35,026 bases of DNA, from NCBI GenBank assembly GCA_002753465.1, contig PEAF01000015.1:1-35026 (forward strand), written 5' to 3'. The stretch comes from Candidatus Omnitrophota bacterium. GTDB lineage: Bacteria > Omnitrophota > Gorgyraeia > Zapsychrales > Fredricksoniimonadaceae. The notes under the pieces were generated by a model. The model saw only the letters and a program-made list of their open reading frames with translations, ran no database searches and was not told the origin of the DNA. Positions within the stretch are counted from its first letter, which is position 1, and each line of letters opens with the position of its first letter. The translations under genes and the position numbers were made by a program. Below, one piece after another: positions 1 through 35,026 of this stretch.

Positions 1-1
1 C

Positions 2-157
2 GCCGATCTTGATGGTTGGATCAGGGCTGTTGGATCCCTTATCACAGATCCGGCCTTGCGCCTGCGTTTGTCCCGTGCGGCCAAGAAGCGTGTGAATGAG
101 CAATATAGCATCGTTCGCATGGTCAAAGAGATCGAGGAGGTTTATGCGGGTCTGTAG
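2..157 (+). CDS. Glycosyltransferase (GT4-like), C-terminal fragment
   Basis: Only the last 51 codons are in the window; the reading frame is open from base 2 and ends at TAG 155-157. The visible residues form an amphipathic helix with L-R-L-R-L-S-R-A-A and then V-N-E-Q-Y-S-I, which resembles the closing helices of family 4 glycosyltransferases (the common 'R..M...AR..v...fsw' ending). This part of the fold normally packs back on the N-terminal domain, so donor and acceptor cannot be read. The next gene starts inside its 3' end (14-base overlap), so the two are translationally coupled and probably act on the same surface glycan. The family call rests on a short tail and could be wrong in detail. 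Confidence 0.6.
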   Translation, partial: ADLDGWIRAVGSLITDPALRLRLSRAAKKRVNEQYSIVRMVKEIEEVYAGL

Positions 158-845
158 TATTCATCAGCCGCAATATCTTCCGTGGTTGGGCTATTTTGAC
201 AAGATAGCCCGGGCGGATGTGTTTGTTCTTCTGGATAATGTTCAGTTCAAAAAGAATGAATGGCAGAATCGTAACCGTATCCGTAATGCGCAGGGCTGGC
301 AGTGGATCACGGTGCCTGTTCTGCACGATCACGGGCAGCTGATTAATGAAGTGCGGCTTAATGTGACGGTTGACTGGCGGCAGCAGCATGTGCGTTCGAT
401 CGAGCAGAATTATGGCAAGGCGCCCTTTTTCAAAGAATACTGGCCCAGGATCAGGGCCATTTATTCGCGGGATTGGTTGACGCTGGCTGACCTGAATATA
501 GCGTTGGTAAAATTGTTCATCGAGATCCTGGGGATCAGAACGAGGATCGTCACAGCGTCTGCTTTGAACATTACTTCTGTGAAAACGCAGCGGCTTATCG
601 ATATTTGCCGAGCGCTGGAGTGTGACGCGTATTTGGCAGGTGCCGGCGGGGCGGATTACATGGATTTTGACCTGATGCGATCCTCAGGCATCACGCTTCA
701 GTCTCAGGCGTACCAGCATCCTGTTTATCCGCAGGTGTGGTCGAGGGCAGAAGCTGATTTTCAGCCGTTCATGTCAATATTGGATTTGGTGATGAATTGC
801 GGTGATAAGTCATTGGGGATCCTGAAAGACCCAGGGATTCAATGA
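144..845 (+). CDS. WbqC-family protein
   Basis: The 233-residue protein begins with the WbqC-family hallmark S-I-H-Q-P-Q-Y-L-P-W-L-G-Y-F and continues with D-V-F-V-L-L-D-N-V-Q-F-K-K-N-E-W-Q-N-R-N-R-I. WbqC-like proteins occur in O-antigen and glycan loci and are thought to help modify amino sugars, but their chemistry is poorly defined. An upstream in-frame ATG at 96 lengthens the frame, but I chose ATG 144 because AGGAGG lies at 135-140 and family members start right at this motif. The gene overlaps the preceding glycosyltransferase by 14 bases and the next gene by 4 (ATGA). Its neighbours, a PIG-L deacetylase and a DegT aminotransferase, support an amino-sugar role. Confidence 0.88.
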   Translation: MRVCSIHQPQYLPWLGYFDKIARADVFVLLDNVQFKKNEWQNRNRIRNAQGWQWITVPVLHDHGQLINEVRLNVTVDWRQQHVRSIEQNYGKAPFFKEYWPRIRAIYSRDWLTLADLNIALVKLFIEILGIRTRIVTASALNITSVKTQRLIDICRALECDAYLAGAGGADYMDFDLMRSSGITLQSQAYQHPVYPQVWSRAEADFQPFMSILDLVMNCGDKSLGILKDPGIQ

Positions 846-2365
846 TGCACGGGCATTTTGTATTGAATGTGTTTTATCCGCTCCTCTTGATTTTCGTTCT
901 TTTTTCCTTGTTATATCATTGGCAATATCTCAAAGAAGTTACTTCTAAATGCTTGATCCTTTGCGGGGTTATTTTTGCGATGTCTTTTATCGTCAGAGAG
1001 TGTTTTATCCCCCACATACCTCAGGTGTATATAGATGAATTCTTGTGGTTCGTGGCGGGGCGTAGTTTGTCTGAAACACACCGACTGGTTTGGGACGTCA
1101 GGTTTGGCAGCATACAAAACCCGTTATATGAGTGGCTTATTCCCCGGCCCGCGGGCTATCCTTTCCTGGAAAGTCTGATCTTCAAAGTTTTCGGAGCTTC
1201 CCTCGATGTTGTTTTCCAGATGAACATTTTCCTTGCTTCATTAACGACGATATTTATTTTTGGCATGGCGTATATTTTATTCCAGTCAGCTTACGTGGCT
1301 TTCTTTAGCGCGCTGATCTTTTCATTCTTGCCGGCGCATCTCAGGTTCTCGGCATGTGGTAATCCGGATGTCGCGGCGTTACTGTTTCTAACGATGGGTG
1401 TATTTTTCTTTTTACTGTATTTGAAACGTAAAAGGATCGTTTCAATGTACGCGGCGATCACGGCATTGGCTTTTCTTGTGCATGTTAAGCCGGAATATGG
1501 AGTGGCGTGCATATATTTCTCTGTCGTTGCCGCCAGCTTATTTAAATCCGGTTTCTTTTCAAAGGCTGATCTAAGCACTTTTATTCTCTATCTTATTCTT
1601 CTGCTGTTGCCATTGATCGGGATTATCCCCGCTATGGTTTGTCTTGAGAATGAGCATGCGGGGCATCTTTTCTTATCGGCTAGTGCGTTGATCAGAAATA
1701 CACAGGAAAACATTAAGGCATTCTCTACGCCCTGGGGGTTCTTGTTTATTTTGGGTGCGATCCGGTTATTTATCAAAGACCGCCTTAAATGGATGGCTTT
1801 GTTGGGTGCATTTATGGTTGGTTTCTTTCTGGTGCAGTGCTATTTCGAAGGAGCGCGCGAGAGGTATTCATTGTTTTATTCAGTCCCCCTTGCGTTGATC
1901 GCTGGTTATGGCTTTAGTGTATTGAAATCAGCAGGTAGGGTCATCGGCAAGGTTCTGACGGCGTTCTTTTGTTTAAGCCTGTTGTGGACGTCATTTAGCA
2001 TAACGCACGAAACTTTTGAAAGAATCTTGCAACGAGATTCATATCAGGAATATATTTTTATTAAGAAAAATCTGCCCAGGATGCCTCACGATGCCTACAT
2101 CGTCTCTATTAATGGGGAGATCCTTTTGGCCTTAGGTGAAAATGACCGGAAAGTGGTGCGTTTGGGGGAAGGGGTTTTAAATCATGTTGTTCCGCGCGTT
2201 GACACGATGGTGCTGTATCTTGGGTTGCCCTGGCATAATCAGGAGTTGTGGGTTTTACAGGACAGAAATGCGTTGAGAAAGACGTATAAGTTTATTACAA
2301 TGGTCGAGAAAGATATCGATGGGAAGAAGGTTGGCTTCTATTTTTTAGTCAAAAAGAAGGGGTAA
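842..2365 (+). CDS. Polytopic membrane protein, GT-C-type glycosyltransferase-like
   Basis: This 507-residue protein has many hydrophobic segments from its N-terminus to about residue 395 and a soluble C-terminal part of about 110 residues. An acidic pair D65-E66 (Y-I-D-E-F-L-W) lies in the first large loop after the early membrane segments. That architecture is typical of GT-C enzymes (ArnT/PMT-like), which move sugars from polyprenyl-phosphate donors on the outer face of the inner membrane. The start ATG 842 overlaps the WbqC stop codon, and the stop is one base before the PIG-L start, so it is inside the operon. The base composition is visibly more AT-rich than in its neighbours, partly because Phe, Ile and Leu are abundant. 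Specificity is unknown. Confidence 0.7.
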   Translation: MMHGHFVLNVFYPLLLIFVLFSLLYHWQYLKEVTSKCLILCGVIFAMSFIVRECFIPHIPQVYIDEFLWFVAGRSLSETHRLVWDVRFGSIQNPLYEWLIPRPAGYPFLESLIFKVFGASLDVVFQMNIFLASLTTIFIFGMAYILFQSAYVAFFSALIFSFLPAHLRFSACGNPDVAALLFLTMGVFFFLLYLKRKRIVSMYAAITALAFLVHVKPEYGVACIYFSVVAASLFKSGFFSKADLSTFILYLILLLLPLIGIIPAMVCLENEHAGHLFLSASALIRNTQENIKAFSTPWGFLFILGAIRLFIKDRLKWMALLGAFMVGFFLVQCYFEGARERYSLFYSVPLALIAGYGFSVLKSAGRVIGKVLTAFFCLSLLWTSFSITHETFERILQRDSYQEYIFIKKNLPRMPHDAYIVSINGEILLALGENDRKVVRLGEGVLNHVVPRVDTMVLYLGLPWHNQELWVLQDRNALRKTYKFITMVEKDIDGKKVGFYFLVKKKG

Positions 2366-2366
2366 T

Positions 2367-2981
2367 ATGAACATTTTAGCCATTGGCGCGCATCCGGATG
2401 ACATTGAACTTGGCTGTGCCGGGACGATGCTTAAGTATGTTCGGCGTGGGCATAAGGTGTTCTATTTGATCATGAGCGAAGGCAGTCAGGGTGGCGATGC
2501 CGCACTGCGCGTCAAGGAACAGGAAGATGCGGCACGCCGGGCTGGTGTTACGCGGGTGTTCTGGGGCGATTGCGTCGATACGCAGTTCCATGTGACGCGC
2601 GAGATGGTGACTCTCATTGAGAATATATGCCAGGAAGTTAAGCCGGATGAAGTTTATGTGAATTATCCGCAGGATTCCCATCAGGATCATCGCGCTTTGG
2701 GCAAGGCTGTTATGTCGGCGACGCGCCATATCCCGCGCGTGCTTTATTATGAGGATTATACGTCGCAGGATTTTAATCCGGAGATCTTCGTGGACATCTC
2801 GGATGTTATAGAAGATAAGATCGAGGTCATTAAACTGCATTGCTCGCAAGTGTCGCGTTCGTATCCTGGCGGTCTGGACATGCTTGAAAGCGTCCGGGCG
2901 GTCGCGCACTTTCGCGGTTTTCAGGGAAAGGTCCGTTACGCGGAAGGGTTCCGTCCCTTGAGGTATTTGAAGGCGCTATGA
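2367..2981 (+). CDS. PIG-L family (LmbE-like) deacetylase
   Basis: The 204-residue protein has the defining zinc motif A-H-P-D-D at residues 8-12 near the N-terminus and a second metal-site segment with H105, D107 and H108 (P-Q-D-S-H-Q-D-H). PIG-L/LmbE enzymes are zinc-dependent deacetylases that remove acetyl groups from N-acetylglucosamine-type sugars in glycolipids, mycothiol or bacillithiol precursors and surface glycans. Length and motif positions match the family. AAGGGG lies just upstream of ATG 2367, and the stop overlaps the following aminotransferase start by 4 bases. In this operon a sugar deacetylase beside WbqC and an aminotransferase suggests tailoring of an amino sugar; the exact substrate cannot be read. 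Confidence 0.9.
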   Translation: MNILAIGAHPDDIELGCAGTMLKYVRRGHKVFYLIMSEGSQGGDAALRVKEQEDAARRAGVTRVFWGDCVDTQFHVTREMVTLIENICQEVKPDEVYVNYPQDSHQDHRALGKAVMSATRHIPRVLYYEDYTSQDFNPEIFVDISDVIEDKIEVIKLHCSQVSRSYPGGLDMLESVRAVAHFRGFQGKVRYAEGFRPLRYLKAL

Positions 2982-4021
2982 TCCCGCATTCACTCCCGAC
3001 GATAAACTCAAAGATGATCGCGGCCGTGGCTCAGTCCATGCGCGCCGGCCAGGTGTCCATGGGGCCGCAGGTGAGTGCTTTTGAGGCGGATTTTACCAGG
3101 AAATTCAAGATAGAGGCGGCGGCCGTATCATCCGGCACATCGGCGCTGCATCTGGCCTTGCTCGCGCTGGGCGTTGGCAAAGGGGATGAGGTTATCCTGC
3201 CAACCTATGTTTGCACGGCATTGCTTAATGCGGTAAATTACACGGGGGCTAAGCCAGTCCTTGCGGATGTTGAGCTTGAGGGCGGGAACATATCGGCGAC
3301 TGATGTCAGAAAGAAAATAACGCGTCGCACGAAGGCGATCTTGGTGCCGCATATGTTCGGGCATCCGGCCGACATGAAGCCGCTTTTAAAGCTCGGCGTG
3401 CCGGTTGTTGAGGATTGCGCGCAGGCCATCGGAGCAACATACGACGGCCGGGCTGCAGGCACAATGGGGTGCATCAATATTTTTTCATTCTACGCGACCA
3501 AGATGATGACTTCCGGCGAGGGCGGCATGGTCGTTTCATCCGACAGAAAATTGATGTCACGGGTACGGGACATGCTCGCGTACGACCATAAGGATGTGTA
3601 CCGGATCCGTTTCAACTACAAGATGACAGACATGCAGGCTGCTTTGGGTCGCGTTCAGTTGCAGCATTTGAATGGATTTATTGTACGCCGCCGGAAGATC
3701 GCGGCGTTGTATGATCAGCGCCTTGGCGGCGTGGGAGTTGTTTTGCCGGCAAAGCCGGGCGTGGCAGCTTCCGCCCATTACAGATATGTGGTTCGTTTGA
3801 ACGGAGGCGTTGATCACGCGATCAAGGCCATGGCCAAGCGCGGCGTTGTGTGTGCCAAGCCTCTTTTTAAGCCGTTGCACCAGTATTTGAATAAGAAGGG
3901 CTTTCCCGTTGCCGATCAATTGATGCAGGAGAGCCTTTCCCTGCCGATCTATCCGTTGCTTTCGGATGCACAGGCGCGGCGTGTGGCCGACACATTTAAA
4001 AAAGTCATGGAGCGTGTGTGA
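2978..4021 (+). CDS. DegT/DnrJ/EryC1/StrS-family sugar aminotransferase
   Basis: A 347-residue PLP-dependent fold-type I aminotransferase. The N-terminus has S-M-G-P-Q-V-S-A-F-E, the helix-capping segment S-S-G-T-S-A-L-H-L-A binds cofactor phosphate, D146 (V-E-D-C-A-Q-A-I-G) contacts the pyridine ring, and K175 in F-Y-A-T-K-M-M-T-S-G-E-G-G is the Schiff-base lysine. Members transfer an amino group from glutamate to keto-sugar nucleotides. It overlaps the PIG-L stop by 4 bases and ends at base 4021, the first base of the next start codon. At 347 residues it is slightly short for the family (about 360-390) but has all expected motifs. The precise sugar is not inferable. Confidence 0.92.
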   Translation: MIPHSLPTINSKMIAAVAQSMRAGQVSMGPQVSAFEADFTRKFKIEAAAVSSGTSALHLALLALGVGKGDEVILPTYVCTALLNAVNYTGAKPVLADVELEGGNISATDVRKKITRRTKAILVPHMFGHPADMKPLLKLGVPVVEDCAQAIGATYDGRAAGTMGCINIFSFYATKMMTSGEGGMVVSSDRKLMSRVRDMLAYDHKDVYRIRFNYKMTDMQAALGRVQLQHLNGFIVRRRKIAALYDQRLGGVGVVLPAKPGVAASAHYRYVVRLNGGVDHAIKAMAKRGVVCAKPLFKPLHQYLNKKGFPVADQLMQESLSLPIYPLLSDAQARRVADTFKKVMERV

Positions 4022-4989
4022 TGAGAACTATCCTTTTGACAGGAGCTGCCGGGTTTATCGGTGCGCGCGTAGGAAGTATGCTGCTGGCACAGGGTGTTCG
4101 TGTTGTCGGGATCGATAATATGAATGATTATTACGACACCCGTATGAAGAAATACCGGCTGACGGCGTTGAAGGCGCATAAGGAGTTTACGTTCATCAAG
4201 GGCGATATTGAAGACCCTGCGGCGTTGGGCGTGGTCTTTAAGAAGTATAAATTTGATGCGGTCATGAATCTGGCAGCGCGGGCCGGCGTGCGTTACAGTA
4301 TGAAAAATCCTTACGTTTATATGACCACCAACGGCAACGGAACGCTCAATCTTTTGGAGCAATGCCGTGCGCATGGCGTAAAGAAGTTTGTCCTTGCCTC
4401 TACGTCGTCTTTGTATGCGGGCCAGAAAATGCCGTTTAAGGAAAGTTTGCCGGTGAATACACCTATTTCCCCGTATGCGGCCAGCAAGAAGGCGGCCGAG
4501 GTCATGGCGTATACCTACCACTACCTTTATGGGATCGACGTGAGCGTCGTGCGTTATTTTACGGTTTACGGGCCGGCGGGAAGGCCTGATATGAGCGTCT
4601 TTAGATTTATCAAATGGATCGACGAAGGCAGGCCCATGGAGCTTTTTGGCGATGGGTCGCAAAGCCGTGATTTCACATATGTGGATGATATTGCCGCCGG
4701 ATCGATCAAGGCGCTCAAGAGGGTCGGGTATGAGGTGATCAACCTCGGCGGTAGTGACCCCCATGACATCAACCGTATGATCGCTCTTATAGAGAAGCAC
4801 TTGGGCAAGAAGGCGCTCCGCAATGAAATGCCATTCCATAAAACAGATATGAAAGCAACTTGGGCGGATACGGCCAAGGCGAAAAAGCTTCTGGGTTGGA
4901 CCGCTAAAGTAAGTTTGGAAAAGGGGATCGCGCGCACCGTTGATTGGTATTTGGCTAATAAGAAGTGGGTGTCGAAAATTAAACTGTGA
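4021..4989 (+). CDS. NAD-dependent epimerase/dehydratase, UDP-glucuronate 4-epimerase-like
   Basis: A 322-residue extended short-chain dehydrogenase. The Rossmann glycine motif G8-A-A-G-F-I-G14 is at the N-terminus and the catalytic pair is Y152-x3-K156 (P-Y-A-A-S-K). The segment I-D-N-M-N-D-Y-Y-D-T-R-M-K and the later A-A-R-A-G-V-R-Y-S are characteristic of the UDP-glucuronate 4-epimerase branch. Such enzymes invert C4 of UDP-GlcA to give UDP-GalA for surface polysaccharide. I chose ATG 4021, with GGAG at 4009-4012 eight bases upstream; GTG 4018 is an in-frame alternative. It is the last gene of the glycan operon and is followed by a palindromic intergenic element. Dehydratase activity in the same superfamily is less likely but not excluded. 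Confidence 0.85.
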   Translation: MRTILLTGAAGFIGARVGSMLLAQGVRVVGIDNMNDYYDTRMKKYRLTALKAHKEFTFIKGDIEDPAALGVVFKKYKFDAVMNLAARAGVRYSMKNPYVYMTTNGNGTLNLLEQCRAHGVKKFVLASTSSLYAGQKMPFKESLPVNTPISPYAASKKAAEVMAYTYHYLYGIDVSVVRYFTVYGPAGRPDMSVFRFIKWIDEGRPMELFGDGSQSRDFTYVDDIAAGSIKALKRVGYEVINLGGSDPHDINRMIALIEKHLGKKALRNEMPFHKTDMKATWADTAKAKKLLGWTAKVSLEKGIARTVDWYLANKKWVSKIKL

Positions 4990-4998
4990 GAGATGATT

Positions 4999-5105
4999 GT
5001 CATCCTGAGGGCGTAGCCCGAAGGATCCACGCATTCTTTAAGGTGTGTTAATTGGCAATGAATAACTAACGCAGAGATCCTTTAGCTTTGGGGCTTCAGG
5101 ATGAC
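4999..5105. repeat. Palindromic intergenic repeat element (MITE/REP-like)
   Basis: Two imperfect inverted arms of about 30 bases flank a centre of about 48 bases. The left arm (4999-5027) and the reverse complement of the right arm (5076-5105) share 10 identical outer bases (GTCATCCTGA) and 7 identical inner bases (AAGGATC), with diverged sequence between. The element fills the gap between the epimerase stop and the glnS ribosome binding site, and an ATG at its right edge artificially extends the glnS frame. The arm sequence resembles 'GTCATCCTGAGC...GAAGGATC' dispersed repeats I know from many bacterial genomes. No second copy occurs in this window. It may also act as a transcription terminator or mRNA-stability structure. 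Confidence 0.75.
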
Positions 5106-5127
5106 GCAGGAGATAGGAAGGACTTTT

Positions 5128-6873
5128 ATGAGCGAAGAAATAGTGAACAAGCCGTCGGATTTTATCCGTGACATCGTCACGGCCCACGTTGTGGAAAAGA
5201 AGTATCCCGGCATCGTGACGCGATTTCCGCCGGAGCCCAACGGCTATCTTCATATCGGACATGCTAAATCAATCTGCCTTAATTTCGGCATAGCCCTTGA
5301 GAATGGTGGCCGCTGCAATTTGCGCATGGATGATACGAACCCCGCTAAGGAAGACGTTGAGTATGTTGATTCCATTACGACTGACGTGAAATGGCTCATT
5401 GGCGGCTGGGCTGATCATGTGCTAGGGCTAAAGCCGGACGGCACGCCTTATTTTGCCAGCGATTATTTTCAGGCCATTTATGATTTTGCCGAGACATTGA
5501 TCAAAAAGGGCAAGGCTTATGTCTGTGACCTCAGTGCTGATGATATGGAAAAATTCCGTGGCGTGCCGGAAAGGCCCGGTACGGAAAGCCCTTTCCGCAA
5601 TCGTTCGGTCGATGAGAACCTTGATCTTTTCCGCCGCATGAAGGCGGGGGATTTTCCTGACGGAACCAGGACGCTGCGTGTCCGGATCGATATGACTTCG
5701 CCGAACATGTGGCTGCGGGATCCCATTATTTATCGCATCCGTCATACGGCGCATCATCAGTCCGGCAATGCCTGGTGCATTTATCCCATGTATGACTTTG
5801 CGCATTGCCTGAGTGATTATCTGGAGGGTATTACCCACAGCATCTGCACGCTGGAATTCGAGGTGCACCGTCCGCTGTACGACTGGATCCTTGAGGCGCT
5901 GGAGCTTCCACGGTATTTGCCGCATCAGTATGAATTCGCCAGGCTTAACGTGACGCATACTGTCATGAGCAAAAGAAAATTATTGGAGCTTGTAGAGAAA
6001 AAGCTGGTGAACGGCTGGGATGATCCCCGTATGCCCACCGTTTCTGGCATGCGCCGCCGCGGTTATCCGGCGTCATCCCTGCGGGAATTCAGCCGCCGTA
6101 TCGGCGTCGGCAAGGTTGAGAACATGATCGATCTTTCCCTTCTAGAATTTTGCGTGCGTGAAGATTTAAATAAAACGGCGCTGCGCGTGATGGCTGTTTT
6201 AAAACCGTTGAAAGTTGTTATTGATAATTATCCCGATGGGCACACGGATGAACTTGATGCTGTTAACAATCCTGAGGACCTTTCAGCCGGCACACGCAAG
6301 GTCCCCTTCAGCAGGGTGATCTACATTGAGCAGGATGATTTTCGTGAAGAGCCCCCCAAGGAGTTTTTCCGGTTGGCGCCTGGTCGCGAGGTGCGCCTGC
6401 GTTATGCCTATCTGGTGACTTGTACCGGATTGGTCAAGGATCCTGTAACGGGAGCGGTCACAGAGCTGCATTGCACGTATGATCCGGCCACGCGCGGCGG
6501 CAATACGCCTGACGGGCGTAAGGTGAAATCGACCATTCACTGGGTTAGTGCCGCCCATGCGGTCGATGTCGAGGTCAGCCTGTACGACCGCCTGTTCACA
6601 TGCGAGGACCCGGGGCGCATTGAAGAAGGGAAAGATTTTAAGGAATTCCTGAATCAAGGCTCATTGACTGTGTTGTCTGCCGTTAAGGCTGAACCGGTCC
6701 TGGAGCATGTCAAGGCGGGTGACGTGTATCAGTTCGAACGCCTGGGATATTTTTGTGTCGATCCTTCAAGCACTTCTGATAAAAAGAAGTTCAACAGGAC
6801 CGTTACGCTCAGGGATGACTGGGCCAAGATCGAGAAGAAGGGTGCGGGTGCTCAAAAGCCTAAGCGCGGATGA
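5128..6873 (+). CDS. glnS: Glutaminyl-tRNA synthetase
   Basis: A 581-residue class I synthetase of the GlnRS/eukaryote-type GluRS branch that charges tRNA-Gln in the cytoplasm. The ATP-site motif is [13 protein letters not shown] (HIGH at 42-45), followed by the GlnRS-type [11 protein letters not shown]. The KMSKS equivalent is V-M-S-K-R-K at 279-284, and G-W-D-D-P-R-M-P-T follows. The C-terminal half carries the anticodon-binding beta-barrels. The length is close to the E. coli enzyme (about 554). An in-frame ATG at 5101 lies inside the palindromic repeat; ATG 5128 is preferred because AGGAAGGA (5115-5122) precedes it by five bases. The presence of GlnRS implies direct glutaminylation rather than reliance only on GatCAB. 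Confidence 0.97.
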
Positions 6874-6898
6874 CAACCGGATATTTTGCGTGTATACT
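6870..6898 (+). promoter_or_regulatory. Putative sigma70 promoter of the hxs-like operon
   Basis: ATGACA at 6870-6875 (5 of 6 matches to TTGACA) and TATACT at 6893-6898 (5 of 6 to TATAAT) are separated by 17 bases. The -35 box overlaps the glnS stop codon (6871-6873). Transcription would start near 6905 and leave a leader of about 30 bases with GAGGT (6921-6925) eight bases before ATG 6934. This supports the small operon having its own promoter separate from glnS. Confidence 0.6.
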
Positions 6899-6933
6899 TT
6901 AAAAGTTATTAATAGTTATAGAGGTAAAAATAA

Positions 6934-7347
6934 ATGAAGAGTAAATTTGTAAAAGCTGACGGTTGGGTCAAGGTTGTTGTGCAGACCAAGGTCTATGCCT
7001 TGCAGGCGGTTTATTCCGCCGGTTACGTGATGATGGATAAGGCGTATTTTTATCTGGATATGGACAGTAAGGACAAGGTCGCTGTCTGGTTAAAGCCCAA
7101 AGGCAAGGCTGACCTTGATCAATTGGCCATGGATTTTTGCCAGGAGCTTTTGAATTATGCGCATTATTTTGCCAGCCTTAAGGTCAATGCCGAAAGCATG
7201 AAGCTTTTGCTGCAACGCGCCCTTTTCTCAGCCGCTCCGTCGTTGGTCAAGGAGGCTGAAGAGAAAGAAATACAGGATCTGATCAAGGAACTTGAGATGG
7301 AAGAGGAGAAAGAAAACAAAAAGCCCGCGAAGAAGGGCAAAAAATGA
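6934..7347 (+). CDS. hxsD: HxsD-like protein of a His-Xaa-Ser-type radical SAM system
   Basis: A 137-residue soluble protein. Residues about 12-100 fit the small HxsD family: a beta strand followed by Y-A-L-Q-A-V-Y-S-A-G-Y-V-M-M-D, two further strands (V-A-V-W-L-K-P-K), then helices with E-L-L-N-Y-A-H-Y at 71-78 and L-L-L-Q-R-A-L at 91-97. From memory the HxsD signature contains LLNDYxLRE, which aligns with the E-L-L-N segment. HxsD accompanies the HxsB/HxsC radical SAM enzymes and may help present the peptide substrate; its function is unproven. Residues about 105-137 are an added charged tail, first acidic and then Lys-rich. It starts the operon, and its stop overlaps the next gene (ATGA). 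The next-but-one gene is an HxsB homologue, which strengthens the call. Confidence 0.72.
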   Translation: MKSKFVKADGWVKVVVQTKVYALQAVYSAGYVMMDKAYFYLDMDSKDKVAVWLKPKGKADLDQLAMDFCQELLNYAHYFASLKVNAESMKLLLQRALFSAAPSLVKEAEEKEIQDLIKELEMEEEKENKKPAKKGKK

Positions 7348-7571
7348 GCACGCCTTTTATAAGGAAAGAAAAAGGTGGTTTTTTGATCAATTTGCATCAG
7401 GCCCTTTACCCGGGCAGTGCTGTTGATGCTTTTCAGAAAACCGATCCGCATGTGGTCGTTGGACGAAAAGGCGCTTATTGGTCTTTGAGGTTTTCCGGAT
7501 CAGACGCCATACGGCCCCTTGAGGCATTAGACCAGCTTTTGTTTTTGTCCAAAGGACACAGATCAAAATAA
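7344..7571 (+). CDS. Small protein of unknown family in the hxs-like operon, possibly a second diverged HxsD-like chain
   Basis: I do not recognise this 75-residue protein. It is basic at both ends, and its core reads F-L-I-N-L-H-Q-A-L-Y-P-G-S-A-V-D-A-F, then H-V-V-V-G-R-K-G-A-Y-W-S-L-R-F, then a helix P-L-E-A-L-D-Q-L-L-F-L-S-K. The strand, 'Y-x3-A-V' helix, strand, strand order resembles the first half of the HxsD-like protein encoded just upstream, so it could be a shortened paralogue or another substrate-recognition subunit. It overlaps the HxsD-like gene by 4 bases and ends 18 bases before the maturase start, so co-translation is likely. It has no signal peptide or membrane segment. It lacks the His-Xaa-Ser pattern of the peptide gene, so I do not think it is a precursor. 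Confidence 0.65.
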   Translation: MSTPFIRKEKGGFLINLHQALYPGSAVDAFQKTDPHVVVGRKGAYWSLRFSGSDAIRPLEALDQLLFLSKGHRSK

Positions 7572-7589
7572 ATTTTTCGGAGTTTGAAT

Positions 7590-8987
7590 ATGGCGCGCAT
7601 TAACGAACATGTGATCCTGCCGTTCAATTCGGCTAAGGTCCGTGATAAATATGTCGTAAGCAATATGATGGGCGCCTGGGATGTTCTTGAGCCGTCAGAA
7701 TTTCGCGCATTAAGCACCATGGTCATTGATCCGAAAAGCGTTTTAGGCCAGCGCCTTCAAAAACACGGTGTCGTTGTGGATCAGGAGAATCTTCAGTCAG
7801 TTATACAGGACTATAAGAATTTAAATGCTAATTTGTTCTCGGATGCCGGCTTGCATATTGCGGTTGTAACTACGAAGTGCAATCTGCGTTGCCGTTATTG
7901 CCAGGCAAATCCACCTGACGGCGTTGATATGACCCTTGATGTTGCGGCTAAGGTCCTGAACAACCTTTTTGCCGTGCGCAACGTTAACGTGAGCCTTGAG
8001 TTTCAGGGAGGCGAGCCTTTGATGAACTGGCCGGTGGTCAAGTTCATGATCGAGAATGCCCGTAAATTCAATACGACGGGAAAGTCTCTCAGGATTTCCC
8101 TGGTGAGCAATTTGTTGCTTCTGGATGATGCGAAGATGAAGGTTTTGGCGGATAATGGCGTGGATGTGTGCACGTCTTTTGACGGGCCCCAAGAGATCCA
8201 TGACGCGAACAGGGTCTATGAAGGCGGCCGTGGGACATATGATGAATTGATCGCGAAGATCAGCAGGTTTAAGAAGAAATTTGGGCGTGATGTTAGTTTC
8301 TTATCGACGATTACAAAAGCGTCATTGGCGCATCCTGAAAAGATCATCGATGCGTATGTTCAACACGGTCAGCACGAGATCTGTTTAAGGCCGGTCAATA
8401 ATATGGGGGCGGCTTGCGGTACATGGAAGGACGTCGGGTATACGCCTGAACAGTTCTGCGCGTTTTATGCCAAGGCGGTGGATTATATCCTGGAGTTGAA
8501 TCAGCGCGGCGTACGGTTCAGGGAGCGCAGCGCGCGGGTGATCCTGACTAAGGTGCTGGGCAAAAGAGATCCGGGTTATGTTGATCTGATGAATCCGTGC
8601 GGTGCCGGGAGGGCCACGGTATCGTACATGCCCGATGGTGATTGTTATCCGTGCGATGAGGCGCGCATGCAGGGTGACCTGTTTAAACTTGGCAATATTT
8701 TAAGTGAAACGTATGAAGACATGGTTAAGAAAGACAACCTTCTTCATTTACTGCAGGCTTCTTGTATGAACCTGTGGAATGCCGGTTCGGTCTACAGTCC
8801 GTGGATCGGTTGTTGCCCAGTTGTGAACTATGCGCTGCAGGGCAATGTTATTCCGAAATTACACTGTTCGTCCGTGCACAAGGTTACGGCGTTCCAGTTC
8901 GCGTATGTTTTTGATAAGATCGTTGAACAGGGGCCGTCATTGGAAACTTTTAATCAATGGGTAGCGGGAGACAGCCATGAAGAATAA
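7590..8987 (+). CDS. hxsB: HxsB-like radical SAM/SPASM peptide maturase
   Basis: A 465-residue radical SAM enzyme predicted to modify the peptide encoded directly downstream. The N-terminal about 80 residues (V-I-L-P-F ... D-V-L-E-P-S-E-F-R-A-L) match the HxsB lead-in. The SAM cluster motif is C97-x3-C101-x2-C104 (C-N-L-R-C-R-Y-C), and Q-G-G-E-P is at 139-143. The segment Y-I-L-E-L-N-Q-R-G-V-R-F-R-E is strongly HxsB-like, as is C337-G-A-G ... C352-Y-P-C355-D-E-A-R. In the final segment V-Y-S-P-W-I-G-C-C-P-V-V-N-Y-A-L-Q-G, positions 400 and 406, usually Cys in the family, are Ser and Ile, while C392, C408, C409 and C426 remain. The frame opens at TTG 7584; ATG 7590 is preferred, with CGGAG at 7578-7582. 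No HxsC partner lies beside it. Confidence 0.87.
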   Translation: MARINEHVILPFNSAKVRDKYVVSNMMGAWDVLEPSEFRALSTMVIDPKSVLGQRLQKHGVVVDQENLQSVIQDYKNLNANLFSDAGLHIAVVTTKCNLRCRYCQANPPDGVDMTLDVAAKVLNNLFAVRNVNVSLEFQGGEPLMNWPVVKFMIENARKFNTTGKSLRISLVSNLLLLDDAKMKVLADNGVDVCTSFDGPQEIHDANRVYEGGRGTYDELIAKISRFKKKFGRDVSFLSTITKASLAHPEKIIDAYVQHGQHEICLRPVNNMGAACGTWKDVGYTPEQFCAFYAKAVDYILELNQRGVRFRERSARVILTKVLGKRDPGYVDLMNPCGAGRATVSYMPDGDCYPCDEARMQGDLFKLGNILSETYEDMVKKDNLLHLLQASCMNLWNAGSVYSPWIGCCPVVNYALQGNVIPKLHCSSVHKVTAFQFAYVFDKIVEQGPSLETFNQWVAGDSHEE

Positions 8988-9285
8988 GAAGAAGGTTTTG
9001 TCAAAGATCACTGACTTTAAAAAGACCCTAAGGGATTTTGTGGCAGATGAAGATGGTTATGTCAGTAAAGAAACAATGCTTAAGGTGGGCCTGTCGACGG
9101 TCGCCGGCATCGGTATCTTGGGCGCTGTATCGGATACCTTCGCCAAGAATGACCATACTAATGTGACAAGCCATACCAATTCCATGACGTTCTCTACCGG
9201 CGCCGGACCCGGCGGCTGCCTTGTCCCTGAGGATGCGACACACTCCAATGTCGCGCCGTCGCACGCATCACATACCAGTTATTGA
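8977..9285 (+). CDS. Candidate ribosomally made precursor: Flp/type IV prepilin-like peptide with a His-Xaa-Ser/Asn tail
   Basis: A 102-residue protein encoded last in the operon, overlapping the maturase gene by 11 bases, with GGGAG (8966-8970) six bases before ATG. Residues 1-27 are a basic leader ending V-A-D-E-D-G. Gly27 is followed by Y-V-S-K-E, which puts Glu at +5 as in type IV/Flp prepilins, and residues 33-52 are hydrophobic. The exposed tail (53-102) holds all five histidines: H60-T-N, H66-T-N, H89-S-N, H96-A-S and H99-T-S, so each has Ser or Asn two residues later. It has one Cys, C81, in G-P-G-G-C. Adjacent HxsB/HxsD homologues suggest post-translational modification of the tail. 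An A24 peptidase is encoded about 4 kb downstream. A plain hypothetical pilin is the alternative. Confidence 0.78.
   Translation: MKNKKKVLSKITDFKKTLRDFVADEDGYVSKETMLKVGLSTVAGIGILGAVSDTFAKNDHTNVTSHTNSMTFSTGAGPGGCLVPEDATHSNVAPSHASHTSY
9055..9072 (+). other. Predicted prepilin-peptidase cleavage motif in the precursor
   Basis: Codons for G27-Y28-V29-S30-K31-E32. The rule for A24 peptidases is cleavage after Gly, with Glu at position +5 of the mature protein, followed by a hydrophobic helix; all three elements are present. Cleavage between 9057 and 9058 would release a 27-residue basic leader and leave a 75-residue membrane-anchored product. Hydrophobic residues are interrupted only by K36. Confidence 0.6.
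9154..9279 (+). repeat. His-Xaa-Ser/Asn motif region of the precursor tail
   Basis: This stretch encodes five triplets His-(Thr/Ser/Ala)-(Asn/Ser) at residues 60, 66, 89, 96 and 99, in two groups separated by a Gly/Pro-rich loop with the sole Cys. No His lies outside these triplets. The DNA is not an exact repeat, so the pattern is kept at protein level. Confidence 0.75.
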
Positions 9286-9337
9286 GGCGAGCGCTTGCAG
9301 ACTTATTACGCAGCAGCATCTGTTGTCAGTTTATTTT

Positions 9338-9374
9338 ATAAAGAGGCTCCTGTTTTAGGAGCCTCTTTATTTTT
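9338..9374 (+). terminator. Intrinsic terminator after the precursor gene
   Basis: A perfect 13-bp stem (9338-9350 pairs with 9358-9370) encloses a 7-base loop (TGTTTTA); the core is AAAGAGGCTCC with GGAGCCTCTTT. A short T run (9371-9374) follows. It lies 53 bases after the precursor stop and 18 bases before the next start. The A-rich left flank means it could also work on the other strand. Bases 9286-9337 hold nothing else I can identify. Confidence 0.88.
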
Positions 9375-9392
9375 ACAGGACAGGAGTCTTGA

Positions 9393-11015
9393 ATGTTGAG
9401 ATTTGACTGGAAAAGTATAGCCGGCGGCCTTTTCGTTCTGATGTTCAGCATCGGTGTAACGTTTTATTGCCAGCAGGATGCGCTCAAGGACCGTTATTGT
9501 GTTCAGGATGACGTGATGCAGTATTTGCCCGCATTTGCTCAATATGAAGGAGCGAGGCCTCCGGAGAATGACCTTATGGCGCGTTATTCCTGGACATGGA
9601 ATACCATCGGCTCAAGGTATCTTTATGCGACGGCATCAAGGGTTATGGACCCCCTTCTTTTATCAAAGGTCCTGCCGTTCATATTATGTCCGTTGACCGC
9701 GCTCTTGTGTTATTTGTGCGCGGTATATTTCTGCTCGCGGTGGGTGGGTGTTCTTGCCGCTGTTTTAGTAGTTCTTCATGCCTGGAGCATTTATGCTTTC
9801 TCAGGAGGCCATCCGCGCGCCTTTGCATTCCCGTTGTTGGCCGGGTTCCTTTATTTCATGTTAAGGCGAAAATTATGGCTGGCGCTGATTTTGATTGTCA
9901 TCGCGGGCGTTTTTTATCCTCAGATCGCCTTAATCGGTGCCGCTGCACTGGCGGCATGTTATGCGGATCGTATTTCAGAACACTACCGTACTGATGGCTT
10001 GGTAAGGAAATGGGCGCCTTTCATGGCGGTATTGATCACAGTTGCTGTTGGCGGGTGCATCATTGTCCACATGCCTGTTGACCCGTTTCTGGGCAAGATC
10101 GTTTCCTGGGGGCAAATGCGCGGGATGCCTGAATTCAGCGGTGATGGCCGGACGCCATTTTTTATCAGTGACTGGGTAAGATTGATGCGCAGTGCGGCAT
10201 GGGCAGAGCGGATCTGGGGTATGAATTGGCAAACGCATGCCGGGGTTGTTTTGACAGGATGTGGGATCTTAGGGCTTTATTTGGCAGGCCGTCGTGTGAT
10301 TCGTTTTGATCCTGTTCTGTATTGGATATTAACCAGTGCATTGGTTTGGGGCGTACTGGCTTGTTTTCTTATGATGCATTTATTCTTTCCAGGCAGGTTC
10401 TTAAAGTTTGCGTTGCCGCTTGTGTTATCTTTTAGCGCGGCGGCGGCCATCGTCTGGGTGACCGATTTCGGCGGACAGCAACGCAGAAATGTGTTAAGGG
10501 CTTTGGTTGTGGCCGGGATCTGCCTTTGGGCGCTTCCGACCCTGCGCCCTGATTTAACGTGCTATGACAAGCAGGATGTTTACGCTGGGTTGAGGAAATT
10601 GCCTGCCGACGCGATGATCGCCGGGCATCCGGCTGTAATGAATGAGATTTCTGTATTTACAGGCAGGAAGGTCTTTTTGTCGCAGGAGTTGTCATTGCCT
10701 TTTTATCAGTCTTATTATGCCCAGGTCAGTTTCAGGACCAGGGAGTTCTTCAGAATGTATTATGCCGTGGATGTAGGGGATTTTAAGGCAATATGCCGAC
10801 GCAATAATATCCGGTATGTTTTGGTTAAGGAGCAGCATTTTACACCAGCATATTTAAACGAGGGTAGATTTTACCTGGCCCCCTACAATGAATTCGTTCA
10901 CACGTTGGTTTTAGCACATGAGGCGCATGATTTTGTACTTTCATCGGTGAACCCGGCAGCTTTGATGATGGGTGGCGGGGCCGGATATTTTATCGTTGAT
11001 GTATTGAAGATGTAA
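9393..11015 (+). CDS. Polytopic membrane protein with GT-C-like architecture
   Basis: A 540-residue protein. One hydrophobic segment lies at residues 9-25, then a loop with D39-D40 (Y-C-V-Q-D-D-V-M-Q-Y-L-P), about ten further membrane segments to about residue 380, and a soluble C-terminal domain that includes A-G-H-P-A and R-Y-V-L-V-K-E. This layout, with an acidic pair in the first periplasmic loop and a C-terminal globular domain, is that of GT-C glycosyltransferases using polyprenyl-linked sugars, although sequence motifs are weak. AGGAG (9382-9386) lies six bases before ATG 9393. The gene sits directly after the terminator of the peptide operon, so it needs read-through or an unseen promoter. 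It could glycosylate an exported protein or glycan; the acceptor is unknown. Confidence 0.62.
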   Translation: MLRFDWKSIAGGLFVLMFSIGVTFYCQQDALKDRYCVQDDVMQYLPAFAQYEGARPPENDLMARYSWTWNTIGSRYLYATASRVMDPLLLSKVLPFILCPLTALLCYLCAVYFCSRWVGVLAAVLVVLHAWSIYAFSGGHPRAFAFPLLAGFLYFMLRRKLWLALILIVIAGVFYPQIALIGAAALAACYADRISEHYRTDGLVRKWAPFMAVLITVAVGGCIIVHMPVDPFLGKIVSWGQMRGMPEFSGDGRTPFFISDWVRLMRSAAWAERIWGMNWQTHAGVVLTGCGILGLYLAGRRVIRFDPVLYWILTSALVWGVLACFLMMHLFFPGRFLKFALPLVLSFSAAAAIVWVTDFGGQQRRNVLRALVVAGICLWALPTLRPDLTCYDKQDVYAGLRKLPADAMIAGHPAVMNEISVFTGRKVFLSQELSLPFYQSYYAQVSFRTREFFRMYYAVDVGDFKAICRRNNIRYVLVKEQHFTPAYLNEGRFYLAPYNEFVHTLVLAHEAHDFVLSSVNPAALMMGGGAGYFIVDVLKM

Positions 11016-11039
11016 TATTTTATCGTAGAAAGAGGGCTT

Positions 11040-12059
11040 ATGCGCGTTGTAGAGCGGCGGAAAGGGGGTGGGCGCAGTTGGGCCCTGTCATGTTTTCCTA
11101 TACACCGGGTGCGCTTGTGCGCCTCCAGCATGTGCCAGCTAAAATGCCCTGCCTGCGCCAAGGGGGCTGGCGGTAATCATAAAAGCGTGATTGGCTGGGG
11201 TTTTCTTAAGGCTTCGGACTTTGAGAGATTTCTGAAAAGACATGGAAACGTGAGGGGCGTTGAACTGTCGCATAGCGGTGAGATATTTCTTAATCCGGAA
11301 TTGAAGGATATTTTAAGGTGTGCCCTTGTTGCCCGCGTGGCTTTGACGGCTAAGGGGGGGGTTAACCTGAATGATGTTCCTGCTGATTTATGTGAGGCCC
11401 TGGTCCGGTATCGACTGCGCGCCATGTCTGTTTCTATCGATGGTGTGGATCAGGTCACTTATGCGAAGTACCGGTGTGGCGGGGATATCGGGAAAGTGCT
11501 TGATAATATTGAACGTATTAATTTCTATAAAAAGAAATATGCATCGCCGTATCCTGTCTTGCAATGGCAGTTCATTTTATTCGGACACAATGAGCATCAG
11601 GTGTGTCAGGCTCGACGCATGGCTACTGAAATGAGGATGAATTTTGCTGTTATGCTGAATGCGTCTGATACGTATTCGCCTGTTAAGAACAAGGTGAAGG
11701 CTTATGAAGACGCTGGCATTAAGTATATTTCGCGTCAGGATTTCATGTCAGGGCGGGACCAGGCCTATGTTTTGCCCTGTTATCAGCTTTGGGATTCGCC
11801 GCAAATAAACTGGGATGGGCAGTTGTTAGGATGTTGTAAAAATGTTTATAAGGCGCTCGGGAATGTTTTTGAAGAAGATTTGGAGCAGCTTTTGAGGCGA
11901 TCGGCCTATGTGGGCATGAAAAGGTCGGTTTTAGGGTATTCAGCCAGGAATTCAGGCAATACGCCCTGTTTCAAGTGTTCAATCTTTTTAAAGAATGATC
12001 GTGATATTAGGTTAAGGACGCTTGTTCCTTCACTGATAAGAGCGGATTTCGCACATTAG
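11040..12059 (+). CDS. Radical SAM/SPASM-type protein
   Basis: A 339-residue protein with the radical SAM cluster motif C32-x3-C36-x2-C39 (M-C-Q-L-K-C-P-A-C-A-K-G) after a short basic N-terminus. The strand segment S-V-S-I-D-G-V-D is a common feature of the barrel. The C-terminal part holds L-P-C-Y-Q-L-W ... I-N-W-D-G-Q-L-L-G-C-C-K-N and later P-C-F-K-C, consistent with a SPASM or twitch auxiliary-cluster domain. Such enzymes act on peptides, proteins or sugars. It follows the membrane protein by 24 bases with AGAGGG before ATG. Its stop overlaps the convergent glycosyltransferase stop by 4 bases. It is clearly different from the HxsB-like enzyme and shows no HxsC-specific feature that I recognise, so its substrate is open. 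Confidence 0.82.
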   Translation: MRVVERRKGGGRSWALSCFPIHRVRLCASSMCQLKCPACAKGAGGNHKSVIGWGFLKASDFERFLKRHGNVRGVELSHSGEIFLNPELKDILRCALVARVALTAKGGVNLNDVPADLCEALVRYRLRAMSVSIDGVDQVTYAKYRCGGDIGKVLDNIERINFYKKKYASPYPVLQWQFILFGHNEHQVCQARRMATEMRMNFAVMLNASDTYSPVKNKVKAYEDAGIKYISRQDFMSGRDQAYVLPCYQLWDSPQINWDGQLLGCCKNVYKALGNVFEEDLEQLLRRSAYVGMKRSVLGYSARNSGNTPCFKCSIFLKNDRDIRLRTLVPSLIRADFAH

Positions 12060-13270
12060 ATCTTTTGCTGGACCAGTCGGGCCATGGTGCGCGCGCCATT
12101 GAACCAGCCGGCAGGTGCCACTGGTGGTGTTATTCCCCGGGAGTGGATCTTCTTGATGGTGGCGGCCAGAAGCTGTGCGGATAGTTTGTCATACGGGATT
12201 ATGGTGGCGTTAAAACGTTCTTGCAGCAGACGGGCACGGGCCAGTTGATCTGTGGTGGCATCTTTTGAGGTTGGGTTCTGCCAGGGAATGATGATGGCGG
12301 GTTTTTGCGCCTGCATTAATTGCACGGATGTGTTGTAACCGCAAAGACTGATGGAAATGTCGCTGTCTTTCAAGAGCTTCATAAGATCGGCGGTCGATTT
12401 AAGCAGCAGCGTATTTTGAGCCTTGGTTTTTTTGATGTGTTGTTTGAAGAAGGTTATTTCTGTCGCAGACGTGGCGGGTCCGCAAACAGCTATCAGTCTA
12501 TATTTGTTGCCGAGGATAGCTTGTGCGCTGATGGCATTGGCAATCAGTTTTGGATTTACCGCGCCACTGCCACGGCTTAAGAGAACGGTGCATATTCCTT
12601 TGGGGCGCTTTATTGGATCGGCATGAGAAGGTTCTAATATTTTATGGGGTACGATATAGCCGGTGTAAGAAGTTTTGGCGGCAATGCTCTCAAGGAAGGT
12701 TTTATAGAAGGCGCGTTGTTTGTCTGTTGTTAGGCAGGCGTGAACGTATGGGTTTTCCAGAAGGGGCGGGGTGTGGATGAAGATGTGGTCAAACAGCTGG
12801 GACACGGATGGCAGCAGTTTTATAAGGCGGTCTTCTTTGTGTCGGATTAAATCGGATAGCAGCGGGTAGCCTATACTGGCAAAGATCCTGGTTTTGGATG
12901 TTTTTAGAAAATGCAGCGACGGCAGCAGCTCGGGCAGGCATTCAAGTCGTCCGAAGGGGAAGAATTCCGTGATGAATGCGGTAGGCCGGACTTCTTTGAT
13001 AATATTAAGGATGAATCCGGCCCTTTCCCGTGCGTGCACCGTGGCGCGCGGGCCATTAAAGCTGATTTTTGAGTCGAATGGGTAGGGAATGTGGTAAATT
13101 TTCGCCTTTGCGGGAAAGATGATAAAATTCTGCGGAACGCCTCCTTGCAGGATGTATACTTCACAGGGGATGGTCTTTGTGAGGGCGTTGACCAGAGATG
13201 TGAGGCGTGTGGCATGCCCGAGCGTTTCTTTGTGGGTGAAGTGAAAGAGAAATTTATGTTTCGGGTGCAT
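12056..13270 (-). CDS. Glycosyltransferase, GT-B/GT28-like (COG4671-type)
   Basis: A 404-residue protein with the glycine-rich N-terminal loop T-L-G-H-A-T-R (residues 16-22) that follows the first strand in MurG-like and COG4671-like GT-B enzymes. The C-terminal nucleotide-binding half contains L-L-S-R-G-S-G-A-V-N and then I-S-L-C-G-Y-N-T-S-V-Q-L-M-Q-A-Q-K-P-A-I-I-I-P-W, the usual donor-binding region. It is predicted to be cytoplasmic or peripheral on the inner membrane and to use a nucleotide sugar. It is the only glycan gene of this stretch on the minus strand, convergent with the preceding radical SAM gene (4-base overlap) and divergent from the prepilin peptidase, with a gap of about 40 bases. 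I see no clear ribosome binding site. Confidence 0.82.
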   Translation of the reverse strand: MHPKHKFLFHFTHKETLGHATRLTSLVNALTKTIPCEVYILQGGVPQNFIIFPAKAKIYHIPYPFDSKISFNGPRATVHARERAGFILNIIKEVRPTAFITEFFPFGRLECLPELLPSLHFLKTSKTRIFASIGYPLLSDLIRHKEDRLIKLLPSVSQLFDHIFIHTPPLLENPYVHACLTTDKQRAFYKTFLESIAAKTSYTGYIVPHKILEPSHADPIKRPKGICTVLLSRGSGAVNPKLIANAISAQAILGNKYRLIAVCGPATSATEITFFKQHIKKTKAQNTLLLKSTADLMKLLKDSDISISLCGYNTSVQLMQAQKPAIIIPWQNPTSKDATTDQLARARLLQERFNATIIPYDKLSAQLLAATIKKIHSRGITPPVAPAGWFNGARTMARLVQQKI

Positions 13271-13310
13271 GGTTTCAACTTTAACATATTTCTTTACGCA
13301 GTTTGATAAA

Positions 13311-14183
13311 ATGATCTATAAAGTATCAGCCATATTGATAATTATAACGGGCTTTGTTACGAGCTATACTGATCTTAAAGAAAGAAAGATCAGGAATCGC
13401 CATATCGCTATTTTGCTTTGTATGGGGGTTGCCCTTCAGTCAGCGGCGGTTATTTTGCGACAGGTCGGTCTGTATGCCCTGCTGCTCAACGGGTTGCTGG
13501 CAGGCGTGATCGCGTGGGTTCTTTTCAGGCGCGGGTTCTGGAGGGGCGGGGATGCAAAGCTTTTCTTTATCTATGCCTGTTTTATGATACCGGTGGCCGG
13601 CAGTGGCGGCGACTCTTATCCGGCGCTGATACTTTTCGTGAATGCATTTATAAGTGGTTTGGTGTTTCTTTTTCTTAGGGCGGTCCGGACATTGCCGGAT
13701 GTGCGGCTCCGGCTGGCAGAAAAGGATTTTCGTGATGATCTTTGGCGTCAGATAGCGATGGCGGTGGCGGCATCCTGGTGCCTCCCGTCGTTGTTTCACG
13801 TGCTGCCTCTGCCGAAGATACCATTATTGACGATGGCTGTTTATATCTTGCTGGTTGCTGTATGGGCCAGGGCTTCAGGGCAAGTAAGGAAAGAGGTCCT
13901 ATTAATGGCCTGCTTGCTGTGCTTCGGGTTCATTTTTAGAGTGTTCTTGAAAGATGATGTGCTTTCTTTGGGTTATTGGGTTAGGGTGGCGTTTCAGATG
14001 TTAAAATATGCCACCGTGTTCTTTTTGATCCAGCATGTTTTTCAGGAAGCGCGTAAGGGCTCGACACGTATACCTTTTGCACCCTTTTTATTTTTCGGTT
14101 GTGTTTTAAGCTATCTTCATTTTTGGCCTGAGGCTGCGAAATATATTGGGGTTCTGAAGATTTGGCCTTTGTCGGGATCCTAG
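13311..14183 (+). CDS. A24-family prepilin peptidase-like membrane protease with C-terminal extension
   Basis: A 290-residue polytopic membrane protein. The two catalytic aspartates of the A24 family are visible: D21 in T-D-L-K-E-R-K-I-R-N at the end of the first membrane helix, and D81 in G-G-D-A-K-L-F, the usual GxGD site. TadV/CpaA-type members are about 150-170 residues and lack the N-terminal methylase domain, as here. This one continues with further hydrophobic helices and ends with R253-I-P-F-A-P-F, which resembles the family's last helix (I-P-F-G-P-F-L), so an insertion may separate the parts. I chose ATG 13311 over ATG 13269, but neither has a clear ribosome binding site. A type IV/Flp-like precursor in the same locus is the obvious candidate substrate; I see no pilus ATPase gene nearby. 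Confidence 0.8.
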   Translation: MIYKVSAILIIITGFVTSYTDLKERKIRNRHIAILLCMGVALQSAAVILRQVGLYALLLNGLLAGVIAWVLFRRGFWRGGDAKLFFIYACFMIPVAGSGGDSYPALILFVNAFISGLVFLFLRAVRTLPDVRLRLAEKDFRDDLWRQIAMAVAASWCLPSLFHVLPLPKIPLLTMAVYILLVAVWARASGQVRKEVLLMACLLCFGFIFRVFLKDDVLSLGYWVRVAFQMLKYATVFFLIQHVFQEARKGSTRIPFAPFLFFGCVLSYLHFWPEAAKYIGVLKIWPLSGS

Positions 14184-14202
14184 CTCTACGGAGGGTGGCA
14201 TA

Positions 14203-15444
14203 TTGCGATATATCTGGAAGATCGATGGCGATCATGCGAAATGGAAGTTGTTTTTGGCCCGTCTTTCGTCGGGAGATACGGTTTCATTTAATATTGATGC
14301 CTTGATACCCATGTCCGCCTCTTGCCGGAAAAGGTTCAGGGGCCGGTTTTGGAGATTGCTTGCTGATTTGCGCCGCAGGGGCATTGGGGTGGACCTGGAT
14401 GCCTTGCGCCTGGAGAGTATTAAATGTAAATATCTCCTGCTGGGTCCCAAAACACTGCATTTAGAGATCATTTCGCTTTGTAATTATCATTGCCGTTTTT
14501 GCAGGACGCACAGTTGTTTTAAACCAAGCGTTGTGGCCAGGGGCCGGCGGCATTTCCTGTCTTTTGCGGCGATTAAAAAAATTGTCCGTCAGGCTTGCGC
14601 GCGCGGAACCGATTCTATTCAGATCTCTGGCCTTGGCGAGCCGCTTTTGCATCCGCATATTGTCGATCTGGTCCGTTGGCTATTACGGGCTGATCTAAAC
14701 GTGAGGGTATTCACTAATGGGGCGGTGCCGGATGTCGTTGCGCGGCTTTTGAAGATCGCTCCCAATCCCCAGTTAACGTTTCACCTTAATCTTGCGGCAG
14801 CGGATCCGCAGAAATTTGCGCAGGTCCATGGCGTTGCGGCAGCGAATTTCAATGGTGTGCTGCAGTCGGCCATGAAGCTTCAGCGGCGGTTCAATGTGCT
14901 GCTGAATTTTATTATTTATAAAGATAATGTGGACGACATGGAGGCCTTTCTTGAATTGGCTGGTCATTTGAAGTTCAAGCGGGTGCGCTTCAAGTTCCCC
15001 TTTGTTCTTTCGAAGGATCAAGAAAGTATTTCCTGCAGTAAGCGGCAAGTAGATAGTGTCCTGGGCCGACTTGATGGTATCAAGCATCAGGCGCGTGTCC
15101 TTGGCGTCGATGTTGATGTGGAAATGCTGACTGCGTTTGCAGCTCAGGTGGCCGGGCGCGTCCACCTCAAGCGATGTTATTACGGATGGTTCTTTGCCAT
15201 GGTGAACTTGCAGGGCGGTCTTTTTAATTGCTGCAGGACTTTTTCGCCTGTCGCCAAGTTGGCGGGTAGTGGTTTTTCCGCGGCCTTCTTCTCAGCTGAA
15301 TTCCAGCGCGTTGTGGCAAAAGGGGCTGAGGGTGTCGATCCCCATAGGGCGCCATGGCAGCATTGTGATCTTTGTCTGGTTTTACGTAAGAACATGCTGA
15401 TAGATTCCAAGATGCGCGCGATGGGTTTTCCCAATGAAGATTAG
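14203..15444 (+). CDS. Radical SAM/SPASM protein with about 80-residue N-terminal extension
   Basis: A 413-residue protein read from TTG 14203, chosen because GGAGG (14190-14194) lies eight bases upstream. The cluster motif C93-x3-C97-x2-C100 (L-C-N-Y-H-C-R-F-C) follows an N-terminal region of about 80 residues rich in Arg and Leu that I cannot assign. The barrel carries I-S-G-L-G-E-P-L-L (the usual GGEP position). Near the end R-C-Y-Y-G-W-F-F ... G-L-F-N-C-C-R and H-C-D-L-C look like SPASM auxiliary-cluster ligands. The gene starts 19 bases after the prepilin peptidase and overlaps the next glycosyltransferase by 11 bases, so the three are likely co-expressed. A peptide, protein or sugar substrate is possible. 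Confidence 0.82.
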   Translation: MRYIWKIDGDHAKWKLFLARLSSGDTVSFNIDALIPMSASCRKRFRGRFWRLLADLRRRGIGVDLDALRLESIKCKYLLLGPKTLHLEIISLCNYHCRFCRTHSCFKPSVVARGRRHFLSFAAIKKIVRQACARGTDSIQISGLGEPLLHPHIVDLVRWLLRADLNVRVFTNGAVPDVVARLLKIAPNPQLTFHLNLAAADPQKFAQVHGVAAANFNGVLQSAMKLQRRFNVLLNFIIYKDNVDDMEAFLELAGHLKFKRVRFKFPFVLSKDQESISCSKRQVDSVLGRLDGIKHQARVLGVDVDVEMLTAFAAQVAGRVHLKRCYYGWFFAMVNLQGGLFNCCRTFSPVAKLAGSGFSAAFFSAEFQRVVAKGAEGVDPHRAPWQHCDLCLVLRKNMLIDSKMRAMGFPNED

Positions 15445-16579
15445 CCCAAGTCCATTAGATTGCCGACTAGATTTGCCTGGAGTGAGGGGTGGCTTGGCGG
15501 TCCTGCGCGCCAGGGTCGATGCGGCACATGAGCCGTTTATTTACCGTGAGCTGGACGACCTTGAAGGCTATGTGCCGTTTTTATTGTGCGAGCATGTGAT
15601 CATGTCGCATGGCTTAAAGCTCCGCGTCCATTGTCAGCGTATGCGCCGGGTACTGCTGCATGGTAACCATTTCCCCATGGTTCCGCCCAGCGAGTACCCC
15701 TCCCTGCAATCATTGTTGAAGATGGCGCACACTAAGGCCATGCTCGCTGAGTTCTTACGCGATGCGATACCGTATCTTCTGTTCGCCAAGAAGTCAGGGA
15801 TCCCTTTGATCTCGTTCTATCGAGGGTTTGAGCTTAGCGATCCTCGGGTCTGTGCCATGCTCCCGACATTGTCTGCGGTTTGCTGCAAGGTTATAGCCCG
15901 GTCGATATTCCAGAAAAAAGAACTTGTTCGTGCCGGGTTTCCGGCTCGAAAGATCGTTGTTGAGTACGGGGGTATCGATCTGGCGCAGCTGCCTTTTCAG
16001 CCGCGAGCATTTGAAAGAGGTAGCCTCAGGATTCTGGCTGCCGGGCGTTTTGTCGAGAAGAAAGGGTTTGATCTTGTTTTAGATGTGGCGGAGAAGGTCA
16101 AATCCTGGAGAACGGGGGCCCGCGTGACTGTCATAGGTGATGGCGCTTTGGCGGACTGGATCAAGGCGCAGGTTATTGAGCGTAAGTTGCAGGATATTGT
16201 GACGATAAAGTTATTTATGCCGCAGCGCGCGTTTTATGCTGAACTTGGGCAACACGATATTTTTCTATTTCCGTGCCGGACCGCTGAGAATAAGGACAGG
16301 GAGGGCATCCCCAATGTTTTGAAAGAGGCTATGGCGTCAGGGTTATCCGTTGTCAGCACATTCCATGCAGGGATCCCTGAGCTGATCGAGGATGGCGCTA
16401 GCGGTTATTTAGTGCCCGAGAATGATGTGCAGGCGCTTTACAAAAGGATCGAAGCGCTTTGTTCTTATCCAGCACGCACGCGCAAGATGGCGCTCCGGGC
16501 GCGGCAGACCGTAGAAGAAAGATTCTCGATCGAGAAATCTCAAGCCGGATTGTTAAAGGTTTTAAACAATTGTCTGTGA
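15434..16579 (+). CDS. GT4-family glycosyltransferase
   Basis: A 381-residue GT-B glycosyltransferase. The C-terminal half has the standard GT4 features: a strand with L-R-I-L-A-A-G-R-F-V-E-K-K-G-F, V-T-V-I-G-D-G, a segment ending H-D-I-F-L-F-P-C, and the E-x7-E donor-binding motif in E-G-I-P-N-V-L-K-E-A, then G-I-P-E-L-I-E-D-G-A-S-G-Y-L-V. These enzymes use a nucleotide or lipid-linked sugar donor at the cytoplasmic face of the inner membrane. The N-terminal acceptor half (the first about 190 residues) is not specific. The gene overlaps the preceding radical SAM gene by 11 bases and has only a weak ribosome binding site, so translational coupling is likely. About 80 bases without an evident gene or terminator follow before the next start. 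Confidence 0.92.
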   Translation: MKISPSPLDCRLDLPGVRGGLAVLRARVDAAHEPFIYRELDDLEGYVPFLLCEHVIMSHGLKLRVHCQRMRRVLLHGNHFPMVPPSEYPSLQSLLKMAHTKAMLAEFLRDAIPYLLFAKKSGIPLISFYRGFELSDPRVCAMLPTLSAVCCKVIARSIFQKKELVRAGFPARKIVVEYGGIDLAQLPFQPRAFERGSLRILAAGRFVEKKGFDLVLDVAEKVKSWRTGARVTVIGDGALADWIKAQVIERKLQDIVTIKLFMPQRAFYAELGQHDIFLFPCRTAENKDREGIPNVLKEAMASGLSVVSTFHAGIPELIEDGASGYLVPENDVQALYKRIEALCSYPARTRKMALRARQTVEERFSIEKSQAGLLKVLNNCL

Positions 16580-16661
16580 CCGCGCTGCTGATGGTCGCTT
16601 GATGTTGGTCGGCGGAGCGGGTGCTTAGATAATGCTGTTATTAAAAAGGATACTTTGAGAG

Positions 16662-17393
16662 ATGTTGAGCAAGCCGCTGGTTTTTCTTAGGGATGATGAC
16701 GTATGGCGGCTGGATGCCTCTTTTAAGAGGTTTTTTTCATTAGCCCTGGAATTGCGGATCCCTGTTGTTTATGGCGTGGTCCCCGGCTGCCTTACGCGCG
16801 GTGCACAAAAGTTCCTCGTGGAACGCGTCAGGCGGACGCCTGAACTGGTGGATCTTGTTCAGCACGGCTGGAGGCATCATAATTACGCACTGCCGGGTGA
16901 GCGGAAATATGAATTTGGTGCTTGCCGGGATTCGGCGGCGCAGCGCTCTGATCTGCGTGCCGGGCGGAGAAAAATGCGCGCCTGTTTCGGTCCATATGCC
17001 ACCGACGCCTTTGTACCGCCGTACCATAGTTTTAATGGGGACACGCTGGATATTCTTGAAGATGAGGGGTTTTCTATATTCTCGGCCGAGCGCGAGCTTC
17101 GGCCCAAAGGGCGGCTATTTTTAGATCTTCCGGCAAATGTTGCCTTGAAAACGTTGGATGACGGGGTAATCATGGCCCTTGATGCCGGGAGCATGATCCG
17201 CAGGACGCTCCATTCTATTGCCCATCGAAAGGTGACGGGCCTTGTCCTTCATCACAATCTCTATGTGTCTTCACAAGGGAGGCGGGATCTGGAGATCTTT
17301 CTAAGGTTCCTGGTCAACGCCCGCAAGAACGGGCAGATTCAAATTAAACTTTTCTCGGAACTCTTAAACATGGCGGGGTCATGCGAGAAATAA
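16662..17393 (+). CDS. Polysaccharide deacetylase (NodB-like) family protein
   Basis: A 243-residue protein of the carbohydrate esterase 4 superfamily. The N-terminal strand ends in F-L-R-D-D-D (aspartates 11-13), the position of the catalytic/metal aspartates, and V-Q-H-G-W-R-H-H-N-Y gives H68, H72 and H73, the metal-ligand region. A later F-V-P-P-Y-H matches the family's motif 3 region, and L-V-L-H-H-N-L lies near the end. Such enzymes remove N- or O-acetyl groups from polysaccharides. There is no signal peptide, so it may act on intracellular glycan intermediates. GAGAG precedes ATG 16662. Its 3' end overlaps the convergent radical SAM gene by 55 bases. It fits the nearby glycosyltransferase genes. 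Confidence 0.78.
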   Translation: MLSKPLVFLRDDDVWRLDASFKRFFSLALELRIPVVYGVVPGCLTRGAQKFLVERVRRTPELVDLVQHGWRHHNYALPGERKYEFGACRDSAAQRSDLRAGRRKMRACFGPYATDAFVPPYHSFNGDTLDILEDEGFSIFSAERELRPKGRLFLDLPANVALKTLDDGVIMALDAGSMIRRTLHSIAHRKVTGLVLHHNLYVSSQGRRDLEIFLRFLVNARKNGQIQIKLFSELLNMAGSCEK

Positions 17394-18334
17394 GTCCCCG
17401 CTGAGCGATTGGCGGCGACACGGCTTCCGCCGCAGCAATCTTTCAAATCTTCACAGCATTGGCAGTCTACCGGTAAGTAGGCGGTCTCATTAAGTTTCTT
17501 TAAAAAGGGATGGCGCCAGGCTTTTGCCAGGTCTGTCCCGAGGTTTTCGTGGATGAAATAGCTTGGTTTAAAGAATCCTCGTGCATCGTATATCAGGCGC
17601 GTGTGTCCGTCATCAGCGCGCCCGCCGGCAAAAACAAGTCGTGCCGTTTTGCGGCTTGTTAGGATGCAAAAAGGAATGGCATTGCCTATAACGGCGCGCA
17701 GCCTTTTCTTGTGTAATCGCAGAAGCGCCAGGGCCAGTTTCTGATATGTATTCGCGGGGATGGTCTGAGCGGTTTTCGGCGCTGTCATCGGGCGGAACAG
17801 TTCCCATGCGTCAGGCTTGACCTTTTCGATCAGGGAAGCGTATCGGGTGAAGTTGTCGGTAAGTGCAGGCGTTATCACAGTGCCCAGGCGCAGGACAGGC
17901 ACGTAAGATTTGAGCAGGAAAACATTATTGATCTTTTCTTCGAAGTTCCCGGGAGACGCGGTAAGTTTTTGTGTTGATGCCTGATTGTATCCTTGCAGGG
18001 ATATAAGCACGTTGTTGACAGTCTGCCCGATGATACGCGCCTGTTCTTTGGTTATGACAGTTGCGTTAGTATTTAAAAGTGTGTAAAGATGATTTTTCTT
18101 GCTGTAAGCAAGGATGTCTGTCAGGTGTGGCACCAGCAGTGGTTCACCGCCAGTAATGCGGATTGCTTTCACGCCGAGGTCTTTAGCGTGGTCGATGATA
18201 TTCTTAATTCTTGTCAGGGGAAGATGTTCAAGGCGCCGTCCTGTCTGCGTGCAGTAGGTGCAGTGCATATTGCATTGACCGGTGATCTCAATGACGATCT
18301 CTGACGGGGTATTTTGTCGGGCTATTGAGATCAT
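17339..18334 (-). CDS. Radical SAM protein with Cys-rich C-terminus
   Basis: A 331-residue radical SAM enzyme: C21-x3-C25-x2-C28 (C-N-M-H-C-T-Y-C), then I-R-I-T-G-G-E-P-L-L, the SAM-binding GGEP motif, and V-L-I-S-L-Q-G-Y as a later barrel strand. The C-terminus has C-Q-C-C-E-D-L-K-D-C-C-G-G-S-R, a SPASM-like arrangement for auxiliary iron-sulfur clusters. It is transcribed towards the NodB-like gene and their coding regions overlap by 55 bases at the 3' ends. No ribosome binding site is obvious upstream, and bases 18335-18438 form the divergent gap to the CNNM/CBS gene. It might belong to the peptide/glycan locus, but its strand means separate regulation. Confidence 0.85.
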   Translation of the reverse strand: MISIARQNTPSEIVIEITGQCNMHCTYCTQTGRRLEHLPLTRIKNIIDHAKDLGVKAIRITGGEPLLVPHLTDILAYSKKNHLYTLLNTNATVITKEQARIIGQTVNNVLISLQGYNQASTQKLTASPGNFEEKINNVFLLKSYVPVLRLGTVITPALTDNFTRYASLIEKVKPDAWELFRPMTAPKTAQTIPANTYQKLALALLRLHKKRLRAVIGNAIPFCILTSRKTARLVFAGGRADDGHTRLIYDARGFFKPSYFIHENLGTDLAKAWRHPFLKKLNETAYLPVDCQCCEDLKDCCGGSRVAANRSAGTYFSHDPAMFKSSEKSLI

Positions 18335-18438
18335 AATTATAAAAACATAACATAAATGAATGTTTGCCGCAAGGCGGCGGTTCTTCTTGAGGTTTTTATT
18401 GCGTGTTTGCTCTTCTTATTGGAGAATATAAACCTTAT

Positions 18439-19737
18439 ATGACAATTATATTAGAAATCTTAATTATAATCGTGACTTTGGTTTGCACCGCATTCTTTGC
18501 GGCCTACGAGATGGCGCTGGCGTCTGTGTCACGGGCGCGGCTCCACGTTCTGGAGGCGCGTAAGGTCAACGGGGCGGTTGAGGCTGTTTTCATGAAGAGC
18601 AATATGGAGGCAAGCCTGGCCGTGCTTCAGCTGGGCATTACGTTCCTGGCCGCCGTTGCGGGGGCGACGGGCGGGTTAAGCGCGGGAGACCTCCTTTCAC
18701 CCTATCTGGTGGAGAGGTTCCATTTTTCCACGGCGGTTTCAGATGCCATTTCATTGATGGTGATCGTTATTCCGCTCAGCGGCATGACCGAACTTCGCCT
18801 CTCGCGGATGCCCAAGATCATGGCGATCAATAACCGTGAGCGCGTGTGCCTGGGGCTGTCGCCTTTCATGCGCGGGCTTTTCCAGGCGTTCCATCCCGTG
18901 GTGCGTGTCTTGGAGCGCGTGGTCAAATGGGTGATCGGCACGTTCTTCAAGAAGTTTGCTCTGACGGGTGAAGATGCGGGGCTGCATGAACTGCATGCCG
19001 CGGCAGCCCTGGCGCGCACATCGCGCCTTATCGGTGCGCGTGAGGAGAAGATCGTGGTCGCGGCGGCCCAGCTTTCTTCCCGCCGTGTGCGCGAGATCAT
19101 GATCTCGGTGGATGATATCTGCACGATCCCAGTTTGCGCGACGCTCTCGGAGGCGCTCATTCGCGCGCATATGGATATGCATACGCGTTTTCCGGTTTGC
19201 AAAGGCGGCGATTGTGCGCAGCATATTGAGGGTTACGTTAATTTCAAGGATATTATTGCGACGCTACGGCTTAATCCGGCGGACCCGACGGTCAAGGGGA
19301 TTGTCCGGCCGATCAAGTCGGTTGAATCCGATGTGACCATTGCTTTTGCGCTGGAGAAAATGATCCAGGAGAACCTGCACATCATGCTGGTTGCCGCCAA
19401 AGAGAAGGGCATTATCGGCATGATCACCCTCGAGGATATTATTGAGGAGCTTGTCGGGGATATTGAAGATGAGTTTGACCGGTTCCCGGTTTATATCCAT
19501 GCTTACGCGGGGGGATGGATCGTCGGCGGCGGCGTTACCATGGGGGTGCTGGCCCAGGTGATCGGGCGGCCAGTGGCGGGTGAGGCGGAGGCGTCATTGC
19601 GCTTCACAGACTGGTGTGCGCGGTATAAGGATGAGGCGTTTGAGGGCGGCGAGACGGTAGAGGCTGACGGGCTCGTTTTTACGGTCAGAAAATTGCGCCG
19701 GCATAAGGTCGGCGAGGCTTCGGTTTCATTGAAATAA
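18439..19737 (+). CDS. CNNM/CBS-domain membrane protein (HlyC/CorC family)
   Basis: A 432-residue inner-membrane protein of the family linked to magnesium or cobalt transport. The N-terminal CNNM domain has A-F-F-A-A-Y-E-M-A-L and L-Q-L-G-I-T-F-L-A-A-V-A-G, then two CBS domains (about 217-275 and 280-345) and the CorC/HlyC C-terminal domain with G-G-W-I-V-G-G-G. The usual G-E-x-x-P-K signature of the CNNM loop reads R-L-S-R-M-P-K here. I prefer ATG 18439 because family members start just before the first helix; GGAG (18421-18424) is rather far upstream, and GTG 18403 is an alternative. The family was once called 'hemolysin', which does not imply toxicity here. Confidence 0.88.
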   Translation: MTIILEILIIIVTLVCTAFFAAYEMALASVSRARLHVLEARKVNGAVEAVFMKSNMEASLAVLQLGITFLAAVAGATGGLSAGDLLSPYLVERFHFSTAVSDAISLMVIVIPLSGMTELRLSRMPKIMAINNRERVCLGLSPFMRGLFQAFHPVVRVLERVVKWVIGTFFKKFALTGEDAGLHELHAAAALARTSRLIGAREEKIVVAAAQLSSRRVREIMISVDDICTIPVCATLSEALIRAHMDMHTRFPVCKGGDCAQHIEGYVNFKDIIATLRLNPADPTVKGIVRPIKSVESDVTIAFALEKMIQENLHIMLVAAKEKGIIGMITLEDIIEELVGDIEDEFDRFPVYIHAYAGGWIVGGGVTMGVLAQVIGRPVAGEAEASLRFTDWCARYKDEAFEGGETVEADGLVFTVRKLRRHKVGEASVSLK

Positions 19738-19745
19738 GGAGACTT

Positions 19746-19832
19746 GTGAAAGTAGTCGCATTCAACGGAAGTCCCCGTCACGATGAGAATGCCTTGATCC
19801 TTCAAAAGGTCAGGGGGGGCGTGTTATGCTGA
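19746..19832 (+). pseudogene. Truncated flavodoxin-fold NAD(P)H-dependent FMN reductase remnant
   Basis: A 28-codon frame from GTG 19746, with GGAG just upstream, reads K-V-V-A-F-N-G-S-P-R and then N-A-L-I-L-Q-K-V, the N-terminal strand, FMN-phosphate loop and first helix of FMN reductase/iron-sulfur flavoprotein family members (consensus about 'KVLGINGSPRKxGNT'). It then stops at 19830-19832; the remaining about 150 residues are missing. The start codon of the exchanger gene at 19826 lies inside it. The likely history is a deletion that fused the 5' end of the flavoprotein gene to the exchanger, leaving a G-rich segment that now serves as the exchanger's ribosome binding site. It may still be translated as a short coupling peptide. 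Confidence 0.72.
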
Positions 19833-20845
19833 ACGCTATTTTATTTTTATTGCTCAGCCTGGCCATGATCCTTCTGGCGGCAGAGGGCTTTACCAATGCC
19901 ATTGAGGTGATCGGCCGCAGGCTGTCTTTCTCGCAGGCCGTGGTGGGCAGTATCCTGGCCGCCGTAGGTACGGCTCTGCCGGAGACGATTTTACCGCTCG
20001 TTGCTATTTTTGCTCCTGGCGCGCATCAGTCCAAGGAGATCGGTGTCGGCGCGATACTCGGCGCTCCGTTCATGCTGGCGACCATTGGTTTCTTTCTGGT
20101 CGGCGTGTCGGCCATCATCGCGTCTAAGCGGGCAGGGCGCGTACCGGAAGTCCGGGCCGAGCACCGGACGCTCAAGCGCGACCTTAAGTTCTTTTTGGTC
20201 ATGTATTCGTCAGCGGTTTTTCTGCCGATTGCCTTTGGCCATGGCGTGACAACGCCGCTGGCCTTCTTGCTGGGGGCTGGTTATATTTTTTACGTGATGC
20301 GCACGATGGCGGGGGATAGCGCGGCGCTGGAACATTTTGAGGGGCTTCATATCATTAAGATGCCCGTCAAGTGGGGCTTGGTGGATGAGGCCCATCATCA
20401 TATAGCGTGGGCGTTTCTCCAGGTGGCTGTTGCGCTGGTCCTTATGGTTTTCGGCGCGCAGGTTTTTGTGCAGAATATGAGTGTTGTGTCTGCGGCCTGT
20501 GGCATGAGCCCGCTCTTGTTCGCCCTGCTTGTGGCCCCGATCGCGACAGAACTTCCTGAGAAGTTCAACAGTGTCACCTGGACGCTCAAGGGGAAAGACA
20601 CGCTCGCTGTCGGCAATATGACCGGCGCCATGGTCTTCCAGTCGACGTTCCCGGTCAGTGTCGGGCTTTTGTTCACGCCCTGGAAGGTTGAGGGTTTGGC
20701 GCTTGTGTCAGCGGTGCTGGCCCTTTTATCCGCAGCTTTTGTTTTATATGCGGTCACTTTCCGGCGTCGCGTGGACCCGTGGGTGATGATCCTCGGCGGG
20801 ACTTTTTATGTGGCGTATGCGGCGTGGGTTATTTTTGTTAAATAA
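19826..20845 (+). CDS. CaCA-family sodium/calcium exchanger-like antiporter
   Basis: A 339-residue protein with about ten membrane segments in two related halves. The alpha-1 repeat region reads S-I-L-A-A-V-G-T-A-L-P-E-T, the alpha-2 region reads A-P-I-A-T-E-L-P-E-K followed by G-N-M-T-G-A-M-V-F, and the P-E pairs supply the ion-binding acidic residues of the family. The proteins exchange Ca2+ or other cations for Na+ or H+ across the inner membrane. The loop between the halves is short, as in bacterial members. The start codon ATG 19826 lies within the flavoprotein remnant, and a run of G residues (19813-19819) serves as its ribosome binding site. It lies 88 bases after the CNNM/CBS gene and may be co-transcribed with it. 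Confidence 0.9.
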   Translation: MLNAILFLLLSLAMILLAAEGFTNAIEVIGRRLSFSQAVVGSILAAVGTALPETILPLVAIFAPGAHQSKEIGVGAILGAPFMLATIGFFLVGVSAIIASKRAGRVPEVRAEHRTLKRDLKFFLVMYSSAVFLPIAFGHGVTTPLAFLLGAGYIFYVMRTMAGDSAALEHFEGLHIIKMPVKWGLVDEAHHHIAWAFLQVAVALVLMVFGAQVFVQNMSVVSAACGMSPLLFALLVAPIATELPEKFNSVTWTLKGKDTLAVGNMTGAMVFQSTFPVSVGLLFTPWKVEGLALVSAVLALLSAAFVLYAVTFRRRVDPWVMILGGTFYVAYAAWVIFVK

Positions 20846-20882
20846 ACGTAAAGCTAAGGAATGAACTTTTCAGAAAGGGTCT

Positions 20883-21551
20883 ATGTCGAATCTCCTGGCG
20901 CGTATTAAGAGGCTTTTCAGGTTGCGTTTTGCGGTGTTTTATCCTCTGGCTGTTTATCTGGCCTTTTTCACGGTGCCGTCGATCCGCTCGACAGCGTGCG
21001 GGGCTGTCTTCATGGTGGCGGGGATGTTCATGCGCCTGTGGTCGAATGGCTATGCGATCAAGATGGATAAATTGACGACATCGGGGCCGTATGCTTATGT
21101 GCGCAATCCGCTTTATGTCGGTACGGGCTTGATCCTTTTGGGCGTTGTGGTCATGCTTAAGCTCTTTTGGGTCGGCTTGATCACATTTGCAGTTCTGGCG
21201 GCCGTTTATACGCGTACGATCCGCAGCGAGCAGAAAATGTTGACCGATAAATTCGGTGCGGCTTTTCTGGATTATTGTGCCAAGGTCCCGGCGATGTGGT
21301 CGGCATTTACGCCGTATGAGGCGGGAGATAAGTGGCCCTTTAGCTGGCAGCGGGTGTGGGACAGCCGCGAACATAAGGTCGTCCTGTGGTTGACGATTGT
21401 CGTGATCGGGTTCCAGTTAAAGCGTGAATTCATGATCGAGGGTGAGCGTTCACATGTCAGGATCATCGTCATGGTGGCCATAGCGTGTTGCCTGGCCCTG
21501 GCGGATGTTCTGGGAGAGGTTTATCGTCATCGTCAGAAAAAGGGGGCATGA
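20883..21551 (+). CDS. Isoprenylcysteine carboxyl methyltransferase-like (ICMT/PEMT family) membrane protein
   Basis: A 222-residue membrane protein. The signature G-P-Y-A-Y-V-R-N-P-L-Y-V-G-T-G (about residues 69-83) and the later R-S-E-Q-K-M-L-T-D-K-F-G form the SAM-binding region of the ICMT/PEMT superfamily (cf. RHPxY...E..L). Bacterial members methylate lipids or other small molecules rather than prenylated proteins, and the substrate is unknown. Hydrophobic segments lie at residues about 15-50, 84-110 and 155-215. AAGGG sits just before ATG 20883. The stop codon overlaps the next gene's ATG (ATGATG), so coupling with the Spy-like gene is likely. Confidence 0.82.
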   Translation: MSNLLARIKRLFRLRFAVFYPLAVYLAFFTVPSIRSTACGAVFMVAGMFMRLWSNGYAIKMDKLTTSGPYAYVRNPLYVGTGLILLGVVVMLKLFWVGLITFAVLAAVYTRTIRSEQKMLTDKFGAAFLDYCAKVPAMWSAFTPYEAGDKWPFSWQRVWDSREHKVVLWLTIVVIGFQLKREFMIEGERSHVRIIVMVAIACCLALADVLGEVYRHRQKKGA

Positions 21552-22015
21552 TGAGAGGACTGCTGATATTTTTATGTGTATGTGGCCTTGGGGTTGCGGG
21601 GGATTTGGCCTGGGCGGCGGAGCCGGTAACGGCCGTTGAGGCGGTGCAGGTTGATATGGATGGCGGGCTGGGCCTTACGCCGGAGCAGAAAGATAAAATC
21701 AGGGCTATCCGTGATGAGTATAAATCCCGGCGTGATTTTCTGAAGAATGAGCTCAACAGCCGCTACGAATTTTTGCGTAAGGCGCTGGATGCCGATACGC
21801 TGACGCAGGAAAAAATTGACCCCATGGTCGCCGAGATCAAGACCATTCAAGGGCAGATGGTGGACAACCGCGTTGATGTGGTGATTAAGTTGCGCGCCGT
21901 TTATACGCCCGAGCAGATCCGTAAGATCAAGCAGGGAGCTCAGGTTATTCCGTCGAAGGCGGCGGTGAAAAGGCCTGTGAAAAAGATCAGAAAACTGGAA
22001 ACAGGGAAAAAGTGA
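21548..22015 (+). CDS. Exported Spy/CpxP-like (LTXXQ) periplasmic protein
   Basis: A 155-residue protein from ATG 21548, which overlaps the methyltransferase stop; ATG 21551 is equally possible. The first about 23 residues are a signal peptide: a hydrophobic core L-L-I-F-L-C-V-C-G-L, then A-W-A-A-E, with likely cleavage after Ala. The mature part is helical and charged, with L-T-P-E-Q-K-D-K-I-R and later Y-T-P-E-Q-I-R-K-I-K, which are LTxxQ-type repeats of the Spy/CpxP fold. These proteins act in the periplasm as chaperones or metal/envelope-stress sensors. The C-terminus is Lys/Arg-rich (about 25 residues). It lies 9 bases upstream of ilvD, with no obvious functional link. Confidence 0.8.
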   Translation: MMRGLLIFLCVCGLGVAGDLAWAAEPVTAVEAVQVDMDGGLGLTPEQKDKIRAIRDEYKSRRDFLKNELNSRYEFLRKALDADTLTQEKIDPMVAEIKTIQGQMVDNRVDVVIKLRAVYTPEQIRKIKQGAQVIPSKAAVKRPVKKIRKLETGKK

Positions 22016-22024
22016 GGAGCACTT

Positions 22025-23677
22025 ATGCGTTCTGACAGGATCAAAAAAGGACTTGAAAGGATGCCCAACCGGGCATTGCTTTATGCAACGGGGCTGCATG
22101 CCTCTCATATGGACCGGCCGTTTATCGGGATAGCGTCTTCTTTTACGGATGCGGTCCCGGGGCATACGGGGATGCGCACCCTCGAGCGTTTTATTGAGCG
22201 CGGCATTGAGAATGCCGGCGGAACACCGTTTATTTTCGGGGTCCCGGCCTTGTGTGACGGGATCGCGATGGGCCATTCCGGCATGCGGTATTCACTGCCT
22301 TCGCGCGAGCTGATTGCGGATGTCATCGAGTCTGTTACGGCGGCCAATGCTTTCGACGGGCTTATTTTGCTGACCAATTGCGACAAGATCACGCCGGGCA
22401 TGATGATGGGGGCTCTCCGGCTGAATGTGCCGACCATTGTTGTGACGGCCGGGCCCATGATGGCCGGGCATCAGGGCAAGCGCCGCCTGAACCTGATCAC
22501 GGATACATTCGAGGCTGTTGGAAAATTCAAGAAGGGCGAGATGAGCGAAGAAGAGCGACAGGTCCTTGAGTGTGAGGCCTGCCCGAGCTGCGGTTCATGC
22601 CAGGGGATGTATACCGCCAACACCATGGCTTGCCTGTCAGAGGCCATGGGGCTTTCTTTGCCTTATTGCGCGTCGACCATGGCGGTCCTGACGCAGAAAC
22701 AGCGCATTGCTTACGAGAGCGGTCAGCGCATTGTATCTTTGGTCAAGGAAGATGTGAAAGCACGCGATATTGTGACGTTCAAGGCCCTGGAAAATGCGAT
22801 CCGCGCGGACATGGCCCTGGGCGGGTCATCCAACACGGTACTGCATCTTATGGCCATCGCGCACGAGGCCGAGGTTCCTTTAACGTTGAAGGATTTTGAC
22901 CGCCTGAGCAAGGCGACGCCGCATTTATGCAGCATGAACCCGGCGGGGAAGTGGTATATGGAAGATCTTCATCATGCGGGCGGTATTCCGGCCGTCATGC
23001 GCATCCTGAAGGATTCCGTGCATGATCTTCCGACGGTTTCGGGGCGCAGTGTGCACCAGATCATCGATAAGGTCCGTCAGTATGATCCCGAGGTCATTCA
23101 GTCGCTCGCAGCGCCGGTGCATGCTGAGGGTGGTATCGCGGTCCTTTATGGCAATATCGCGCCCGAAGGGGCGATCGTCAAGCAGTCCGGGGTTGAGCCG
23201 GAGATGATGGTTTTTACGGGTACCGCCAAGGTATTCGATGGTGAAGAAGCGGCGATGGCGGCCATTCTTGCCGGCAAGATCGTTAAGGGGGATGTGGTGG
23301 TCATCCGTTATGAAGGCCCTTCGGGAGGGCCTGGTATGCGCGAGATGCTTTCGCCTACGGCCGCGATCGTTGGCATGGGGCTGCATAAACACGTTGCTTT
23401 GATCACCGATGGACGTTTTTCAGGTGGTACTAGGGGGCCTTGTATCGGCCACATTTCACCTGAGGCGGCCGCCGGCGGTGTTATTGCATATATTAATGAT
23501 GGTGATAAAATAGAAATTAATATACCTGAAAATTCTATTAACGTGAAGTTGACCGATCAGGAGATCGCGGGCCGTAAAAAGACGCAAGTTCTTCTGGCTC
23601 CTAAGGAAAAGACGGGATATCTGGGGCGGTATGCCAGGTTGGTGACATCGGCATCAACGGGGGCTGTGTTTCAGTAG
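22025..23677 (+). CDS. ilvD: Dihydroxy-acid dehydratase
   Basis: A 550-residue IlvD/Edd-family dehydratase that converts 2,3-dihydroxy-isovalerate and -methylvalerate into 2-keto acids for valine, isoleucine, leucine and CoA. Visible family motifs are [25 protein letters not shown]119-D-K-I-T-P-G-M, the cluster-ligand region C186-P-S-C189-G-S-C192-Q-G-M-Y-T-A-N-T-M, G-G-S-S-N-T, and G-R-F-S-G-G-T-R-G near the C-terminus. The length is normal. GAGGAG precedes ATG 22025. No other branched-chain gene is adjacent, so ilvD appears detached from an ilv operon. It has no attenuator-like leader because it follows the Spy-like gene directly. Confidence 0.97.
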
Positions 23678-23693
23678 GTGTTAGAGGTATCTA

Positions 23694-24062
23694 ATGATGG
23701 GGGATCAATTTAAAAGGCTGGTTCTGAGTATCGTTTCGGTGGCAAGTGCAGGGCTCTTTCTGTATGAAAGTTATAATATCGTTAATTTTCTTACACCCAA
23801 TGAGGAATTACCGTTATTGGAAGGGACCCGGTGGGAGGAGCATGTTGACGGCGTTGCGTTCTTGGGGTATGAATTTCTAGATAGCGGCCGGGTCAATCTG
23901 TTAAGCGGCGGAGATGTGTTTGGCACAGTGCCGTATCATATTGAAAAGAATAAGATTGTAGTAAAACATAGTTGCGGTACGGATGTCTTGGCGCTCAGGA
24001 GTGGGCAGATCCAGTGGATCAATCATTTCCCACCGCCAGTTCCGTTTGATCGAGTTCGATAA
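23694..24062 (+). CDS. Hypothetical membrane-anchored protein
   Basis: I do not recognise this 122-residue protein. One N-terminal hydrophobic segment (about residues 9-32, R-L-V-L-S-I-V-S-V-A-S-A-G-L-F-L) is probably a membrane anchor or uncleaved signal. The rest reads like a small beta-rich domain: L-E-G-T-R-W-E-E, L-G-Y-E-F-L-D-S-G-R-V-N-L-L-S-G-G, and then I-V-V-K-H-S-C-G-T-D. The pattern 'G-T-x-W' followed by strands with 'F-x-x-x-G-x-V' recalls lipocalin-like or META-like folds but is too weak to assign. GAGGT precedes ATG 23694; ATG 23697 is the next codon. It follows ilvD by 16 bases and precedes the glgP promoter. Confidence 0.7.
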   Translation: MMGDQFKRLVLSIVSVASAGLFLYESYNIVNFLTPNEELPLLEGTRWEEHVDGVAFLGYEFLDSGRVNLLSGGDVFGTVPYHIEKNKIVVKHSCGTDVLALRSGQIQWINHFPPPVPFDRVR

Positions 24063-24073
24063 TGTAATTTTTG

Positions 24074-24101
24074 TTGACGCCGGCGGCGCTCAGCGTATAA
24101 T
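24074..24101 (+). promoter_or_regulatory. Near-consensus sigma70 promoter upstream of glgP
   Basis: TTGACG (24074-24079) and a perfect TATAAT (24096-24101) are separated by 16 bases. Transcription should start near 24108 and leave a leader of about 70 bases before ATG 24180. It sits 11 bases after the stop of the hypothetical gene and marks the start of the reserve-polymer block. Confidence 0.75.
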
Positions 24102-24179
24102 TCTATTCTTTAGATGTAAGTTGTTTCTAAATAATGGGTTATCTCGCATTTAATGTTTCTATCTTCTGAAGGGATGCGC

Positions 24180-26618
24180 ATGTTAAAACCTAAAGAGACT
24201 TACCCCGTTAGCCCTGATCTCAGTAAGGACGGTATTAAGGCGTCTGTTCAGGAGATCCGCACCTATTATCTTGCCAAAAACGCTGCCACGGCCACCGCTC
24301 TTGATAATTTTCATGCCCTGGCTTTGGCCGTGCGTCACCGCATCGTTGACCGCTGGATGAAGACCCAGACGCGTTATCATCAGGAAAACAAGCGCCGCGT
24401 ATATTATCTGTCCATGGAGTTTTTGATCGGGCGGCTCTTGGGTAATTACATGTTCAATCTGGGTAAAGAAAAAGACATTGAAGCCGCCATGCGCGAGCTT
24501 GATATTAATTTGGAAGATGTGCGTGATCAGGAGCTTGATGCTGGTTTAGGCAATGGCGGCCTCGGTCGTTTGGCGGCGTGCTTTCTGGATTCGATGGCCA
24601 CGCTGGGGATCCCGGCGCACGGCTACGGCATCCGTTATGATTACGGGATCTTCAATCAAAAGATCAAGGACGGCTGGCAGGTTGAATTGCCTGATGAGTG
24701 GATGCGTAACGGCAATCCCTGGGAGATCGCCCGTCCCGAGTACCAGGTGGCGGTCAGTTTTTACGGGCAGATCGATCCGACAGCGCAGTTCGGTGCGCGC
24801 TGGGTCCAGGCCAGGTCTGTTCTGGCCGTGCCCTATGATACGCCCATACCCGGCTATAAGAATGATGTGGTCAATACCCTGCGGCTGTGGTCAGCCCGGG
24901 CCAACGGCGAGTTTGATTTTGAATATTTCAATCACGGCGATTATGAGCGCGCGGTTGAAGAGAAGATCCTCTCCGAGAGCATTTCCAAAGTTTTGTATCC
25001 CAATGACAATGTGAGCCAGGGTAAAGAGCTGCGCCTGAAGCAGGAGTATTTCTTCACGGCGGCATCGATCTCTGATATTATCCGTCGGCATAAGACGGAA
25101 AAAAATGACATGCATAAGCTGCATGAGAAGGTCTGCATACAGCTGAATGACACGCATCCGACTTTGGCGGTCGTTGAGCTGATGCGCGTGCTGATCGATA
25201 ATGAGGGGTTTGACTGGGAAGAGGCCTGGGGCGTGACCGGTCGGACTTTTGCATACACCAATCACACGTTGCTGCCTGAGGCCTTAGAGTGCTGGACGGT
25301 GGATCTCATGGGTCTTGTGCTGCCGCGGCATTTGGAGATCGTTTTCGAAATGAACCGGCGCTTCCTGGATGAGGTTGCGCAGAAATTCCCGGGTGACGCC
25401 CAGCGCTTAGGCCGTATGTCCATCATTCAAGAGGGCAATCCTAAAAGGGTGCGCATGGCGCATGTGGCCATCGTCGGCAGTTTTTCGATCAACGGCGTTT
25501 CAGCCCTGCATACCGATCTTCTGAAAGCCCAGCTTTTCCGTGATTTCAATGAAATGTATCCTGAGCGGTTCAACAATAAGACCAACGGGATCACGCCGCG
25601 CCGCTGGCTGCTCAAGGCTAACCCCAAGCTTTCCGACCTTATCACGGAAACGATCGGTGACAAGTGGGTGACCGATCTCGCCCAGCTGGAGCGCTTGCTC
25701 GAGCATAAGGATAACAAGGAGTTCCAGCGCCGCTGGCGCGCCATCAAGCAGGCTAACAAAAATGCCATGGCTGATTACGTCCTGCGGACGACGGATGTGT
25801 CGATCAACCGCAATTCCCTGTTCGATGTTCAGGTCAAACGCCTGCATGAATATAAGCGTCAGTTCCTGTTCGGGCTGTATATCATGTCCCAGTATCTGCA
25901 GGTGAAGAATAATCCGCATATGTTCGTTCAGCCGCGCACGTTCATCATCGGCGGCAAGGCGGCGCCGGGCTATCACATGGCCAAGCTTATCATTAAATTC
26001 CTGAACAATGTTTCAGGGATCCTGCATGACGACCGTGCTGTACGCGATAAGCTGCGCCTGGTGTTCCTTGAGAATTACCGCGTGTCTTTGGCCGAGAAGA
26101 TCATACCGGCGGCCGACTTGTCCGAGCAGATATCGACGGCGGGAATGGAAGCGTCGGGTACGGGGAATATGAAGTTCATGCTAAACGGTGCCTTGACGGT
26201 CGGAACTTATGACGGGGCGAACATTGAAATGGCCCAGAGCCTCGGCGGCCAGGATATCTTTATTTTCGGCCTGAAGTCCGATGAAGTCCAGGCGCTGCGT
26301 GTTAAAGGGTATGTGCCGCGTGATTACATCAAGGGCTCACCGCATTTGCGCGAGATCTTCCGCTTGATGGAGAATGATTTCTTTTCGGCAGGGCAGCCCG
26401 GCCTTTTTGATCCGCTGCTCAATACGATCTACAATGGTGATTTTTTCATGTTGTGCGCGGATTTTGAGAGTTACTGCCGGGCGCAGGATGAGGCGTCAAA
26501 ATTATATCAGGATCAGGATGCATGGACGCGCGCGTCGATCATTAATGTGGCCAAGTCGGGCCCCTTCTCGAGCGACCGCACGATCCGTGAATACGCCAAG
26601 GATATTTGGAAAGTGTAG
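24180..26618 (+). CDS. glgP: Glycogen/maltodextrin phosphorylase
   Basis: An 812-residue GT35 enzyme that releases glucose-1-phosphate from alpha-1,4-glucan ends with inorganic phosphate and PLP. Family marks include R-V-Y-Y-L-S-M-E-F-L-I-G-R, G-N-G-G-L-G-R-L-A-A-C-F, N-D-T-H-P-T-L-A-V-V-E-L, F-N-N-K-T-N-G-I-T-P-R-R-W and the PLP signature E-A-S-G-T-G-N-M-K-F-M-L-N-G-A with K665. The length is that of the long glycogen-phosphorylase type (about 800-840). The frame opens at 24153, but GAAGGG (24168-24173) fits ATG 24180. It follows a strong promoter and heads the block with glgB, so it is predicted to mobilise stored glycogen in the cytoplasm. Confidence 0.97.
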   Translation: MLKPKETYPVSPDLSKDGIKASVQEIRTYYLAKNAATATALDNFHALALAVRHRIVDRWMKTQTRYHQENKRRVYYLSMEFLIGRLLGNYMFNLGKEKDIEAAMRELDINLEDVRDQELDAGLGNGGLGRLAACFLDSMATLGIPAHGYGIRYDYGIFNQKIKDGWQVELPDEWMRNGNPWEIARPEYQVAVSFYGQIDPTAQFGARWVQARSVLAVPYDTPIPGYKNDVVNTLRLWSARANGEFDFEYFNHGDYERAVEEKILSESISKVLYPNDNVSQGKELRLKQEYFFTAASISDIIRRHKTEKNDMHKLHEKVCIQLNDTHPTLAVVELMRVLIDNEGFDWEEAWGVTGRTFAYTNHTLLPEALECWTVDLMGLVLPRHLEIVFEMNRRFLDEVAQKFPGDAQRLGRMSIIQEGNPKRVRMAHVAIVGSFSINGVSALHTDLLKAQLFRDFNEMYPERFNNKTNGITPRRWLLKANPKLSDLITETIGDKWVTDLAQLERLLEHKDNKEFQRRWRAIKQANKNAMADYVLRTTDVSINRNSLFDVQVKRLHEYKRQFLFGLYIMSQYLQVKNNPHMFVQPRTFIIGGKAAPGYHMAKLIIKFLNNVSGILHDDRAVRDKLRLVFLENYRVSLAEKIIPAADLSEQISTAGMEASGTGNMKFMLNGALTVGTYDGANIEMAQSLGGQDIFIFGLKSDEVQALRVKGYVPRDYIKGSPHLREIFRLMENDFFSAGQPGLFDPLLNTIYNGDFFMLCADFESYCRAQDEASKLYQDQDAWTRASIINVAKSGPFSSDRTIREYAKDIWKV

Positions 26619-26658
26619 GGATGGTTTGGTGCCGTTCCGATAATCAAAAGGGGGAGTT

Positions 26659-26958
26659 ATGGTCGTGAAAAAGAGTGTTTCAGGCAAGGTTGTCAGCGCC
26701 GCGAAGAAGTCCGTTGAGCCCGTCAAGGCGGTTGTTAAGCCGGTTCCGGCAAAGGTCGACGTGAAGGTGGAAGTAAAACCTGCTGTTAAAAAAGAAGCTC
26801 AAGCTGTTGTTAAGAAAAATGTGAGCCAGGATGATTTCTGGCGTCGCGTTGAAAATAAAGCGTACGAGATCTATGTCAGCCGCGGCGCTGATCATGGCGA
26901 TGATCAGAGGGATTGGTTCGAGGCTGAGCGCCAGGTCCGTGCTGAGCTTGGGATGTAA
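26659..26958 (+). CDS. DUF2934-family protein with Lys/Ala/Val/Pro-rich N-terminus
   Basis: A 99-residue protein. The C-terminal about 40 residues match DUF2934: V-E-N-K-A-Y-E-I-Y-V-S-R-G, then D-Q-R-D-W-F-E-A-E-R-Q-V (family consensus 'I..RAYELYE.RG...G.D..DWL.AE.E'). The N-terminal half (about 55 residues) is a low-complexity run of Lys, Val, Ala and Pro, similar to histone H1-like tails, so binding to DNA, RNA or an anionic polymer is possible. DUF2934 has no defined biochemical role. GGGGGAG lies upstream of ATG 26659. Its position between glgP and glgB suggests a link with glycogen metabolism, but it could be an unrelated passenger. The length is typical. Confidence 0.85.
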   Translation: MVVKKSVSGKVVSAAKKSVEPVKAVVKPVPAKVDVKVEVKPAVKKEAQAVVKKNVSQDDFWRRVENKAYEIYVSRGADHGDDQRDWFEAERQVRAELGM

Positions 26959-27011
26959 TTAGCTGTTCAGTTAGACCGGTTCATAATTGGTTTTACAACC
27001 AGGGGGGATCT

Positions 27012-29033
27012 ATGGGAGCAACGATCATGCCATCCGGCAAGACTGTGTCGCGTGCCAAGGGCGCGCCGTCTATTGCCGCGGAACAGAAAGAACAACCGAT
27101 CGTTGAGGTTCAGGGTCATTTGAACCGGCCGCCGTCAGTTTCTCATGAAATGACGGATTTCGATGCGCATCTTATTAAAGAAGGCAATCATTTCAAGCTT
27201 TATGAAAAACTTGGCGCGCACATCCTTGAGCGTGACGGCGTTAAGGGCGTAAAATTCTCCGTATGGGCGCCGAACGCAGAAAAAGTTTCTGTGGTCGGGG
27301 ACCATAATGGCTGGCAGCGCGGGGTGACGCCGATGGTGCCGCGCTGGGACGGCACGGGCATTTGGGAGGCTTTTGTCCCCGGCATCGGCCACGGGGCGCA
27401 TTATAAGTATGCGATCACAACACATCAGGGCTGGGAGCTTGAAAAGGCCGATCCTGTGGGGTTCCATTCCGAGATCCCGCCGAAATCAGCCTCGATCGTG
27501 TGGGATATCGGTTATGCGTGGAACGATCAGGTGTGGATGTCCAAGCGCAAGGAATGCAATGCGCTGAACAAGCCTGTTTCGGTGTATGAAGTCCATCTGG
27601 GGTCCTGGATGCGGTCTCCTGATGAAGGGCACCGGTCGCTCACCTACCTTGAGTTGGCGGATAAGCTGGTGGCATATGTTGTTAAAATGGGGTATACGCA
27701 CGTCGAGCTCATGCCTGTCATGGCCCATCCTTTTCAGGGTTCATGGGGGTATCAGACCATCGGGTATTTCGCGCCGGCGTCTTTCTTTGGATCGCCGCAG
27801 GATCTGATGCACCTCATTGAGCGGTTCCATCAGAACGACATAGCGGTTATTTTAGACTGGGTTCCATCGCATTTTCCTAATGATGGCCACGGTCTTTATC
27901 AGTTCGACGGCACATCGCTTTATGAGCATGAGGATATGCGTAAGGGCTATCACCCCGACTGGAAAAGTTCGATCTTTAATTATGGCCGTGTTGAAGTGAA
28001 GAGCTATCTGATCTCCAGCGCCATGTTCTGGATGGAGAAGTATCACGCGGACGGGTTGCGTGTGGACGGTGTCGCATCGATATTATACCTTGATTATTCC
28101 CGCAAAGAAGGCGAATGGATCCCGAACTGTTACGGCGGGCGCGAAAATTTTGAAGCCATTCATTTCATTGAGTCATTGAATAAAGCGGTTTATGGCGCGC
28201 ATGAGGGTATTCAGATGATCGCCGAGGAGTCGACGGCGTGGACCAAGGTATCCAAGCCTGTGTGGGATGGCGGACTCGGTTTCGGGATGAAATGGAATAT
28301 GGGTTGGATGCATGACACACTGGTGTATTTTTCCAAAGAGGCGATCTTCCGCAAGTATCATCACAATCAGCTGACGTTCGGCCTTCTTTATGCGTTCACC
28401 GAGAATTTCATGATGTCGCTGTCCCATGATGAAGTGGTCCATGGTAAGGGTTCTCTGCTGAATAAAATGCCGGGATATCCCAGGGACAGGTTCGCGAATT
28501 TAAGATTGCTCTTCGGTTATATGTTCGGTCAGCCTGGCAAGAAGTTGCATTTTATGGGCGGTGAATTCGGGCAGTGGGACGAGTGGAATTATCAGAAGAG
28601 CCTGGATTGGCATTTACTGCAGTGGGAGCCGCATCAGGGCGTTCAAAAGTGGGTGCAGGATTTGAACCATATGTACCGCCATGAGCCGGCACTTTACGAG
28701 GATGATTTTACTCATCATGGGTTTGAGTGGATCGATTGCGGCGACTGGGAATCCAGCGTCTTGATGTTCGTGCGCAAGACCCAGGACCGTAATCAGGATA
28801 TCCTGGTGGTGTGCAACTTTACGCCGGTACTGCGCGAGCATTACCGTGTGGGCGTTCCGTCTCCCGGCGTCTGGCGCGAGCTTCTGAATTCGGATGCCAA
28901 GGAATATCACGGCTTCGGGCACGGCAATGCCGGGCAGGTTTGCAGTGAGCGCATCGGGGCGCATGGCCGCGAGCATTCTCTTAATTTGACGATGCCGCCG
29001 CTCAGCGTTATTTTCTTTAAACGTGCAGCTTAA
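27012..29033 (+). CDS. glgB: 1,4-alpha-glucan branching enzyme
   Basis: A 673-residue GH13 branching enzyme that makes alpha-1,6 branches in glycogen. After about 60 low-complexity residues comes a CBM48 domain (F-S-V-W-A-P-N-A-E-K-V-S-V-V-G-D-H-N-G-W), then the GH13 barrel. The nucleophile is D352 in G-L-R-V-D-G-V-A-S and the acid/base is E405 in A-E-E-S-T-A-W; their 53-residue spacing equals that of E. coli GlgB. F-M-M-S-L-S-H-D-E-V-V-H-G-K-G-S carries the third catalytic Asp. There is no N1 duplication, so it is a short-type GlgB. AGGGGGG precedes ATG 27012. It overlaps no neighbour, and the downstream DUF4139 gene starts 10 bases after its stop. Confidence 0.97.
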   Translation: MGATIMPSGKTVSRAKGAPSIAAEQKEQPIVEVQGHLNRPPSVSHEMTDFDAHLIKEGNHFKLYEKLGAHILERDGVKGVKFSVWAPNAEKVSVVGDHNGWQRGVTPMVPRWDGTGIWEAFVPGIGHGAHYKYAITTHQGWELEKADPVGFHSEIPPKSASIVWDIGYAWNDQVWMSKRKECNALNKPVSVYEVHLGSWMRSPDEGHRSLTYLELADKLVAYVVKMGYTHVELMPVMAHPFQGSWGYQTIGYFAPASFFGSPQDLMHLIERFHQNDIAVILDWVPSHFPNDGHGLYQFDGTSLYEHEDMRKGYHPDWKSSIFNYGRVEVKSYLISSAMFWMEKYHADGLRVDGVASILYLDYSRKEGEWIPNCYGGRENFEAIHFIESLNKAVYGAHEGIQMIAEESTAWTKVSKPVWDGGLGFGMKWNMGWMHDTLVYFSKEAIFRKYHHNQLTFGLLYAFTENFMMSLSHDEVVHGKGSLLNKMPGYPRDRFANLRLLFGYMFGQPGKKLHFMGGEFGQWDEWNYQKSLDWHLLQWEPHQGVQKWVQDLNHMYRHEPALYEDDFTHHGFEWIDCGDWESSVLMFVRKTQDRNQDILVVCNFTPVLREHYRVGVPSPGVWRELLNSDAKEYHGFGHGNAGQVCSERIGAHGREHSLNLTMPPLSVIFFKRAA

Positions 29034-29043
29034 GGAGTTTGAC

Positions 29044-30744
29044 ATGACAGTCCGTTCCTGGTTGATCGTTGGTATTCTGGTGTTGACGGGTATGCCGCTA
29101 GCGATGGCCGAGATCGTCGGATCAGGTTCCGCGATCACCCAAGTTACGGTTTATCCTGATGCGGCGCGTGTTACGCGCACGGTCAAGGTTGACCTTAAGG
29201 AAGGTACGCAGACTGTTGTGCTTAAGGGGGTGCAGCCTAATTTCGACGAGAATTCTCTGTCGGTTTCCGGAGCGGGTACCGCTACGGTCAAGATCCTGGG
29301 GGCCGGCATCAAGAGTACTTTTCTGGCCGAGCCCGTGGATGAAAGGGTCCGTCAGCTGGAGGCCAAGATCCAGGTCGTAGATGATGCGGTGGCGGCGTTG
29401 CAGAATGATATGGCCGTGCTGGATCAGAAAAAGGCATTCCTGGATTCCGTCAGGCTTTTTACAGGTACGCAGTTACCCAAGGATATGGCCAGCAAGGTCC
29501 CGACGGTTGATGAACTCAAGGGCACGCTGACTTTTCTGGAAGAGGGTACGAAGGCGTATGGTGACGGCCGTCAAATGAATACGATCAAGTTGCGCGAGAA
29601 AGCGCTTGAGCGTGAGACACTGCAGAATGAACTTAATCAGGTCCGGTCCAACAATGGCCGCTGGGAGCGGCTCTTAAGCGTGGATGTCGAGTGTTTAAAG
29701 CCGGGCGATCTGACCATTGAGCTGTCGTATACCGTCAATGACGTCGGCTGGTATCCTGTTTACGATGCGCGCGTCGCCTTTGAGAAAGCCAAGGCCAATC
29801 TCAGCGCCCTGGCCGTCATCCATCAAACCACGGGTGAGGACTGGAGTGATGTGGCGCTCACGCTTTCGACGGCGCGGCCGTCGGTCGGCGGGCGCATGCC
29901 TGAGCTTTCCTCCGTATGGTATTTAATGCCGCAGGCCGCTCAATTACAGTATGAGCCGTATTACGCAAAATCAAAGCGTGCGATGAATATGGCCTTGGGC
30001 GGTATGTCAGACAGCGCCATGAAGGAAGAGCGGATGGAGTCTGCGGCTCCGGCGGCGGCTCCGGCCCCGGCGCGAGCAGCGGTTTCCTATGCGCAGGCTG
30101 AAAATGCGGGGGCTGCCCTGGTTTATAAGGTGGCGCGGCCTGTAACGGTCAAGTCTGACGGCAGTGAAGTGCGCGTGCCGCTTTTGGCGCAGGATCTGGA
30201 TGTTGTTTTCGAATACGCCGCGACGCCCAAGCTTTCGACCTATGCTTATTTGAAATCTCAGGTCATGAATGATCCCAAGGACCAGATCATGGCGGGCCGC
30301 GTGAATATTTTTCTGGACGGTGCTTTTGTCGGCAATTCCGACATCCAGAAAACTATCGCCCCGGGTGAGAAATTTGACCTTTATTTGGGTGTAGATGAAG
30401 GCGTTGCCGTCAAGCGCGAGCTTATGGAGAAAAAGTCGGACGATACCATGCTGGGCAATATTCCTTCGCCGACCAAGAAGCTCAGTTATGTTTATAAGAT
30501 AACGGTGCAGAGTTACAAGCCGCGCGCCGTGCTGCTTAAATTGTTCGATCAGCTGCCTGTGGCCCAGGATGACAAGATCAAGGTGGCCAGGATCCAGCTC
30601 AGCCTTAAACCCGATACGGATAAATATGAGGGCCGTGAGGGTGTTTATATGTGGACGTTGCCGCTTAACCCCGGCGAGAAAAAAGAGATCATGATCAGCT
30701 ACGTTGTTGAATTTCCGCGGGACATGGTCGTTTCCGGCCTTTGA
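29044..30744 (+). CDS. DUF4139 (MuiA-like) exported protein
   Basis: A 566-residue protein. The N-terminus (W-L-I-V-G-I-L-V-L-T-G-M-P-L-A-M-A then E-I-V) is a signal peptide, so export to the periplasm is predicted. Next comes a DUF4140 domain (V-T-V-Y-P-D-A-A-R-V-T-R-T), a coiled-coil-like stretch (about 100-200, L-E-A-K-I-Q-V-V-D-D-A-V), and then the DUF4139 domain with E-L-S-Y-T-V-N-D-V-G-W-Y-P-V-Y-D-A-R and W-S-D-V-A-L-T-L-S-T-A-R-P. An Ala/Pro-rich linker lies near residues 336-350. Members are often annotated 'mucoidy inhibitor MuiA', but no enzyme activity is established. AAGGAG lies before ATG 29044; the in-frame ATG at 29023 overlaps glgB and is less likely. Its place between glgB and a GH57 enzyme is curious. 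Confidence 0.86.
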   Translation: MTVRSWLIVGILVLTGMPLAMAEIVGSGSAITQVTVYPDAARVTRTVKVDLKEGTQTVVLKGVQPNFDENSLSVSGAGTATVKILGAGIKSTFLAEPVDERVRQLEAKIQVVDDAVAALQNDMAVLDQKKAFLDSVRLFTGTQLPKDMASKVPTVDELKGTLTFLEEGTKAYGDGRQMNTIKLREKALERETLQNELNQVRSNNGRWERLLSVDVECLKPGDLTIELSYTVNDVGWYPVYDARVAFEKAKANLSALAVIHQTTGEDWSDVALTLSTARPSVGGRMPELSSVWYLMPQAAQLQYEPYYAKSKRAMNMALGGMSDSAMKEERMESAAPAAAPAPARAAVSYAQAENAGAALVYKVARPVTVKSDGSEVRVPLLAQDLDVVFEYAATPKLSTYAYLKSQVMNDPKDQIMAGRVNIFLDGAFVGNSDIQKTIAPGEKFDLYLGVDEGVAVKRELMEKKSDDTMLGNIPSPTKKLSYVYKITVQSYKPRAVLLKLFDQLPVAQDDKIKVARIQLSLKPDTDKYEGREGVYMWTLPLNPGEKKEIMISYVVEFPRDMVVSGL

Positions 30745-30748
30745 TGTC

Positions 30749-30764
30749 GGACGATAGATCGTCC
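30749..30764. repeat. 16-bp palindrome upstream of the GH57 gene
   Basis: GGACGATAGATCGTCC has 7-base arms (30749-30755 and 30758-30764) that are perfect inverted copies, or a 6-bp stem with a TAGA tetraloop as RNA. It lies five bases after the DUF4139 stop and just before the GAAAGGTGG ribosome binding site of the next gene. It could be an operator or a small translation-affecting hairpin; no T run follows, so it is not a terminator. Confidence 0.5.
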
Positions 30765-30778
30765 TGAAAGGTGGTTTT

Positions 30779-33223
30779 ATGAATAAGTTTGTTTGCATTC
30801 ATGGGCATTTCTATCAGCCGCCGCGTGAGAATCCCTGGCTTGAGGAAGTCGAGCTTCAGGAGTCCGCCCATCCTTATCATGATTGGAATGAGCGCATTTC
30901 CGCCGAATGCTACGCGCGTAACGGCGCCTCGCGCATCCTGGACGCGCAGGGCCGCATCAGCGAGATCGTTAATAATTACTCCAAGATCAGTTTTAACATC
31001 GGGCCGACGCTTTTATCGTGGATGGAGCTGAAAGACCCTGACGGGTATCAGGCTATCCTTGAGGCTGACAAGCTCAGCTGTGAGCGTTTCTCCGGCCACG
31101 GTTCGGCGATGGCGCAGGTCTATAACCATATGATCATGCCCCTGGCCAATACCCGGGACAAACGCACGCAGGTCATCTGGGGTATCCGTGATTTTGAATC
31201 CCGCTATCGCCGCAAGCCCGAGGGCATGTGGCTGGCCGAGGCCGCGGTCGACCTGGAAAGCCTGGATATCATGGCCGAACAGGGTATTCGTTTTACCGTG
31301 CTGGCGCCGCATCAGGTGAAGCGTGTCAGGAAGGTTTTACCGAAGCCGCGTGCATGGCTTCCGGAAGATGAGCAGGCCGTTGACCTGCGCCGTCCCTATA
31401 TCTGCCATTTGCCTTCAGGGCGCACGATCGCGATATTTTTCTACGACGGTCCTATTTCGAGGGCGGTAGCCTTTGAGGGGCTTTTGCATGACGGCGTGGC
31501 TTTGGCCGAGAGGATCCTTGGCGCTTTCGACCGTAAGGATGGTGCGGATCAACTGGTGCATATTGCCACTGACGGTGAATCTTACGGGCATCATCATAAA
31601 TTCGGTGACATGGCCCTCGCTTATGCCTTGCAGTATATCGAGAAGCAGAGCGGTTCCCGATTGACCGTATACGGCGAGTATCTCGAGAAGCACCCGCCGG
31701 AATATGAGGCTGAGATCGTCGAGAACAGCTCCTGGAGCTGTGTTCACGGCGTCGAGCGCTGGCGGGGGAACTGCGGCTGTAATTCCGGCGGAAAACCCGG
31801 CTGGCAGCAGCAGTGGCGCGAACCCTTACGCCAGGCCCTGGATATGCTGCGCGACCGTGCGGCTAAAAGTTATGAGCGCGAAATGTCGGGGTATGTTAAA
31901 GACCCCTGGGCGCTGCGCGACGCCTATATTGACATTATCCTCGACCGCAGCCGGTACAATGTGGACCGCTTCCTGAACGAGTATTTGGGGAGGGACCTTC
32001 CATCCGAAGACAAGAATAAAGTCCTGCGTTGCCTTGAAATACAGCGCAATGCCCTGCTCATGTACACCAGTTGCGGCTGGTTCTTTGATGACATTTCAGG
32101 TATCGAAACGGTGCAGATCATTAAGTACGCCGCCCGCGTGATCCAGCTCATCTGGCGTGTTTCGGATGAGGATATCGAGCTCAGCTTTCTGGAGATCCTC
32201 GGCAGGGCCAAAAGCAATGTGCCTGAGGCCAATAACGGCGCGCGGATCTATAAGGTTTACGTAGAGCCGTCGATCGTGGATATCCTGAGGGTTGGCGCCC
32301 ATTACGCCATGAGCTCGCTCTATGAGAATTTCGCCAATGAGACAAAGCTGTACTGTTTCCAGGTCCGGCGCAAGGCTTACCATAAGCAGTCTGTCGGCAA
32401 GCTCACGCTGGTCGTGGGGCGGGCCGAGATCGTCTCTGAAGTGACCTGGACCACATTCGAGGTTTATTTCGCCCTGGTGCATTTGGGGGATCATAATTTT
32501 ATCTGCGGCGTCGATTATTATAAGGATGACGCTATTTTTGACCGTCTGAAAAGAGAGGTGGGCGGTGTTTTCAATGAAGGTGATGTGCCGCGCGCCATTC
32601 AGGTGATGACCCGTTATTTCGGGGCCAAGAATTATTCGCTGTGGCATTTATTCAAGCAGGAACAGCAATTGATCCTTGATAAGATCTTCGCCCACACCAT
32701 GGCTGAGATCGACGGATCTTTCCGTTACATCTATGAGGAGCATTCCTCGCTTATCCGCATGCTGTACGAAAATCACATTCCGCTGCCTAAGACCCTAGGC
32801 AATGTGGCGGAATTTGTCCTGAGCCGCGATCTGCGCATACTTCTGGGGCAGGAAGATATCGATCTGGACAAGTTGGAGCTATTGGTCATCGAAATGCGGC
32901 GCTGGTCTTTTAAGCATGACAGGGAGGATTTTGATCTTTTGGCGAGCCAGAGGATCAATGCGCTCATGGCCCGGCTTGTGGCCGCGCCTGAGGATGTTGC
33001 ATTCCTCGGCAGATGCGCGAAGATCATCCGGCTCTTTCTGGAGCTTAAACTTGAGCTCGATCTTTGGAAGGCGCAGAACATCTATTATGCGGTGGCAAAA
33101 TCAGCCGCTCAGCTCAAGTGTGCGCGCCTGGCACAGGCCTCAGGAGACGAGGCGCGCGAGGGGCAGCGCTGGCTGGCGGCGTTCACGGAGCTTGGCGATA
33201 TCCTCAAAGTGAAGGTGAATTAG
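30779..33223 (+). CDS. GH57-family glycosidase with DUF3536 domain
   Basis: An 814-residue protein with the start pattern H-G-H-F-Y-Q-P-P-R-E-N-P-W-L, the GH57 first conserved region, and later G-M-W-L-A-E-A-A-V-D (GH57 region containing the nucleophile Glu in characterised members) and H-I-A-T-D-G-E-S-Y-G-H-H-H. The second half corresponds to DUF3536. GH57 enzymes include amylopullulanases, branching enzymes and 4-alpha-glucanotransferases; the DUF3536 subgroup is uncharacterised as far as I know. There is no signal peptide, so it acts in the cytoplasm and could remodel glycogen made by GlgB. It follows a palindrome and a good ribosome binding site, and the ppx start is 2 bases after its stop. 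Confidence 0.92.
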   Translation: MNKFVCIHGHFYQPPRENPWLEEVELQESAHPYHDWNERISAECYARNGASRILDAQGRISEIVNNYSKISFNIGPTLLSWMELKDPDGYQAILEADKLSCERFSGHGSAMAQVYNHMIMPLANTRDKRTQVIWGIRDFESRYRRKPEGMWLAEAAVDLESLDIMAEQGIRFTVLAPHQVKRVRKVLPKPRAWLPEDEQAVDLRRPYICHLPSGRTIAIFFYDGPISRAVAFEGLLHDGVALAERILGAFDRKDGADQLVHIATDGESYGHHHKFGDMALAYALQYIEKQSGSRLTVYGEYLEKHPPEYEAEIVENSSWSCVHGVERWRGNCGCNSGGKPGWQQQWREPLRQALDMLRDRAAKSYEREMSGYVKDPWALRDAYIDIILDRSRYNVDRFLNEYLGRDLPSEDKNKVLRCLEIQRNALLMYTSCGWFFDDISGIETVQIIKYAARVIQLIWRVSDEDIELSFLEILGRAKSNVPEANNGARIYKVYVEPSIVDILRVGAHYAMSSLYENFANETKLYCFQVRRKAYHKQSVGKLTLVVGRAEIVSEVTWTTFEVYFALVHLGDHNFICGVDYYKDDAIFDRLKREVGGVFNEGDVPRAIQVMTRYFGAKNYSLWHLFKQEQQLILDKIFAHTMAEIDGSFRYIYEEHSSLIRMLYENHIPLPKTLGNVAEFVLSRDLRILLGQEDIDLDKLELLVIEMRRWSFKHDREDFDLLASQRINALMARLVAAPEDVAFLGRCAKIIRLFLELKLELDLWKAQNIYYAVAKSAAQLKCARLAQASGDEAREGQRWLAAFTELGDILKVKVN

Positions 33224-33225
33224 CG

Positions 33226-34758
33226 ATGGCAACGGGTGTTATCGATATCGGTTCAAATTCGATCAAGCTGCTGATCGGTGAACATGCGGACGGGGATATT
33301 ATGATCCTCGAGTCCTTGAAGAATGTGGTGCCCATCGGGCGTTCCACATTCCTCAAGGGTCAGATCTCGCAGGAACCTATCAACCTGACCATCAGTACGC
33401 TCGAGAAATATAAGAATATCCTTAAAGAGTACGGCATCACCCAGGTCTTTGTCATTGCCACCACCGCCGTGCGCGAAGCGTCCAACCGCAATATCTTTGT
33501 TGATACGGTCCGCCGTAAAACAGGCCTCGAGATCGAGGTCCTGAATGTGGGGGACATTGTTTATTACATTGATACATATATCACGCACAAGCTCAAGGAT
33601 ACGTATCCCGTCCATAACAAGAATCTTCTGATCGCGGAAATGGGCGCAGGCAGCCTGGATATTTCGCTGCTGAAAAAAGGCTTTACGCTGACGAATATGG
33701 GCCTGGCCCTGGGGGCTTTGCGCTTCAGGCAGATCCTCAGCCGCGTCGATGGCAGCCGTGAAGAGCTGGCGGAAGCGGTACAGGAATATATCGGCAATGA
33801 ATTTGATTATTTCCGCCGTCGCCTGCCGCGCGGGCATGTCGACGACATTTTTCTGATCGACGAGAACCAGGAGTACCTGAAGGCGATCCTCCCCAATAAA
33901 AAGATCTCGACCAATTTCTTTCAGTTCACGCTGACGGATGTCGAGCGTATCGTCGGAGAACTTTCATCCAAGACGGCGGAGGAGATCGCGCACACGTATG
34001 ACCTGCCGCTCGAGAACGCGGATACGCTTTTGCCCTACATGGTCATTCTGAAGATGTTCTTTACACTGACGCAGAACCCGCATGTTTATATCCTGGAAAC
34101 ATCGCTGGCGGAAGCGATCCTGGCCAACAAAGTCCTGGGGCTTGAGCTTTCCAAAAGGTATAACAAATCAAATCAGCTTATTTCCGTCGCGCATGCCATC
34201 TGCGAGCAGTACAACGTTAATCTGGAGCACAGCAAGCATGTGGCGCATTTATCCAAGGTCCTTTTTGACGGGCTGGGGGCACAGCTTGGTTTGCACGAAA
34301 GCGAGGGGCTTTACCTCACCCTTGCCTCTTACCTTCATGATATCGGCAAGTTCATTTCCAATCGCTCGCATCACAAGCATTCGGAATATATCATCAGTTC
34401 ATTGAATTTGTTTCGTCTGACGGATGAAGAGATCAAGATCATTGCCTGTGTGGCGCGCTACCACCGTCGCGGCGATCCTTCCAAATCGCATTTATTGTAT
34501 AACAGCCTTTCCGAGGAGAAACAGATCGTCGTCCAGAAGCTGGCCTCGATCCTGCGCATCGCCAATTCCCTTGATCATGCGCATCTGCAAAAGGTCAAGG
34601 GCCTGAAGCTTCAGAATGCGGATACGGCGGAGATCACCTTCGCGGTGGATACGCATGATAATTTCCTGCTCGAGAGGGCGGACTTCAATGAAAAGAAGGA
34701 ACTGTTCGAGAAGATCACCGGCAGCCGGCTTAAGCTGAGTATTAACGAGGAGTTTTAA
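33226..34758 (+). CDS. ppx: Exopolyphosphatase/pppGpp phosphohydrolase with HD domain
   Basis: A 510-residue Ppx/GppA-family protein that hydrolyses polyphosphate or pppGpp. The ASKHA ATP-phosphate loop appears at the N-terminus as G-V-I-D-I-G-S-N-S-I-K-L-L-I-G, followed by V-I-A-T-T-A-V-R-E-A-S-N-R and E-M-G-A-G-S-L-D-I-S (second phosphate motif; usually E-I-G-G-G-S). The C-terminal domain holds S-Y-L-H371-D372-I-G-K, an HD-type site, with H-H-K-H-S-E-Y-I-I. The in-frame upstream ATG at 33064 lies deep in the GH57 gene; ATG 33226 begins the Ppx fold. It is 2 bases after the GH57 stop and 35 bases before ppk, so polyphosphate turnover genes form a pair. Confidence 0.93.
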   Translation: MATGVIDIGSNSIKLLIGEHADGDIMILESLKNVVPIGRSTFLKGQISQEPINLTISTLEKYKNILKEYGITQVFVIATTAVREASNRNIFVDTVRRKTGLEIEVLNVGDIVYYIDTYITHKLKDTYPVHNKNLLIAEMGAGSLDISLLKKGFTLTNMGLALGALRFRQILSRVDGSREELAEAVQEYIGNEFDYFRRRLPRGHVDDIFLIDENQEYLKAILPNKKISTNFFQFTLTDVERIVGELSSKTAEEIAHTYDLPLENADTLLPYMVILKMFFTLTQNPHVYILETSLAEAILANKVLGLELSKRYNKSNQLISVAHAICEQYNVNLEHSKHVAHLSKVLFDGLGAQLGLHESEGLYLTLASYLHDIGKFISNRSHHKHSEYIISSLNLFRLTDEEIKIIACVARYHRRGDPSKSHLLYNSLSEEKQIVVQKLASILRIANSLDHAHLQKVKGLKLQNADTAEITFAVDTHDNFLLERADFNEKKELFEKITGSRLKLSINEEF

Positions 34759-34793
34759 TCCGCTTTTTCTGACACGCGGGATAACGGGGTTCA

Positions 34794-35026
34794 ATGGCAG
34801 AGCAATTTGACGATCAGGATAAATTCATTCACCGCGATCTGAGCTGGCTTATGTTCAATGAGCGGGTGCTTGAGGAGGCGCTGGAGCCCGGCAATCCTCT
34901 TTTGGAGCGCGCGCGTTTTGTCGCGATCTTCATGAGCAATCTGGACGAGTTTCTGATGGTCCGTTTCGCCGGCCTGAAGCATCTTTTGGAAGTTCAGTAT
35001 AACCGCAAGGATATTTACGGTTACTA
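34794..35026 (+). CDS. ppk: Polyphosphate kinase, N-terminal fragment
   Basis: The first 77 codons are present and the gene runs off the window end. The opening reads [19 protein letters not shown], then P-L-L-E-R-A-R-F, then [17 protein letters not shown], which is the N-terminal helical domain of Ppk1 (consensus '(I/F)xREL.WL.FN.RVL.EA...SNLDEFF..RV'). Ppk1 reversibly polymerises ATP gamma-phosphate into polyphosphate. The catalytic histidine lies beyond the window. It follows ppx by 35 bases, so synthesis and breakdown are co-encoded. The only upstream Shine-Dalgarno-like element is weak (ACGGGG). Confidence 0.93.

Follow-up and report, generated by a model that had tools for sequence, protein, structure and literature searches.

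The locus described here raises the question of whether a prepilin-type (A24) peptidase may act as the leader peptidase of a modified peptide. A24 enzymes are known for their action on pilins and related filaments. The window, that is, the whole stretch of 35,026 nucleotides that was analysed, is one entire contig of an incomplete Omnitrophota MAG (2.18 Mb, 64% complete). A sequence-only reading had placed in it an HxsD-like gene, a small partner, an HxsB-like gene and a gene for a His-Xaa-Ser/Asn-rich precursor at 6934-9285, as well as, at 13311-14183, an A24 peptidase in which the two catalytic Asp residues are present, and we found all of these ORFs where it had put them. We lean, if only just, towards a variant Hxs maturation system in which a dedicated A24 peptidase, lacking a methylase domain, would cut the leader of the precursor after a conserved Gly.

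The four hxs genes lie on the forward strand, overlapping or tightly spaced, and form an operon. The first, hxsD (6934-7347, 137 aa), encodes an HxsD-like accessory protein whose homologues sit directly upstream of hxsB in relatives. Judged by its match to TIGR03976 (E 7.7e-8; 32.6 bits against a curated cut-off of 50), it is a divergent relative of that family. AlphaFold models it as a small alpha/beta fold over residues 10-80 or so (pLDDT about 90 for residues 11-80); a comparison of this model with the PDB returned RNA polymerase Rpb11-like alpha/beta shapes that did not reach significance (best E 0.016). The small HxsD-like partner (7344-7571, 75 aa) overlaps hxsD by 4 bp. Taken alone it has no significant family match, but of the 13 homologues in its family alignment 10 score against HxsD_rel NF038315 (best 3.8e-19); a profile comparison of HxsD with the partner gave no signal. 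The third gene, hxsB (7590-8987, 465 aa), encodes a radical SAM/SPASM peptide maturase that exceeds the TIGR03978 cut-off of 370 by a very small margin (370.7 bits, residues 9-458 against 1-466) and whose nearest solved structure is 5wgg, a radical SAM domain protein. The precursor gene (8977-9285, 102 aa) shares its first 11 bp with the end of hxsB. An intrinsic terminator at 9338-9370 on the same strand (-22.5 kcal/mol, z -5.6, with a T run after it) closes the operon. A sigma-70-like promoter candidate (6870-6898, forward strand, 10/12 matches) precedes hxsD; overall such matches are no more frequent than in shuffled sequence, so that its position alone is suggestive.

This arrangement is no accident, as the order hxsD-hxsB-precursor recurs in many genomes. 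It resembles known Hxs systems (TIGR03976/TIGR03978/TIGR03977; HxsA2, HxsA3) in that order, in the His-Xaa-Ser-rich C-terminus of the precursor and in the alignment of the latter to HxsA3. It differs from them in the extra HxsD-like partner, in the linked A24 gene and in having no HxsC among the genes of the operon, which places it outside the usual HxsA-D definition; some relatives do carry an HxsC4-like gene, in L038 and L089 between the partner and hxsB. The Hxs genes of the window are thus divergent relatives of known families, most members falling under the curated cut-offs.

The same holds for the precursor, which matches HxsA3 (NF038309) with an E of 2.4e-6 and about 27 bits (27.2) against a cut-off of 65, a score that no genome reached in a sample of 193 from Omnitrophota. 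As all 14 of the precursors first aligned match NF038309 (best 1.1e-11), we take the peptide to be a divergent relative of a named family and not one of an unknown kind. The sequence-only reading had called the combination unfamiliar. The link to A24 does appear new; the families of maturase and precursor are known, and the peptide belongs to NCBIfam HxsA3, which that reading had not recognised. The leader runs to G27 (8977-9057), with the putative A24 cut after codon 9055-9057 (ADEDG/YVSKE). Positions 9058-9132 encode residues +1 to +11, which include Lys+9 and Gly+11 and complete the conserved block, followed by a hydrophobic segment (about +11 to +25). A His-Xaa-Ser/Asn core, presumed from the sequence and the alignment of homologues to be the region of modification, occupies 9148-9282; all of these parts are on the forward strand.

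Among 42 precursors from Omnitrophota and Elusimicrobiota, Glu at -3 is invariant, Phe at -7 is found in 37 and Gly at -1 in 41, the one exception being Ala; past the Gly, 37/42 carry Lys or Arg at +9 and all have Gly or Ala at +11. (For L160 the alignment was anchored at an NG further upstream; the actual motif, SEEG/KMVDSD, likewise has G.) By eye the family divides into two classes. Class II, which includes the window, has D-E-[DSEAN]-G, mostly followed by [FY]VSKE, and a C-terminus that is usually SY; in class I the corresponding stretch is SEEG-KIxKK or KMLDxD, and the C-terminus is often GGWC or GQW. All 42 leaders thus end in Gly or Ala, as do those of class III signals: prepilin leaders end in Gly and otherwise only in Ala (PMC10191384), and this match to prepilin peptidase specificity counts in favor of an A24 cut. 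We put the chance that the precursor is cleaved after the Gly at about even.

The peptidase itself (13311-14183, forward strand, 290 aa) scores 34.9 bits against PF01478, above the cut-off of 26.5, and carries the catalytic residues D21 (codon 13371-13373, TDLKERKIRN) and D81 (codon 13551-13553, FWRGGDAKLFF). It shares the two Asp residues, the GD motif and the membrane helices with A24 prepilin peptidases (PilD, TadV/CpaA, FlaK/PibD), as well as a candidate substrate with Gly or Ala at -1, but belongs to a subfamily with a WxxGDxK(L/F) signature, a C-terminal hydrophobic extension and linkage to hxs instead of pilus genes. Both Asp residues, an Asn and WxxGDxK are invariant in 25/25 Omnitrophota members, and for this reason we predict that the subfamily members are likely active peptidases. 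The N-terminal methylase domain of the PilD type is absent; PF01478 alone was found, from residue 9. Methylase-less forms of A24 are known. The protein gave no matches in a sequence search of the PDB, and a single-sequence AlphaFold model was unusable (pLDDT 54). The A24 gene starts 4 kb downstream of the hxs operon, and given the terminator and the three genes in between (for a membrane protein, for a radical SAM protein and, on the opposite strand, for a glycosyltransferase), it is a separate unit outside that operon.

Its association with hxs is nevertheless real. Relatives were collected through whole-genome searches, an initial scan of contigs having yielded only two. When 37 relatives were searched with the window A24, 11 genomes proved to have it, and all but one of these 11 also encode a full or partial HxsB (10 genomes). 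The subfamily lies less than 10 kb from hxsB/hxsA3 (0.9-9.6 kb) in 18 of 30 Omnitrophota loci, where about 2% would be expected per locus, and in several of the remaining loci A24 is at a contig end or 10-30 kb off. In the sample of 193 Omnitrophota genomes, HxsA3 was present in 20, the A24 subfamily in 18 (a count that leaves out very long or short ORFs) and both in 15 (Fisher 1.4e-15). Two of the three genomes with A24 only (G003 and G189) have HxsB at contig ends, the third (G153) having a weak match only; among the five with HxsA3 only, G014, G025 and G073 proved by HMM to have an A24 in the locus. The second, generic A24 of these genomes is located elsewhere. Co-occurrence of the peptide family with A24 and HxsB/HxsD, which the sequence-only reading had looked to, extends to a second phylum: a full-length member of the A24 subfamily with the catalytic motifs is present in 6 of 12 Elusimicrobiota loci. 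No A24 was found near hxs in the other half of these loci or in G002, G020 and G090, and none is annotated at the five conventional hxs loci inspected, which lie on plasmids from proteobacteria, cyanobacteria and one bacteroidete.

The trees of A24 and HxsB also agree (19 loci, r=0.85, 0/5000 permutations). In both, the class I loci of G014 (family f1) and G144 (f20) fall among the class I loci from other families, and the class II locus of G205 (f15) clusters with class II, so that the A24 tree follows the Hxs class where class and species conflict. A24 is thus co-inherited with HxsB, and the agreement is more than species relationships alone would give. Joint transfer of the linked genes would explain it, which speaks for a functional unit without proving one; linked genes may be transferred together without acting together. 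We consider it likely that the A24 peptidase is functionally part of the Hxs system.

A plausible scenario is as follows. HxsD, its partner and HxsB would recognise the HxsA3-type precursor by its leader block, F-x3-E-x-G-...-K-x-[GA]; in some relatives the HxsC4-like enzyme may also take part. The His-Xaa-Ser/Asn tail would be modified in the cytosol, after which the hydrophobic segment would bring the precursor into the membrane via Sec. At the cytoplasmic face of the membrane A24 would then cut past the conserved Gly, releasing the peptide from leader and maturase and leaving the modified tail outside. It counts against this scenario that the conserved block (E-3 to Lys+9 and Gly+11) straddles the proposed cut, as expected of a motif recognised by a maturase.

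It is also possible, though we think it unlikely, that the Hxs peptide follows the ordinary Sec route and is cleaved by signal peptidase I. The DEDG block would then serve solely in recognition by HxsB/HxsD, and A24, though part of the island, would have other substrates, such as pili or the Flp-like Cys-rich proteins. The extension of the conserved block across the Gly would suit such a scheme, as would the hydrophilic character of positions +1 to +10 (mean hydropathy 0.0 in the window and 0.11 across the precursors), the hydrophobic stretch starting about ten residues past the Gly. Sites resembling Ala-x-Ala precede the His-Xaa-Ser region in 21 of 42 precursors, against 14.3 +/- 2.6 in shuffles, which leaves room for a second or alternative cut, and in the conventional HxsA2 proteins of proteobacterial and cyanobacterial origin the N-terminus resembles a plain signal peptide and lacks the EEG block. 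Candidates for another A24 substrate do exist: Flp-like Cys-rich proteins adjoin hxs in L004, L046, L048, L050 and L086, and L084 and L098 have further pilin-like genes. However, such genes are few near hxs loci and are absent from most A24-linked loci, the window included, leaving the HxsA3 precursor as the sole visible candidate that recurs across loci, and for this reason we favor it as the A24 substrate. Also against signal peptidase I are the exact fit of Gly/Ala(-1) to A24 specificity and the way in which A24 tracks the Hxs class in the trees.

If A24 does cut the precursor, one may ask whether the latter is a real type IV-like pilin, a type II secretion or type 4 pilus machine assembling it into a filament that displays the modified tail; we consider this very improbable. 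The precursor had been described as pilin-like, and the near-invariant Gly (G27 in the window) bears this out in part. Glu at +5, which is common but not required in type 4 pilins, is present in the window (E32). Class II precursors have G-1, E+5 and Phe or Tyr at +1, and share with Flp/Tad prepilins the acidic residues followed by Gly before the cut. We do not count the likeness of a class III signal to Caulobacter-type Flp leaders as evidence. However, Glu+5 is found in only 18 of the 42 precursors, class I having K, N, S or A in its place, and conserved Lys residues at +4 and +9 interrupt the segment after the Gly (the window has Lys+4, Glu+5 and Lys+9). A class III signal has 20-25 mainly hydrophobic residues directly after the cut (PMC10191384), and the precursors lack such a run from +1. 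They differ from Flp/Tad prepilins further in their His-Xaa-Ser tail; Pfam pilin models, Flp_Fap among them, found no match in 14 precursor homologues at E<=5, and the Flp pilins native to these genomes carry a different, short signal (KG/QNLIEY). The description should therefore be weakened to a leader with a near-invariant Gly ahead of a hydrophobic segment. In G013 and G021, two T2SSE ATPase genes and a T2SSF gene do lie upstream of hxsD with the same orientation, and the genome has many T2SSE ATPases, but the ATPase neighbourhood is restricted to one genus, except for one T2SSE-like ORF in L046.

Other genes accompany A24 and hxs as well. The MurG-like glycosyltransferase of family GT404 (12056-13270, reverse strand; PF04101) recurs in many A24/hxs loci; a 243-aa protein (pda243; 16662-17393, forward strand), which looks like a polysaccharide deacetylase by eye, has 13 homologues in the loci; and the f8 radical SAM protein (17339-18334, reverse strand) is often the direct neighbour of A24 in relatives, adjoining it in L038, L045, L086, L088, L089, L093 and L094. 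The genes upstream of class I loci were considered as a possible ABC exporter and proved to be AmmeMemoRadiSam, DsbD-like, RNA methyltransferase and MiaB-like genes. The recurrence of the glycosyltransferase and of further radical SAM genes, and the place of the window A24 beyond the terminator, would be compatible with an ordinary Hxs operon in which A24 is an unrelated passenger of a radical SAM and glycan island, but linkage across several families and two phyla, the co-occurrence and the mirror trees make this highly doubtful.

Our searches of the literature found nothing linking Hxs or radical SAM peptides to prepilin peptidases, and in the literature so covered the function and chemistry of Hxs appear uncharacterised. 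A review of proteases in the modified-peptide field does not mention A24 enzymes (PMC10885120). The pairing with A24 in both Omnitrophota and Elusimicrobiota suggests an unrecognised processing route for Hxs peptides. In its fullest form, a radical-SAM-modified His-Xaa-Ser peptide whose leader would be removed by a dedicated, co-evolving A24 peptidase in at least two phyla, with pilin-like anchoring or display in class II, we advance the idea tentatively, holding it a little less probable than its opposite. If it is true, A24 enzymes would also act as leader peptidases of modified peptides, and a co-inherited peptidase together with a near-invariant candidate cut site would offer a direct handle on the mature peptide and its destination.

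At loci from relatives' genomes (L-numbers, locus-internal coordinates), a secreted protein with a strongly conserved ITTYYPSPYGxY motif is in many cases encoded directly upstream of hxsD (L084:7164-7679, L085:5810-6355, L091:6354-6860, L092:6272-6985, L093:5625-6836 and L096:7276-7788); it is absent from the window. Also upstream of hxsD and co-directional with it, in a single genus only, lie two T2SSE genes with genes for MshEN-domain proteins and T2SSF (L045:10500-17434, L044:3-9633). Between hxsB and the precursor gene, loci of the class I precursor type encode a secreted Cys-rich protein of 220-260 aa that gave no family match (L084:9718-10443, L085:8412-9137, L092:8915-9694, L087:13265-13933), and at some loci the precursors are duplicated in tandem (L088:8087-9439, L041:8012-8882, L094:9485-10234). 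In the plasmids collection, 316 Klebsiella records carry a divergent hxsB with 24% identity (for example NZ_CP054265.1:64811-66181), and the majority of hxsB-matching plasmids are predicted to be conjugative.

Adjoining hxs operons are proteins in which Cys-rich segments are fused to a Flp-like N-terminus, such as G/QTATEY, A/QSMTEL or S/QTLIEF (slash, putative cut). These proteins (L046:8863-10692 and L086:3480-4400, plus strand; L004:1141-3012, L048:8761-9201 and L050:8909-9349, minus strand) are possible alternative substrates of the prepilin-type peptidase A24.

A radical SAM gene of family f8 begins either beside the A24 gene's end or in overlap with it (L089:6160-8336, L088:5200-7390, L094:6766-8804); its window homologue lies at 17339-18334. 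The A24 and f8 proteins may form a functional pair.
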